DNA from: Herbaspirillum robiniae
Lineage (GTDB): Bacteria; Pseudomonadota; Gammaproteobacteria; Burkholderiales; Burkholderiaceae_D
DNA length: 64,000 nt
Direction: 5' to 3'
Assembly: GCF_002213415.1 (NCBI RefSeq)
Contig: NZ_NJGU01000008.1
Location: 62,001 to 126,000, forward strand
Part shown: piece by piece, positions 1-64,000 of the stretch
Numbering within the stretch: position 1 is the stretch's first letter
Layout of the letters: each line of letters starts with the position of its first letter
Notes under the pieces: model-generated
The model's database searches: none
The model's input: only the letters and a program-made list of their open reading frames with translations
Told to the model about the DNA's origin: nothing
Program-made: the position numbers and the translations under genes

Positions 1-1827
1 GCGGTCTATGCATCTGCTGCCGAACGGATGCTGATGGCCATCGGTGAACCCGAGAAGGTGGACACCCGGGAAGACCCGCGCATGTCACGCATCTTTGCCA
101 ACAAGGTCATCAAGGTCTATCCGGCCTTCAAAGAGTTCTACGGCGCCGAGGAAGTCATCGAGCAGGTGGTCGCCTACTTCCGCCATGCCGCGCAAGGCCT
201 GGAAGAAAAGAAGCAGATCCTGTATCTGCTGGGTCCGGTCGGCGGCGGCAAGTCTTCCATCGCGGAGCGCCTGAAGCAGCTGATGGAACAGGTGCCCTTC
301 TATTCCATCAAGGGTTCGCCGGTCAACGAATCGCCGCTGGGGCTGTTCGACTACGACGAAGACGGCGGCATCCTGGAAGAACAGTACGGCATCCCGCGCC
401 GCTATCTCAAACCCATCCTGAGCCCCTGGGCCGTCAAGCGCCTGCACGAGTACAACGGCGACATCCGCCAGTTCCGCGTGGTCAAGCGCTATCCGTCCAT
501 CCTGCGCCAGATCGCGATCTCCAAGACCGAACCGGGCGACGAGAACAACCAGGACATCTCCACCCTGGTGGGCAAGGTCGACATCCGCAAGCTGGAACAA
601 TATTCGCAGGACGACGCCGACGCCTACAGCTACTCGGGCGGCCTGTGCCTGTCCAACCAGGGCCTGCTGGAATTCGTCGAGATGTTCAAGGCGCCCATCA
701 AGGTGCTGCACCCGCTGCTGACGGCCACCCAGGAAGGCAACTTCAAGGGCACCGAGGGCTTCGGCGCGATCCCCTTCGACGGCGTCATCCTGGCCCACTC
801 CAACGAGTCGGAGTGGAAGGCCTTCCGCAACAACAAGAACAACGAGGCGCTGCTGGACCGTATCTTCATCGTGAAGGTGCCATACTGCCTGCGCGTGTCC
901 GAAGAGATCAAGATCTACGAGAAACTGATCCGCAGCTCCTCGCTGTCCAAGGCCACCTGCGCGCCGGGCACGCTGAAGATGATGGCGCAGTTCTCGGTGC
1001 TGACGCGCCTGAAGGAACCGGAAAATTCCAGCCTGTTCTCCAAGATGCAGGTCTATGACGGCGAGAACCTGAAAGACACCGATCCCAAGGCCAAGTCCTA
1101 CCAGGAGTACCGCGACTACGCCGGCGTGGACGAAGGCATGAACGGCATCTCGACGCGCTTCGCGTTCAAGATCCTGTCGCGCGTGTTCAACTTCGACACC
1201 ACCGAAGTGGCGGCCAACCCGGTGCACCTGATGTATGTGCTGGAGCAGCAGATCGAGCGCGAGCAGTTCCCGCAGGAGACGGAGCAGAAATACCTGTCCT
1301 TCGTGAAGGACACGCTGGCCTCGCGCTACGCCGAGTTCATCGGCAAGGAAATCCAGACCGCCTATCTGGAGTCGTATTCGGAATATGGCCAGAACGTGTT
1401 CGACCGTTACGTCACCTACGCCGACTTCTGGATCCAGGACCAGGAATACCGCGACCACGACACCGGCGAGAGCTTCGACCGGGCCTCGCTGAACGCGGAG
1501 CTGGAAAAGATCGAGAAGCCGGCCGGCATCAGCAACCCCAAGGACTTCCGCAACGAGATCGTCAACTTCGTGCTGCGCGCGCGGGTCAACAACGGCGGCA
1601 AGAACCCGCTGTGGACCAGCTACGAGAAGCTGCGCGTGGTGATCGAGAAGAAGATGTTCTCCAACACCGAAGACCTGCTGCCGGTGATCTCCTTCAACGC
1701 CAAGGGATCGACGGAGGAAATGCAGAAGCACGAGGACTTCGTCAACCGCATGGTCAGCAAGGGCTACACGCCCAAGCAGGTGCGCCTGCTGTGCGAATGG
1801 TACCTGCGCGTGCGCAAGTCCTCCTAA
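1..1827 (+). CDS. prkA: PrkA-family serine protein kinase (YeaG), 5' end outside window
   Basis: The frame is open from base 1 and the first codons already match the family (a stretch before the conserved MAIGEPE segment), so the gene starts upstream. YeaG of E. coli is about 640 aa and this fragment has 608 codons, so roughly 40 residues are missing. It is an AAA+ type protein with the P-loop GPVGGGKS at about codons 79-86 of the fragment and a PrkA C-terminal kinase domain behind it. PrkA/YeaG is a cytoplasmic Ser/Thr kinase induced by starvation and stationary phase. yeaH and spoVR follow on the same strand, the conserved partner set. A GC-rich hairpin at 1837-1868 separates it from yeaH and may set different expression levels. 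Identity is secure; the substrate is not known from sequence. Confidence 0.95.
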   Translation, partial: AVYASAAERMLMAIGEPEKVDTREDPRMSRIFANKVIKVYPAFKEFYGAEEVIEQVVAYFRHAAQGLEEKKQILYLLGPVGGGKSSIAERLKQLMEQVPFYSIKGSPVNESPLGLFDYDEDGGILEEQYGIPRRYLKPILSPWAVKRLHEYNGDIRQFRVVKRYPSILRQIAISKTEPGDENNQDISTLVGKVDIRKLEQYSQDDADAYSYSGGLCLSNQGLLEFVEMFKAPIKVLHPLLTATQEGNFKGTEGFGAIPFDGVILAHSNESEWKAFRNNKNNEALLDRIFIVKVPYCLRVSEEIKIYEKLIRSSSLSKATCAPGTLKMMAQFSVLTRLKEPENSSLFSKMQVYDGENLKDTDPKAKSYQEYRDYAGVDEGMNGISTRFAFKILSRVFNFDTTEVAANPVHLMYVLEQQIEREQFPQETEQKYLSFVKDTLASRYAEFIGKEIQTAYLESYSEYGQNVFDRYVTYADFWIQDQEYRDHDTGESFDRASLNAELEKIEKPAGISNPKDFRNEIVNFVLRARVNNGGKNPLWTSYEKLRVVIEKKMFSNTEDLLPVISFNAKGSTEEMQKHEDFVNRMVSKGYTPKQVRLLCEWYLRVRKSS

Positions 1828-1836
1828 GCGCCGCGC

Positions 1837-1868
1837 ACGCGCGCCGGCGGCCCGATGCCGGCGCGCGT
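1837..1868 (+). promoter_or_regulatory. Intercistronic stem-loop between prkA and yeaH
   Basis: A perfect 12-bp inverted repeat (ACGCGCGCCGGC at 1837-1848 and its complement at 1857-1868) with an 8-nt loop starts 9 bases after the prkA stop. No T-run follows, so it is not a classical intrinsic terminator. It may stabilise the prkA 3' end or lower transcription into yeaH; that function is inference. Confidence 0.5.
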
Positions 1869-1936
1869 CGCAGCGAGCCTTCGGCGCGCCCCTCGCCTTG
1901 GTGCGACAGGCCGCCGACCACTAGCAGGAGAACCGA

Positions 1937-3202
1937 GTGCTGCATCAGATCATCGACCGCAGGCTAGCTGGCAAGAACAAGAGCATTGCCAACCGGGAGC
2001 GCTTCCTGCGGCGCTTCAAGGGGCATATTCAACGTTCGGTGGCGGACGCCGTGCGCGACCGCAGCATCACCGACCTCGACAAGTCCAAGAGCATCAGCAT
2101 CCCGCGCAAGGATGTCTCCGAACCCTTCTTCCATCACGGCAAGGACGGCCGCCGCGAGGCGGTGCATCCGGGCAACGAGGATTACCTGCAGGGCGACCGT
2201 ATCCCGCGCCAGGGCGGCGGCGGGGGCGAAGGCGGCAGCAGCGCCAGCAATGACGGCGAGGGCCAGGACGACTTCAGCTTCGAACTCACGCGCGAAGAAT
2301 TCATGCATTACTTCTTCGAGGACCTGGAGCTGCCGCGGCTGGTGGAAACCAACCTGCTGACGGTGCCCAACTGGAAGAACATGCGCGCGGGCTATTCGGT
2401 GGACGGTTCGCCCACCAACATCGACATCGTGCGTTCGCTGCGCAGCTCGCTGGGACGCCGCATCGCGCTGGGCGCGCCGCTGCAGAACAAGCTCGACGAA
2501 CTGGAACTGCAGCTGGCCGAACTGAACCGCGATCCCAACGAGCACCTGGCGGAGATCAAGCTGCTCGAGGAAGAGATTCACCACGTGCGCTCGCGCATCT
2601 GGCGCATTCCCTTCATCGATCCGTTCGACCTGCGCTACGTCAATCGCGTGCGCCAGCCGCAGCCGTCCTCGCGCGCCGTGATGTTCTGCGTGATGGACGT
2701 GTCGGGCTCGATGGACGAGCAGCGCAAGGACTTGTCCAAGCGCTTCTTCATCCTGCTCTACCTGTTCCTGACCCGCAACTACGAGCACATCGAGGTGGTC
2801 TTCATCCGCCACCACACGCGCGCCGACGAGGTCGACGAGAACACCTTCTTCCACTCCCAGGAAAGCGGCGGCACCGTGGTTTCCAGCGCGCTGGAACTGA
2901 TGCACGACATCATCACCAAGCGCTACTCGCCCAGCGAGTGGAACATCTACGGCGCCCAGGCCTCCGACGGCGACAACTGGAACGACGACTCGCCCAAGTG
3001 CCGCGACATCCTGGAGAACAGCATCCTGCCGCTGACGCGCTACTTCGCCTACATCCAGGTGGCGGAGCCGGAACAGAACCTGTGGACCGAATACCTGCAG
3101 CTGATCGAATCGCACCCGCACTTCGCGATGAAGAAGGTGCAGTCGGCCGCCGAGATCTACCCGGTGTTCCGCGAACTCTTTGAAAAGCAGGTGCACGCAT
3201 GA
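1937..3202 (+). CDS. yeaH: YeaH/DUF444 family protein, von Willebrand A-like
   Basis: 421 aa, close to the usual YeaH length (about 427). The start is GTG, supported by GCAGGAGA about 6 bases upstream. The N-terminal third is basic and contains a glycine-rich stretch (residues about 93-108). The C-terminal half is a VWA-like fold with the metal-site motif DVSGSMDE at about residue 255. YeaH is the conserved partner of PrkA/YeaG in stress and nitrogen-starvation responses; its biochemical role is not settled. Its stop overlaps the spoVR start (ATGA), indicating translational coupling. Confidence in family is high. Confidence 0.93.
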   Translation: MLHQIIDRRLAGKNKSIANRERFLRRFKGHIQRSVADAVRDRSITDLDKSKSISIPRKDVSEPFFHHGKDGRREAVHPGNEDYLQGDRIPRQGGGGGEGGSSASNDGEGQDDFSFELTREEFMHYFFEDLELPRLVETNLLTVPNWKNMRAGYSVDGSPTNIDIVRSLRSSLGRRIALGAPLQNKLDELELQLAELNRDPNEHLAEIKLLEEEIHHVRSRIWRIPFIDPFDLRYVNRVRQPQPSSRAVMFCVMDVSGSMDEQRKDLSKRFFILLYLFLTRNYEHIEVVFIRHHTRADEVDENTFFHSQESGGTVVSSALELMHDIITKRYSPSEWNIYGAQASDGDNWNDDSPKCRDILENSILPLTRYFAYIQVAEPEQNLWTEYLQLIESHPHFAMKKVQSAAEIYPVFRELFEKQVHA

Positions 3203-4728
3203 ATACCCGCTTCAAGTACGATCCGCTGCCATGCCCGTCGGACTGGAGCTTCGACCTGATCGAGCGCTACAACGACGAGATCGCGCGGGTGGCCAAGGGT
3301 TACCAGCTGGATATCTATCCGATCCAGCTGGAGATCATCTCGGCCGAGCAGATGATGGACGCCTATGCCTCGCACGGCATGCCGGTGAACTACCGGCACT
3401 GGTCCTACGGCAAGCATTTCATGCTGACCGAGCGCGACTACAAGCGCGGCCAGATGGGCCTGGCCTATGAGATCGTGATCAACTCCGATCCCTGCATCGC
3501 CTACCTGATGGAAGAGAACACGATGACCATGCAGGCGCTGGTCATCGCTCACGCAGCCTACGGCCACAACTCCTTCTTCAAGGGCAACTACCTGTTCCAG
3601 CTGTGGACCGACGCCAGCGCCATCATCGATTACCTGGTGTACGCGCGCAACTACATCGCCGAGTGCGAGGAGCGCCACGGCTTCGAGCGCGTCGAGGAGC
3701 TGCTGGACTCCTGCCATGCGCTGATGAACTATGGCGTGGATCGCTACAAGCGCCCGCAACGCCTCTCGCTGTCCCAGGAGCAGGCGCGCCAGCGCGAGCG
3801 CGAGGCGTACGCGCAATCGCAGGTCAACGAACTGTGGCGCACGCTGCCGGCCAAGAAGGAGGCCGCGGCGACCCAGACCGAAGAACGCTATCCCGCCGAA
3901 CCGCAGGAGAACCTGCTGTATTTCGCCGAGAAGAACGCGCCGCTGCTGGAGCCCTGGGAGCGCGAAGTGGTGCGCATCGTGCGCAAGGTCGGGCAGTATT
4001 TTTACCCGCAGCGCCAGACCCAGGTGATGAACGAAGGCTGGGCGACGTTCTGGCATTACACGCTGCTCAACACCCTGTATGACCAGGGCCGGCTGACCGA
4101 CGGCTTCATGATGGAGTTCCTGCATTCGCACAGCAACGTGGTGTTCCAGCCGCCCATCACCAAGCCCTACTACAACGGCATCAACCCGTATGCGCTGGGC
4201 TTCTCGATGATGAGCGACATCCGCCGCATCTGCGAGAACCCCACCAGCGAAGACCGCGAGTGGTTCCCCGACATCGCCGGCAAGAACTGGCTGGAGACGC
4301 TGCACCATGTGATGCGCAACTTCAAGGACGAGAGCTTCATTGCCCAGTATCTGTCACCCAAGCTGATGCGCGACATGCGCATGTTCGCGGTGCTGGACGA
4401 CGAGGCGCGCAGCGAGATGGAAGTCTCGGCCATCCACAACGAGCGCGGCTTCCAGTACGTGCGCCAGGCGCTCTCGCGGCAATACGACATCAACCACCGC
4501 GAGCCCAACATCCAGGTCTGGTCGGTCAACACGCGCGGCAACCGCAGCCTGACGCTGCGTCACTTCCGCAGCGACGGCCGTTCGCTGGGCGAGAGCACCA
4601 ACGAAGTGCTGCGCCACATGGCGCGCCTGTGGCAGTTCGACGTCTACCTTGAGAGCGTGGACGACAACGGCTACATCGTGCAGCGCTACGAATGCGTGGC
4701 CGAGAACCGGTATATGCTGCGGCCATGA
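3199..4728 (+). CDS. spoVR: SpoVR family protein (YcgB)
   Basis: 509 aa, matching the SpoVR/YcgB family along its length, including the tryptophan- and tyrosine-rich N-terminal part (PSDWSFDLIERYN) and the central MNEGWATFWHYT segment with Glu and His that look like metal ligands. The start overlaps the yeaH stop by four bases. SpoVR in Bacillus affects spore cortex formation; in non-sporulating bacteria it is a stress and stationary-phase protein of unknown activity that co-occurs with prkA and yeaH. No signal peptide or membrane segment is visible, so it should be cytoplasmic. Confidence 0.94.
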   Translation: MNTRFKYDPLPCPSDWSFDLIERYNDEIARVAKGYQLDIYPIQLEIISAEQMMDAYASHGMPVNYRHWSYGKHFMLTERDYKRGQMGLAYEIVINSDPCIAYLMEENTMTMQALVIAHAAYGHNSFFKGNYLFQLWTDASAIIDYLVYARNYIAECEERHGFERVEELLDSCHALMNYGVDRYKRPQRLSLSQEQARQREREAYAQSQVNELWRTLPAKKEAAATQTEERYPAEPQENLLYFAEKNAPLLEPWEREVVRIVRKVGQYFYPQRQTQVMNEGWATFWHYTLLNTLYDQGRLTDGFMMEFLHSHSNVVFQPPITKPYYNGINPYALGFSMMSDIRRICENPTSEDREWFPDIAGKNWLETLHHVMRNFKDESFIAQYLSPKLMRDMRMFAVLDDEARSEMEVSAIHNERGFQYVRQALSRQYDINHREPNIQVWSVNTRGNRSLTLRHFRSDGRSLGESTNEVLRHMARLWQFDVYLESVDDNGYIVQRYECVAENRYMLRP

Positions 4729-4768
4729 CCGCGACGCTTTCCTTCACAACGGCGCGGCGGAGCTGAAC

Positions 4769-5422
4769 ATGCCCGCCGCGCCCGCCACACCCCGCCCGCC
4801 GATCTCGGCGCAGACCATCCCGCTGTTCCCGCTGGCCAGCACGCTGTTCCCGGATGGGCGGCTGCCGCTGCAGATCTTCGAGGTGCGTTACCTGGACATG
4901 ATCGCCAAGTGCATCGCCGAAGGCAGCGGCTTCGGCGTGGTGGCGCTGACCGAGGGTGCGGAAGTGCGGCGACCGGGACAGACCGAGCGCTTCGTCGGCG
5001 TCGGCACGCTGGCCAGGATCCGTGAATGGTCGACGCCGTCGGTGGGCCTGATGCGCATCGCATGCAGCGGCGCCGAAAGATTTCGCATCCTGCAGGCCGA
5101 GCAGCAGAAGCACGGCCTGTGGACCGCGGAAGTGGAGATCATGGAAGCCGACCACGCGGTGGCCATCCCCGACGAACTGAAGAACACCGCGCAGGCGCTT
5201 GAACACCTGCTGCAGTCGGTCATGCGCCAGGGCCTGCCCGAGGGCGAGGTGCCGATCGCGCAACCGTTTCGCCTCGACGACTGCGGCTGGGTCGCCAACC
5301 GCTGGGCCGAGATGATGCCGGTGCCGGTGGAGATCAAGCAGAGCCTGCTGGCGTTGGACAATCCCCTGCTGCGCCTGGAGCTGGTGCAGGATGCGCTGGA
5401 TGAACTGGGCTGGCTGAAATAA
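4769..5422 (+). CDS. LON substrate-binding domain protein
   Basis: 217 aa. The frame extends upstream into spoVR, but the ATG at 4769 preceded by GCGGCGGAG gives a sensible N-terminus. The protein has the Lon N-terminal (LON/PUA-like) fold signature: IPLFPLASTLFPDGRLPLQIFE near residues 17-38, followed by RYLDMIAKC and a GxGxxARI-type segment. There is no AAA+ or protease domain, so it is a stand-alone LON-domain protein rather than Lon protease. Such proteins are common in Proteobacteria and of unknown function. It lies 40 bp after spoVR on the same strand and may be the last gene of the prkA operon. Confidence 0.85.
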   Translation: MPAAPATPRPPISAQTIPLFPLASTLFPDGRLPLQIFEVRYLDMIAKCIAEGSGFGVVALTEGAEVRRPGQTERFVGVGTLARIREWSTPSVGLMRIACSGAERFRILQAEQQKHGLWTAEVEIMEADHAVAIPDELKNTAQALEHLLQSVMRQGLPEGEVPIAQPFRLDDCGWVANRWAEMMPVPVEIKQSLLALDNPLLRLELVQDALDELGWLK

Positions 5423-5443
5423 TCCGGCGCGAAACGATCGCGC

Positions 5444-6136
5444 CTACGGCGCCACGCCGCTGATGCCGGCCTCGGCCAGCAAGGCCGACATGCCCGACCA
5501 GAAGATCTGGATGCCGATGCACAGCAGGATGAAGGCCGACAGGCGCAGCACCACCATCGTGCCCAGGCGCCCCATCAGCTTCACCAGCTTGTGCGCGTAG
5601 TTGTAGCACAGGAAAATCGCCATCGCCGTCAAGGCCGCGCCCAGCGCGGCGCTTCCCACCGAGATCACCCAATCCAGCAAGCGCGTGGGCGTGTTCGCGC
5701 CCAGCGTGATCGACGCCGCGATGGTGCCCGGGCCGACCGTCAGCGGAAAGCTCATCGGATAGAAGCTGCGCGCCTTGATCTCGTCGTCGGGCAGGTCTTC
5801 ATCGTCGTAGGTCTTGGCGACCTGGTTGGGAATGGAGCTGTCCTGGCTGTTGTCGTTGAGCAGCTTCCAGCCCGACACCGCCACCAGCAGGCCGCCGCCC
5901 ACCCGCACGATGGGCAGGGAAATCCCGAAGAACGTCAGCACGTGCGAGCCGATGAAGATCGCTGCCACCAGCATGAACCAGCAATTGATCGCAACCTGGC
6001 GCGCGATGCGCTTTTCGGTGCTGCGGCTGACGTTGCCCAGCAGGTTGGCGAACACCGGCGCGATGCCCAGCGGGTTCAGGATCGGCAGCAGCGTGATCGG
6101 GATCAGGACGACGGCTTTGAGGAAGAGGATCAGCAT
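5444..6136 (-). CDS. MarC family integral membrane protein
   Basis: 230 aa, six hydrophobic segments expected for MarC/UPF0056. Recognisable family blocks are LPILNPLGIAPVF near the N-terminus and FPLTVGPGTIAASITLG near the middle. An extra hydrophilic acidic stretch (about residues 103-125, with DDEDLPDDE) lies between the two halves. MarC proteins are inner-membrane proteins of unknown transport activity; the old link to multiple antibiotic resistance has been withdrawn. The ATG at 6136 gives a clean hydrophobic N-terminus. The upstream MFS gene is on the same strand 107 bp away. Confidence 0.9.
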   Translation of the reverse strand: MLILFLKAVVLIPITLLPILNPLGIAPVFANLLGNVSRSTEKRIARQVAINCWFMLVAAIFIGSHVLTFFGISLPIVRVGGGLLVAVSGWKLLNDNSQDSSIPNQVAKTYDDEDLPDDEIKARSFYPMSFPLTVGPGTIAASITLGANTPTRLLDWVISVGSAALGAALTAMAIFLCYNYAHKLVKLMGRLGTMVVLRLSAFILLCIGIQIFWSGMSALLAEAGISGVAP

Positions 6137-6243
6137 GGCTGTGGCGGCGGGACGTTGTTCGAATTTTCTGTTGAAGTCATCTGCGCACAGCGTAGCCGAA
6201 AGCGCCGTGGCTGCCAACCGCAGCCACGACGCCGAACCGGCGC

Positions 6244-7488
6244 TCAGGCCGCCTTCAGTCGCGCGCCGCGCACCCGCGTCAGCAACAGGAAGGCGATGGC
6301 GAAGTTGAGCAGGTTCCAGCCGATGCCGTTGGCGAAGGCCGCATGATAGGAACCGGTCATGTCGAAGATCTTGCCCGACATCCAGCCGCCGATGGCCATG
6401 CCGAACATGGTGGTCATGATCACCGCGCCCACGCGCTGCCCGGCTTCGGCCGCCGGGAAGTACTCGCGCACGATGATGGCGTAGGACGGCACGATGCCGC
6501 CCTGGAACAGTCCGAACAAGGCCGAAATCACGTACAGCGACGCCAGGCTGTCGAACGGCAGGAACAGCAGCAGCGACACGCCCTGCAGGAAGGAGCCCAG
6601 CAGCAGCGTGCGCAGCCCGCCGATGCGGTCGCAGATGGCGCCCGACACCAGCCGGCTGACCACGCCGCAGGCCAGCATCAGCGACAGCATCTGCGCGCCG
6701 CGCGCCGGCCCGTAGCCGAGGTCGCCGCAGTAGGCGACGATGTGCACCTGGGGCATGGCCATGGCCACGCAGCAGGCGATGCCGGCCACGCACAACAGCA
6801 GCTGCGCCGCGCCGGGGGACAGGCCGAACGGCCGGTTGCCGGCAGCGGCGCGGGCCGCGCCCGCGGTGGCCATCTGCGCCGGAGGACGCGCGCGCATCAG
6901 CAGCGCCAGCGAACACATCACCGCGGCGCACACGATGCCCAGGCCGATATAGGTCTGGCGCCAGCCGACCGCCTCGACGAAATGCTGGACGATGGGCGGC
7001 CAGATGGCGCCGCCGAGATAGTTGCCGCTGGCGCATACGGCCACCGCGATGCCGCGGCGCTTCAGGAACCAGAGCGAGGTATCGGCCACCAGCGGCGAGA
7101 ACGTCGATGCCGTGCCCAGGAGGCCGATCAGGATACAGTGCGCCGCCATGAAGGCCCAGATGTTGGGCGCCAGCGCCGCCGCGATGAAACCGCCGCCCAG
7201 GCAGGCGCCGCCCAGCAGCAGCGGTTTCATGATGCCGGACCTGTCGGCCATGCGGCCCATCATCATGCCGCCCACGCCCACGCCCAGCATGGTCAGGGTG
7301 TAGGGCAGCGAAGCCAGCCCGCGGTCGACGCCGAAATCGGCCTGCACCGCCGGCAGCACCACCGCCATCACGTACATGCCGCTGGCGCCGACGATCATCA
7401 GGATCAGCGTGATGAACAGCCGCATGGCGGCGTAAGGCGAGTCGACCTGATGCCGGCCGGCGGCCTGGCTGGATGGGCTGGAATCCAC
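6244..7488 (-). CDS. MFS transporter
   Basis: 414 aa from a GTG start chosen because GGAG sits 7 bases upstream; an ATG at 7425 (MRLFITLIL) is the alternative. About twelve hydrophobic segments. The MFS loop 2-3 signature is present as GMMMGRMADRSG and a second related motif SGAICDRIGG occurs in the C-terminal half, so both six-helix bundles are there. The sequence resembles the OFA/monocarboxylate-like branch, but the substrate cannot be read from sequence. It lies on its own between marC and a WGR protein. Probably a proton-coupled importer or exporter of a small organic anion (inference). Confidence 0.85.
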   Translation of the reverse strand: MDSSPSSQAAGRHQVDSPYAAMRLFITLILMIVGASGMYVMAVVLPAVQADFGVDRGLASLPYTLTMLGVGVGGMMMGRMADRSGIMKPLLLGGACLGGGFIAAALAPNIWAFMAAHCILIGLLGTASTFSPLVADTSLWFLKRRGIAVAVCASGNYLGGAIWPPIVQHFVEAVGWRQTYIGLGIVCAAVMCSLALLMRARPPAQMATAGAARAAAGNRPFGLSPGAAQLLLCVAGIACCVAMAMPQVHIVAYCGDLGYGPARGAQMLSLMLACGVVSRLVSGAICDRIGGLRTLLLGSFLQGVSLLLFLPFDSLASLYVISALFGLFQGGIVPSYAIIVREYFPAAEAGQRVGAVIMTTMFGMAIGGWMSGKIFDMTGSYHAAFANGIGWNLLNFAIAFLLLTRVRGARLKAA

Positions 7489-7741
7489 TGTTTGTCTCCG
7501 TGTTCTTGTATTGGGCCTGGGTGGCGCGTCGCTTGTTATTGTCGTTTCGGCATCATGCCGGACGGGATGGGGACGCGAGCGGGACAGACTAACACGGGGG
7601 AATTTCTCTTGCTGGGGGCGCCGCTGCGGCGCGGCCGGCGATGCTGCACGACCCACGCCCCACGACGCCGGGCGCCGGCGGCGTTGACGATCGGGCCGCC
7701 CCGCGCCTTGCCGCCCTGCCGCGCACAAGACGCCCGCCAAC
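7489..7741. other. Intergenic region upstream of the MFS gene
   Basis: No credible coding sequence. It contains a short palindrome CGGCAT-C-ATGCCG at 7548-7560, about 60 bp before the MFS start, which could be an operator for that gene. Otherwise it is GC-rich sequence without recognisable motifs. Confidence 0.4.
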
Positions 7742-7767
7742 AAAAAAGCCGCCTTGTTACAGGCGGC
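7742..7767 (-). terminator. Intrinsic terminator of the WGR gene
   Basis: On the minus strand a 7-bp stem (GCCGCCT at 7748-7754 pairing with AGGCGGC at 7761-7767) is followed by six T. It lies about 30 bp after the stop of the WGR gene and would end that transcript. Confidence 0.8.
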
Positions 7768-7796
7768 CTTGTCGGCAATTCAAGCGGGAAGCGGCC

Positions 7797-8090
7797 TTAC
7801 AGCCAATGCGAACGCACGTGATAAGGGTGCACCTGGTCGTACCCGCTGCGCTCCTTCTTTTCCGCGATCTTCTGCAGCATCTGCAGCCCGGCCTCGTGGC
7901 CGTCCACCACCAGGCGCTTGCCGCCGCCGCGCTGCCGGGAACCGCCCCAGGTCTGGGTCAGGATCCAGTCGCCCAGCAGATCCTGGCCGAGATCGACCGT
8001 AAAGGTGGTGCGCGCCTGGTCGGAGAAGTGCAGGCGCGTCGCCCCCGTGACGGGCAGCGAATGGGTGGCGTTGTCGGCGGAATCGATCAT
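7797..8090 (-). CDS. Small WGR-domain protein
   Basis: 97 aa from the ATG at 8090; the frame stays open upstream through a tandem repeat but that part is low complexity. The core LGDWILTQTWGG followed by basic glycine-rich residues and an aliphatic helix resembles the WGR fold (Trp-Gly-Arg-type, here WGG), found alone in small bacterial proteins and in PARPs as a nucleic-acid-binding module. Function is unknown. It follows metH on the same strand after 129 bp and has its own terminator. Shine-Dalgarno sequence is weak. It could be a genome-wide single-domain WGR protein common in this order. Confidence 0.65.
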   Translation of the reverse strand: MIDSADNATHSLPVTGATRLHFSDQARTTFTVDLGQDLLGDWILTQTWGGSRQRGGGKRLVVDGHEAGLQMLQKIAEKKERSGYDQVHPYHVRSHWL

Positions 8091-8096
8091 TTTGCT

Positions 8097-8138
8097 GGAT
8101 GATAGCAGGACGGCGGGCGAGGATGATAGCAGGACGGC
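8097..8138. repeat. 24-bp tandem repeat, two copies
   Basis: The 18-mer GGATGATAGCAGGACGGC occurs at 8097-8114 and again at 8121-8138, giving a 24-bp period. It lies just upstream of the WGR start, between metH and that gene. Confidence 0.9.
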
Positions 8139-8219
8139 AGCCGAATTCAAGTCCGGGCCGACGGCTTGCAACACTGCGGCAAACCCGCCGGCCCGGCGTC
8201 CAAAACCGGCAACGACGCC

Positions 8220-11963
<3,744 letters not shown>

Positions 11964-12005
11964 CTGGCGTTCTTCTCTTGTTTCGGCAAAAATGCGGCCC
12001 GTGTC

Positions 12006-12023
12006 GTCCCGGATCGCCGGGAC
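12006..12023 (-). promoter_or_regulatory. Second hairpin in the metH leader
   Basis: A perfect 7-bp stem with 4-nt loop (GTCCCGG-ATCG-CCGGGAC) directly follows the terminator-like hairpin in the direction of metH transcription. It does not match a riboswitch consensus I know. Confidence 0.5.
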
Positions 12024-12052
12024 AAAAAAACCGGCCGTCGGAAGACCGGTTT
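12024..12052 (-). terminator. metH: Terminator-like hairpin in the metH 5' leader (candidate attenuator)
   Basis: On the minus strand the stem AAACCGG/CCGGTTT, with an 11-nt interior, runs into a stretch of seven T. It ends about 60 bases before the metH ATG. No gene on the minus strand lies upstream that it could terminate, because the neighbour at 12155 is divergent. The likely role is therefore premature termination control of metH. Confidence 0.6.
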
Positions 12053-12066
12053 CATGGGCGAAAATA

Positions 12067-12083
12067 GACGTAAATTATACGTC
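12067..12083. promoter_or_regulatory. Palindrome over the metH -10 region
   Basis: GACGTA-AATTA-TACGTC is a perfect 6-bp inverted repeat. On the minus strand it contains TATAAT (12074-12079), a consensus -10 hexamer oriented to metH; no convincing -35 lies at normal spacing. It sits between the divergent metH and nucleosidase genes and could be an operator for either. Confidence 0.45.
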
Positions 12084-12154
12084 AACGCCGCGCCGCTCCC
12101 CGATTTCAACCCGGCTCGCGGCTTTCGCAAAACATTTCAAAAAAGCAATTTTTC

Positions 12155-12736
12155 ATGCCAACCAGCCCTATCCTCATCCTCACCGCCCTGCCCAACGAAC
12201 TCGACGCCGCCGACGCACCGGCCGGCGTGGACGTCGTCTACTGCGGCGTGGGCAAGGTCAACGCCGCCCTGTGCGCGGCCCAGGCCATCATCGAGCGCCG
12301 GCCGCGGCTGGTCATCAACTTCGGCACGGCAGGCAAGATCGATCCGCTGCACGACGGGCTGCTGGAAATCTCGACCGTGCTCCAGCGCGACATGATGGCC
12401 ATGCCGCTGGCCCCGCGCGGGGTCACGCCGCTGATGCCGCAGCACGAGCAGCCGGCGCGGCTTGAGTCCGGCCATCCGGGCGTGGTGTGCGGCACCGGCG
12501 ACAGCTTCGTCACCGCCGCCGACGACTGGCTGCTGCAACAGGAGGTCGACCTGGTGGACATGGAGCTGTTCGCCATCGCCCGCGTGTGCCGCCACTTCGG
12601 CGTCCCCTGGCGCGCCTTCAAGTTCATCACCGACGGCGCCGACGACGAGGCGGCGATGGACTGGGAAGCCAAGGTGCATCTCGGTGCCGAGCTGTTCTGG
12701 CGGCACCTGCCGCAGGTGCTGGCGCAGCACGGCTGA
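12155..12736 (+). CDS. MTA/SAH nucleosidase-family phosphorylase
   Basis: 193 aa, PNP/UDP family, shorter than the roughly 230 aa of E. coli MtnN. Visible family marks are CGVGKVNAA near residue 29, INFGTAGK near residue 52, the substrate-binding DMELFAIA block around residue 133 and FITDGADD near residue 155, whose Asp is the usual general acid. Expected reaction: cleavage of 5'-methylthioadenosine or S-adenosylhomocysteine to adenine and the thioribose. The divergent arrangement with metH supports a methyl-cycle or homocysteine-recycling role. A strong terminator follows. Substrate preference is uncertain because the family also holds other nucleoside cleavers. Confidence 0.82.
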   Translation: MPTSPILILTALPNELDAADAPAGVDVVYCGVGKVNAALCAAQAIIERRPRLVINFGTAGKIDPLHDGLLEISTVLQRDMMAMPLAPRGVTPLMPQHEQPARLESGHPGVVCGTGDSFVTAADDWLLQQEVDLVDMELFAIARVCRHFGVPWRAFKFITDGADDEAAMDWEAKVHLGAELFWRHLPQVLAQHG

Positions 12737-12762
12737 CGCCTGCACCCAATCCCATGACAAAG

Positions 12763-12794
12763 GCCTCGCCGCAGATGACGGCGAGGCTTTTTTT
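12763..12794 (+). terminator. Intrinsic terminator of the nucleosidase gene
   Basis: A perfect 9-bp stem GCCTCGCCG/CGGCGAGGC (12763-12771 and 12779-12787) with a 7-nt loop is followed by seven T on the plus strand, 26 bp after the stop codon. Confidence 0.9.
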
Positions 12795-12813
12795 ACCGGC
12801 ATGGCATGTCGGG

Positions 12814-13695
12814 TCAGGCGCTGCGCCGCTCCTTGGGCTCGCCGCGCATCGGCGCATTGGCCGCGCGCCGACGCGGCTCGGTCAGCTTCAGCGTCAGGCA
12901 TTTGGCGGCGCCGCCGGCCTTCATGAACTCCGACAACGGCGTCTCGTGGACCTCGAACCCGGCCTGCTCCAGCCTGGCGCGCAGCGCCGGCGAGGCGCGG
13001 TTGAGAAACACATGGCCGGCGCTGTTGACGGTATTGCAGGCGAAGGCCAGGGCGTCCTCCTCGCCCACCACGATGCGGCGATGTTCCGGCACCCGCGCGG
13101 CGATGGCCTTTTGCGAGGCGGCGTCGAAGGCGGTCGGGTAGTACATCAGGTAGCCGCCCGCCAGCGGGCAGAAGCAGGTGTCCAGGTGGTAGAAGCGCGG
13201 ATCGACCAGTTGCAGCGACTGCACCTCGATCTCCAGCCAGCCGGCGATCAGTGGCGCGGCGCGCACATCGGTGCGATGGCCATAGCCCATCCACAGCAGC
13301 TCGGCCTGGCGGTCCAGCAGGGCGTCGCCGGCGCCTTCGAAGGGAATGTGCGCAGGCATGCTCAGCACGCGCAGGCCCTGCGACTCGAACCAGGCCTTGA
13401 AGCGCGGCTCCTCGTCCTGGCGCTCGACATGGCGAAAGCGCGAGAGCACTACCGCATCTTCCAGCACCAGGCCGCCGTTGGCGGTGAACACCATGTCCGG
13501 CACGCCGGCCGCGGCAGGCATCTCGCGCACCTGCGCCACCTGCGCCAGGCCGTCCCGCAGCGCGCGCCACTGGCGCTGGGCCAGCGACAGGTCGGCATGC
13601 GCGACATTGCCTTCCATCCAGGGATTGATCACGTACGACACCTCGAAGTGCGCGGGCGGGCACATGAGGAAGGCTTCGTGGCGTTGCTGTTTCAT
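12814..13695 (-). CDS. ArgZ-type arginine dihydrolase candidate (guanidino-group hydrolase)
   Basis: 293 aa, amidinotransferase/dimethylargininase fold. The sequence follows the N-terminal domain of cyanobacterial ArgZ/AgrE closely as I recall it: MCPPAHFEVSYVINPWMEGN at residues 11-30, DMVFTANGG (Asn73), FEGAGDALLD, FYHLDTCFCPL (His170) and GGAAKCLTL (nucleophile Cys266). ArgZ converts arginine to ornithine, CO2 and two ammonia, unlike arginine deiminase which stops at citrulline; the Asn in TAN is reported as important for this. The C-terminal ornithine-processing domain of cyanobacterial ArgZ is absent. Ornithine aminotransferase lies 70 bp upstream on the same strand and could use the product. 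AAGGAG 8 bases before the ATG supports the start. It could still be a deiminase or dimethylargininase. Confidence 0.75.
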   Translation of the reverse strand: MKQQRHEAFLMCPPAHFEVSYVINPWMEGNVAHADLSLAQRQWRALRDGLAQVAQVREMPAAAGVPDMVFTANGGLVLEDAVVLSRFRHVERQDEEPRFKAWFESQGLRVLSMPAHIPFEGAGDALLDRQAELLWMGYGHRTDVRAAPLIAGWLEIEVQSLQLVDPRFYHLDTCFCPLAGGYLMYYPTAFDAASQKAIAARVPEHRRIVVGEEDALAFACNTVNSAGHVFLNRASPALRARLEQAGFEVHETPLSEFMKAGGAAKCLTLKLTEPRRRAANAPMRGEPKERRSA

Positions 13696-13765
13696 GTTTG
13701 TTCTCCTTGTTGGCGTGGATCTGGTGCTTCTGCGACCGTCGATGCCGGATTCAATGCATCCGGCG

Positions 13766-14992
13766 TCATGCGTGGTGGTGCGGCAAACCCTGGAACACGT
13801 CGCGGATGGCCTGCAGGGCGAAATCGGTTTCTTCCGAGCCGATCACCAGCGGCGGCGCCAGGCGCACCACGGTCTCGTGGGTTTCCTTGCTGAGCACGCC
13901 GCAAGTCATCAGGCGCTCGCAGAAGGTGCGCGCGCGGATGAAGCGCGGGTCCAGCTCCATGCCCAGCATCAGGCCGCGCCCCCGTATCTCGCGCAGCGCC
14001 GGATGCTGGATGCGGCGCAGGCCCTCGGCCAGGCGATGGCCCTGCTCGCGGGTGTTGGCGAACAGCTCGCCGTCCTGCAGCAGGCCCAGCGCTTCGTATC
14101 CGACCGCCGCCGACAATGCATTGCCGCCGAAGGTGCTGCCGTGGTCGCCCGGCGCAAATACTTCCATGACCTCGTTGCTCGCCAGGAACGCCGACACCGG
14201 CAGCAGACCTCCGCCCAGCGCCTTGCCCAGCACCAGGCCGTCGGGCCGGATACCCTCGTGGTCGCAGGCCAGCAACTTGCCGGTGCGGCCCAGCCCGGTC
14301 TGCACTTCGTCGCAGATCATCAGCACGCCGTGGCGCGAACAGATCTCGCGGCAGCGGCGCAGGTAGCCGTCCGGCGGCGTCACGATCCCCCCTTCGCCCT
14401 GGATCGGCTCCACCAGGAATGCCACGGTATGCGGCGTGATGGCCGCCTCCAGCGCCTCGGCGTCGCCGAAAGGCACGCTGTCGAAACCGCCGTCGAAGGG
14501 GCCGAATCCGTCGCGGTATTGCGCCTCCGATGAAAAGCCGACGATGGTCGTGGTGCGCCCGGCGAAGTTGCCCCGGCACACCACGATGCGGGCCTGTCCG
14601 TCAGGCACGCCGCGGCGCCGATAGCCCCATTTGCGCGCGGCCTTGATGGCGGTCTCGACCGCTTCGGCGCCACTGTTCATCGGCAGCGCGCGCGGCATGG
14701 CCGTCATCTCGCACAGCCGCTGCAGGAACAGCCCGAGCCGGTCGCTGTAGAAAGCGCGCGACGTCACCGCCAGCCGCCGCGCCTGTCCGGCCAGCGCGGC
14801 CACCAGCCGCGGATGGGCATGGCCGAAGCTCACCGCCGAATAGGCCGACATCATGTCCAGGTAGCGCCGCCCGTGGTCGTCCCACAACCAGACGCCTTCG
14901 CCCCGGCTGAGCACCACCGGCAGCGGCGCGTAGTTGTGCGCGCAGTAGCGCTCTTCCAGCTCGACGTGCGGATTGCTGATGCGTGCGTTCAT
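13766..14992 (-). CDS. rocD: Ornithine aminotransferase
   Basis: 408 aa from the ATG at 14992, chosen for the strong AGGGAGG 4 bases upstream; an in-frame extension to 15082 lacks a good ribosome site. Class-III PLP aminotransferase. OAT-like blocks are HNYAPLPVVLSRGEGVW at the N-terminus, LPMNSGAEAVETAIKAARKW, VEPIQGEGGI, DEVQTGLGRTG and LGKALGGG, whose Lys binds PLP. It transfers the delta-amino group of ornithine to 2-oxoglutarate giving glutamate-5-semialdehyde, the route to glutamate or proline. It precedes the arginine dihydrolase candidate, so the pair can turn arginine into glutamate semialdehyde. A divergent Lrp-type gene is the probable regulator. Confidence 0.92.
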   Translation of the reverse strand: MNARISNPHVELEERYCAHNYAPLPVVLSRGEGVWLWDDHGRRYLDMMSAYSAVSFGHAHPRLVAALAGQARRLAVTSRAFYSDRLGLFLQRLCEMTAMPRALPMNSGAEAVETAIKAARKWGYRRRGVPDGQARIVVCRGNFAGRTTTIVGFSSEAQYRDGFGPFDGGFDSVPFGDAEALEAAITPHTVAFLVEPIQGEGGIVTPPDGYLRRCREICSRHGVLMICDEVQTGLGRTGKLLACDHEGIRPDGLVLGKALGGGLLPVSAFLASNEVMEVFAPGDHGSTFGGNALSAAVGYEALGLLQDGELFANTREQGHRLAEGLRRIQHPALREIRGRGLMLGMELDPRFIRARTFCERLMTCGVLSKETHETVVRLAPPLVIGSEETDFALQAIRDVFQGLPHHHA

Positions 14993-15062
14993 GACGCCTC
15001 CCTGCAGGACTTGGCGGAGCGCTTCCTGTGTAGAACGCAACGCAGCCCCGCGGTTCATTGCA

Positions 15063-15085
15063 TGAATACATGATAGGTTCATTCA
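15063..15085. promoter_or_regulatory. AT-rich operator candidate between rocD and the Lrp gene
   Basis: The divergent promoter region holds an imperfect inverted repeat, TGAAT at 15063-15067 and ATTCA at 15081-15085, in an unusually AT-rich tract that continues to about 15140. Lrp/AsnC regulators bind such degenerate AT-rich palindromes. Assignment is inference from position. Confidence 0.4.
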
Positions 15086-15157
15086 CCGGAAATTTCTTTT
15101 CGTTTTTATTCTCAATTTACTTAAAATACGCAAGATTCTTTCTTCACGGCTGCCATC

Positions 15158-15622
15158 ATGGAAAAATTCGATCGTTTCGACCGCATCATCCTGGAAACCC
15201 TGCAGGCGAACGGCCGGGCCAGCAACGTGGAGTTGTCCGAACGCGTGAACCTGTCGCCGCCACAGTGCTATCGGCGGGTCCAACGGCTGGAACAGGAGGG
15301 CGTCATCCGCGGCTACGCGGCGCAGGTGGAGCCGGCCGCGCTGGGCCTGGGCGTGATCGCCTTCGTCAGCCTCAGCCTGGCGCGCGAGCAGTTCAAGCAG
15401 GTGCGCAGCGTGGAAAAGGCGATCCGGCAGTTTCCCGAGATTCTGGAGTGCTACACCATCTCCGGCGACTTCGACTATTTGCTCAAGGTGGCGGCGGCGG
15501 ACCTGAAGAGCCTGTCCGCCTTTCTCACCGACCGCCTGATGCAGGTGCCCGGCGTGGCCGGCGTGCGCTCGATGGTGTGCATGGAAGAGATCAAGCCGGC
15601 CAGCCCGCTGCCGGTGCCGTGA
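15158..15622 (+). CDS. Lrp/AsnC family transcriptional regulator
   Basis: 154 aa, the standard Lrp length. N-terminal winged helix-turn-helix (about residues 6-62: LDRIILETLQ-type start, ASNVELSERVNLSPPQCYRRVQ as recognition region) and a C-terminal RAM/effector domain (about 70-150) with the typical GDFDYLLKV segment. It is divergent from rocD and the arginine dihydrolase candidate, so it is probably their arginine- or ornithine-responsive activator. The Shine-Dalgarno is weak. Effector is inferred from context only. Confidence 0.9.
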   Translation: MEKFDRFDRIILETLQANGRASNVELSERVNLSPPQCYRRVQRLEQEGVIRGYAAQVEPAALGLGVIAFVSLSLAREQFKQVRSVEKAIRQFPEILECYTISGDFDYLLKVAAADLKSLSAFLTDRLMQVPGVAGVRSMVCMEEIKPASPLPVP

Positions 15623-15675
15623 CGACCCGCCGCGAGCTGTTGCGGTAGTGTGATGCCCGCAAAGACCGGGCTTTG

Positions 15676-15698
15676 ATTTGTGCCGTGCGCGCACAAAT
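15676..15698. promoter_or_regulatory. Perfect inverted repeat upstream of the isochorismatase gene
   Basis: ATTTGTGC at 15676-15683 and its complement GCACAAAT at 15691-15698, separated by 7 bases, lie 80 bp before the isochorismatase start. The length and symmetry suit a dimeric repressor or activator site. No matching regulator is adjacent in the right orientation. Confidence 0.5.
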
Positions 15699-15777
15699 AT
15701 TGTGGCCGCCCGCTACTGTCGCCGTCGCGCCGGCTTGCCTATGCTGCGTCCTGTCCTTAACCCGCCAGGAGCATCGC

Positions 15778-16389
15778 ATGCCACACCCGACCATCATGAC
15801 CATCACCGGCGCCTGCGCCCCGGTCTCGCTTGACGCCGCCAGCACCGCGCTGCTGGTGATCGATTTCCAGAACGAATACTTCAGCGGCCGGATGCCGATC
15901 CCCGACGGCAGGCAGGCGCTGGAGCAAGCCCGGCGCCTGGTGGCGCTGGCCGACCGGCACCTGATGCCGGTCTATCACGTGCAGCATGTGACGCCGCCGG
16001 GCACGCCGATCTTCGCCGCAGACAGTCCCGCCGCAGCCTTCCATCCGGAGCTCCAACCGGCGCCCCACCACCGGATCGTGCAGAAGTCCAACGTCAGCGT
16101 GTTCCAGGGCACCGACATCGATGCGCAGCTCAAGTCGGCCGGCGTCAAGACCCTGATCATCGCCGGCCTGATGACCCACGCCTGCGTCGCCGGCGCCGCC
16201 CGCGATGCGGCGCCGGCGGGCTTCGAGGTGATCGTCGCCGCCGATGCATCGGCCACCCGCGACATCGACCTGCCCGGCGGCGGCACCGTCGGCCACGCGG
16301 AACTGCACCGCGCATCGCTGGCGACCATCGCCGACACCTTCGGCGCGGTCATGCGCACCGACGCCATCCTCGACCTGCCGGTGCGCTGA
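15778..16389 (+). CDS. Isochorismatase-like cysteine hydrolase
   Basis: 203 aa from the ATG at 15778, which has AGGAG 7 bases upstream. The full catalytic triad of the family is visible: Asp29 in VIDFQNEYF, Lys103 in VQKSNVSVF and the nucleophile Cys136 in GLMTHACVAGAARDA. Such enzymes hydrolyse isochorismate, nicotinamide, N-carbamoyl compounds and others; which applies is not visible. No siderophore genes are nearby, so an amidohydrolase role is more likely than true isochorismatase. A cupin gene follows after 63 bp on the same strand, probably co-transcribed. Confidence 0.85.
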   Translation: MPHPTIMTITGACAPVSLDAASTALLVIDFQNEYFSGRMPIPDGRQALEQARRLVALADRHLMPVYHVQHVTPPGTPIFAADSPAAAFHPELQPAPHHRIVQKSNVSVFQGTDIDAQLKSAGVKTLIIAGLMTHACVAGAARDAAPAGFEVIVAADASATRDIDLPGGGTVGHAELHRASLATIADTFGAVMRTDAILDLPVR

Positions 16390-16452
16390 TCGCCATAGCA
16401 GGCGCGTCACCCGATCGCGGATCGCCATACGACAACCACCAGGACACCCCTC

Positions 16453-16923
16453 ATGCATCGCATCACTGCAATCGCCCTGATCACCGCCGCCCTGGGCGCG
16501 GCCTTCATAATGGCCACACCAGCCGCGCAAGCGGAGAAGCAGCCGCACGAAGCGGCGCCCCGGCCGCTGGTCTCGTTCCCGGCCGCCCAACTGACCTGGC
16601 GCGAACTGCCGGGCAGCGGCGGCATCCAGGTCGCGGACGTGCGCGGCAGCCTCACCGGAAAGGGCGCGTACGAGGCCTTCGTGATCTTCCCGGCCGGCAA
16701 GGACAATCCCTATCACCTGCATACCCGCAACCTGCCCACCGTGGTCATCAGGGGCAGTTTCTACGCGGTCATCGACGGCAAGCGCAGCGACTATCCGGCG
16801 GGCTCGTTCTACAACTTGCCGGCCGGCATGCCGCACTACAGCGGCTGCGCGAAGGGCGAGGATTGTCTGCTGTTCCAGTACCAGTCGGACCACTTCGACA
16901 TGGTCCCCGTCGACGGCAAGTAG
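16453..16923 (+). CDS. Exported cupin-domain protein
   Basis: 156 aa. Residues 1-27 form a signal peptide (basic start, hydrophobic core ALITAALGAAFIMA, AQA cleavage site). The mature part is a single small cupin: PYHLHTRNLPTVVIRGSF carries two His of the metal-binding first motif and PAGSFYNLPAGMPHYSGC the second. It is therefore expected in the periplasm with a metal ion. A Cys pair in SGCAKGEDC could form a disulphide. The neighbouring isochorismatase-like hydrolase suggests a shared, unknown pathway. Confidence 0.75.
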   Translation: MHRITAIALITAALGAAFIMATPAAQAEKQPHEAAPRPLVSFPAAQLTWRELPGSGGIQVADVRGSLTGKGAYEAFVIFPAGKDNPYHLHTRNLPTVVIRGSFYAVIDGKRSDYPAGSFYNLPAGMPHYSGCAKGEDCLLFQYQSDHFDMVPVDGK

Positions 16924-16950
16924 CCGCCGGCAAGCAAGCAGAAGCAGACG

Positions 16951-16981
16951 AAAAAAACCGCGGACGTCCGCGGTTTTTTTT
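16951..16981. terminator. Bidirectional terminator between the cupin and lysR genes
   Basis: AACCGCGGA and TCCGCGGTT form a long stem with a 2-nt centre, flanked by a run of A on one side and T on the other. It can end both the rightward cupin transcript and the leftward lysR transcript. Confidence 0.9.
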
Positions 16982-16987
16982 CCCGAA

Positions 16988-17893
16988 TCAGCAATGCCAA
17001 CGGAATTGCGCGTAGTACTCGCTGACGAAATCGATGAAGGCGCGCACCTTGGGCGACATGTGGCGGTTCTGCGGATACAGCGCATAGAGATCGCGCGACT
17101 GCAGCTGGTAGCCGGGCAGCAGCTTCACCAGGTCGCCGCGCCGCAGGTCTTCATGCACCACGAAGGACGCCGACGCGGTGATGCCCATGCCCGCGCGCAC
17201 CGCGTCGCAGACCACGATGCCGGTATTGGCCTGCAGGTTGCCGCGCACGGCGACGCTGAGCAGTGCGCCGGCGGGGTCGGTGAAGCTGAGTTCGGTGGTC
17301 TGCAGCGCCAGCGAATAGGCGAGATAGTTGTGCCGCACCAGGTCGGCCGGAACCGACGGCGTGCCGTGCCGCTCCAGGTAGGAAGGCGCCGCCACCAGCA
17401 CCATGTCGCTGACCGACAGGCGCCTGGCCATCAGCGTCGAATCCGGCAGCGTGCGGGTGATCCGCAGGCCGACGTCGAACTCCTCGGCGATCAGGTCGAC
17501 GAAGCGGTCGTTGCACACCAGGTCGATTCTCAGCTCCGGATAGCGGCGCATGAAATCGGGCAGCCACTTGCCCACTTCCATCGTGCCGAACACCATCGGC
17601 GCGTTGATGCGCAGCAGCCCGGACGGATGATTCTGATGGTGCTGCACCATCAGCGTGGCGTCTTCGACCTGGTCCAGTATCTGCACGCAGCGCCGGTAAT
17701 AGGCCAGCCCCACTTCGGTCAAGGCGAAGCGCCGCGTGGTGCGGTTGAGCAGCTGCGCGCCCAGGGTCTCTTCCAGCCAGCGCACCTGGCGCGAGACCAC
17801 GCTGTGCGACATGTCCAGCGCCTCGCCCGCGCGCGAGAAACCGCCGGCGTCGACCACCTGCCGGAACACGCGCATCGCTGACAACTGGTCCAT
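16988..17893 (-). CDS. LysR family transcriptional regulator
   Basis: 301 aa, usual length. N-terminal winged HTH (residues 1-60: FRQVVDAGGFSRAGEALDMSHSVVSRQVRWLE) followed by a periplasmic-binding-like effector domain from about residue 90. GGGGAG lies just upstream of the ATG. It resembles the large group of LysR proteins that regulate efflux or oxidoreductase genes. It is not divergent from a candidate target: fmt is upstream on the same strand and the cupin gene converges, so the target is unknown. Confidence 0.9.
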   Translation of the reverse strand: MDQLSAMRVFRQVVDAGGFSRAGEALDMSHSVVSRQVRWLEETLGAQLLNRTTRRFALTEVGLAYYRRCVQILDQVEDATLMVQHHQNHPSGLLRINAPMVFGTMEVGKWLPDFMRRYPELRIDLVCNDRFVDLIAEEFDVGLRITRTLPDSTLMARRLSVSDMVLVAAPSYLERHGTPSVPADLVRHNYLAYSLALQTTELSFTDPAGALLSVAVRGNLQANTGIVVCDAVRAGMGITASASFVVHEDLRRGDLVKLLPGYQLQSRDLYALYPQNRHMSPKVRAFIDFVSEYYAQFRWHC

Positions 17894-17956
17894 GACTCCC
17901 CCGATTTGAAATGACTGTGCGGCAGCTTCGGGCGCGCCGTCCTGCGCCGCCTGTCC

Positions 17957-18910
17957 TTAGTTGAAGCGGGCGCCCTCCAGCGCAAACCCTTTCAGGAACT
18001 CCGATGCGGGCAGGCGCTTGCCGCCCGGCTTTTGCAGCTCGGTCAGCAGCAGCGCGCCTTCGCCGCATGCCACCACGATGCCGCCCTGGGCATCGGCCGA
18101 CAACACCTCGCCCGGCGCGCCGGATTGCGCCACCGTGACGGGGCGCGCCTGCCACAGCTTGATCACCGTCTCGCCAACGCGGCCGGTGGCGCCCGGGAAG
18201 GGATTGAAGGCGCGGATGCGGCGCGCCAGCTGTTCGGCGCCCAGGCTGAAATCGAGCGCGGCCTCTTCCTTGGCGATCTTGGCGGCGTAGTTGGCGCCCT
18301 CCTCCGGCTGCGGCACGGCCGGCAGCTGTCCCAGCTCCAGCCTGGCGATCGCCTCGACGATCATCTTGCCGCCCAGCGCGGCCAGCTTGTCGTGCAGGCT
18401 GCCGGTGGTGTCGTCGTCCGCGATCGGCAGGCTCTCGATCAACATCATCGGTCCGGTATCCAGGCCCTCTTCCATCTGCATGATGGTGATGCCGGTCTCG
18501 GCGTCGCCGGCCTCGATGGCGCGATGGATGGGCGCGGCGCCGCGCCAGCGCGGCAGCAGCGAGCCGTGGATGTTGATGCAACCCAGGCGCGGGATGTCCA
18601 GCACGCTCCTGGGCAGGATCAGGCCGTAGGCGGCCACCACCATGATGTCGTGCGGCGTGGATTGCAGCAGTGCATGCGCCTGCTTCGCCACCTCGGGATA
18701 CTTGCCGTTCAGGCGCAGCGATACCGGCTGCGCCACCGGCGTGCCGTGCTTCTGCGCGCATTGCTTGACCGGCGAGGCCTGCAGCTGCATGCCGCGGCCG
18801 GCCGGGCGATCGGGCTGGGTCAGCACCAGCGTGATGTCATGGCCGGCGGCATACAGCGCCTCGAGCGCGACGGCGGCGAATTCCGGCGTGCCGGCAAAGA
18901 TGATCTTCAT
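17957..18910 (-). CDS. fmt: Methionyl-tRNA formyltransferase
   Basis: 317 aa from the ATG at 18910 ([12 protein letters not shown], the family N-terminus). Formylates initiator Met-tRNA with 10-formyltetrahydrofolate. The catalytic and folate-binding block [16 protein letters not shown] is intact, with Asn, His and the downstream Asp of the family, and the C-terminal OB-like domain is present. Peptide deformylase (def), the usual neighbour, is not adjacent here. An SDR gene lies 41 bp upstream on the same strand. Confidence 0.97.
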
Positions 18911-18951
18911 AGGAGACTCCGGGCGCGGCGAGCGATGTGCCGCCGCGAAAA

Positions 18952-19758
18952 TTACAGGTTGCGCTGCTTGTGCGGGGCGCGCGCGAAAGCCATATCGTAC
19001 AGCCAGTTCGGCGCCATCCTCAGCAGCTTGGCGACCACGCCCATCTGCCAGGGAATGACGCGATAGCTGACGCCGTCCTCGATGCTCTGCCGCGCGCGTT
19101 CGGCGAATGTGTCGACCGGCATCAGGAAAGGCATGCGGTAGTGGTTGACCTTGGTCATCGGCGTGTCGATGTAGCCGGGGGCGATGGTCACCACCCTGAT
19201 GCCCGAGGCGCGCAGCTCCACCCGCAGCGATTCGCAATAGCTGATCATGGCGGCCTTGGAGGCGCTGTAGGCTTCGGCGCCGGGCAGGCCGCGGATGCCG
19301 GCCACGCTGCCGATACCGACCAGCCGGCAGCGGCGGCGCTGGTCTTGCGGCCGCGCCTTCATGCGCGCCACGAACGGCGTGAAGGTGGCGAAGGCGGCGG
19401 TGACGTTGACGGCCATGATGCGTTCGAAAGCGGCCAGGTCTTCCTGGTACTCGGTCAGCGTGCCTTGCGAGATGCCGGCGTTGGCGATCACCACGTCGGC
19501 GCCGTCGAATTCATCCATGAAGGCGTCGGCCGCCGCCTGCAGCGCCGCGTGGTCGGTGACGTCCAGCGCGTAGATGCGATGCGACTGCGCATCGGGCAGG
19601 CTCTGGCGCAGCGCCTCCAGCTCGGCCGCGCGCCGCGCCACCAGTCCCAGCACCGCGCCCTGTTGCGCATAGGCGCGCGCCAGCGCCATGCCGATGCCGC
19701 TGGAGGCGCCGGTCAGGAAGACCCGCTGCCGCGCCGCATTGCCTTGATGTGCCGCCAT
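18952..19758 (-). CDS. Short-chain dehydrogenase/reductase
   Basis: 268 aa classical SDR. Cofactor motif TGASSGIG at residues 16-23, NAG near residue 92, catalytic Ser in IGSVAG and YSASK with Tyr and Lys. Arg after the glycine motif region (VARRAAEL) suggests NADP preference. The C-terminal tail ([19 protein letters not shown]) has a membrane-associating look. Substrate unknown. It lies between fmt and dsbA on the same strand, an arrangement common in this group. Confidence 0.88.
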
Positions 19759-19800
19759 GCCTGCTCCCGTCGTCGGTATTGATTGGTTTGAATGGCTGGA

Positions 19801-19837
19801 AATGAAAACGGTCCGCGGCCTTGCGGACGCGGACCGT
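19801..19837 (-). terminator. Terminator of the dsbA transcript
   Basis: On the minus strand ACGGTCCGCG and CGCGGACCGT form a 10-bp stem with a 10-nt loop, followed by a short T-run. It starts 18 bp after the dsbA stop. Confidence 0.65.
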
Positions 19838-19854
19838 TCTGCGGTCTGGGGCGA

Positions 19855-20550
19855 TTACTTCTTCTTGCCGCCGGCCGCCTTCTCGGCGGCAGCCTTGGCG
19901 ATCAAGTGATCCATCACCTGCAGCGCCGCGGCCTGCTGCATCGACTCCGGCTGGTTGGCCAGCGCCACGCCGACCACGGCCGGCGAAGTCACGTAACGGC
20001 CTTCGATGGCGATCATCGGCACGCCGTCGACCTTGTAGGCTTCCTGCAGCTGGGCTGCGCGACGGGCCTTGGTCTGCACGCCGAAGGAGTTGTACAGGTC
20101 CTGGAATTTCTGCTTGTCGACGCCGACCTTCTCGATGTACGCCAAGATGGTCTTGTCGGTATTGACGCGCTGGCCTTCGACGTGGATGGCCTGGAAGATC
20201 TTCGGCACCAGGTCTTCACGCCCCATGGCTTCGAGCGTGTAGTACAGCTTCTGCTGCGGCACGAAGCTGTCGCGGAAGGCCACCGGCACCTTCTTGAAGT
20301 TGATCTTGTCGCCCTGCTTCTTGACCCATGCGGTCAGCGAGGGATCCCAGGCCGCGCAGTGCGGGCAGTCGAACCAGAAGAACTCGGTGACCTCGACCTT
20401 GTTGCCGGAGTCGGTCGGCTGGGCCTGGTCCAGCACACGGTAGTCGGTGCCGACCTGCGGATTGGCCGGCGAAGCCGACGCATTCACGCCGGCCGACAGG
20501 GCCAGCACGCCAAAGCTGACCGCCGCCAGCAGCTGTTGATAGAAACGCAT
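19855..20550 (-). CDS. dsbA: Periplasmic thiol:disulfide oxidoreductase DsbA
   Basis: 231 aa from the ATG at 20550 with AAGGG 8 bases upstream. Residues 1-27 are a Sec signal peptide (AVSFGVLALSAGVNASA). The thioredoxin active site is CPHC at residues 62-65 in FFWFDCPHCAAW, and the cis-proline loop DGVPMI is present. It introduces disulphides into exported proteins and is reoxidised by DsbB. A lysine/alanine-rich tail follows. The SPOR-protein gene is 119 bp upstream on the same strand, as usual in this order. Confidence 0.95.
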   Translation of the reverse strand: MRFYQQLLAAVSFGVLALSAGVNASASPANPQVGTDYRVLDQAQPTDSGNKVEVTEFFWFDCPHCAAWDPSLTAWVKKQGDKINFKKVPVAFRDSFVPQQKLYYTLEAMGREDLVPKIFQAIHVEGQRVNTDKTILAYIEKVGVDKQKFQDLYNSFGVQTKARRAAQLQEAYKVDGVPMIAIEGRYVTSPAVVGVALANQPESMQQAAALQVMDHLIAKAAAEKAAGGKKK

Positions 20551-20669
20551 GAAATTACCCTTCTCTGATGGATATTCGACAAGGGCCGGTGTCCTGCCGC
20601 GGCCCCGGAGCACCCTCGACCCGGCTATCCCCTGACACCGGATCGGGCGCGCCCCTGATGTTTTACAGA

Positions 20670-21320
20670 TTACCTGGGAATGCGGACGATCGCCGCATCG
20701 ACCCCGTTATCAGACAGCTTGCTGCGCGTGCGGTTCATCGCCTCGGCATGGTCGAAGGGACCGATGCGTACGCGGTACAGCACGCCGCTGTCGGCGGTGC
20801 GTTCGGTGACCTTGGCTTCGAAACCGAGCAGCGCCAGCTTGGCGCGGGCGCTTTCGGCATCGTTCTGGTCGCGGAAGGCGCCGGTCTGCAGGAAGTAGGT
20901 CCACTTGTCGTCGGCGGCGTCGTTCTTGGCCGAAGCGGAGGCCGACGGCTTGGCGTCGGCCGCCTTGGACTCAGCCTGTTTGGACGGCGCCGGCGTCGGT
21001 GCGGGCGCCGGCGTCACCGGGGCGGCCGGCTGGGCGGCGGCGGTGTTGGGCGGCACCGGCGTCTGCGACTGCTGCTGCTCCTTGGCCGCTTCGCGCGCGA
21101 TGTCGCGGTTGCCGTACAGCGGACGGTTCGGGTCGGCCGCCTGCGCCGGCGTCGGATCCGCGCGCTCGGGGCGCACCACCTTGTTGACGAAGGGAATGGG
21201 CGACTTGGTGATCATCAGCGCCACGCCCACGGCAATGCCCAGACCGACGATCAAACCCAGGATCAGGCCCAGCAGCGTGCCGCCGGCCTGCTTGTGATGT
21301 TTCGCGTTCAACTGTTTCAC
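20670..21320 (-). CDS. SPOR-domain membrane protein
   Basis: 216 aa from a GTG start (AAGAGAA upstream). One membrane span at about residues 14-37, then a Pro/Ala/Gln-rich periplasmic linker (about 55-135), then a C-terminal SPOR domain (about 138-214: YFLQTGAFRDQNDAESARAKL and YRVRIGPF). SPOR domains bind denuded peptidoglycan at the division septum; FtsN is the best known member, and this short version is an FtsN-like protein. It sits 29 bp downstream of argS. Confidence 0.9.
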   Translation of the reverse strand: MKQLNAKHHKQAGGTLLGLILGLIVGLGIAVGVALMITKSPIPFVNKVVRPERADPTPAQAADPNRPLYGNRDIAREAAKEQQQSQTPVPPNTAAAQPAAPVTPAPAPTPAPSKQAESKAADAKPSASASAKNDAADDKWTYFLQTGAFRDQNDAESARAKLALLGFEAKVTERTADSGVLYRVRIGPFDHAEAMNRTRSKLSDNGVDAAIVRIPR

Positions 21321-21349
21321 GTTTCTCTTTTAGCTTAGCGGCTTGATGT

Positions 21350-23083
21350 TTACATGCGGGCCGGCGCCGACACGCCCAGCAACGCCAGACCATTGCGCAG
21401 CACCTGGCGGGTGGCGGCCAACAGGGCCAGGCGCGCGGACCTGGTTGGGACATCGTCGACCAGCACGCGTTCCGCATTGTAGTAGCTATGCAGTTCGCCT
21501 GCCAGATCGCGCAGGTAGAAGGCGACCTGGTGCGGACCCAGCTCGGCCAGCGCGTGCGCCAGCATTTCCGGGTACTCGGCCAGCTTGGCCAGCAGCGTGG
21601 CTTCGCGCGGTGCGGTCAGCGGCGACAGGTCGGCCACCGACTTGAGCTCGTCCTCGTTGCCGCCCCACTTGCCCAGCACGGTGCAGATGCGCGCGTGGGC
21701 GTACTGCACGTAGTAGACCGGGTTTTCGTCGGACTGCGCCAGTGCCAGGTCGACGTCGAACACGAACTCGGTGTCGGCCTTGCGCGAGATCAGGAAGAAG
21801 CGCACCGCGTCGCGGCCGCGGGTCAGGTCGCGCGGCTCGCCCTCGACCGCCTCGCCGGCCGACCATTCGATCAGGTCGCGCAGCGTCACGTAGGAACCGG
21901 CGCGCTTGGAGATCTTGACCTCCTCGCCGTTGCGCATGACGGTAACCATCTTGTGCAGCACGTAGTCGGGGTAGCCCTGCGGGATGCCCACGCCGGCGGC
22001 CTGCAGGCCGGCGCGCACGCGGGCGATGGTGCCGTGGTGGTCGCTGCCCTGGATGTTGATGACCTTGCCGTAGCCGCGCTGCCATTTGTTGATGTGATAG
22101 GCGACGTCGGGCACGAAGTAGGTATAGGTGCCGTCGGTCTTCTTCATGACGCGATCCTTGTCGTCGCCATAGTCGGTGGTGCGCAGCCACAGCGCGCCGT
22201 CCTGCTCGTAGGTCTTGCCGGCCTTGACCAGCGCGTCGACCGCGGCGGCCACCTTGCCGTCGGCGTACAGGGAGGACTCGAGATAATAGTTGTCGAACTT
22301 CACGCCGAAGGCCTGCAGGTCCAGGTCCTGCTCGTGGCGCAGGTAGGCCACGGCGAAACGGCGGATCGACTCGATGTCCTCGACGTCGCCGCTGGCGGTG
22401 GCGGGCTCGCCGTCGCTGGCGGAGACGGTTTTCTTGTCCAGGAAGTCGCGCGCGATGTCGCCGATGTAGTCGCCGTTGTAGGCCGACTCCGGCCACTGCG
22501 CGTCACCCGGCTTGAAGCCGCGGGCGCGCGCCTGCACGGAGGTGGCCAGCGTGGAAATCTGCACGCCGGCGTCGTTGTAGTAGAACTCGCGCAGCACGTC
22601 GTAGCCCTGCGCGTCCAGCAGCGACGACAGCGCATCGCCCAGCGCGCCCTGGCGGCCGTGGCCCACGTGCAGCGGACCGGTCGGGTTGGCCGAGACGAAC
22701 TCGACCAGCACCTTCTTGCCCTCGCCGGCGCGGCTCCTGCCGAAATCGTCGCCCTGCTCGTGGATGACCTTGACCACCGCCTGCTTGGCGGCGGCGGCCA
22801 CGCGCAGGTTGATGAAGCCGGGGCCGGCGATCTCGGCCGACTCGACCAGCCCGGTGCGGGCCGGATCGGCCATCACCGCGGCCACGATGGCCTGCGCCAG
22901 TTCGCGCGGGTTCTTCTTCAGCGGCTTGGCCAGCTGCATCGCCACGTTGCAGGCGATATCGCCGTGCGAGGCGTCGCGCGGACGTTCCAGCGTGATGGTC
23001 GGCTGCAGCTCGGTGCCGGCCAGCAGCGGCTTCAATGCGGACGAGAACAGGTCGGAGATGCTTTGTTTCTGTTGTGCGAGCAT
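21350..23083 (-). CDS. argS: Arginyl-tRNA synthetase
   Basis: 577 aa, the same length as the E. coli enzyme; start at [13 protein letters not shown]. Class-I synthetase that charges tRNA-Arg. The N-terminal Add-1 domain is followed by the HIGH motif ([11 protein letters not shown]) after SANPT, and the degenerate KMSKS region KISKRAG. The C-terminal DALR anticodon-binding helices end the protein. A tRNA-Arg gene also lies in the window but is not linked. Downstream SPOR and dsbA genes are on the same strand. Confidence 0.97.
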
Positions 23084-23255
23084 GGGAGTGACGGGTAAAG
23101 CGGAAGCGGCCGCGGCGCCAGGCTGCAAGCCATGCGCCGCGCGGAGGAATCGCTTGAAATTGGTTGAGCAGCCGAGATTATACCGGCTTGCCGCGCCGCT
23201 TTGCGCCCGAAGGGCATGCCTTGCCCGCCTTTTTGCGCCGTCGCTCCCGCCAGGC

Positions 23256-23783
23256 TCAGCCGGCGACGGGCGGCGTGTCGCCCGCGCCGGACAGCGCGCG
23301 GCGATAAAGATGCAGGATTCGCAACAAACGGCCGGCGAACACGCCCGCGAACATCCCGTACAGCGCCGCCTGCGGCAAGGCGAACCAGGGGTCCGCCGCC
23401 AGCTGCGGATGCAGGGCCAGCGCCACGGCCGCCGCGTATTTCACGCCGAAGATGCCGATGGTCAGCAACAGCGGCTGCCAGCTGCCGCGCTGGGCGATGC
23501 GGTGGTTGGCGGTGTCGACCCGGATCGCGGCGGCGGCGCGGCTGCTGAAGCTGAGCCAACCCGTCGCCAGCAGCGTGGCTGCGCCCAGCAGGGCATTGCC
23601 CGGATGCGCGCCGAAGCTGAGCAGCAGGCCGGAAAGCGACAGCCCGAACATCACCACCGGCACGGCCAGCGCCTTGAAGAGCGGGGTTTCGCGGTCGCGC
23701 GTGGCCTGCCAGCCGCGGTACAGCAGGAAGGCCAGCAGCGGCCAGACCCACAGGGGCGTATGAGAAATGATGCCGGTGATCAT
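23256..23783 (-). CDS. Polytopic membrane protein (DUF6622-like)
   Basis: 175 aa with five predicted hydrophobic segments (about 8-22, 39-58, 63-80, 103-125, 134-152). AGGAG upstream of the ATG at 23783. It resembles small uncharacterised inner-membrane proteins of Proteobacteria grouped as DUF6622. No catalytic motif is visible and the function is unknown. It stands alone between argS and priA with about 170 bp on either side. Confidence 0.7.
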
Positions 23784-23955
23784 GGAAGGCTCCTGTTCGA
23801 TGTGGACACGTCAATGGATGAACGGAAGCAATCGTAGTGGGCCCGCCGGCCGGCGCCCAGCGCTTTGCGACGAAACGCCGCAAACGCGGCGGCAGATGCG
23901 CCGGCAGGCCGCCAGGCGCGGCCGCGTGATAGACGGCCCCGCGCCGGGCCGGCGT

Positions 23956-26115
23956 TCAGATGTCGACCGGATCGACTTCCAGCGACCAGCGCGCGCGCGT
24001 CCTGATCTGCCGCAGCAGGGCCAGCCATTCCTTCAGGAAAGCCTGCAGCGCCGGGCGCGATGCGCATTCGACCAGCAGCTGGGCGCGCTCGGTATTGGCC
24101 ACGCGCATCATGGTCATCGGTATCGGCTCGTTGATGGTGATGGCGGGAGCGTCGAGGATGTTCGCCGCCTCCTTCAGGAAAGCCATCGCCTGCTCCAGCT
24201 CGCGCGCCTCGGCGCGCAGCAGCGCCTGGTACATGAAGGGCGGGAAATACGCCTGGCGGCGCTCGTCCAGCAGTTCGCCGGCAAAGCCGTCGTAGTCGTG
24301 GCGCGTGACCGCCTGGTACAGCGGGTGGTGTGGATAGCGCGTCTGGATCAGCACCTCGCCCGAGCTGCCGTCGGCCGACAGCCCGGCCCGCCCGGCGCGG
24401 CCGGCCACCTGCATCAGCTGCGCGAACAGGCGCTCGCTGGCGCGGTAGTCGTGCGAGAACAGCGCGGTATCGGGGTTCATCACGCCCACCAGCGTCAGTT
24501 TTTTGAAGTCGTGCCCCTTGGCCACCATCTGGGTGCCGATCAGGATGTCCACCTCGCCGCGATGCACACTGTCGAAGGCGCTCTGGGCCGAGCCCTTCAG
24601 GCGCGTGGAATCGGCGTCGATGCGCAGCACCCGCGCCTCCGGGAAGATCGCGTGCAGCCCCTCCTCCACCCGCTGGGTGCCGCGCCCCAGCGGCTGCAGG
24701 TCGACGTTGCCGCAGGTCGGGCAGGATTTGGGGATGTGCAGCTCCAGGCTGCAATGGTGGCAGCGCAGCCGGCGCTCGGGGCGGTGCACCACCATGAAGG
24801 CGTCGCAGCGCATGCAGTTGCTGATCCAGCCGCAGGCGTCGCAGGCCAGCACCGGCGCATAGCCGCGCCGGTTCAGGAACAGCAGCGACTGTTCGCCATG
24901 CTCCAGGCGCTTGCGCACGGCGGCGATCAGGGTCGAGGTCAGGCCGTCGACCGGCTTGTCGCGCTCCATGTCGATCACCTTGACCTTGGGCAGCACCGCC
25001 TGCTGCGCCGCGCGCTGGCGCAGCTCGAGGCGGCGGTAGCGGCCGGCCTGGGCATGCTGCCAGGTCTCCAGCGACGGCGTGGCCGAGCCCAGCACCACCG
25101 GGATGCCGAGCTGGTGCGCGCGCCAGACCGCGAGGTCGCGCGCCGAGTAGCGCAGGCCCTCCTGCTGCTTGTACGAAGGGTCGTGCTCCTCGTCGATGAC
25201 GATCAGCTTCAGGTGCGGTAGCGACGACAGGATCGCCAGGCGCGTGCCCAGCACGATATGCGCCTGGCCCAGGTGGGCCGCCAGCCAGTTGCGGGCGCGC
25301 TCGCCCTCGGCCAGGCCGCTGTGCAGCGCCACCACGTTGAGGTGCGGGAAGCGCGCGCGGATGTTGCCTTCGAGCTGGGGCGTCAGGTTGATTTCCGGCA
25401 CCAGCACCAGGATCTGCGCCGGCGGGCCGTCCTGCGGCGGCCGGCCGTCTGCCTGCGCGGCATCGGCCGCGCGCCGCAGGATGGCGGCGGCGGCTTGCAG
25501 GTAGACCTCGGTCTTGCCGCTGCCGGTGACGCCGTACAGCAGCAGCGGCGCGAACGCATCGGCGCCGGCGATGGCATCGACCGCCTCCTGCTGGGCGGCG
25601 TTCAGCGACGGCGCGGGGCCGAACTGCATGGGATCGGGCAAGGCCTGCGGCTGTTCTGCGGCCGGCAGCTCGGCCGGATCAACCGGCTCGGCCCCGGCGG
25701 ACCTGGCTTTGGCCTTGCGCTTCTTCGGCGCGGGCGTCTTGTCCAGGGCCTTGAGCGCCTTGTCCAGCGCCACCGTGGTCAGCGCGCGCAGGTTCTTGGG
25801 CAGGCCGGGCAGCATCACCTCGCCCAGCGGACGCTGGTAATAGTCGGCGGCAAAGCCGCACAGCGCCAGCCAGTGCGCCGACAGCGGCGCCATCTGGCGC
25901 CGCACGGCAATGACGTTCTTGATCTTGTCGGCGCCCAGCTCGCTGGCCTGGACATGGCCGACCACCACGCCGACCGCCTCGCGCCTGCCGAAAGGCACCA
26001 CGACCAGATGACCGATGGCGGGAATCGCCTCGCCCTCTTCCTGCGGCCGCCAACAATAATCGAAGACGGTATGCAAGGGGGTATCGAGGGCGATCTGGAG
26101 GATGCGTTGTTCCAC
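23956..26115 (-). CDS. priA: Primosomal protein N' (replication restart helicase)
   Basis: 719 aa, near the usual length. Starts with GTG. Order: N-terminal 3'-DNA-binding domain, Walker A GVTGSGKTEVY near residue 200, DEEH box (VIDEEHDPSYKQQEGLRYS), a zinc cluster with eight Cys (CDAC, CMRC, CHHC, CPTC), and the helicase C-terminal lobe with IGTQMVAKGHDF. PriA reloads the replisome at stalled forks. A Pro/Ala/Lys-rich insertion lies at about residues 130-165. Upstream is a 715-bp non-coding region containing DnaA-box-like sites, which also must hold its promoter. Confidence 0.96.
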   Translation of the reverse strand: MEQRILQIALDTPLHTVFDYCWRPQEEGEAIPAIGHLVVVPFGRREAVGVVVGHVQASELGADKIKNVIAVRRQMAPLSAHWLALCGFAADYYQRPLGEVMLPGLPKNLRALTTVALDKALKALDKTPAPKKRKAKARSAGAEPVDPAELPAAEQPQALPDPMQFGPAPSLNAAQQEAVDAIAGADAFAPLLLYGVTGSGKTEVYLQAAAAILRRAADAAQADGRPPQDGPPAQILVLVPEINLTPQLEGNIRARFPHLNVVALHSGLAEGERARNWLAAHLGQAHIVLGTRLAILSSLPHLKLIVIDEEHDPSYKQQEGLRYSARDLAVWRAHQLGIPVVLGSATPSLETWQHAQAGRYRRLELRQRAAQQAVLPKVKVIDMERDKPVDGLTSTLIAAVRKRLEHGEQSLLFLNRRGYAPVLACDACGWISNCMRCDAFMVVHRPERRLRCHHCSLELHIPKSCPTCGNVDLQPLGRGTQRVEEGLHAIFPEARVLRIDADSTRLKGSAQSAFDSVHRGEVDILIGTQMVAKGHDFKKLTLVGVMNPDTALFSHDYRASERLFAQLMQVAGRAGRAGLSADGSSGEVLIQTRYPHHPLYQAVTRHDYDGFAGELLDERRQAYFPPFMYQALLRAEARELEQAMAFLKEAANILDAPAITINEPIPMTMMRVANTERAQLLVECASRPALQAFLKEWLALLRQIRTRARWSLEVDPVDI

Positions 26116-26175
26116 GAACTTAATGTAATTCCTGAAAAACCGGGCTAACTATTGGTTTCATTGGTATTTTTTGAG

Positions 26176-26198
26176 CTATCCACAAATACTGTGGATAA
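26176..26198. promoter_or_regulatory. DnaA-box-like inverted pair 1
   Basis: CTATCCACA on the plus strand (8 of 9 to TTATCCACA) and, 5 bases later, TGTGGATAA, a perfect DnaA box on the minus strand at 26190-26198. Confidence 0.6.
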
Positions 26199-26306
26199 CT
26201 TTGGGGACAAATCGCTATTGACAGGCCCTGCCTCAAGCTGGGGGCCGTTTACAATGAAATGCCCAAATCCAAAGCAAAAGAATTAACCCAATAAAATCAA
26301 CAACTT
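26176..26306. repeat. Imperfect duplication, copy A
   Basis: About 130 bp that align base for base, with roughly one single-base gap, to 26541-26672. Conserved blocks are the box pair, GTGGATAACTTT, TTGACAG, TTTACA, GAAATGCCCAAA and CAATAAAATCAACAACTTA. Confidence 0.85.
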
Positions 26307-26374
26307 ATATTTTTATTCCCGCGCCGGAAAAATTTTTGGCGAATTTTTTTTCGCCTGCCGCCGCGCCCCTTCGA

Positions 26375-26383
26375 TGTGCATAA
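26375..26383 (-). promoter_or_regulatory. DnaA-box-like site TTATGCACA
   Basis: Matches the relaxed consensus TTWTNCACA on the minus strand. It lies 185 bp from the perfect box of copy A, almost the same distance as its counterpart in copy B. Confidence 0.5.
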
Positions 26384-26540
26384 GTCCCGCCGGCGGGTAC
26401 CGGTCATGGACATTTGTCAAGCCTTTGCCGACAGCGTCGCACCGGAAATTTCCTACCCGCACCTTCGTCGGTCGTCCTACAAATTTAAAGTAAAACTTCA
26501 AAAGCGGCCGTAAACGGCGGTTTCATAAGCGCTTTTGGCC

Positions 26541-26563
26541 TTATTCACAGTTCTTGTGGATAA
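26541..26563. promoter_or_regulatory. DnaA-box-like inverted pair 2
   Basis: TTATTCACA on the plus strand (fits TTWTNCACA) and the perfect box TTATCCACA on the minus strand at 26555-26563, spaced as in copy A. Confidence 0.6.
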
Positions 26564-26672
26564 CTTTGTTGAAAAGTGCCTCTTGACAGCCCCGAGACCC
26601 ACCAACGATGCGGTTTACAGCGAAATGCCCAAAAGCGCGGCACAAAAATACACCAATAAAATCAACAACTTA
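26541..26672. repeat. Imperfect duplication, copy B
   Basis: Partner of the segment at 26176-26306, about 365 bp further on. The middle part (about 30 bp after TTGACAG) has diverged, while the flanking blocks are nearly identical, which suggests that those blocks are functional. Confidence 0.85.
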
Positions 26673-26741
26673 GAAATACGGCCGGACCAAACAAATCCGC
26701 ATGACGATATTAGTGATTCTCAATATGGCGTCGGCCAAAAA

Positions 26742-26750
26742 TGTGCATAA
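26742..26750 (-). promoter_or_regulatory. DnaA-box-like site TTATGCACA, second copy
   Basis: Same 9-mer and flanking AAG as at 26375, placed 187 bp from the perfect box of copy B. Confidence 0.5.
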
Positions 26751-26830
26751 GTGGCGATCGATCTTGCCAAAAGCATCATTTTCTGCGCCAAGCCGGTTCA
26801 CGCGCCATGCTGCACATGAACCGGGGGCCT

Positions 26831-27910
<1,080 letters not shown>

Positions 27911-28062
27911 GGGATCGACCTGGAAGCTATCGTGCGTCAATCCGCCATTATCTCATCCAACGCGCAGCGCTTCCGGCCTAATTGTCGGTATAGCCCTGCG
28001 CTGATATTGACGCAGGTCGTGGCGGGCCGTTTTTGACTCCGCCACGGCCTGCGCGAGCCGCC

Positions 28063-29517
28063 TCAAATGCCGCCCATGCACAGGTACTTGATGACGAGGT
28101 AATCGTCCAGGCCGTAGTGCGAACCCTCCCGCCCCAGGCCGGACTGCTTGACGCCGCCGAACGGCGCCACCTCGTTGGACACCAGGCCGGTATTGATGCC
28201 GACCATGCCCGACTCCAGGCCTTCGGCCACGCGCCAGATGCGGCCGATGTCGCGCGAATAGAAATAGCTGGCCAGGCCGAACTCGGTATCGTTGGCCAGC
28301 GCGACGGCTTCTTCATCGGTCTTGAAACGGAACAGCGGCGCCATCGGGCCGAAGGTTTCCTCGCGCGCCACGCGCATGTCCGGCGTGACGTCGGCCAGCA
28401 CGGTGGGCTCGAAGAAGGTGCCGCCCAGCGCATGACGCTTGCCGCCCAACAGCACCCGCGCGCCCTTGCCGGTGGCGTCGGCCAGGTGTTGCTCGACCTT
28501 CTTCACCGCGTCCTCGTTGATCAGCGGCCCTTGCGTGACGCCGCTTTCGACGCCGTCGCCGACCTTGAGCTTCTGCACCGCCGCCACCAGCTTGGCGGCG
28601 TAGGCGTCGTAGACGCCGTCCTGCACGTAGATGCGGTTGGCGCACACGCAGGTCTGGCCGGTGTTGCGGTACTTGGAGGCGATGGTGCCCTCCACGGCCG
28701 CGTCGAGATCGGCGTCGTCGAACACGATGAAGGGCGCGTTGCCGCCCAGCTCCAGCGACAGCTTCTTGATGGTGGGCGCGGACTGCTCCATCAGCTTGCG
28801 CCCGATCTCGGTCGAGCCCGTAAACGACAGCTTGCGCACCAGCGGGTTGGCTGTCATCTCGCCGCCGATGTCGGAGGACGATCCGGTCACCACGCTGAAC
28901 ACGCCCTGGGGCACGCCCGCGCGCTCGGCCAGCACCGCCAGCGCCAACGCCGAGAACGGCGTGGCGCCGGCCGGCTTGAGCACCATCGGACAGCCGGCGG
29001 CCAGCGCCGGTCCGGCCTTGCGGGTGATCATCGCGGCCGGGAAATTCCACGGTGTGATCGCCGCGCACACGCCGATCGGCTCCTTGGTCACCACGATGCG
29101 GTTGCTCGCCAGCGGCGAAGGAATCACGTCGCCATAGGCGCGCTTGGCCTCTTCGCCGAACCACTCGATGAACGATGCTGCATAGCCGATCTCGCCTTTG
29201 GATTCGGCCAGCGGCTTGCCTTGCTCGGTGGTCATGATCAGGGCCAGATCGTCGGCGTTGGCCAGCATCAGCTCGCTCCATTTGCGCAGGATCTTGCCGC
29301 GCTCGGCGGCGGTCTTGGCGCGCCAGCCTTTCCAGGCGACATTGGCCGCCTCGATGGCGCGCCGGGTCTCGGCCGCGCCCATCCTGGGCACCGTGCCCAC
29401 GACCTGGCCGTTGGCGGGATTGCTGACGGTAGTGGTCTCGCCGCTGTCGGCGTCGACCCACTTGCCGTCCAGATAGGCTTGCTGGCGCAGCAGCGCCGCA
29501 TCGTTGAGCTTGATCAT
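28063..29517 (-). CDS. gabD: Succinate-semialdehyde dehydrogenase (NADP+)
   Basis: 484 aa from the ATG at 29517, with GGGAGA upstream; two extra in-frame codons and an ATG at 29532 are less likely. Very close in sequence pattern to E. coli GabD (482 aa). Catalytic Glu in LELGGNAPF and nucleophile Cys in TGQTCVCANRIYV are present. Oxidises succinate semialdehyde from GABA breakdown to succinate. No gabT is adjacent. The gene is divergent from pheC. A stem (CGTGGCGG/CCGCCACG, 28018-28046) follows but has no T-run. Confidence 0.95.
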   Translation of the reverse strand: MIKLNDAALLRQQAYLDGKWVDADSGETTTVSNPANGQVVGTVPRMGAAETRRAIEAANVAWKGWRAKTAAERGKILRKWSELMLANADDLALIMTTEQGKPLAESKGEIGYAASFIEWFGEEAKRAYGDVIPSPLASNRIVVTKEPIGVCAAITPWNFPAAMITRKAGPALAAGCPMVLKPAGATPFSALALAVLAERAGVPQGVFSVVTGSSSDIGGEMTANPLVRKLSFTGSTEIGRKLMEQSAPTIKKLSLELGGNAPFIVFDDADLDAAVEGTIASKYRNTGQTCVCANRIYVQDGVYDAYAAKLVAAVQKLKVGDGVESGVTQGPLINEDAVKKVEQHLADATGKGARVLLGGKRHALGGTFFEPTVLADVTPDMRVAREETFGPMAPLFRFKTDEEAVALANDTEFGLASYFYSRDIGRIWRVAEGLESGMVGINTGLVSNEVAPFGGVKQSGLGREGSHYGLDDYLVIKYLCMGGI

Positions 29518-29663
29518 CTGTTCTCCCTGCATGGCTGACGGTTGCGCATGTCCGGCTGCGGCTGCGGATACGGCTGCAGGCGCGCCGGCGCTCGTCTGGT
29601 TTAGTAAGCCGCGCCGGGGATGAGTTCAGAAACGGCGCGTTGTCCTACGAAAGGAAGGCCGGT

Positions 29664-29674
29664 TTTGCTATGAT
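29664..29674 (+). promoter_or_regulatory. Extended -10 promoter candidate for pheC
   Basis: TTTGCTATGAT contains the extended -10 TGC followed by TATGAT (29669-29674), about 95 bp before the pheC start. No good -35 is visible, which an extended -10 tolerates. Confidence 0.4.
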
Positions 29675-29768
29675 CGTCGGGCTGCTCAAGAACGCAGACG
29701 GCGCCACAGAAAACCGGTCAACGATAAACCGCGCCGCATTGCCAAAATATCAATCAGGAGACAAGTTC

Positions 29769-30557
29769 ATGAAGAAGTTCATCGGCGCCGCGCTGCTGGC
29801 CGCCCTCGCCCTCGTTTCGCTGTCGCTGCGCCCGGTGCTGGCGCAGGATGCGCCGCCGTCGCGGCTCGACCAGGTCATCAAGTCCGGCAAGCTGCGCGTG
29901 TGCATGACCGGCGACTACAAGCCCTTTACCTACTACCGTGCGGACCAGACCTTCGAGGGCATGGATGTCGAACTGGCCCAATTGCTGGCCAAGTCGCTGG
30001 GCGTGGAAGCGCAGTTCGTCAAGACCACCTGGACCAACCTGATGAACGACTTCGTCGCCCAGTGCGATATCGCCATGGGCGGCGTCTCGATCACGCTGGA
30101 CCGCGCGAAGAAGGCCTCCTTCTCGGCGGCCACGATGGTGGACGGCAAGGCGCCCGTGGTGCGCTGCGCCGACAAGGAGAAATTCCGCAACTTCGACATG
30201 ATCGACCAGCCCGGCACGCGCGCCATCGTCAACCCCGGCGGCACCAACGAGCGCTTCGCCCGCGCCCGCTACAAGCGCGCCACGCTGACGCTGCACCCGG
30301 ACAACGTCACCATCTTCCAGCAGATCGTCGACGGCCGCGCCGACGTGATGGTGACCGACGCCAGCGAAACCATGTGGCAGGCCAAGCTGCATCCCGAGCT
30401 GTGCCCGGTCAACCCCGAGCAGCCGCTGCAGTTCGCCGAGAAGGCCTACCTGCTGCCGCGCGGCGATGTGGCGTTCAAGGAGTATGTGGATACCTGGCTG
30501 CACCTGGCGAAATCGACCGGCGAGTATCAGCAGGTGTTCGACAAGTGGCTGAAATGA
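29769..30557 (+). CDS. pheC: Periplasmic cyclohexadienyl dehydratase
   Basis: 262 aa from the ATG at 29769 (AGGAGA 7 bases upstream); a longer frame upstream lacks a signal. Residues 1-25 are a signal peptide ending ALA-like (RPVLAQ). The mature protein has the type-3 solute-binding fold but matches Pseudomonas PheC closely, for example DQPGTRAIVNPGGTNERFA, HPDNVTIFQQIVDGRAD and FAEKAYLLPR. The Glu200 in TDASE sits where the catalytic Glu of PheC lies. It converts prephenate or arogenate to phenylpyruvate or phenylalanine in the periplasm. An amino-acid-binding transporter subunit is less likely because no permease genes are nearby. Confidence 0.87.
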   Translation: MKKFIGAALLAALALVSLSLRPVLAQDAPPSRLDQVIKSGKLRVCMTGDYKPFTYYRADQTFEGMDVELAQLLAKSLGVEAQFVKTTWTNLMNDFVAQCDIAMGGVSITLDRAKKASFSAATMVDGKAPVVRCADKEKFRNFDMIDQPGTRAIVNPGGTNERFARARYKRATLTLHPDNVTIFQQIVDGRADVMVTDASETMWQAKLHPELCPVNPEQPLQFAEKAYLLPRGDVAFKEYVDTWLHLAKSTGEYQQVFDKWLK

Positions 30558-30600
30558 GCTGAACAGGGGTGAAGGGCGGATTACGCCGTCCACAAGCCAA

Positions 30601-30636
30601 GGCCGGCGCCAAGTGAATGGCGCCGGCCTTTTTTTT
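30601..30636 (+). terminator. Intrinsic terminator of pheC
   Basis: A perfect 10-bp stem GGCCGGCGCC/GGCGCCGGCC with an 8-nt loop followed by eight T, 43 bp after the stop. Confidence 0.92.
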
Positions 30637-30697
30637 CTTCCGTCATCGCATCGGGCGGCGCTGACGATCGCCGGCAACGCAGCAATCCCGAACGCGA

Positions 30698-31510
30698 TCA
30701 ATCGAACTTGAGCTTCTTCAACTCCGGCTTCGGGTCCGGATACTTCAGCTTCAGTTTCTGCAGCGCCTCCAGCACGACATTGGCCACCACCAGGTTGCGA
30801 TGCGGCTTGGAATCGGCCGGCACCACGTACCAGGGCGCATGCGCCGTGCTGGTCGCCTGCAGCGCGTTCTGGTAGACCTGCTGGTAGGCGTCCCAGTACT
30901 TGCGCTCGGCCAGGTCCTGCGGGTCGAATTTCCAGTGCTTGTCGGGATCGTCGATGCGCGACTGCAGCCGCGCCTTCTGCTCGTCCTTCGAGATGTGCAG
31001 GAAGAACTTCAGGATCACCGTGCCGGTCTCGGCCAGCATGCGTTCGAAATCGTTGATCTGGCGGTAGCGGCGCTTGCACTCCTTGTCGTCGATCCAGTCG
31101 TGGACGCGGGTGATCAGCACGTCCTCGTAGTGGCTGCGGTTGAACACCGCGATCTCGCCCGCCTGTGGCACCTGCTGGTGAATGCGCCACAGATAGTCGT
31201 GCGACAGTTCGATGGCGGTCGGCGCCTTGAAATTGGCGATGCGGATGCCCTGCGGATTCACGCCGGCAAACACATCGTTGACGGTACCGTCCTTGCCGCT
31301 GGTGTCCATCCCCTGCAGGATCACCAGCAGCTTGTGCTTGCGGCCGGCGTAGAGCATCTGTTGCTGCTCGCCGATGGCCGCGGCCAGGCGCGCAGCCTCG
31401 GCGCGGTCCTTGTCCTTGTCGCCCTGCGACAGCGGCTTTTGCGTGGCGCCCTCATCCTTGACGAGGGTCTTCGGTCCGACGATGAATTGCGGGGCGATCT
31501 TCTTTGCCAT
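30698..31510 (-). CDS. ppk2: Polyphosphate kinase 2 family protein
   Basis: 270 aa PPK2 domain protein. Walker A GMDTSGKDGT at residues 67-76 and the Walker-B-like/lid segment FNRSHYEDVL are intact; the protein also has the WRIHQQVP block. PPK2 enzymes transfer phosphate between polyphosphate and nucleoside mono- or diphosphates; this single-domain form with an N-terminal extension fits the polyphosphate:nucleotide phosphotransferase group. Which nucleotide is used cannot be told. A CoA-binding protein gene lies 59 bp upstream on the same strand. Confidence 0.92.
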   Translation of the reverse strand: MAKKIAPQFIVGPKTLVKDEGATQKPLSQGDKDKDRAEAARLAAAIGEQQQMLYAGRKHKLLVILQGMDTSGKDGTVNDVFAGVNPQGIRIANFKAPTAIELSHDYLWRIHQQVPQAGEIAVFNRSHYEDVLITRVHDWIDDKECKRRYRQINDFERMLAETGTVILKFFLHISKDEQKARLQSRIDDPDKHWKFDPQDLAERKYWDAYQQVYQNALQATSTAHAPWYVVPADSKPHRNLVVANVVLEALQKLKLKYPDPKPELKKLKFD

Positions 31511-31569
31511 GGTGTCTCTCGTGGTGTTGTTGTCGTGGATGTCTCACCGGCAGCTGGCTGCCGCGGCGC

Positions 31570-32040
31570 TCAGAGCACGCCGAGGAAATTGCCCATACGG
31601 TGCTCGATCTTGATGCACTTGTCCATGATCACCTTCAAGCCGGCCGCGCGCGCTTTGGCCGCGGCTTCGTCGTGGAATATCTCCAGCTGCATCCACACGC
31701 ATTCGGCGCCGATGGCGATGGCGTCGTCGACCACCGGCGGGATGTCGGACGATTTGCGGAAGCAGTCGACGATGGAGATGCGCAGCCCCTCCTGCGCAAG
31801 CGCTGCATTGGCCTCCTGCAGCGTGGCGTGGCAATGCTCGCCGAGGATGGTCTGGCCCGCGTACATGGGATTGACCGCGACGATGCGGTAGCCGGCCGCC
31901 TGCATGTAGGCGGCGACGTCGTAGCTGGCGCGCTCGGGACGATTGGACAGCCCGACCACGGCGATCACCGGCTTGCCGCCGGCGCGGGGTGAAACCTGCT
32001 GGTTGCTGACGGTGCTGGCAGTGCTGGCGGATGGCGTCAT
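31570..32040 (-). CDS. CoA-binding domain protein
   Basis: 156 aa from the ATG at 32040 (AGGAGA 7 bases upstream). Rossmann-type CoA_binding fold as in YccU: IAVVGLSNRPERASYDVAAYM near residue 25, VNPMYAG, VDCFRKSSDIPPVVDDAI and the C-terminal MDKCIKIEH. The Cys in DKC is typical of the family. Such proteins bind CoA or are succinyl-CoA-synthetase-like stand-alone domains of unknown role. Probably co-transcribed with ppk2. Confidence 0.88.
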   Translation of the reverse strand: MTPSASTASTVSNQQVSPRAGGKPVIAVVGLSNRPERASYDVAAYMQAAGYRIVAVNPMYAGQTILGEHCHATLQEANAALAQEGLRISIVDCFRKSSDIPPVVDDAIAIGAECVWMQLEIFHDEAAAKARAAGLKVIMDKCIKIEHRMGNFLGVL

Positions 32041-32281
32041 CCGGGTTCTCCTGTGGGGTTCCGGCCTCGCGCGCCGGGGGGACGCATGTTGACCGATATT
32101 ATCTAAAGGATTTGCGCGCGGCGATTTGGTTCGCCGCATGGGCGTATTCCCGCGTGACTTCACGATGTCGCCGGATCGCAGAACGGCGGGTGACCCGGCT
32201 CACGGCGCAGCGCATGGGAGCACTTTATCCGAAAGCGGGATCGCCGACAGGAAGCACCCCGCAACGAACGGCCCGCCAATG
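32041..32281. other. Intergenic region between the atp operon and the CoA-binding gene
   Basis: About 240 bases without a credible gene or clear motif. It must hold the promoter for the CoA-binding/ppk2 pair; no consensus hexamers are obvious. Confidence 0.4.
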
Positions 32282-32303
32282 AAAAAAGGCAGCCGAGGCT
32301 GCC
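32282..32303 (-). terminator. Terminator of the atp operon
   Basis: On the minus strand GGCAGCC and GGCTGCC form a 7-bp stem with a 2-nt centre, extended by A:T pairs, followed by six T. It is 52 bp after the atpC stop. Confidence 0.88.
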
Positions 32304-32354
32304 TTTCTTGATCTGTTGCTTTGCCTGCCGCGCAAACGGAGGCACGCCGACGAA

Positions 32355-32777
32355 TCAGCGCTTCTGACGCAACTTCTGGATCGCTGCCAGCTGTGCCACG
32401 GCCGCGGCCAGTTCGGCCTGGGCTGCGGCGTAGTCGATCTTGGAATCGCGATTGGCCAGCGCTTCTTCCGCCAGTTTCTTCGCTTCAGCCGCCTTGGCTT
32501 CATCCAGATCGGCACCGCGGATCGCGGTGTCGGCCAGCACGGTCACGGCGTCCGGCTGAACTTCCAGCAGGCCGCCCGCCACGAACACGAACTCGTCAGT
32601 CGCCTGACCCGGCACCTTGATACGGACGGCACCCGGCTTGATGCGCGTGATCAGCGGCGTGTGGCGGGGATAGATACCCAGCTCGCCCGCTTCACCCGGC
32701 AACGCGACGAATTCAGCCTCGCCGGAGAAGATCGCCTCTTCCGCCGAAACCACGTCCACTTGAATAGTATGTGCCAT
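32355..32777 (-). CDS. atpC: F1 ATP synthase epsilon subunit
   Basis: 140 aa from the ATG at 32777 ([14 protein letters not shown]). N-terminal beta-barrel with [30 protein letters not shown], and a C-terminal helical pair rich in Ala. Part of the central stalk; inhibits ATP hydrolysis. Last gene of the minus-strand atp operon, 71 bp after atpD. Confidence 0.97.
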
Positions 32778-32848
32778 GTCGTTTCCTAGTCGATTGACCG
32801 CCTCCGGCATATCAATGCACGGAGGCGGCGCCGAAAATCAATGAATGC

Positions 32849-34273
<1,425 letters not shown>

Positions 34274-34311
34274 TTAAATTCTGTTTCGCATCGCTGCGTT
34301 ACGTCAGATGA

Positions 34312-35184
34312 TCAGCCGACCGCGGCCGCACCGGCCACGATTTCCGACAGCTCTTTGGTAATCGCTGCCTGGCGGGTCTTGTTGTAGACCAGCTTGAGCT
34401 CGCCGATCACGCTACCAGCGTTGTCGCTTGCCGCCTTCATCGCCACCATGCGCGCCGATTGCTCGGACGCCATGTTTTCTGCGACGGCTTGATAGATCAG
34501 TGCTTCGACGTAACGCACCAGCAGTTCGTCCACCACGGATTGCACATCGGGCTCGTAGATGTAGTCCCAGGAGTGCGCACCCTCGTCAGCTTTCAGCTTG
34601 TCGCTGGACAGCGGCAGCAGTTGCTGCAGGGTGGCTTCCTGCTTCATCGTGTTGATGAACTTGGTGTACACCAGGTACACCGCGTCCAGCTTGCCTTCCT
34701 GGTAAGCGTCGAGCAGCACCTTGACGGGGCCGATCAGCTTTTCCAGGTGAGGCGTATCGCCCAATTGCGTCACGTTGGCGGCAACGCGTGCGCCGATACG
34801 ATTCAGAAAACCCAGACCCTTGTTGCCAATGGCAACGGATTCGATCGCCAGCCCCTGGCTCTCCAGTTCGCGCATCTTCGCTGTCACCAGCCGCAGCGAG
34901 TTGGTGTTCATGCCACCGCACAGACCCTTGTCGGTCGTCACGATGATGAAACCAACACGCTTGGCCGTATCCTGCTTGACCATGAAGGGGTGCACGTATT
35001 CCGGATTGGCCTGCGACAGGTTGGCCGCAATGTTGCGGATCTTGTCGCTGTACGGGCGGGCTGCGTGCATCCGATCCTGCGCCTTGCGCATTTTGGATGC
35101 CGCGACCATTTCCATCGCCTTGGTGATCTTCTTCGTATTTTCTACGCTCTTGATCTTGCCACGTATCTCTTTACCTGTAGCCAT
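34312..35184 (-). CDS. atpG: F1 ATP synthase gamma subunit
   Basis: 290 aa. Rotor shaft of F1. Family N-terminus [28 protein letters not shown] and the C-terminal coiled-coil region with [12 protein letters not shown] are present, as is the central [10 protein letters not shown] motif. Lies between atpA and atpD. Confidence 0.98.
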
Positions 35185-35214
35185 GAGTAAGACTCCTTAT
35201 AGCTTCAGTAAAAA

Positions 35215-36756
35215 TTAGTACGCGCCGGATTTCTTGAAGTCAGCGATGGCGGCTGCCAGTGCTGCTTCAGCATCCTTATCCAGTTGCTTGGTGTCTTCGA
35301 TCTTCTTCAACAGGTCGGCGTGGCTGGTCTTCACGAAGTTGTGCAGACCGGCTTCGAAGGCCAGGATCTTCTTCACTTCGATGTCGTCCATGTAGCCCTT
35401 GTTCACGGCGAACAGGGTCACGGCCATGATGGAGATCGATTGCGGAGCGTACTGCGACTGCTTCAGCAGTTCGGTCACGCGTGCGCCACGATCCAGTTGC
35501 TTGCGGGTTGCCGCATCCAGGTCCGAAGCGAACTGCGCGAAGGCTGCCAGTTCACGGTACTGTGCCAGGTCGGTACGGATACCGCCGGACAGGCCCTTGA
35601 TGACCTTGGTCTGGGCAGCGCCACCGACGCGCGACACCGAGATACCGGCGTTGATCGCAGGACGGATACCGGCGTTGAACAGCGAAGTTTCCAGGAAGAT
35701 CTGGCCGTCGGTGATCGAGATCACGTTGGTCGGAACGAAGGCGGACACGTCGCCGGCTTGCGTTTCGATGATCGGCAGCGCGGTCAGCGAACCGGTCTTG
35801 CCGGTGACTTCGCCGTTGGTGAACTTCTCGACGTAGTCGGCGTTCACGCGGGCAGCACGTTCCAGCAGGCGGCTGTGCAGGTAGAACACGTCGCCAGGAT
35901 AAGCTTCGCGGCCCGGCGGACGGCGCAGCAGCAGCGAGACCTGACGGTAAGCGACGGCTTGCTTGGACAGATCGTCATACACGATCAGGGCGTCTTGACC
36001 GCGATCGCGGAAGTATTCGCCCATGGTGCAACCCGAATAAGCCGAGACGTATTGCATCGCTGCCGATTCGGAAGCGGTTGCCGCCACGACGATGGTGTAC
36101 TCCATCGCGCCGTGCTCTTCCAGCGCGCGCACCACGTTCTTGACCGAGGAAGCCTTCTGGCCGATCGCGACGTAGATGCAGGTCATGTTCTGACCCTTTT
36201 GATTGATGATGGCGTCGATCGCAACAGCGGTCTTGCCGGTCTGGCGGTCGCCGATGATCAGCTCACGCTGGCCGCGGCCAACGGGGACCATCGAGTCGAT
36301 CGACTTCAGGCCGGTTTGCATCGGCTGCGAAACCGATTCACGGGCGATAACGCCCGGCGCGATCTTTTCGATCGGAGCGGTCAGCTTGGCGTTGATCGGG
36401 CCCTTGCCGTCGATCGGCTGACCCAGGGCGTTGACCACACGGCCGCGCAGTTCGGGGCCGATCGGCACTTCCAGGATACGGCCGGTGCACTTGACGGTGT
36501 CACCTTCGGAAATGTGTTCGTACTCGCCCAGGATAACGGCGCCGACCGAGTCGCGCTCCAGGTTCAGCGCCAGGCCGAAGGTGTTACCCGGGAATTCCAG
36601 CATCTCACCTTGCATCACGTCGGACAGACCATGGATACGGCAGATACCGTCGGACACGGAAATGACCGTGCCTTGATTGCGAATCTCAGCGGAATCGCCA
36701 AGGCCTTGGATCCGGCTCTTGATCAGCTCGCTGATTTCAGATGCGTTGAGTTGCAT
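35215..36756 (-). CDS. atpA: F1 ATP synthase alpha subunit
   Basis: 513 aa, the typical length. Non-catalytic nucleotide-binding subunit; Walker [10 protein letters not shown], and the signature with [14 protein letters not shown] are intact. Lies 45 bp after atpH. Confidence 0.99.
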
Positions 36757-36801
36757 ACTAACTCCTAAAAATTGTTCTTTCGCTTAGCCAGGCTCGGGCA
36801 A

Positions 36802-37335
36802 TTACGCGGCCAGAGCAGCATGCAGCTGCTGCAGTTTCGCGCGCACGGAGGTATCGAACACTTCGTCGCCGACCACGACACGCACGCCGCCGATCAGGCT
36901 GTCGTCCACCGTCACCGAAGGGTTCAGCTTGCGGCCGAACTTCTTCTCCAGCGAGGAGACCACATCCTTGACCTGCGCATCGCTCAGCGCGAAGGCGCTG
37001 GTGATGTACGCGTCTGCCGAACCTTCCTGGGCGTTCTTGAGCTCATGGAACTGTTCGGCGATCTGCGGCAGCAGGACCAGGCGGCCGTTGTCGATCAGCG
37101 TCTTGACGAAATTCTGCGCCTCGACGGAGAGCGGGGTCTTCACGGCTGCGGTAAACACTTCGACCAGCTTGGCGTGCGAAACGGAAGGATTGTGCGCGAG
37201 ATCTTTGAGCTCGGGATGCGCTGCCACCTGGGCCATCTCGGTGATGAGATCGGACCAGGCTGCCAGGCTGCCTGCCTTGGCCACACGGAACAGGGCTTCA
37301 GCGTAAGGGCGAGCGATCGTTACGAGTTCGGCCAT
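36802..37335 (-). CDS. atpH: ATP synthase delta subunit
   Basis: 177 aa OSCP/delta family. N-terminal six-helix domain starts [13 protein letters not shown]-terminal [26 protein letters not shown] is the family signature. Connects the peripheral stalk to F1. One base separates its ATG from the atpF stop, indicating coupling. Confidence 0.97.
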
Positions 37336-37336
37336 A

Positions 37337-37807
37337 TTACAGCTCTGTCTTCAGTTGGTTCAGCAGGTCGGCGTGCGCAGCGGCGTTCACTTCGCGCTTG
37401 AGGATCTGTTCCGCGCCCTTGACTGCCAGCGTAGCGACTTCGCCGCGCAGTTCTTCGCGCGCCTTGTTCACTTGCTGTTCAGCGTCGGCACGGGCAGCGG
37501 CGACGATGCGGGCAGCCTCGTCGGCAGCCGTCTTCTTCGCCTCTTCGATGATCAGCTGAGCGCGCTTTTCGGCGTCGCCGATACGCTTCTGGCCTTCATC
37601 GCGAGCCGTTGCCAGTTCGCCCTGGATGCGCTTTTCGGCGGCGGCCAGATCGGCCTTGCCGCGGTCGGCAGCTGCCAGACCGTCCGCAATCTTCTTGGCG
37701 CGTTCGTCGAGCGCCTTGATCAACGGCGGCCACACGAATTTCATCGTGAAGCCGGCGAGGATGAAGAAGACCACGAACTGCGCAATCAATGTTGCATTTA
37801 AGTTCAC
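37337..37807 (-). CDS. atpF: Fo ATP synthase b subunit
   Basis: 156 aa. One N-terminal membrane helix (about 5-27) followed by a long charged Ala/Lys/Glu-rich helix that forms the peripheral stalk dimer. The [21 protein letters not shown] block is typical. Between atpE and atpH. Confidence 0.97.
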
Positions 37808-37881
37808 GGTAATTCCCTTCTCATAATAACAAGTGCCGGAACCAATCGTCCGGCAGGTGAGAGTCGGCTATGAAGCCCGAA

Positions 37882-38136
<255 letters not shown>

Positions 38137-38205
38137 TTAGAAAAGTTAAGTTAATACAAAAAATCAAAAAACAAACTGAAAAAACAGGTACTGCAAGCCT
38201 TGTTG

Positions 38206-39401
<1,196 letters not shown>

Positions 39402-39432
39402 TACGAGCGTACGGCAGCTTAAAAGCCCGGCG

Positions 39433-39462
39433 ATTATAAAGGTTCGTTTTCCGGTTCGTCAA
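39433..39462 (-). promoter_or_regulatory. Sigma70-type promoter of the atp operon
   Basis: On the minus strand TTGACG (39457-39462) and a perfect TATAAT (39433-39438) are 18 bases apart. The -10 box lies 31 bp before the atpI ATG, so transcription would start about 25 bp upstream of it. Confidence 0.7.
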
Positions 39463-40178
39463 ACCTTTTACAGCCAGATCGCTGCGTTATCTCAGCCATT
39501 TATAGGTGAGATGTGGCAAATAGTCTGCGACTTCGATTTTCCGCATTGCAGCAAACCAAATCCGGCTTGCCCGCATCGGAATGCGGCACGGGGAAAGCGA
39601 GGCCATGGCGTGTTTCTCACCCGGCGCGCACCTGCCGCCGCCGCACTTCCGCCGTCCGGGAATGTAGCCCCGGCACCGGGCCGGATCCGCAAACAGCGCC
39701 CAATTTAATCAATATCCGGACGACGCGCCAGAGAAAAATCGAGCAAATTCAATGATTTACAGCCCTCGATCAGGCGCTCGCAATCGTTCAAATGCGTTTC
39801 TTACAAGCCGTCAGGAAAACCGGAGTCATCAGACGACCTAGCTCGCTTTTTCGGCGAATCATGCTGCAGCACAGCGTAGCCGGCACGCCGCGGCCGCATC
39901 TTAATAGGGAGCCCGCGCCCATGTCGTAGAAATACGGCATTCGCGAACGCAGGGCGCCATGCACTCCTCTCGCCTTGCGGGCGCAAGCCTTGATGTCGCG
40001 CAAAGCGGCGCATGCTGCACGGCGGCATCATCACTCCCTTGTACGGAAGGCACTTTGTCCCGCGCGATGCGCAGGCGGATTGTCGACGTCGGAAAGATTT
40101 GTATTGCCGCGACGAAGAGAAACGAATCCGGCATGCAGCCTGCAAACCGGATTATTCTTTATCTGCGCGGGGGGATGG
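39463..40178. other. Gene-free region between the atp promoter and tRNA-Arg
   Basis: About 700 bases with only short, unconvincing open frames on both strands. No repeats, integrase, transposase or recognisable small RNA was seen. Composition is somewhat lower in GC than neighbouring genes. Confidence 0.5.
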
Positions 40179-40254
40179 TGGCGCGGCTGGCGGGGATCGA
40201 ACCCACGACCCTTGGCTTCGGAGGCCAATACTCTATCCACTGAGCTACAGCCGC
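40179..40254 (-). tRNA. tRNA-Arg (anticodon CCG)
   Basis: 76 nt on the minus strand. Acceptor stem GCGGCTG pairs with CAGCCGC, then G and an encoded CCA. The D arm has AGCTCAGTGGATAGAGT, the anticodon stem TTGGC/GCCAA encloses the loop CTCCGAA with anticodon CCG, and the T arm contains GGGTTCGATCCC. Reads the arginine codon CGG, common in this GC-rich genome. Confidence 0.97.
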
Positions 40255-40356
40255 ATCATGGGGGTAACCCCAAGGAGGCCTGAAGGATACCGGTTTTCCC
40301 TTGGGCCGTCCATGCTGACGGGGAGTTTTTCCGTGTCAAACGGAAAGCATTGTGAC

Positions 40357-40362
40357 TATAAT
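40357..40362 (+). promoter_or_regulatory. -10 box candidate for the cytochrome c5 gene
   Basis: A perfect TATAAT lies 125 bp before the cytochrome gene; the hexamer 17 bases upstream (TGTCAA) is a poor -35. Confidence 0.35.
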
Positions 40363-40487
40363 CAAGAGTTCGGCGAGAGAGCGCAATGAAAGCCCTGCCT
40401 GATCCTAGTTCCACGCAATGCCAGGCGATACAAAGGGAACCGACGTTTTCCGCCCCAATTTCGAGGAAACATTAAGGAGGGACGCTA

Positions 40488-41069
40488 ATGAGCTCTGCTC
40501 ATCAAGAACACGAGTCGGCAATCAAGACTCCCAAGCAGTTGATCGCAGCAGTCGTCGCAGGTTTTCTGGTTCCCATCGTCTGTATCGTGCTGCTGGTCCA
40601 GTATGTGACCAACGGCCAGAAGACAGGGGCCGGCTCGGATGGACAAACTCCCGAAATGATCGCCGCGCGCATCAAGCCCGTGGCCGACGATGGCTTCACC
40701 TTCCGTGACGCCAACACTCCCAAACAGCTCCAGACCGGCGAAGAAGTCTTCAAGTCCACCTGCGCCGCCTGCCACGCCGCCGGTGTCGCCGGCGCCCCCA
40801 AGGTCGGCGACGAAGCCGCCTGGAAGGCCCGTCTCGCCGAAGGCTACGACACCCTGGTCTCGCACGCCATCAATGGCCTGCGCGCGATGCCCGCCAAGGG
40901 CGGCAACCCTGACCTGGACGATGTCGAGATCCAGCGCACCGTGGTCTACATGGCCAACCAGTCCGGCGCCAAGTTCAAGGAACCGGAAGTCAAGGCGCCA
41001 GCCGCACCTGCCGCAGGCGAAGGCGCCGCAGCGCCGGCCGAAGCCCCCGCTGCCGCACCGGCCAAGTAA
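40488..41069 (+). CDS. Membrane-anchored cytochrome c5 family protein
   Basis: 193 aa with a strong AAGGAGG upstream. Cytoplasmic N-terminus, one membrane anchor (about 17-40), then a periplasmic class-I cytochrome c domain: CAACH at 92-96 binds heme and the Met in RAMPAKGG is the probable sixth ligand. A Pro/Ala-rich tail follows. It resembles the c5-type electron carriers of betaproteobacteria that pass electrons to terminal oxidases. Followed by a terminator shared with the convergent OmpA-like gene. Confidence 0.9.
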   Translation: MSSAHQEHESAIKTPKQLIAAVVAGFLVPIVCIVLLVQYVTNGQKTGAGSDGQTPEMIAARIKPVADDGFTFRDANTPKQLQTGEEVFKSTCAACHAAGVAGAPKVGDEAAWKARLAEGYDTLVSHAINGLRAMPAKGGNPDLDDVEIQRTVVYMANQSGAKFKEPEVKAPAAPAAGEGAAAPAEAPAAAPAK

Positions 41070-41084
41070 GCTCGACGCATCATG

Positions 41085-41114
41085 AAAAAAGCCCCGATTG
41101 TTCGGGGCTTTTTT
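41085..41114. terminator. Bidirectional terminator between cytochrome c5 and ompA-like genes
   Basis: GCCCCGA and TCGGGGC form the stem, flanked by six A on the left and six T on the right, so it works in both directions. Confidence 0.92.
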
Positions 41115-41134
41115 CGTTGTCCGCTCGGGCTTCT

Positions 41135-41860
41135 TCAATAACGCTGCGGAGGCGGTGGCGGCGGGTAGTTGCCCGGCGCGTAGCCGGCCGGCGGCTGCTG
41201 CGGCTGCGCGGCCTGTTGTTCCGCCACGAAGATTTCCACGCGACGGTTCTTGGCGCGATTGGCGTCCGAGGTGTTGGGCACCAGCGGCTCGTGCGAACCG
41301 CGTCCCTGGATGCTGAAGCGACCTGCGGCCACGCCGCGTGTGGTCAGGTAATCGCGCGTGCGCGCGGCGCGCTGGCTCGAGAGCGGATCGTTGATCGCAT
41401 CGCTGCCGGTATTGTCGGTATGGCCGACGATGGTGACCGTGGTGGCGGGGTTTTCCGCCAGCGTCGCGGCGAAGCGGTCCAGCACCGGACGCAGGTCGGG
41501 CTTGATGTCGGCGCGGCCGGTATCGAAGGAAATGTCGCTGGGGATCTCGAGCTTCAGGCGGTTGTCGGCAGTCTGGGTGACCTGCACACCGGTGCCCTGG
41601 GTGGCCTGCTCCATGGCACGTTTCTGGTTTTCCATCCGGTTGGACCAGATGTTGCCGGCCACGGCGCCGATCGCGCCGCCGATGGCCGCGCCGCCCAGCG
41701 CGCGCCCGCCGCCGCCACCGCCGGTGGCGGCCCCGAGGATGCCGCCGATGCCTGCACCGATACCCGCGCCGGTCGCCGTGCCGCGTTGCGTCTGGCTCAT
41801 GTCGGCGCAACCGGAAATGGCCAGCGCCCCGGCCACTGCCACGATCGATAATGTCTTCAT
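41135..41860 (-). CDS. OmpA-family outer-membrane lipoprotein
   Basis: 241 aa. The lipobox ISGC places the lipidated Cys at residue 18. A glycine-zipper region (about 30-70: GAGIGAGIGGILGAATGG) is followed by an OmpA C-terminal peptidoglycan-binding domain (about 105-220) with TVTIVGHTDNTGSD and RAKNRRVEI. Close in design to YiaD. The tail is Pro/Gln-rich. It anchors the outer membrane to peptidoglycan. AAAGGA precedes the ATG. Confidence 0.92.
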   Translation of the reverse strand: MKTLSIVAVAGALAISGCADMSQTQRGTATGAGIGAGIGGILGAATGGGGGGRALGGAAIGGAIGAVAGNIWSNRMENQKRAMEQATQGTGVQVTQTADNRLKLEIPSDISFDTGRADIKPDLRPVLDRFAATLAENPATTVTIVGHTDNTGSDAINDPLSSQRAARTRDYLTTRGVAAGRFSIQGRGSHEPLVPNTSDANRAKNRRVEIFVAEQQAAQPQQPPAGYAPGNYPPPPPPQRY

Positions 41861-41971
41861 GTGATGTCCTTTCTTGCCTTCTCAGCGTTGTTGTACAGGC
41901 CCTGCGGCCGGTCTGATTCAGAGCCTCGCCAAGGCTAATATGTTCCGTCTGCGCCGTGGCATTCTGTAACA

Positions 41972-42008
41972 CAAAAAAACAAAGGCACCCGGAGAACCGG
42001 ATGCCTTT
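41972..42008 (-). terminator. Terminator of the yqj-like cluster
   Basis: On the minus strand AAAGGCA-TCCGG-TTCT-CCGGG-TGCCTTT forms a stem with one imperfection, followed by a T-run (41973-41979). It lies about 60 bp after the last gene of the cluster. A direct repeat TGCCTTTGGAT (42002-42012, 42018-42028) adjoins it. Confidence 0.8.
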
Positions 42009-42066
42009 GGATACCTTTGCCTTTGGATGCTTTTGCGAGAAGGACTGGACGATGTCGCGGGTCGCT

Positions 42067-42504
42067 TTACTCCTCGTGCGGCCCTGTTGCTTCCGGCAGG
42101 CCGGGCCCGGCTTCGCCGGACTGGCCGCCGCGCTGGGTGAAGTAGTAGGCCAGTCCGCCGACCGCCGCAATGATGCCGCCGTACATCAGCGGCTTGCGCA
42201 GCCAGCGGCGCGACAGCAGCGACGCCCCCGTCATCAGCAGCGGCGTCACCGACTGCAGGTTCAGGTTGGCGAAGCTGCCGCCGGCCAGCGACTTGATCGA
42301 TTGCACCGTCTTGCCGCCGCCGACGAAGGACGCGGCGAAATGCCCGACGCGGCTCAAGGCGCCTTTGGCCAGGGATTCGGCGCTCAGGTTTTCACGCACC
42401 ACCTGGCGCGCTTCCATCACGCCCAGGCGATACAACGCGCCCTGCGCCAGCACCTTGCGCTTGCGCTCCTCATGGGTCATGCCGTCATGTGGGTCTGTTT
42501 GCAT
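42067..42504 (-). CDS. Uncharacterised membrane-anchored protein of the YqjD/YqjE cluster
   Basis: 145 aa from the ATG at 42504 (GGGGAGA just upstream). Hydrophilic basic N-terminal half with helical character, then a hydrophobic segment near residues 102-121 (PLMYGGIIAAVGGLAYYF). Not recognised beyond its position: in E. coli yqjK follows yqjD and yqjE in the same way, but the resemblance to YqjK is only in size and context. Probably an inner-membrane protein of the same stationary-phase set. Confidence 0.6.
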   Translation of the reverse strand: MQTDPHDGMTHEERKRKVLAQGALYRLGVMEARQVVRENLSAESLAKGALSRVGHFAASFVGGGKTVQSIKSLAGGSFANLNLQSVTPLLMTGASLLSRRWLRKPLMYGGIIAAVGGLAYYFTQRGGQSGEAGPGLPEATGPHEE

Positions 42505-42538
42505 GCGTCTCCCCAGGATAATCGGTACGCTCACCCGC

Positions 42539-42940
42539 TCAGAGCAGGGCGTCGCGGTCCTTGCGCAACTCGGCCATGGTGGCGGGCAACGACAGCTTGC
42601 CCTGCATCAGCACCGAACGCGCGTAAAACACCAGGGCCACCGTGGCCGCGCTGAAGACGAATCCCAGCAGCGCCAGAATCTTCCAGCCCCAGGTGTCCCA
42701 GGCCAGCAGCACGATCAGCACCGACCAGAAGGCGACCGCGAACCACAGCGCGACCGCCGCCAGCACGAAGATGACAGCGAACCGGACCAGATGGGCGCCG
42801 ATCTCCGACATCTCGAGAGACGCCAGTTCGATGCGGCTGATGATGAGTCCGAGCAGGTTCTTGGCCAGGCCCAGAAGGCCGGCGGTCAGCCCCGGATTGG
42901 CGGGCTGGGCCGGCGGCCCATCCTTGTGCGCGGTCGCCAT
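42539..42940 (-). CDS. YqjE-like phage-holin-family membrane protein
   Basis: 133 aa from the ATG at 42940. Two strong membrane helices (about 50-73 and 78-100) preceded by the amphipathic segment GLLGLAKNLLGLIISRIELASLEMSE, typical of YqjE/holin superfamily III. Located between a DUF883 gene and an uncharacterised gene on the same strand, as in the E. coli yqjDEK cluster. Despite the family name it is chromosomal, with no phage context. Confidence 0.82.
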   Translation of the reverse strand: MATAHKDGPPAQPANPGLTAGLLGLAKNLLGLIISRIELASLEMSEIGAHLVRFAVIFVLAAVALWFAVAFWSVLIVLLAWDTWGWKILALLGFVFSAATVALVFYARSVLMQGKLSLPATMAELRKDRDALL

Positions 42941-42951
42941 CGGCGCGCCGC

Positions 42952-43260
42952 TTACTTGCTGCGACCGATGACCAGGCCGACCAGCAAGCCCAGGCCGGCG
43001 GAGATGGCGACGGCGCGCCACGGGTTTTCATGCACGTAGTCGTCGGTCTTGGCGGCGACTTCCTTGCCCTTTTCGATGGCGGCGGCCTGCGCGCTTTGCG
43101 CGGCTTCGGCGGCGGCCTCCAGCAGGGTCAGGCCCTTGGCGCGCAGTTCATCGGCCTTGTCGCCGGTGGCGGCGGCGGCTTCTGCAAACAATGCCTGGGC
43201 ATCCTTGACGAGAGTCTTCATGTCGTTTCTGACGGTCTTGAGAGCGGCGGATTGGGGCAT
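42952..43260 (-). CDS. DUF883 family protein (YqjD/ElaB type)
   Basis: 102 aa. Long amphipathic helix rich in Ala and Lys, then the DUF883 signature YVHENPWRAVAISAGLGLLVGLVIGRS with a C-terminal membrane anchor. YqjD and ElaB of E. coli bind ribosomes and attach to the inner membrane in stationary phase under RpoS. AGGAG 7 bases before the ATG. First gene of a three-gene cluster. Confidence 0.93.
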   Translation of the reverse strand: MPQSAALKTVRNDMKTLVKDAQALFAEAAAATGDKADELRAKGLTLLEAAAEAAQSAQAAAIEKGKEVAAKTDDYVHENPWRAVAISAGLGLLVGLVIGRSK

Positions 43261-43468
43261 TCGGATTCTCCTTTTTATCCCGGTTAACGAAAAGACAAGA
43301 AACAGCTGGAGCCGTTGCCTGAAAAATCAAGCGCCGGCTCCAGCCGATTTTACAGAGGCCGCCGCTGGGCGGGTAAGCAAAGCGGGGCAATATTGCGGCA
43401 ACGCAAAGAAAGTTCGATGGCCTGTTCCGCCATTAGTTTCCGTCAATTGCGTTGCGCGCAGGCCCTGG

Positions 43469-44554
43469 TCAGAAGCGCGTCTCGCGCGCGGCGCGCAGGA
43501 AGCTGTCCAGGATGGGCGTGCAGTCCAGCAGATCGGCGCCGCCGGCGCGGTGAAACTCCGGATGCCACTGCAGGCCCATCACGAACGGCGCCTTGCGATA
43601 GCGGATCGCCTCGACGATCTGGTCGGGACCGGACACCGCCTCGATCGACAGGTCGCGCCCGACATCGCGCACCGCCTGGTGGTGGATCGAGTTGACCATG
43701 GCGTTCTCGGTCTTCACCAGCGAGGCCAGCGAGGAGCCCTGCGGGAACTGCAGCGCGTGGTAATTGCTGTCGTACTGGTCGTTGACGTGCGGGATCGCGG
43801 TTGGCACATCGGTGGCGATATCCTGGTACAGCGTTCCGCCGAAGGCCACGTTGATCAGCTGGCAGCCGCGGCAGATGCCCAGCACCGGCTTGCCGGCCTC
43901 GATGAATTCATGCAGCAGCTCCAGCTCGTACATGTCGCGCACGCGGTCGCCGCTCCATTCGGGCCGGGTGGCGGCCTGCGCGTAGCTCTGCGGCGACACG
44001 TCGGCGCCGCCCTGCAGCACCAGGCCGTCCAGATGCTTGGCGTAGTCGCGCAGGCGGATGTTGCTGGGGTGGACCATGCCGTTGGTGTTGACCGTCGGAA
44101 TCATGAACACCAGCACGTCGCGCGACATCACCCATTGCGCAATCGACTCTTCCAGGTATTGCAGGGTCTTGCTGCGCAAGCCCTTGGCGCCGGATTCCGG
44201 GTGGAAGATGCGCGCCGACACGCCGATCTTGAGCGTGCGCTGCATGACGCGGCGCCCGGCCTTGTCGGACAGGGCCCGCAGGCGCGCGGCGAAGAAGCGC
44301 CAGGTCTGCGCCCACGGCGCATCGCCCGCATGGTGCGGCGGCGGAGGCAAAGGGGAATGCGGAGGCGGTTGATGCTGCGCGGCCTGGGCCGCCGGTTGCG
44401 CGCCCGGACCAGGCTGCGGATTTTGGGGTGCCTGCGCGGCGGGCGGGGCCGCAGAGGCGGCGGTCGCGTCGGCGGCAGGGGCGGGAGCGCTGGCTGGCTT
44501 GGCCGGACCGGGCTCCCTGGGCAGGTTGGCTTCGGAATCTTGGATATCGGACAT
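43469..44554 (-). CDS. Class-I glutamine amidotransferase-like hydrolase (PuuD family)
   Basis: 361 aa from ATG 44554. Residues about 20-90 are a Pro/Ala/Gln-rich, probably disordered, extension; the catalytic domain (about 108-355) is peptidase C26 with nucleophile Cys in LGICRGCQ and His/Glu in QWHPE. PuuD hydrolyses gamma-glutamyl-GABA in putrescine breakdown. No other puu genes are adjacent, so the substrate is inferred only. The extension is unusual for the family, and the start could be the internal Met of MQRTLKIGV. Shine-Dalgarno weak. Confidence 0.8.
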   Translation of the reverse strand: MSDIQDSEANLPREPGPAKPASAPAPAADATAASAAPPAAQAPQNPQPGPGAQPAAQAAQHQPPPHSPLPPPPHHAGDAPWAQTWRFFAARLRALSDKAGRRVMQRTLKIGVSARIFHPESGAKGLRSKTLQYLEESIAQWVMSRDVLVFMIPTVNTNGMVHPSNIRLRDYAKHLDGLVLQGGADVSPQSYAQAATRPEWSGDRVRDMYELELLHEFIEAGKPVLGICRGCQLINVAFGGTLYQDIATDVPTAIPHVNDQYDSNYHALQFPQGSSLASLVKTENAMVNSIHHQAVRDVGRDLSIEAVSGPDQIVEAIRYRKAPFVMGLQWHPEFHRAGGADLLDCTPILDSFLRAARETRF

Positions 44555-44878
44555 GGCTGCAATAAGGACGGAATGTGAATAAACTGCGGCGAGTGTCAAT
44601 TGCTGCGGCCTCCATGCACCGAGGGCGCACGGCAGCCGCTGGGTCGGATGAGTATAAGCGCATTGCCCGGCTTTTGATACCCGCAGGAAAATCGGCGGGA
44701 AGGATACGGCGCGCCGGCGAACATCCCTAGCCCCGGCTTGTTTCATCCAAGCGGCGGCGGGCGCTTTCGTGGCACACTCCCCTTCCCTTTATTGGCAGAC
44801 AGCAAACCGGCCGCGCATGTTCCGGCATTTTTCCGTCCTGCCCCACGACAACAAGCGCTTCACCGCCACGACGACCCG
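44555..44878. other. Intergenic region between the PuuD-like gene and kefF
   Basis: 324 bases holding both divergent promoter regions. No clear promoter hexamers, repeats or small genes were identified. Confidence 0.4.
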
Positions 44879-45415
44879 ATGCCCAAGGTACTCATCCTCT
44901 ACGCCCATCCTGCCGCCGAGCTCTCGCGCGCCAACAAGCTGATGATCGAAGCCGCAGCCAGGCTGCCCGGCGTGGTGGTCAACGATCTCTACGAACGCTA
45001 CCCGGACTTCATCATCGACGTCGCGCGCGAGCAGGCGCTGCTGGAAGAAGCCGACCTGGTGGTGATGCAGCACCCCATCCACTGGTACAGCATGCCCGCC
45101 CTGCAGAAGGAATGGGTAGACCTGGTGCTGGCGCGCGGCTGGGCCTTCGGCCATGACGGCAACGCGTTGCGCGGCAAGGGCTTCTGGCTGGTCGCCTCCA
45201 CCGGCGGCGAGCCGGAGGCCTATGCGCCGCAGGGCCGCCACGGCCATCCCTTCGCCGAGTTCCTGCCCCCCTACCAGCAGACCGCGCGCCTGTGCGGCAT
45301 GCGCTGGATCGAGCCGCTGATCCTGCACGGCGCGCACCATGTGACGCCGGTCGATTTCCAGCGCCATGTCGAGCGCTACCTCGACCTGCTGCAGCGCTAC
45401 CCCGGTCACGAATGA
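44879..45415 (+). CDS. kefF: KefF-type quinone reductase (ancillary to KefC)
   Basis: 178 aa, flavodoxin-like NAD(P)H oxidoreductase. N-terminal KVLILYAHPAAELSRANK and QHPIHWYSMPALQKEWVDLVL are family blocks, and ASTGGEPEAY binds flavin. In E. coli KefF activates the potassium efflux channel KefC and reduces electrophilic quinones. kefC starts 46 bp downstream, which supports the assignment. No Shine-Dalgarno is apparent at the chosen ATG. Confidence 0.92.
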   Translation: MPKVLILYAHPAAELSRANKLMIEAAARLPGVVVNDLYERYPDFIIDVAREQALLEEADLVVMQHPIHWYSMPALQKEWVDLVLARGWAFGHDGNALRGKGFWLVASTGGEPEAYAPQGRHGHPFAEFLPPYQQTARLCGMRWIEPLILHGAHHVTPVDFQRHVERYLDLLQRYPGHE

Positions 45416-45461
45416 CCCCGGCCCCCCCACCCGACGACGCCCATTACACAAAGACGCCATC

Positions 45462-47306
45462 ATGGATGAACACCTTCTCATCGCCCTGGTCTACCTGCTC
45501 GCCGCGGTCGCGGCCGTGCCCATCGCCAAGCGCCTGGGACTGGGCGCCGTGCTGGGCTACCTGCTGGCGGGCATCGTCATCGGCCCATGGGGCCTGGGCC
45601 TGATCACCGAGGTCAAGCACATCCTCGAGTTCTCCGAATTCGGCGTGGTGCTGCTGCTGTTCCTGATCGGCCTGGAGCTCGATCCCAAGCGCCTGTGGGC
45701 GCTGCGCCGCTCCATCTTCGGCTGGGGCAGCGCCCAGGTGCTGGCGGTGACGGCCGCGCTGCTGGCCGCCGCCATCGTCGCCGGCGTGCCCTGGCGCATC
45801 GCGGTCATCGCCGCGCTCGGCATGTCGTTATCGTCCACCGCCATCGCGCTGGCCACGCTGGGCGAGCGCAAGCTCACCGCCACGCCGGCCGGATCGGCCG
45901 GCTTCGCGATCCTGCTGTTCCAGGACATCGCCGCCATCCCGATGATGGCCGCCGTGCCGCTCCTGGGCGTGGCCGCCAACCAGGGCAGCGGCCAGGGCTG
46001 GCTGCACGCGGGCCAGGTGGCGCTGGTGATCGCGCTGCTGATCTTCGGTGGCCGCGTGCTGATCCGACCGGTGCTGCGCATCATCGCCAAGACCGACATG
46101 CGCGAGATCTTCACCGCCTTCGCGCTGTTGCTGGTGATCGCGACCTGCCTGCTGATGCAGTCGGTCGGCATGTCGATGGCGCTGGGCACCTTCCTGGCCG
46201 GCGTGCTGCTGGCCGACTCCGAATACCGCCACGCGCTGGAAAGCGACATCGAGCCCTTCAAGGGATTGTTGCTGGGCCTGTTCTTCATCGCCGTGGGCAT
46301 GTCGGTGGATTTCGGCGTGTTCCTCGCCCAGCCCTGGCGCATCCTCGGGCTGGTCGCCGGATTCCTGGCGATCAAGGCGTTCATGATGTGGCTGCTGGGA
46401 CGCTGCTTCGGCATCCCGCGCGGCCAGCAGCTGTTCTTCGCCTTCCTGCTCTCGCAAGGCGGCGAGTTCGCCTTCATCGTCTTCGGCGCCGCGGTCACCG
46501 CCAAGGTGCTCACGCCGGAAGTCTCGTCGATCCTGGTGGTGGTGGTGGCCCTGTCGATGCTGGTCACGCCGCTGCTGCTGCTGGTGCACGACCGCCTGCT
46601 GGTGCGCTGGCTGGAAGGCGGCAACCGCCGCCCCGAAGACAGGATCGAGCCGCAGGACCATGAAGTGATCATCGCCGGCTTCGGCCGCTTCGGCCAGATC
46701 GTCGGCCGCCTGCTGATGGCCAACGGCATCGGCGCCACCGTGCTGGACCACGACCCGGACCAGATCGACTTCCTGCGCAAGTTCGGCTTCAAGGTGTTCT
46801 ACGGCGACGCCACCCGCATCGACCTGCTGCGCACCGCGGGCGCGGCCAAGGCGCGCGTGCTGGTGATCGCCATCGACGACGCCCAGGCCACGCTGGACAT
46901 GGTCGAGAAGGTGAAGGAGGAATTCCCGCACCTGCAGATCGCCGCCCGCGCGCGCAACGTCACGCACTATTACGACCTGCTGGACCGCGGCGTCACCGTG
47001 CTGGAGCGCGAGACCTTCGAGAGCGCGCTGCAAATGGGCCGCCAGGTGCTGCAGCAGCTGGACTTCGGCGCCTACCGCGCGCGCCAGGCGGCGATGAAGT
47101 TCCGCGCCCACAACCTCAAGACCCTGTTCGAGCTCTACCCGCATTACAAGGACCAGCAGCAGATGGTGTCGATGGCGGTGCAGGCGCGCGAGGAACTGCA
47201 GGCCATGTTCGCCGGCGACCGCGCGGCGATGGAGCGTGAACACAACCACGACCACTGGCGCGGCGAACCGGCGCCGCAGGACAAGCCGCCGGCGGGCCAG
47301 GGCTGA
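45462..47306 (+). CDS. kefC: Glutathione-gated K+ efflux antiporter KefC
   Basis: 614 aa. About twelve membrane helices (residues 5-380, CPA2/Na-H exchanger fold, with FGVVLLLFLIGLELDP and LSQGGEFAFI), then a cytoplasmic RCK_N/KTN domain (about 400-520) with GFGRFGQIVGRLL, and a C-terminal Ala/Arg-rich tail. Glutathione adducts open it, acidifying the cytoplasm and protecting against electrophiles. Pairs with kefF upstream. Confidence 0.95.
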   Translation: MDEHLLIALVYLLAAVAAVPIAKRLGLGAVLGYLLAGIVIGPWGLGLITEVKHILEFSEFGVVLLLFLIGLELDPKRLWALRRSIFGWGSAQVLAVTAALLAAAIVAGVPWRIAVIAALGMSLSSTAIALATLGERKLTATPAGSAGFAILLFQDIAAIPMMAAVPLLGVAANQGSGQGWLHAGQVALVIALLIFGGRVLIRPVLRIIAKTDMREIFTAFALLLVIATCLLMQSVGMSMALGTFLAGVLLADSEYRHALESDIEPFKGLLLGLFFIAVGMSVDFGVFLAQPWRILGLVAGFLAIKAFMMWLLGRCFGIPRGQQLFFAFLLSQGGEFAFIVFGAAVTAKVLTPEVSSILVVVVALSMLVTPLLLLVHDRLLVRWLEGGNRRPEDRIEPQDHEVIIAGFGRFGQIVGRLLMANGIGATVLDHDPDQIDFLRKFGFKVFYGDATRIDLLRTAGAAKARVLVIAIDDAQATLDMVEKVKEEFPHLQIAARARNVTHYYDLLDRGVTVLERETFESALQMGRQVLQQLDFGAYRARQAAMKFRAHNLKTLFELYPHYKDQQQMVSMAVQAREELQAMFAGDRAAMEREHNHDHWRGEPAPQDKPPAGQG

Positions 47307-47319
47307 TCGCGCCGCCCAT

Positions 47320-47353
47320 AAAAAAGGCCGGACACGCTTGCGCATGCCCGGCC
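47320..47353 (-). terminator. Terminator downstream of the DegQ-type protease gene
   Basis: On the minus strand GGCCGG and CCGGCC enclose a 16-nt interior and are followed by six T. It is about 110 bp after the protease stop, past a simple-sequence tract. Confidence 0.75.
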
Positions 47354-47464
47354 AGTCCCTCACTGCTTACCACGTACTACTCACACTACTGCTACTGCGC
47401 ACTACCCCACTGACTGCTTGCTCATTGCTCACTGCTACTGCTACCGGTACTACCCACTGCAAAA
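47354..47464. repeat. Degenerate ACT/CTG-rich simple sequence
   Basis: About 100 bp made mostly of short overlapping units such as CACTGCT, CACTAC, TACTGCTAC and CTCACTGCTACTGCTACC. It forms the 3' untranslated part of the protease transcript. The low purine content of the plus strand contrasts with flanking genes. Confidence 0.7.
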
Positions 47465-48946
47465 TCAGTTCAGCGTCAGCGGCACGAAGATCTTTTCGTC
47501 GCCGCGCTCCACCAGCAGCGCCACGCTCTTGCCGGCCTGGCCGGCCAGCTTGCGCAGCTGCTCCACCGACGACACCGGCGTGCCGTTGAGCGCCAGGATC
47601 ACGTCGCCGCTCTGGATGCCCGCCACCGCCGCGGGGCCGTTGACGTCTTCCACCAGCAGGCCGTTCTGGCCGCCCAGCTGCTTTTGCTCATCCTTGTCCA
47701 GCGGACGCACCGCCAAGCCCAGGCGGCCCTGATTCTCGGCCTTGTTGGCCGGCGCATCGTTCTTGGCCTGCTTCATTTCGCCCACGGTCACGTTGATGGT
47801 GCGAACCTTACCGCCGCGCATCACCTCGACCGGCTTGGACGTGCCGGGCGCGGTATCGGCCACCAGCGTGGGCAGGTCCACCGAATGGTCGATCGCATGG
47901 CCGTTGAAGCTGAGGATCACGTCTCCGGCCTGCAGGCCCGCCTTGTCGGCCGGGCTGCCCTTCTCGACCGAGGACACCAACGCGCCCTGCGCATTCTTCA
48001 GTCCGAAGGATTCGGACAAGGCCTGGTTCAGGTCCTGCACCGACACGCCCAGCCGGCCGCGCGTCACCTTGCCGTGCTGCGCCAGCTGCTGCTCCACCTT
48101 CATCGCCACGTCGATCGGGATGGCGAACGACAGGCCCTGGTAACCGCCGGTCTGGCTGTAGATCTGGGAGTTGATGCCGATCACCTCGCCGCGCAGGTTG
48201 AACAGCGGCCCGCCCGAGTTGCCCGGGTTCACCGCGACGTCCGTCTGCAGGAAGGGCACGTAATTGTCGTCCGGCAGGCTGCGCGACTTGGCGCTGACGA
48301 TGCCGGCGGTGGCGGTATTGTCGAAACCGTAGGGAGAGCCGATGGCCAGCACCGGTTCGCCGACCAGCACCCGCGACGGATCGCCGATCTGCACCGTCGG
48401 CAGGTTCTTGGCATCGATGCGGATCACGGCGATGTCGCTCTGCTTGTCCACGCCCAGCACCTTGGCCTTGAACTCGCGGCGATCGGTCAGCTTGACCACC
48501 ACTTCCTGCGCGCCGTCGACCACGTGGGCGTTGGTCAGGATCAGGCCGTCCTGCGAGATGATGAAGCCGGAACCCAGGCCGTGCATCACGCGCGGCTGGC
48601 GCGGCATCTGCAGTTGCGGGCCGAAGCGCTTGAAGAACTGCGCCATCGGATCGTCAGAGTCGTCGTCATCGTCGTCGGCCACTTTCTTGGCACGGCCGGT
48701 GACGCTGATGTTCACCACCGCGGGGCCGGCGCGCTGCACGATGCCCGAGAAGTCGGTCGCTGCCGCGACCACCGGTCCGGCCGGGGCCGCGGGCGCGGCA
48801 TTGGAGGCCACCAGCGGGGTGTTGATCGCGGCCGCATGCGCGGACGGCAGGTCGGCGCCGCGAAAATAGACGTAGCTGCCGCCGACGACGGCGGCGATCA
48901 TCACAGCCAAGGTGTTGCGAACGAAGACGATGCGACGGCTCATCAT
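47465..48946 (-). CDS. Do-family periplasmic serine protease (DegQ/DegP/MucD type)
   Basis: 493 aa; two adjacent ATG codons at 48946 and 48943, AAGGAG just upstream. N-terminal signal or anchor (about 10-28), then the trypsin-like domain with His in TNAHVVDG, Asp in KQSDIAVI and Ser in NPGNSGGPL, then two PDZ domains (about 275-365 and 390-490). An acidic insert DDDDDDSDD lies near residues 90-98, before the conserved RFGPQ segment. Degrades misfolded envelope proteins. Its promoter region carries three TTAA-type half-sites that suit the adjacent PmrA/QseB-like regulator. Confidence 0.93.
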   Translation of the reverse strand: MMSRRIVFVRNTLAVMIAAVVGGSYVYFRGADLPSAHAAAINTPLVASNAAPAAPAGPVVAAATDFSGIVQRAGPAVVNISVTGRAKKVADDDDDDSDDPMAQFFKRFGPQLQMPRQPRVMHGLGSGFIISQDGLILTNAHVVDGAQEVVVKLTDRREFKAKVLGVDKQSDIAVIRIDAKNLPTVQIGDPSRVLVGEPVLAIGSPYGFDNTATAGIVSAKSRSLPDDNYVPFLQTDVAVNPGNSGGPLFNLRGEVIGINSQIYSQTGGYQGLSFAIPIDVAMKVEQQLAQHGKVTRGRLGVSVQDLNQALSESFGLKNAQGALVSSVEKGSPADKAGLQAGDVILSFNGHAIDHSVDLPTLVADTAPGTSKPVEVMRGGKVRTINVTVGEMKQAKNDAPANKAENQGRLGLAVRPLDKDEQKQLGGQNGLLVEDVNGPAAVAGIQSGDVILALNGTPVSSVEQLRKLAGQAGKSVALLVERGDEKIFVPLTLN

Positions 48947-49032
48947 GCACTCCTTTTCTTCTCAGAGAAATGTCGGTGGCAAAGCGGCCGGCCTGCTTGC
49001 GTGTGCCGGGGTGCTCTGCCGTTGGAGTGAAG

Positions 49033-49063
49033 ATTAAGACGCGAAAATTAAGACAGACTTAAG
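49033..49063 (-). promoter_or_regulatory. PmrA/QseB-type box upstream of the protease gene
   Basis: Reading the minus strand: CTTAAG-N5-CTTAAT-N8-CTTAAT. The first two half-sites match YTTAAK-N5-YTTAAK, the direct-repeat consensus of PmrA/BasR response regulators. It lies 87-117 bp before the protease start and downstream of the kinase gene of a PmrA/QseB-like system. Confidence 0.65.
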
Positions 49064-49176
49064 GCAGGAAACAGAAGTGGAAGGCGCGAGTGACGCGGGG
49101 CTCCGGCCTTCGCGGGACGACAGATAGCGGGTAGTCAGACTTGCGGAAGCCCGATCCCCGGGCCGGGCGGCCAAGC

Positions 49177-50505
49177 CTATCCCGCCAGGGCAAAAACGAC
49201 CCGCGCCTGCAAGCCGTTGCCGGTGTTCTTCAGCTCCACCGGCACCCGGTGCAGATCGGCGATCTGCTTGACGATGGCCAACCCCAGCCCACTGCCGAAC
49301 GCGGCGCGGCCGGCGTTCTGCTCCTGCGGGCGACGGGCGCGATAGAAGCGGTCGAACACGCGCGGCATCTCGCTCTCGGCGATGCCGGGGCCGCTGTCCT
49401 GGATCACCACCGTGCAGCGACCGGCGATGGAGGTGTCGAAGGACACATCCACCACGCCGCCCGCCGGTGTGTAACGCAAAGCGTTGTCGACCAGGTTGTT
49501 GAACAGGATGCGCAAGGCGTCGACATTGCCGCTCACCTGCAGCGGCCGCGCGTCGTCGTCGCCGGACAGGCCGAGGTCGATGCCGCCGTGTTCGGCCACA
49601 GAAGACAGGTCGCCCACCACGCCGCCCAGCAGCTCGCGCAGGTCGACCGGGGAAAACTTCATGGCGTCCGGTTCCTGGCGCGCCAGCGTCAACAACTGGT
49701 GCACCAGATGAGTGGCGCGCTCCAGCCCGTTCTTCAGGTCGGCGAAAGCAGCGCGGCGTTCTTCCTCGTCGGTAGCGCGTTCGGCCAGCTGCGCCTGCAG
49801 CCGCAGCGCGGTCAGCGGCGTGCGCAGCTCGTGCGCGGCATCGGCGACGAAGGCGCGCTGCGCTTCGGTGGAATGCTTCAGGCGCGCCAGCAGGTCGTTC
49901 ATCGCGTGGGTCAGCGGCTGGATCTCCTGCGGCATGCCGACGTCGGCCAGCGGCTGCAGCGAGTTCATGTCGCGCGCGCCGACCTCGGCCGCCGCGCGCC
50001 GCACCGGCGCCAGCCCGCGGCTCACCGCCAGCCACGCCAGCACGCCGATCAGCGGGAACAGCAGCAGCATCGGCGCCACCGTCTTGACCGCCATCTGCGC
50101 CGCGATCTCGTCGCGCGCGCTCTGCGGCTGCGCCACCTGCACCACGGTGTTGCCGATCTGCGCGCTGTAGACGCGCCACATGCCGTTGGGCCCGCGCACG
50201 TTGGCAAAGCCCAGTTCAGCCTGGCGCGGCATGGCGCTGCGCGCGTGCGAGTGATAGATGACGGTGCCGCGGCTGTCCCAGATCTGCATCATGATCTCGT
50301 CTTCCAGCTCCGGCAGCTGCTGGCCGGGCGAGATCGGCGAGAAGGCCTGGCGCGGCAGCGAGGCCGCGATCTGGCGCATCTGGTAGTCGAAGATCTGGTT
50401 GGCTTCGCCGCGCGCCTGGAAGTACAGCCCGGCGCCGGCGATCACGATGATGGTGAACAGGCCCAGGCCCAGCCACAGCAGCAGCTTGTTGCGCACCGAA
50501 TTCAT
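49177..50505 (-). CDS. Sensor histidine kinase, QseC/PmrB type
   Basis: 442 aa. Membrane helices at about 7-29 and 143-163 enclose a periplasmic sensor of about 113 residues; then HAMP, HisKA with His225 in DAAHELRTPL, and HATPase_c (NLVDNALRYTP, DSGPGI, GSGLGLAIVKQI). The start overlaps the response-regulator stop (ATGA). Signal is unknown; QseC and PmrB relatives sense cations, pH, catechols or iron. Autophosphorylates and passes phosphate to the regulator upstream. Confidence 0.93.
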   Translation of the reverse strand: MNSVRNKLLLWLGLGLFTIIVIAGAGLYFQARGEANQIFDYQMRQIAASLPRQAFSPISPGQQLPELEDEIMMQIWDSRGTVIYHSHARSAMPRQAELGFANVRGPNGMWRVYSAQIGNTVVQVAQPQSARDEIAAQMAVKTVAPMLLLFPLIGVLAWLAVSRGLAPVRRAAAEVGARDMNSLQPLADVGMPQEIQPLTHAMNDLLARLKHSTEAQRAFVADAAHELRTPLTALRLQAQLAERATDEEERRAAFADLKNGLERATHLVHQLLTLARQEPDAMKFSPVDLRELLGGVVGDLSSVAEHGGIDLGLSGDDDARPLQVSGNVDALRILFNNLVDNALRYTPAGGVVDVSFDTSIAGRCTVVIQDSGPGIAESEMPRVFDRFYRARRPQEQNAGRAAFGSGLGLAIVKQIADLHRVPVELKNTGNGLQARVVFALAG

Positions 50506-51158
50506 GCCGGCACCAGGTAGCCGACGCCGCGCACGTTCTTGATGAAGTCGCTGCCGACCTTCTTGCGCAAGGCGTGGATGTGGACTTCGACAGCGTTGCT
50601 CTCGATGCTGTCGTCCCAGCCGTAGAGCTTTTCTTCCAGCTGCGCGCGCGAGAGCACCACGCCGGGACGATCCATGAAAGCATGCAGCAAAGTGAATTCA
50701 CGTGCCGACAGATTGACCGGTTTGCCAGCCACGGTGACTTCATGGGTGGCCGGGTTCAGGATCACTTCACGCACCTGCACCAGGCTGTCGGCGCGGCCGG
50801 ACTGGCGGCGCAGCAGGGCGCGCATGCGGGCCGAGAGTTCTTCCAGGTCGAAGGGCTTGATCAGGTAATCGTCGGCGCCGGCATCGAGCCCGGCCACGCG
50901 GTCGGCCACGGCGTCGCGCGCGGTGGTGATCAGCACCGGGATGCCGTTGCCGCGCTCGCGCATGGTCCGGAGCACCGCCAGGCCGTCCTTCTGCGGCAAC
51001 CCGAGGTCCAGCAGCAGCATGGCGTAGTCCTCGTTGCGCAGGGCGGCGTCGGCCGACTTGCCGTCCTGCACCCAGTCGATGGCGAAGCCGTCCTGGCGCA
51101 AACCCTTGCGCACCGCCTCGCCTACCATGGGATCGTCTTCCACCAGCAATATGCGCAT
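50502..51158 (-). CDS. OmpR-family response regulator, QseB/PmrA type
   Basis: 218 aa. Receiver domain with acidic pocket EDD (residues 7-9), phospho-acceptor Asp51 in LLDLGLPQKDG and Lys in YLIKPFD, then a winged-helix DNA-binding domain (about 125-218) with VEVHIHALRKKVG. Very like QseB/PmrA/BasR, which bind TTAA-type direct repeats. Such repeats occur in front of the protease gene nearby, and none was seen right in front of this gene. Co-transcribed with the kinase. Confidence 0.94.
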   Translation of the reverse strand: MRILLVEDDPMVGEAVRKGLRQDGFAIDWVQDGKSADAALRNEDYAMLLLDLGLPQKDGLAVLRTMRERGNGIPVLITTARDAVADRVAGLDAGADDYLIKPFDLEELSARMRALLRRQSGRADSLVQVREVILNPATHEVTVAGKPVNLSAREFTLLHAFMDRPGVVLSRAQLEEKLYGWDDSIESNAVEVHIHALRKKVGSDFIKNVRGVGYLVPA

Positions 51159-51170
51159 AGTCGTCTTGCC

Positions 51171-51365
51171 CTAGAGAATCTTCGCCAGGAGGAACACCAC
51201 CGTCGACAGCAGGATGGTGGAGGCGAACGGCAACGAGAAATTGCGGCCGAACAGGCGAAAACGCAAGTCCCCCGGCAGGCGGCCGATGCCCAGTTTTTCC
51301 AGCCACGGCAGCAGCGTGGAAAACACGATCACAGCCAGAAAGATGACCAGCACCCAACGTATCAT
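51171..51365 (-). CDS. DUF2905 small membrane protein
   Basis: 64 aa with two hydrophobic segments (about 3-20 and 45-62) flanking the family motif LPWLEKLGIGRLPGDLRF. Function unknown. It lies 12 bp upstream of the response regulator and 10 bp downstream of the MidA-like gene, so all four minus-strand genes probably form one operon. Confidence 0.9.
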   Translation of the reverse strand: MIRWVLVIFLAVIVFSTLLPWLEKLGIGRLPGDLRFRLFGRNFSLPFASTILLSTVVFLLAKIL

Positions 51366-51375
51366 GCGTGCGCCC

Positions 51376-52536
51376 TCACAGCCTGTGCGTGCGGTCGTGG
51401 CGCAGCATGCGCTGTGGCCACTCGACGTTCTTGCCGATGACCAGCACCTTGAACAGCTCGCCCATCTCGGCCGGCGAAATCAGCTTTTGCATGGCGTTGG
51501 CCTGCGGCAGGTATTGCAGGCTCGCCTCGGGCGAGGTGCGCAGCAGCAGTTCGCCAATGCCGGCGTTGAGCAGGAAGGCGCCCTGGCTGGTGTAGGCCAT
51601 CACTTCCGCGCCCTCTTCCACCGCGGCGATCGCCATGGCGGTGAAGTCGACGTGGGCGGTGATGTCTTGCAGGCCCGGCCAGTAGAACGGATCGTCGTGG
51701 GCGTGATGACGGTAGTGGCACATCAGCGTGCCGGCCGAGCGATCGTGCAAATAATATTCGGCCGCCGGAAAACCGTAATCCGGCAGGATCGCCGCCGCCC
51801 CGGCTCCGCTTGCGACCATGCGCGCCAGCGTGCGCATGAAGCCGATGGCCACCGGCGCCAGTTCGGTCAGGTAGCCGTCCGGCAGCTCATCGGCGTCCGG
51901 AATCTGCGCCACCGGCAGGTCGGCCACCGCGCGATCCTCGAAGCGGAAGCTGCCGGCGGCATCCAGCGCCACACCGCGCTCCAGCCAGCCCTGCGCCGAC
52001 TTCACGGCCAGGCGCACCGGCATCGCGTCCAGCACCTCGTTGCCGACCACCACGCCGGAGAATGTCTCGGGCAAGGCGTCCAGCCATTCGACCAGCGCGG
52101 CGAACTCGCCCAGGGTTTCCTGCTGGCGCGCGCGCAGCTGGGACGATATTTCCACGATGAAATATTTCTCGGGCAGCCGGCCGCGCGCCTTCAGTTCGGC
52201 GAGGATATCGAAGGCCAGTTTGCCGGTGCCAGCCCCGAATTCGAGGAAGACGTTGGCAAGCGATTCACTTTCACTGATCAGTTCTGTCGCCAAATGCGCC
52301 AAAGTCGCGCCAAACAGGGGCGAAATTTCCGGCGCGGTTGTAAAATCACCGTCTTTGCCCAATTTGGCCGAACCGCCGCTGTAATAGCCGACTTGCGGCG
52401 CATACAGCGCCAGCTCCATGTAACGTTCGAAGGAAATCCAGCCCCCCGCCGCGGCAATCTCGCCGGCGATCAGCTGTTTCAGGGAGTGCGAGGCGGCCTG
52501 TGCGTCGGCGCCCGGTTCAGGTAGTTGCAGTTGCAT
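51376..52536 (-). CDS. SAM-dependent methyltransferase, MidA/NDUFAF7 family
   Basis: 386 aa from the ATG at 52536. DUF185/Methyltransf_28 family. Family blocks: FERYMELALYAPQVGYYSGG near the N-terminus, FTTAPEISPLFG, the SAM-binding FLEFGAGTGKLAFDIL and GNEVLDAMPVRL. Mitochondrial NDUFAF7 methylates an arginine of complex I; bacterial targets are unsettled. Its start region is shared with the divergent reductase gene: only 22 bp separate the two ATGs. Confidence 0.9.
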   Translation of the reverse strand: MQLQLPEPGADAQAASHSLKQLIAGEIAAAGGWISFERYMELALYAPQVGYYSGGSAKLGKDGDFTTAPEISPLFGATLAHLATELISESESLANVFLEFGAGTGKLAFDILAELKARGRLPEKYFIVEISSQLRARQQETLGEFAALVEWLDALPETFSGVVVGNEVLDAMPVRLAVKSAQGWLERGVALDAAGSFRFEDRAVADLPVAQIPDADELPDGYLTELAPVAIGFMRTLARMVASGAGAAAILPDYGFPAAEYYLHDRSAGTLMCHYRHHAHDDPFYWPGLQDITAHVDFTAMAIAAVEEGAEVMAYTSQGAFLLNAGIGELLLRTSPEASLQYLPQANAMQKLISPAEMGELFKVLVIGKNVEWPQRMLRHDRTHRL

Positions 52537-52558
52537 GGGCGCTATTGTATTTGAACTT

Positions 52559-53338
52559 ATGGAATCCCTATCCTCCCCATCAAGCGCCGTCGGCGTGGCG
52601 CTGGTCACCGGCGGCGCACGGCGCATCGGTCGCCATATCGCCCTGGCCCTGGCGCGCGCCGGCTGGGATGTGGCCGTCCATTACAACCGCTCGCGCGACG
52701 AAGCCGACGAGGTCGTGCGCGAGATCCTGGCGCTGGGCCGCCGCGCGCTGGCGGTGCGGGCCGAGCTGGGCGACGAGAATGAAGTGCGCGGCCTGCTGGG
52801 CCAGGCGGCGCCGCTGGGCCGCGTGTCCTGCGTGGTCAACAACGCCTCGCTGTTCGACTTCGACGACGCCGCCAGCTTCGGCAACGCGCGCCTGCTGCGC
52901 CACATGAGCGCCAACGTCGGCGCGCCGGTGCTGCTGGCGCAGGCGCTGTTCGAGGCCACACCCGAGGGCGAGCAGGCGGTGGCGATCAACCTGCTGGACC
53001 AGAAACTGTACAATCCCAACCCCGACTACCTGTCGTACACGCTGTCCAAGGCCGCGCTGCACAGCGCCACCACGCTGCTGGCGCAGGCGCTGGCGCCGCG
53101 CGTGCGGGTGGTCGGCGTGGCGCCCGGCATCACCATGGTCTCGGGCGACCAGACCACCGAACAATTCGGCCGCGCGCACCAGGTCACCCCGTTGGGCAAG
53201 AGCAGCACGCCCGAGGACGTGGCCGCCGCGGTCTGCTACGTGGCTTCGGCCAGGGCCGTCACCGGCACCACGCTGCTGGTCGATGGCGGCCAGCATTTGC
53301 TTCCCCTTTCGCGCGACGTCATGTTCGTGGCGAAATAA
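52559..53338 (+). CDS. FolM-like pteridine/dihydromonapterin reductase (SDR)
   Basis: 259 aa from ATG 52559; an upstream ATG at 52535 is possible. SDR with the cofactor motif TGGARRIGR, the Arg-containing form typical of pteridine reductases and FolM, NNAS instead of NNAG, and YTLSKAA as active site. folB follows 17 bp downstream, which supports a tetrahydromonapterin or dihydrofolate reductase role. The catalytic Ser position is replaced by Asn-Leu-Leu-Asp as often in FolM-like proteins. Substrate not proven. Confidence 0.8.
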   Translation: MESLSSPSSAVGVALVTGGARRIGRHIALALARAGWDVAVHYNRSRDEADEVVREILALGRRALAVRAELGDENEVRGLLGQAAPLGRVSCVVNNASLFDFDDAASFGNARLLRHMSANVGAPVLLAQALFEATPEGEQAVAINLLDQKLYNPNPDYLSYTLSKAALHSATTLLAQALAPRVRVVGVAPGITMVSGDQTTEQFGRAHQVTPLGKSSTPEDVAAAVCYVASARAVTGTTLLVDGGQHLLPLSRDVMFVAK

Positions 53339-53355
53339 TTTTTTCCTTTTCTATC

Positions 53356-53751
53356 ATGCTCTCCGTTTCCCATCCTTCCCTGCAAGATTGCCGCCGCCTG
53401 TTCCTGCGCAACTACGAGGTGTTCATCAACATCGGCGTGCACGAATTCGAAAAGAAGGGCGAGCAGCGCATCCTGGTCAACGTGGACCTGTACGTCCCGC
53501 TGGCCGAAACCACGCCCAAGGCCGACCAGCTCGACGAAGTGGTGGACTACGACTTCATCCGCTCCACCATCGCCCGCCGCATGGCCCAGGGCCACATCCA
53601 CCTGCAGGAAACCCTGTGCGACGACGTGATGGCCGCCATGCTGGCGCACCCCAAGGTGCGCGCGGTGCGCGTGTCGACCGAGAAGCCGGACGTCTACCCG
53701 GACTGCGACTCGGTGGGCGTGGAAACCTTCCGCATCAAGAACGGCAACTGA
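53356..53751 (+). CDS. folB: Dihydroneopterin aldolase
   Basis: 131 aa. Converts 7,8-dihydroneopterin to 6-hydroxymethyl-dihydropterin in folate synthesis. Family motifs: [37 protein letters not shown] with the substrate-binding Glu, and the C-terminal [10 protein letters not shown] with catalytic Lys. Forms an octamer or tetramer in relatives. Lies between the FolM-like gene and ttcA, all co-directional. Confidence 0.92.
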
Positions 53752-53776
53752 GCCACTGAACCGAACGGGCAGCATC

Positions 53777-54748
<972 letters not shown>

Positions 54749-55166
54749 CGTCGTATCACTTCCGATACGACGCGCGCGCCGCGATACACTTCGTTTCACC
54801 TCATCCTTGCAAAGCCGCTCCAAGCGCGGCTTTGCGAGCGTCGCCCGGGATTGCGCGCGTACCCAAAAGTAAAGTTTTGTTGACGCAAGGCATATACCCG
54901 GGATTAGGCGACAAATACCCTCCTGATCCTCGCTTGAACGCCAAAAACCGCGTGTTCTAATCTGACCGTCGCAGTTGATGCCATGGAGCACTGCTGCGGG
55001 GGAAGAACAACCATAACCATGAAGTCGTGGTTTCGCAGGGAAACGTGGCCCCGACACGGAAAAGACAGGGAGGCCGGCAACGTGTTTTTCCGGTCATCGC
55101 GTGAAACATCGCATTCGCGCCTCTGCACTCGAACGACTCTCAGCAATACGTGTATGAGGCTGCCTG
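54749..55166. other. Intergenic region before the polysaccharide locus
   Basis: 418 bases without a credible gene. It contains an 8-bp inverted repeat (GTCGTATC/GATACGAC, 54750-54771) immediately after ttcA and a 10-bp hairpin (GCAAAGCCGC/GCGGCTTTGC, 54809-54835), neither followed by T. A promoter candidate TTGAAC-N16-TCTAAT lies at 54934-54961. No JUMPstart/ops element was found. Confidence 0.5.
54934..54961 (+). promoter_or_regulatory. Promoter candidate for the polysaccharide operon
   Basis: TTGAAC (54934-54939) and TCTAAT (54956-54961) are 16 bases apart on the plus strand, about 205 bp before the first gene of the cluster. Confidence 0.35.
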
Positions 55167-56243
55167 ATGGCTAACTTTTGGCGCGACAAGCGCGTTTTCG
55201 TCACCGGACACACCGGCTTCAAGGGCAGCTGGCTGACCCTTTGGCTGCACCTGATGGGTGCCAAGGTCAGCGGTTATTCCCTGCCCGCGCCGACCAATCC
55301 CAGCCTGTTCCACCTGGCGCGCCTGCAGAATTGCGTGCAGACCACCACCGGCGACGTGCGCGACCCCAAGCATGTGGCCGAGACCATGGCCGCGGTCCAG
55401 CCCGATATCGTCTTCCACCTGGCGGCGCAGCCGCTGGTGCGCGACTCCTACGTCACCCCGCTGGACACCTACGCCACCAACGTGATGGGCACCGCGCATG
55501 TGCTCGAAGCCGTGCGCAACACGCCCAGCGTGCGCTCGGTCGTGGTGGTCACCAGCGACAAGTGCTACGAGAACCGCGAATGGCTGTGGGGCTACCGCGA
55601 GGACGACCCGATGGGCGGCCATGACCCCTACAGCAGCAGCAAGGGCGCGGCCGAACTGGTCACCTCCGCCTATCGTCGCTCCTTCTTCGCCAAGGATCCG
55701 GACAACACCGTGGGCATCGCCAGCGTGCGCGCCGGCAACGTCATCGGCGGCGGCGACTTCGCGGCCGACCGCCTGATCCCCGACTTCATCCGCGCGCTGG
55801 AGAAGGAAGAGCCGGTCAGCATCCGCAATCCGCACGCCGTGCGTCCCTGGCAATTCGTACTGGAGCCGCTGTCGGGCTACCTGCAGATCGGCCAGCTGCT
55901 GTTCGAACAGGGCGGCAAGTACGCCGAAGGCTGGAACTTCGGCCCGGCCGACACCGACCTGCAAACCGTCAGCCAGCTGTGCGCCACCTTCAACCACTCG
56001 CTGCAGAAGAACGATGTGGCGCCGGTGGAAGTGCGCCTGGAGCCGCAACCCAACGCGCCGCACGAGGCGGCCTTCCTGCGGCTGGACATCTCCAAGGCGC
56101 GCCAGCGCCTGGACTGGATCCCCAAGATGGAGCTCTATACCGCGCTGGAACTGACCGCCCAGTGGTACGCCGGCTACCTCAACAATGAGGACCTGCGCAC
56201 GCTCTCCGAGAACCAGATCGCTTTCTACCAGAGTCTGACATAA
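55167..56243 (+). CDS. rfbG: CDP-glucose 4,6-dehydratase
   Basis: 358 aa extended SDR. NAD-binding TGHTGFKGSWL at residues 13-23 is the variant typical of RfbG, distinct from RmlB. Catalytic TSDKCYENREW and YSSSKGAAE (Tyr/Lys) are present. Makes CDP-4-keto-6-deoxyglucose, precursor of 3,6-dideoxyhexoses and branched sugars. Its usual partner, glucose-1-phosphate cytidylyltransferase (rfbF), is not in the window. First gene of a plus-strand run with galE and rmlBACD. Confidence 0.92.
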   Translation: MANFWRDKRVFVTGHTGFKGSWLTLWLHLMGAKVSGYSLPAPTNPSLFHLARLQNCVQTTTGDVRDPKHVAETMAAVQPDIVFHLAAQPLVRDSYVTPLDTYATNVMGTAHVLEAVRNTPSVRSVVVVTSDKCYENREWLWGYREDDPMGGHDPYSSSKGAAELVTSAYRRSFFAKDPDNTVGIASVRAGNVIGGGDFAADRLIPDFIRALEKEEPVSIRNPHAVRPWQFVLEPLSGYLQIGQLLFEQGGKYAEGWNFGPADTDLQTVSQLCATFNHSLQKNDVAPVEVRLEPQPNAPHEAAFLRLDISKARQRLDWIPKMELYTALELTAQWYAGYLNNEDLRTLSENQIAFYQSLT

Positions 56244-56277
56244 TCGCCCTGTCGCGAACTTCAGATCGGGAAGCACC

Positions 56278-57288
56278 ATGAATATCCTCGTTACCGGCGG
56301 CGCCGGCTACATCGGCTCGCATACCTGCGTGGAACTGCTCAAGGCGGGCCACGAGGTCATCGTCTTCGACAATTTCTGCAACAGCAGCCCCGAGTCGGTG
56401 GCGCGCGTGCAAAAGATCGCCGGCAAGTCGCTGTCGCTGGTCAAGGGCGACATCCGCAACCGCGAACAGCTGGAAAGCGTGCTGCGCGAATTCAAATGCG
56501 AAGCGGTGATCCACTTCGCCGGCCTGAAGGCGGTAGGCGAATCGGTCGAGCAGCCGCTGATGTACTACGACAACAACGTGGTCGGCACCGTGCGCCTGCT
56601 GGAAGCGATGGAAGCCACGGGCGTGAAGACCATCGTCTTCTCCTCCTCGGCCACCGTCTACGGCGACCCGCAATACCTGCCCCTGAACGAAAGCCATCCG
56701 CTGTCGGCCAGCAATCCCTACGGCCGCAGCAAGATCGTCATCGAGGACATGCTGCGCGACTACTACCGCGCGCATCCGGACTGGAAGATCGTGCTGCTGC
56801 GCTACTTCAACCCGGTCGGCGCGCACGACAGCGGCCTGATCGGCGAAGACCCGGGCGGCATCCCCAACAACCTCATGCCTTACGTGGCCCAGGTCGCCGT
56901 CGGCCGGCGCGAGAAGCTCAGCATCTGGGGCGGCGACTATCCGACCCCGGACGGCACCGGCGTGCGCGACTTCATCCACGTGGTCGACCTGGCCAACGGC
57001 CACCTGGCCGCGCTGGAATCGCTGACCGAGCCGCAGTGCTTCGCCGTCAACCTGGGCACCGGCATCGGCTACAGCGTACTGGACGTGGTCAAGGCGTATG
57101 AAAAGGCGTCCGGCAAGCCGGTGCCCTACACCATCGCCGGCCGCCGTCCCGGCGACATCGCCTCCTGCTACGCCGATCCGGCCGAAGCCCGCCGCAAGCT
57201 GGGCTGGGAAGCCAAGCTCGGCCTGGACGCCATGTGCGCGGACTCGTGGCGTTGGCAGCAGATGAATCCAAACGGCTTCAAGGCTTGA
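56278..57288 (+). CDS. galE: UDP-glucose 4-epimerase
   Basis: 336 aa, as in E. coli GalE (338). NAD-binding [19 protein letters not shown] with catalytic Ser/Thr and YGRSK with Tyr and Lys are intact; [14 protein letters not shown] is typical of GalE. Interconverts UDP-glucose and UDP-galactose (or N-acetyl forms), feeding polysaccharide synthesis. GGGAAG lies before the ATG; 34 bp after rfbG. Confidence 0.95.
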
Positions 57289-57326
57289 GCGCCTCCCACG
57301 AAATCGAAAAACCCAGGAATAACAAC

Positions 57327-58406
57327 ATGCTTTTTGTGACAGGTGGCGCTGGATTCATCGGCAGCAACTTCATTCTGGATTACCTCGCCGCGACGCAAGA
57401 CGAGGCCTTGCTCAACATCGACAAGCTGACCTACGCGGGCAATCCCTACAACTTGTCCACGCTTGAAAACAACCCGCGCTATCGCTTCAGCCAGACCGAT
57501 ATCTGCGACAGCACAATCATTGCAGAACTGTTCACCCGCTACCGCCCCCGCGCCATCGCGCATTTCGCAGCGGAGAGCCATGTCGATCGATCGATCGCCA
57601 GCCCGGACGAGTTCGTCCGCACCAACGTCAACGGCACCTTCAATCTGCTGGAAGCAGCGCGCCGCTATTGGAGCACATTGGAAGGCAAGGAACGCGAAGA
57701 ATTTCGCTTCCTGCACGTCTCTACCGACGAGGTCTACGGCACGCTCGGCCCCCGGGACGCGCCATTCAGCGAAATCACGCCCTATGCCCCCAACAGCCCT
57801 TACTCGGCGTCCAAGGCAGCCTCCGATCACCTGGTTCGGGCATATCACCACACCTACGGCCTGCCGGTGCTGACGACCAACTGTTCCAACAACTACGGCC
57901 CTTACCATTTCCCGGAAAAGCTGATCCCGCTGGTGATTTCCAACGCACTCGACGGCAAGCCGCTCCCAATTTACGGCGACGGCATGCAGATCCGCGACTG
58001 GCTGTACGTCAAGGATCACTGTTCGGCAATTCGTGAAGTGCTGGCTCGAGGTACGCCCGGCGAGACCTACAACGTCGGCGGCTGGAATGAAAAGGCCAAC
58101 CTCGATGTGGTGCACACCTTGTGCGACATCCTTGACGAGCTTGCACCCAAGGCCGACGGAAGCTATCGGGACCAGATAAGCTTCGTCAAGGATCGCCCTG
58201 GTCATGACCGCCGCTACGCCATCGATGCCCGCAAGATCGAACGCGAACTCGGCTGGAAGCCGGCCGAGACCTTCGAAAGCGGAATCCGCAAAACGGTTGC
58301 CTGGTATCTTGCCAACCCGGAATGGGTGGCCAACGTGAGATCCGGCAATTACATGAATTGGATCGAGCAGCAATACGGCGGATCGGCTTCCGCCCAGCCG
58401 GCCTGA
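57327..58406 (+). CDS. rfbB: dTDP-glucose 4,6-dehydratase
   Basis: 359 aa from ATG 57327 (AGGA upstream). NAD motif [13 protein letters not shown]-like [23 protein letters not shown] and the signature [17 protein letters not shown]. Second step of dTDP-L-rhamnose synthesis. The sequence looks less GC-rich than galE before it and rfbD after it. Its stop overlaps the Shine-Dalgarno of rfbA. Confidence 0.97.
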
Positions 58407-58416
58407 GGAGATGAAA

Positions 58417-59313
58417 ATGGGCAAACCGACTATCCGCCGTAAAGGCATCATCCTTGCCGGTGGATCCGGCACGCGCCTGTACCCGGCGACCACGGTCGTA
58501 TCCAAGCAGCTCATGCCGATCTACGACAAACCGATGGTCTATTACCCGCTGACAAGCCTGATGCTGGCGGGCATCCGTGACATCCTGGTGATCTCTACGC
58601 CGCAAGATACGCCGCGCTTTGCCGAACTCCTAAAGAACGGCGACCAGTGGGGCCTGAACATTCAGTATGCCGTGCAGCCTTCGCCGGACGGCCTGGCGCA
58701 AGCCTTCATCATCGGCCGCGACTTCATCGGCAACGATCCTTCGGCGCTGATCCTGGGCGACAACATCTTCTACGGGCGCGACCTGGAGCCGCCCATGCGC
58801 GACGCCAACGCGCGCGTGGACGGCGCCACCATCTTCGCCTACCACGTGCAGGATCCGGAGCGCTACGGCGTGGTCGAGTTCGACGCCCAACGCCGCGCCA
58901 TCGGCATCGAGGAGAAACCGGCGCAACCCAAGTCGAACTTCGCAGTGACCGGGCTGTATTTCTACGACAACCAGGTCGTCGACATCGCCCGTTCGATCAA
59001 GCCATCCGCGCGCGGCGAGCTTGAGATCACCGACGTCAACAGCGCCTATCTTGAACGCGGCCAGCTGCAGGTCGAGCTGATGGGCCGCGGCATCGCCTGG
59101 CTCGATACCGGCACCCACGAATCGCTGCTCGATGCCGGCCAGTTCATCGCCACCATCGAGAAGCGCCAGGGCCTCAAGATCGCCTGCCCGGAAGAGATCG
59201 CCTATCGCCGAGGTTACATCGATGCGGCCCAGCTGGAAAAACTGGCGGCGCCACTGAAGAAAAACGCCTACGGCAAATATCTGATGCAACTGCTCACCGA
59301 CATGAGCTACTGA
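58417..59313 (+). CDS. rfbA: Glucose-1-phosphate thymidylyltransferase
   Basis: 298 aa. Two in-frame ATG codons: 58411 directly abuts AGGAG, while 58417 has ideal 6-base spacing and is preferred. Nucleotide-binding [11 protein letters not shown] and GDNIFYG are intact. Makes dTDP-glucose, first step of rhamnose synthesis, and is the feedback-regulated enzyme. Four to ten bases after rfbB. Confidence 0.97.
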
Positions 59314-59326
59314 CCTGCCCTTGCCC

Positions 59327-59872
59327 ATGCAGCTGACAACTACCCCGCTCTCCGGCGTGCTCCTGATCGAACCCCGTGTGTTCGGCGACAGCCGCGGATT
59401 CTTCTACGAGAGTTTCAATGCGAAGCGTTTTCGCGAAGAGGCCGGGGTCGACGCCCAATTCGTCCAGGACAACCACTCCAAATCCTCCCGCAACGTGCTG
59501 CGCGGACTGCACTACCAGATCCGCCATGCCCAGGGCAAACTGGTGCGGGTGACGCGCGGCTCGGTGCTGGACGTCGTTGTCGACATCCGCCGCAGCTCGC
59601 CCACCTTCGGTCAATGGTGCAGCACCGTACTGAGCGAAGAGAACAAGCTGCAACTGTGGATCCCGCCGGGCTTCGCGCATGGCTTCTCGGTGCTGCAGGA
59701 CGACACCGAATTTCTCTACAAGACCACCGACTACTGGATGCCCGAGCACGAGCGCTGCATCCTGTGGAACGACCCCGCCATCGGCATCGACTGGCAATTG
59801 CAGGACGCCCCCGTGATGTCGGAAAAGGACAAGCTGGGCGCGCTGCTCAGCGTGGCCGACGTGTTCGAATGA
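59327..59872 (+). CDS. rfbC: dTDP-4-dehydrorhamnose 3,5-epimerase
   Basis: 181 aa from ATG 59327; a TTG two codons upstream is possible. Cupin-fold epimerase with NHSKSSRNVLRGLHYQ carrying the catalytic His, and IPPGFAHGF and the Tyr in EFLYKTTDYW. Third step of dTDP-L-rhamnose synthesis. Lies 13 bp after rfbA without a clear Shine-Dalgarno, so coupling is likely. Confidence 0.96.
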   Translation: MQLTTTPLSGVLLIEPRVFGDSRGFFYESFNAKRFREEAGVDAQFVQDNHSKSSRNVLRGLHYQIRHAQGKLVRVTRGSVLDVVVDIRRSSPTFGQWCSTVLSEENKLQLWIPPGFAHGFSVLQDDTEFLYKTTDYWMPEHERCILWNDPAIGIDWQLQDAPVMSEKDKLGALLSVADVFE

Positions 59873-59896
59873 CGAAGACCCGATAAAGGAGTCCGT

Positions 59897-60847
59897 ATGA
59901 AATCCATGCGCATCCTGCTCACCGGCGCAAGCGGCCAGGTGGGCGGCGAGTTCCTGCGCCGCCTGCGCGCCATGCCCAACCGCATCGAGGTCATCGCTCC
60001 CACCCGCGCCGAACTCGACGTGTCGCAGCCGCTGTCGCTACGCGCCATGGTGCGCGAGGCCAAACCCGACCTGATCATCCACCCCGCCGCGTACACCGCA
60101 GTCGTGAAGGCGGAGTCCGAGCCGGAACTGGCGCGACGCATCAACGCCGAAGCGCCGGCGGTGCTGGCCGAGGAAGCGGCCAGGCTGGGCGCGGCGCTGG
60201 TGCATTTCTCGACCGACTACGTCTTCGACGGCCGCCGCGACGGCGCCTATAGCGAAGACCTGCCGACCAATCCGCTCAACGTCTATGGCGCCACCAAGCG
60301 CGACGGCGAGCTGGCCATCGCCGCCAGCGGCGCCGCGCACTGGATCCTGCGCACCAGCTGGGTCTACAACCTGCACGGCAACAACTTCATGAAGACGGCG
60401 ATCCGCCTGGCGCAGCAGAAGGAGACCTACACCATCGTCGGCGACCAGTTCGGCGCGCCGACCTGGGCCTCGACCATCGCCGCGGTGTGCTGCCGCATGC
60501 TGGCCGGCGCCGACGGCGGCAAGGACAAGGTCAGCGCCACCAGCGGCATCTATCACCTGACCGCGGCCGGCGCCACTTCCTGGCACGGCTACGCCAGCCT
60601 GATCGCCCGCGAGCTGGCCGCGCGCGGCGTCACGCTCAGGCTCAAGGGGCTGGAGCACATCACGCCGGTGCCGACGTCGACCTACCCGACGCCGCCGGAG
60701 CGCCCGCTGAATTCGCGCCTGGATTGCGGCAAGCTGGAGCGCACCTTCGGCATCACGCTGCCGCAGTGGGATGAAGATGCATTGGCCTGCCTGGCGCAGA
60801 TGATCGCGCACTACGGCCTGGCCGAAGGCAAGCTGCTGCCCGACTGA
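59897..60847 (+). CDS. rfbD: dTDP-4-dehydrorhamnose reductase
   Basis: 316 aa, about 15 residues longer than many RmlD. NADPH-binding TGASGQVGGE, FSTDYVFDGRRDGAYSEDLPTNPLNVYGATK with catalytic Tyr and Lys. Last step to dTDP-L-rhamnose. AAAGGAG 7 bases before the ATG. Ends the plus-strand cluster; a shared terminator follows. Confidence 0.96.
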   Translation: MKSMRILLTGASGQVGGEFLRRLRAMPNRIEVIAPTRAELDVSQPLSLRAMVREAKPDLIIHPAAYTAVVKAESEPELARRINAEAPAVLAEEAARLGAALVHFSTDYVFDGRRDGAYSEDLPTNPLNVYGATKRDGELAIAASGAAHWILRTSWVYNLHGNNFMKTAIRLAQQKETYTIVGDQFGAPTWASTIAAVCCRMLAGADGGKDKVSATSGIYHLTAAGATSWHGYASLIARELAARGVTLRLKGLEHITPVPTSTYPTPPERPLNSRLDCGKLERTFGITLPQWDEDALACLAQMIAHYGLAEGKLLPD

Positions 60848-60876
60848 GATCGGCCAACCAACGCGCCAGAAAAGAA

Positions 60877-60914
60877 ACGCCGCCGTGCCTCTCGCGAGGG
60901 ACGGCGGCGTTTTC
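60877..60914. terminator. Terminator shared by rfbD and the convergent unknown gene
   Basis: ACGCCGCCGT and ACGGCGGCGT form a 10-bp stem with a 14-nt interior that can fold further. TTTT follows on the plus strand, and a T-rich tract follows on the minus strand. Confidence 0.7.
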
Positions 60915-60944
60915 GCATCGCGGCGCTGCAGCGCCGGATGTGCG

Positions 60945-62738
60945 TCAGTGGCTGGGCACGTACTGCTTGTTGTCACCCGCGGTGATCAGGTTGAGCTGCC
61001 CGAAGAAGCGTTCGTAGGCCGGCTCGCCATAGCGCGCGCGCAACTCGCGCAGCAACAGGAAGCTGCCCAGGCGCTCGGCGCAGAAGGCCCAGGCGCGGGT
61101 CTGATAGCCGTCGCGGCGGGTCTCGTAACGCTGCACGCAATACCAGGTCACCGCCTCGATCTGGCCGATCGCGCGCAACCAGAATTCAGCCGGGAACACG
61201 CCCAGCTCCACGCCGCCCATGAAGAAGATCTTCTCGTTGAAGAAGGCCTCGGCCTCGGACTTGTCGAACACGCCCAGCTCGGTGGCCGCGGCCGCATAAC
61301 GCAGCAGGTCCTCTGCATGGTGGGCCAGCGCGTAATGCCGGAGATAACCGGCGCTGGCGCCGCCGACGTTGAAGCCGCAGGTGCGGCCGACGATGAACTC
61401 CTGGCTGCCGGGCTCCAGCATCTGCTCCAGGCTTTGCTGCGCAAATTCCTTGTCGGAGACGACATCCATCATCCAGTTGTCTTCGGCCGGAACGCCGCTG
61501 ATGCGCTCGCGCGAGACGAACTTGCGGTACATGCACACGCCCACTCGCCTGACGTTGGGATATTCACGCAGGATCAGGTTACGCAGCGCGAAGTTGCCCA
61601 GCATTCCGCCCACGATGGGATGGTAGGGCACCCACTCCGGCGCCAGGTCGCGCAGGTTGAGCGCGCCCTCGTGCTGCGACTCACCCAGGTAGATGGGCAA
61701 CACATGGTCGGGGAACTTGACCGGCAATGGTACGTGCGTCATGCAGCCGAACACCAGCTCGCCGCGCTGCGCCTCGACGGCGGCCGCGGAACCGGCCTGC
61801 GCGGCGCTGGCGGCAGGCGTCGCCGACAGGTTCAGGCCGCCCAGCGCGCCCAGGGCGGACGGCGCGGAAACGGGATCGGGCGCGACGGCAACCGGTGGCG
61901 GCAAGGTCGCACGCACGCGCTCCGCCGCGACTGCCGACGGCGGCCGGGCCGGCGCCTTGCGCTGCTCACGCAGCAGGCGCACGCCCAGCGCCTCGAAGCG
62001 CTGGCGGGCGGTCGGCTCGCCATTGGCGACATAGGCGGCGCGCAGGGTATCCAACGCCGCCAGGTCCTCTTCGGAGATTTGTTGCGCACGCGGCATCTCT
62101 GCTGGCGGGCAATGCCAGACCTGCAGTTGCTGGTCCAGCGCCAGCACCACCGACGCCAGGCGCTCGCCCAGCATGGCCTTGGTCACCACCGGCTCGCCCA
62201 CCGGCGCGCGGCGGTTGAGGCGCTCATGCAGGGCGCCGCCTTCGTCGTCGGCGGCCTGGAACAGGCGCTCGGCGAGGTCGAACCAGGTGCGCCAGAATAC
62301 CGGCTTGGCCGCCACGAAACCATTGAAGACATTGTTCTGCCACGCCGGCACGAAATGATCCGGGTCCAGCGTCAGGCCAAGCGACTCCAGGTAGGCGCCG
62401 GCCGCCTTGCACAAACCCGGCAGCAGGCGCTCGCCCTGCAGGAAGAGGTTCAGGTGGCCGGCAGCGTCCAGCGTACGCGGGAAGAAGGTCCAGGCGTCGG
62501 CCTCCGGCTGCGCCTGGATCAGTTCGCGCACGCGCGCGGCATCGAGTCCGGTCTGGGCCGTGAAGTCGCGCGGGACGAAAGCGTAGCAATCCAGGTCGTC
62601 GATCGCCTGATCCTGGAAGAAGCGGCGCAGCGCGGCGATGTCGCCCCAGGCGCCGGCATCGGGATTGGCCAGCGGCGTGAAGCCGGCGTCGCCGGCATCG
62701 ATGGTGGCGGGAAGAATCTGGAACAGATGAATATTCAT
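60945..62738 (-). CDS. Uncharacterised two-part protein of the polysaccharide locus
   Basis: 597 aa from ATG 62738 (GAGGAGG 6 bases upstream). Not recognised with certainty. Residues 1-255 form one module with CYAFVPRDFTAQTGL and WQNNVFNGFVAAKPVFWRTW, a pattern I associate with proteins of polysaccharide clusters. Residues about 260-325 are an Ala/Pro linker. Residues 326-597 form a second module with VGVCMYRKFVSRERISG, vaguely like the HYR motif of DUF4422 glycosyltransferases. No signal peptide or membrane helix. It is 10 bp downstream of a sugar C-methyltransferase on the same strand, so a glycan role is likely but unproven. Confidence 0.6.
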   Translation of the reverse strand: MNIHLFQILPATIDAGDAGFTPLANPDAGAWGDIAALRRFFQDQAIDDLDCYAFVPRDFTAQTGLDAARVRELIQAQPEADAWTFFPRTLDAAGHLNLFLQGERLLPGLCKAAGAYLESLGLTLDPDHFVPAWQNNVFNGFVAAKPVFWRTWFDLAERLFQAADDEGGALHERLNRRAPVGEPVVTKAMLGERLASVVLALDQQLQVWHCPPAEMPRAQQISEEDLAALDTLRAAYVANGEPTARQRFEALGVRLLREQRKAPARPPSAVAAERVRATLPPPVAVAPDPVSAPSALGALGGLNLSATPAASAAQAGSAAAVEAQRGELVFGCMTHVPLPVKFPDHVLPIYLGESQHEGALNLRDLAPEWVPYHPIVGGMLGNFALRNLILREYPNVRRVGVCMYRKFVSRERISGVPAEDNWMMDVVSDKEFAQQSLEQMLEPGSQEFIVGRTCGFNVGGASAGYLRHYALAHHAEDLLRYAAAATELGVFDKSEAEAFFNEKIFFMGGVELGVFPAEFWLRAIGQIEAVTWYCVQRYETRRDGYQTRAWAFCAERLGSFLLLRELRARYGEPAYERFFGQLNLITAGDNKQYVPSH

Positions 62739-62748
62739 GGTCGCCTCC

Positions 62749-63972
62749 TCACCAGACCTGCAGATGCGGCACCGCAATCGCAAAGCGGCCGCCCCAGTTG
62801 CGGATCTCGGCCAGCTGTTGCGCCACCTCGTCCTTGATGTTCCAGGGCAGGATCAGCACCACGTCGGGCTTTTCGGCCAGCAGGCGCTGCGGCGAGACGA
62901 TGGGGATGTGGCTGCCCGGCATGTATTTGTCCTGCTTGGAAGGCGCGGCATCGGCGACCAGGCCCAGCAGATCGGGATGCACACCCGAATAGTTCAGCAG
63001 CGTGTTGCCCTTGGCGGCGGCGCCGTAGGCCAGCACCTTCTTGCCCAGGCGCTTTTGCTCCAGCAGGAAGGCCAGCAGCTGCGCCTTGATCTCCTCGGCC
63101 TTGTGCTGGAAGCCGGCATAGGCGCCGATGTCTTCCAGGCCGAAGGCGCGCTCGCGCGCCAGCATCGCGGCCACCGCCGGTGTCGCCTCGATGGCCGCGC
63201 CGATGTGGCAGGCGTAGATGCGCAGGCTGCCGCCGTGGGTCGGCAGCTCCTCGACGTCAACCACCCGCAGGCCTTGCGAACGCATCACGCGCTCCACCGC
63301 CACCAGCGACAGGTAGGAGAAATGCTCGTGATAGATGGTGTCGAACTGCGACTGGGCGATCAGGTTCAGCAGGTGTGGACACTCCACCGTCACCATCCCC
63401 TGCGGCGCCAGCAAGGCGGACATGCCGCCGACGAAGTCGTTGATGTCGGGCACGTGCGCCAGCACGTTGTTGGCGGCGATCAGGTCGGCCGCGCCGTGGC
63501 TTTCGCGCAGGCGCTTGCCCAGCGCCACGCCGAAGAACTCCTCGACGATGGGAATCCCCTTGGCGCGGGCGGCGTCGGCGGTGCTCCTGGTCGGCTCAAC
63601 GCCCAGGCAGGGGATGTTCTTCTGCTTCACGTATTGCAGCAGGTAGCCGTCATTGGCGGCCAGCTCGACCACCAGCGACTGTTCTCCCAGCTGCAGGCGC
63701 GCGGCGACCATGTCGACGTAGCGCGACGCATGCTCCAGCCAGGTGGTGGAGGTCGACGAGAAGTAGGCGTACTCGGTGTCGAACAGCTGGTCGTAATGCG
63801 TGTAGTCCTCAGTCTGCACCAGCCAGCATTGGCGGCACACCATGACCTTGAGCGGATAGTAGGTCTCGGGGCGGCGCAGGTCTTCCGCCTTCAGATAGGC
63901 GTTGGACGGGGGCGAGAAACCGAGGTCGATGAAGGTGTCCTGCAGCTCGGTCTGGCAGTGGCGGCATTTCAT
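62749..63972 (-). CDS. NDP-sugar C-methyltransferase (TylC3-like)
   Basis: 407 aa. N-terminal zinc-binding domain (Methyltransf_13) with Cys3, Cys6, Cys46 and Cys49 (CRHC and CRQC), then a SAM domain with VVELAANDGYLLQYV at about 98-112, then a C-terminal C-methyltransferase domain with VLAYGAAAKGNTLLNY. This arrangement is that of enzymes that methylate C3 of NDP-4-keto-6-deoxysugars, as in mycarose and related branched sugars. The rfbG and rfbB products in the same region are of the right chemical type. Complete; only 28 bp of the window remain upstream. Confidence 0.88.
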   Translation of the reverse strand: MKCRHCQTELQDTFIDLGFSPPSNAYLKAEDLRRPETYYPLKVMVCRQCWLVQTEDYTHYDQLFDTEYAYFSSTSTTWLEHASRYVDMVAARLQLGEQSLVVELAANDGYLLQYVKQKNIPCLGVEPTRSTADAARAKGIPIVEEFFGVALGKRLRESHGAADLIAANNVLAHVPDINDFVGGMSALLAPQGMVTVECPHLLNLIAQSQFDTIYHEHFSYLSLVAVERVMRSQGLRVVDVEELPTHGGSLRIYACHIGAAIEATPAVAAMLARERAFGLEDIGAYAGFQHKAEEIKAQLLAFLLEQKRLGKKVLAYGAAAKGNTLLNYSGVHPDLLGLVADAAPSKQDKYMPGSHIPIVSPQRLLAEKPDVVLILPWNIKDEVAQQLAEIRNWGGRFAIAVPHLQVW

Positions 63973-64000
63973 GGCGTGATTCCGTTGAAGTCGGCGCCCA

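Follow-up and report, generated by a model that had tools for sequence, protein, structure and literature searches.

DnaA is the protein that starts chromosome copying, and its recycling by DARS and datA has been worked out in E. coli; the species that the cited papers name are gammaproteobacteria near to it. All three boxes of the DARS core are needed there; in datA, an IHF site lies between DnaA boxes 2 and 3, and box 7 is essential. According to passages of PMC4245941, DARS2 needs IHF, and the position of the IHF site matters: much activity is lost when the site is moved 5 bp away from the core and less when it is moved 10 bp away, while shifting it closer to the core lowers activity greatly, whether by 5 or by 10 bp. 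A passage of PMC8682772 compares, in species near E. coli, the full-consensus box V and the Fis sites that DARS2 carries beyond its IHF site. Part of a 2023 review (PMC10380432) credits the finding of DARS-like sequences in many proteobacterial species to the 2009 paper that defined DARS, so that conservation of such sequences as such is not new.

For reference, the DARS1 and DARS2 boxes of MG1655 were assigned by geometry, guided also by the map positions and features that passages in PMC5742627 and PMC4245941 describe. They start at 2608 (+), 2622 (-) and 2634 (-) of the DARS1 locus (L116) and at 1636 (+), 1650 (-) and 1662 (-) of the DARS2 locus (L115), i.e. at offsets of 14 and 12 in both. 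Two IHF-like sites 3 bp apart lie beyond the DARS2 core, in agreement with passages of the same two papers, and a Fis consensus is present beyond the IHF site at 1781 in L115. In four E. coli loci, a core scan with fixed rules picked out DARS1 and DARS2 along with one site neighbouring DARS2; in 400 kb of a relative it found none.

The window analysed here is the whole stretch of 64,000 nucleotides. Within it, a gap of 715 bp separates two genes on the minus strand:

23956 to 26115, minus strand: priA (replication restart helicase), NCBIfam TIGR00595, 541.6 bits, over the cut-off
26831 to 27940, minus strand: hemE (uroporphyrinogen decarboxylase), the upstream neighbour, NCBIfam TIGR01464, 414.1 bits, over the cut-off

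The sequence-only reading had reported six DnaA-box-like sites within 575 non-coding bases of this gap, well above chance, and all six were recovered where it had placed them. The claim about chance was borne out by 3000 first-order Markov simulations, in which the simulated 715-bp gaps had the dinucleotide make-up of the real one: five exact TTATNCACA sites were observed against a simulated mean of 0.025, and six sites with at most one mismatch, a count that 1 of the 3000 simulations reached, against a mean of 0.63. Five of the six exact sites of the window fall inside this cluster. Across the window in full there is no such enrichment, with 14 box-like sites against 12.66 expected; the signal is a local cluster of boxes and not a window-wide total. 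A search against Rfam gave no RNA match at E <= 1 in positions 25900-27100 of the window.

The boxes belong to two copies of one element, arranged as follows:

26172 to 26386, plus strand: element copy 1 (priA-proximal), core, then IHF site, then distal box; profile R1, 91.6 bits, E 8.9e-27
26176 to 26184, plus strand: copy 1 DnaA box I, CTATCCACA, 1 mismatch, preceding box II by the 14 bp seen in E. coli DARS1 and DARS2
26190 to 26198, minus strand: copy 1 DnaA box II, TTATCCACA
26202 to 26210, minus strand: copy 1 DnaA box III, weak, TTGTCCCCA, 2 mismatches, 12 bp beyond box II
26295 to 26307, plus strand: copy 1 IHF consensus, AATCAACAACTTA, 96 bp after box II
26375 to 26383, minus strand: copy 1 distal DnaA box, TTATGCACA, 67 bp after the IHF site
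26539 to 26753, plus strand: element copy 2 (hemE-proximal); profile R1, 84.2 bits, E 1.8e-24
26541 to 26549, plus strand: copy 2 DnaA box I, TTATTCACA
26555 to 26563, minus strand: copy 2 DnaA box II, TTATCCACA
26567 to 26575, minus strand: copy 2 DnaA box III, TTTTCAACA, 1 mismatch
26660 to 26672, plus strand: copy 2 IHF consensus, AATCAACAACTTA, 96 bp after box II
26742 to 26750, minus strand: copy 2 distal DnaA box, TTATGCACA, 69 bp after the IHF site

Both R1 scores are those of sequences that are themselves among the 34 on which the profile was trained. The duplicated layout proposed earlier takes the form of two copies of about 215 bp, 365 bp apart and identical at 140 of 207 aligned positions, each with the inverted box pair and the further site 185-187 bp on; the AT-rich stretch placed between them is in fact a set of AT-rich runs (around 26270-26353) inside copy 1. 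In addition, both copies contain a perfect IHF consensus as well as a weak third core box, neither of which that reading had described. Along the plus strand, the order is box I (+), box II (-), box III (-), IHF (+) and distal box (-) in both, with 14 bp from box I to the inverted box II, 12 bp from box II to box III, and the IHF consensus starting 96 bp past the end of box II. Both ihfA and ihfB are present.

We consider it probable that the locus is a tandem-duplicated, IHF-bent element of the DARS2 type, which would turn ADP-DnaA back into ATP-DnaA; this function we infer from the architecture alone. Among the options that had been offered for the locus, a reactivation locus fits best, given the DARS core spacing, the IHF site and the distal box, while an origin is poorly supported. 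Our own initial reading was datA-like, and a DARS came to be preferred over it because the 14/12 core was found. In the window copies, box I opposes boxes II and III at the DARS1 and DARS2 spacing, and the IHF site lies beyond the core in a fixed phase (96 bp; 94-99 bp in 73 elements from relatives; 86 bp in E. coli). Fis sites corresponding to FBS2-3 beyond the IHF site, and a mid-arm place near mutH and rppH, as in DARS2, were not found.

The Fis sites were examined across two sets of related elements. A perfect Fis consensus beyond the IHF site occurs in 2 of 30 elements collected across the class and in 1 of 53 Burkholderiales elements, and is not enriched. Between core and IHF site, a Fis-like palindrome is present within a 7-bp range in the class elements, perfectly in 12 of 30 and with at most one mismatch in 25 of 30, against at most 2 and 11, respectively, in control ranges; the corresponding Burkholderiales counts (4 of 53 and 16 of 53) are within the control range. 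This palindrome (GGTTANTTTTTAACC-like) lies about 34 bp before the IHF site in the class loci (L118-L147), on the opposite side of IHF from the Fis site of E. coli DARS2.

A search with hemE gave 80 named loci, nearly all from Burkholderiales with a few from Neisseriales and one Gallionellaceae record. The priA-hemE gap could be cut out of 76 of them, making 77 gaps with the window. A perfect IHF consensus is present in 67 of the 77, and the loci, 925 kb in all, have 125 perfect matches, about 104 of them inside the gaps, which make up about 4% of that DNA. The distance from box II to IHF is 94-99 bp in 73 elements from 64 gaps. In these 73 elements, the box III position carries at most two mismatches in 96% and the box I position in 52%, against a background of 1.8%; besides boxes I-III, the sole register above 25% is -11 in reverse, at 26%. 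Roughly half of the Burkholderiales elements have a degenerate box I.

Profile R1, which includes the distal box, matches 76 of the 80 hemE loci at E <= 0.01, and 62 of 66 when the 14 training loci are set aside. The loci without a match at this threshold are L003 and L014, whose contigs end within or near the gap, L041, where no priA was found behind hemE, and L059. This comparison of the gap in related genomes is one that the sequence-only reading had proposed as a check. Copy number ranges from 1 to 4 across loci and genomes: 25 of the 76 matching loci have at least two copies in the gap, one of them three, and R1 finds two full copies each in the genome studied here and in all seven single-contig genomes of the genus. 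The relative G034 has four tandem copies (L176:1155-2330; G034:C1 near 5746333-5747515), with distances from IHF to distal box of 69, 59, 60 and 48 bp, one helical turn apart. More widely, these distances form classes of 66-70 bp (48 rows), 58-61 bp (26 rows) and 47-48 bp (7 rows) with none between, in a table whose rows are kin by descent and include some loci twice, owing to a second match at box III. If the complex is looped, such distances would have to change by roughly a helical turn at a time, and the observed steps fit this. In two Undibacterium loci, a weak match (22-24 bits) was seen upstream of hemE, on the side opposite priA (L013:5559-5735 and L019:5596-5800).

A datA-type element was weighed as a rival, in which IHF and DnaA boxes would stimulate hydrolysis of DnaA-bound ATP after initiation (DDAH). 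The datA of E. coli (4.39 Mb, glyV-X-Y / queG) has the same order and like orientations, namely a box, 56 bp, IHF, 84 bp and a box, and the gaps in our elements are similar, with 47-70 bp between distal box and IHF and about 82-87 bp between IHF and box III. Its distance of about 0.47 Mb from oriC, derived from positions given in PMC5742627, resembles that of our element from dnaA, which is 0.35-0.83 Mb, or 6-17% of genome length, in eight single-contig relatives. However, datA is without the 14/12 core and has instead an inverted partner box 12 bp away, and such an inverted offset-12 partner is absent from the window element. Applied to four E. coli control loci, R1 also prefers DARS2 (28.8 bits) and DARS1 (25.0 bits) to datA, whose best match (20.3 bits) is out of register, and gives 14.5 bits for oriC. 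We regard the datA-type explanation as rather unlikely and prefer the DARS2-type one.

Conservation extends beyond the priA-hemE gap. A pattern composed of box II, part of box III and the IHF site was found in 42 of 370 genomes of the class, which as sampled here covers the former gamma- and betaproteobacteria, and its reversed control in 0 of 370. Thirty loci (L118-L147), the window's own included, were fetched by this pattern with flanks of 1.5 kb or less. Although absent from the pattern, box I was found 14 bp off in 25 of 30, and 22 of 30 have the distal box at 67-72 bp, each with at most one mismatch; no further box offset between -60 and +300 reached 4 of 30. At E <= 0.001, R1 matches 352 of 377 class genomes, partial and weak matches included, and 219 of 299 phylum genomes, many of those outside the class being partial. 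Scoring covered six or seven candidates in each genome, and pairs of DnaA boxes of another kind may account for some of the weak matches. As background, 800 kb of stretches from the relative G015 gave nothing under E 0.08 outside the element. Core-only matches were seen in genus relatives too, and a DARS1-like triple without IHF (box I TTACCCACA, offsets 14 and 12) stands at L193:1504-1538 (G000:C14 near 638960), flanked by frames that we take, by eye, to encode an htpX-type protease and a GGDEF protein.

The neighbours of these loci bear on whether the element could be an operator through which DnaA and IHF control priA or a hemE-priA transcript. In the window, the gap lies upstream of priA, whose start points toward the element, and the core of copy 1 starts 61 bp from the assigned start codon. 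Moreover, priA adjoins the element in three class loci (L118, L132 and L138) where hemE was not found beside it. On the other hand, box I stands anywhere from 27 to 470 bp away from priA over 52 loci, the E. coli DARS sites are not next to priA, and 24 of the 30 pattern loci are without priA within flanks of 1.5 kb or less, the gene being found in the other 6. The neighbouring genes vary between genomes and include what we take, reading the sequence by eye, to be aroE, hemW and others. Neither dnaA nor mnmG was found within these flanks in any of the 30 loci, and two positive controls for dnaA (L081 and L094) did match. An operator role seems to us quite doubtful as an explanation. A passive sink that titrates DnaA, with box number alone mattering, would account for the dense boxes and for a copy number of 1 to 4, but it needs no fixed order, orientation or spacing and no IHF site at constant distance, and we hold it to be very improbable.

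Within the matches listed, 46 of at least 42.9 bits in 31 genomes lie 0.1 to 2.5 Mb from dnaA, a tally that leaves out matches under 42 bits and the second members of most tandem pairs. Weak partial matches (20-23 bits) occur nearer to dnaA in some relatives, for example at about 6 kb in G005 and about 40 kb in G031. In the genome studied here, the dnaA-dnaN spacer (L081) has six boxes within 400 bp. The GC skew of G015, sampled in forty 20-kb stretches, is weak, with its minimum at about 0.385 Mb, itself 0.385 Mb from dnaA, and its maximum at 2.51 Mb. The element of G015 is at 4.39 of 4.99 Mb; the sampled skew does not turn there, and the element-bearing sample has a positive skew (+0.022), while the samples on either side are negative. 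With 5 boxes per 600 bp, the element is the densest place among 41 stretches (0.82 Mb) of this genome, in which no dense box cluster was found within 20 kb of dnaA. Two other places in G015 are of note: two inverted box pairs, with members 157-158 bp apart and repeated 727-728 bp on, lie 6-7 kb upstream of dnaA (L225:12964-13857) and could bear on the location of its origin, and four DnaA boxes in 600 bp near 1.643 Mb (L211:18133-18480) coincide with weak two-strand R1 matches (E >= 0.087).

A main or accessory replication origin, to which the box pairs, IHF sites, AT-rich runs and the box-dense element of G015 might point, was rejected as hardly credible from the distance to dnaA (at least 0.1 Mb for every tallied match, and far in the eight relatives) and the skew, with reservations for the weak skew of G015, the positive skew of its element-bearing sample and the lack of a dense box cluster near its dnaA; the element is neither near dnaA nor at the skew minimum, and in the genome studied here the spacer beside dnaA holds boxes. 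E. coli oriC also has DnaA boxes and a bending-protein site, but matches R1 over 55 positions at 14.5 bits.

Returning to the DARS2-type element, the data show at the sequence level a plan of a core with DARS geometry, an IHF site at fixed distance and a fourth strong box, with spacings kept across relatives. In such an element, two DnaA-ADP molecules would face each other head-to-head at boxes I and II, box III would take a third, and IHF would bend the DNA at its site, so that the distal box and its DnaA would be brought beside the core. The strained complex would then release ADP, the freed DnaA would take up ATP, and the cell would thereby regain its competence to initiate at the right stage of its cycle. 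With two copies, lying at about 10% of chromosome length from dnaA, the reactivation capacity would presumably be greater. DnaA binding, looping and ADP release at the element are steps that we infer. The weak box III of copy 1 speaks against this reading. Our main doubts concern the elements of Burkholderiales, roughly half of them, whose box I is degenerate, and the lack of a Fis consensus, together with the origin-near place unlike that of E. coli DARS1 and DARS2 and the half of the plan that is common to datA.

A broader and possible, if doubtful, proposal is that core, (Fis), IHF and distal box represent the ancestral DnaA nucleotide switch of the class, predating the E. coli set and tuned by tandem copying. 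Taken as a whole, this proposal would have DARS2 keep the core with IHF shifted by a turn, datA keep the half from distal box through IHF to box III and lose the core, and DARS1 keep the core alone; lineages would afterwards copy the switch in tandem, with up to four copies in the priA-hemE gap. In our literature searches, in which "datA" reads as "data" and is hard to search for, we found no paper recognisable as describing a DARS or datA element, either for the priA-hemE gap or for any betaproteobacterium by name. As far as these searches show, the priA-hemE site, the tandem copies and the genome count are apparently new, and so is the shared plan, in which IHF stands at 96 bp and the distal box, inverted, at about 188 bp. 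A searchable fixed plan, matched with partial matches included in nearly all class genomes scored, would open initiation timing to study in Burkholderiales and in many groups besides. The natural variation in helical-turn steps would reveal which spacings are essential, the tandem copies amount to a natural dosage experiment, and the origin of datA and DARS2 would become testable.

Compared with the two DARS elements of E. coli, the window copies share the core of DARS1 (0.81 Mb, bioD-uvrB) in identical geometry; unlike them, DARS1 has no IHF consensus, with at most one mismatch, at the expected place. DARS2 (MG1655 2.97 Mb, rppH-mutH) agrees further, as its core has the same offsets and orientations and its IHF site (IBS2) lies beyond the core on the same strand. 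A DnaA box of full consensus, TTATCCACA, is present distally in DARS2 as well, 197 bp from the start of box II; we take this box to be the published box V. The differences are that IHF stands 86 bp from box II in DARS2 and 96 bp in the window (+10 bp), that the distal box of the window is inverted relative to that of DARS2 and lies at 185-187 bp, that DARS2 has one functional core where the window has two copies, and that the window element lies beside priA and hemE, not mid-arm near mutH and rppH. A degenerate second element is seen 316 bp past the DARS2 core (L115:1949-2105; R1 19.9 bits), where 96 bp separate box II from an IHF-like site, and DARS2 itself may therefore be the remnant of an old tandem pair.
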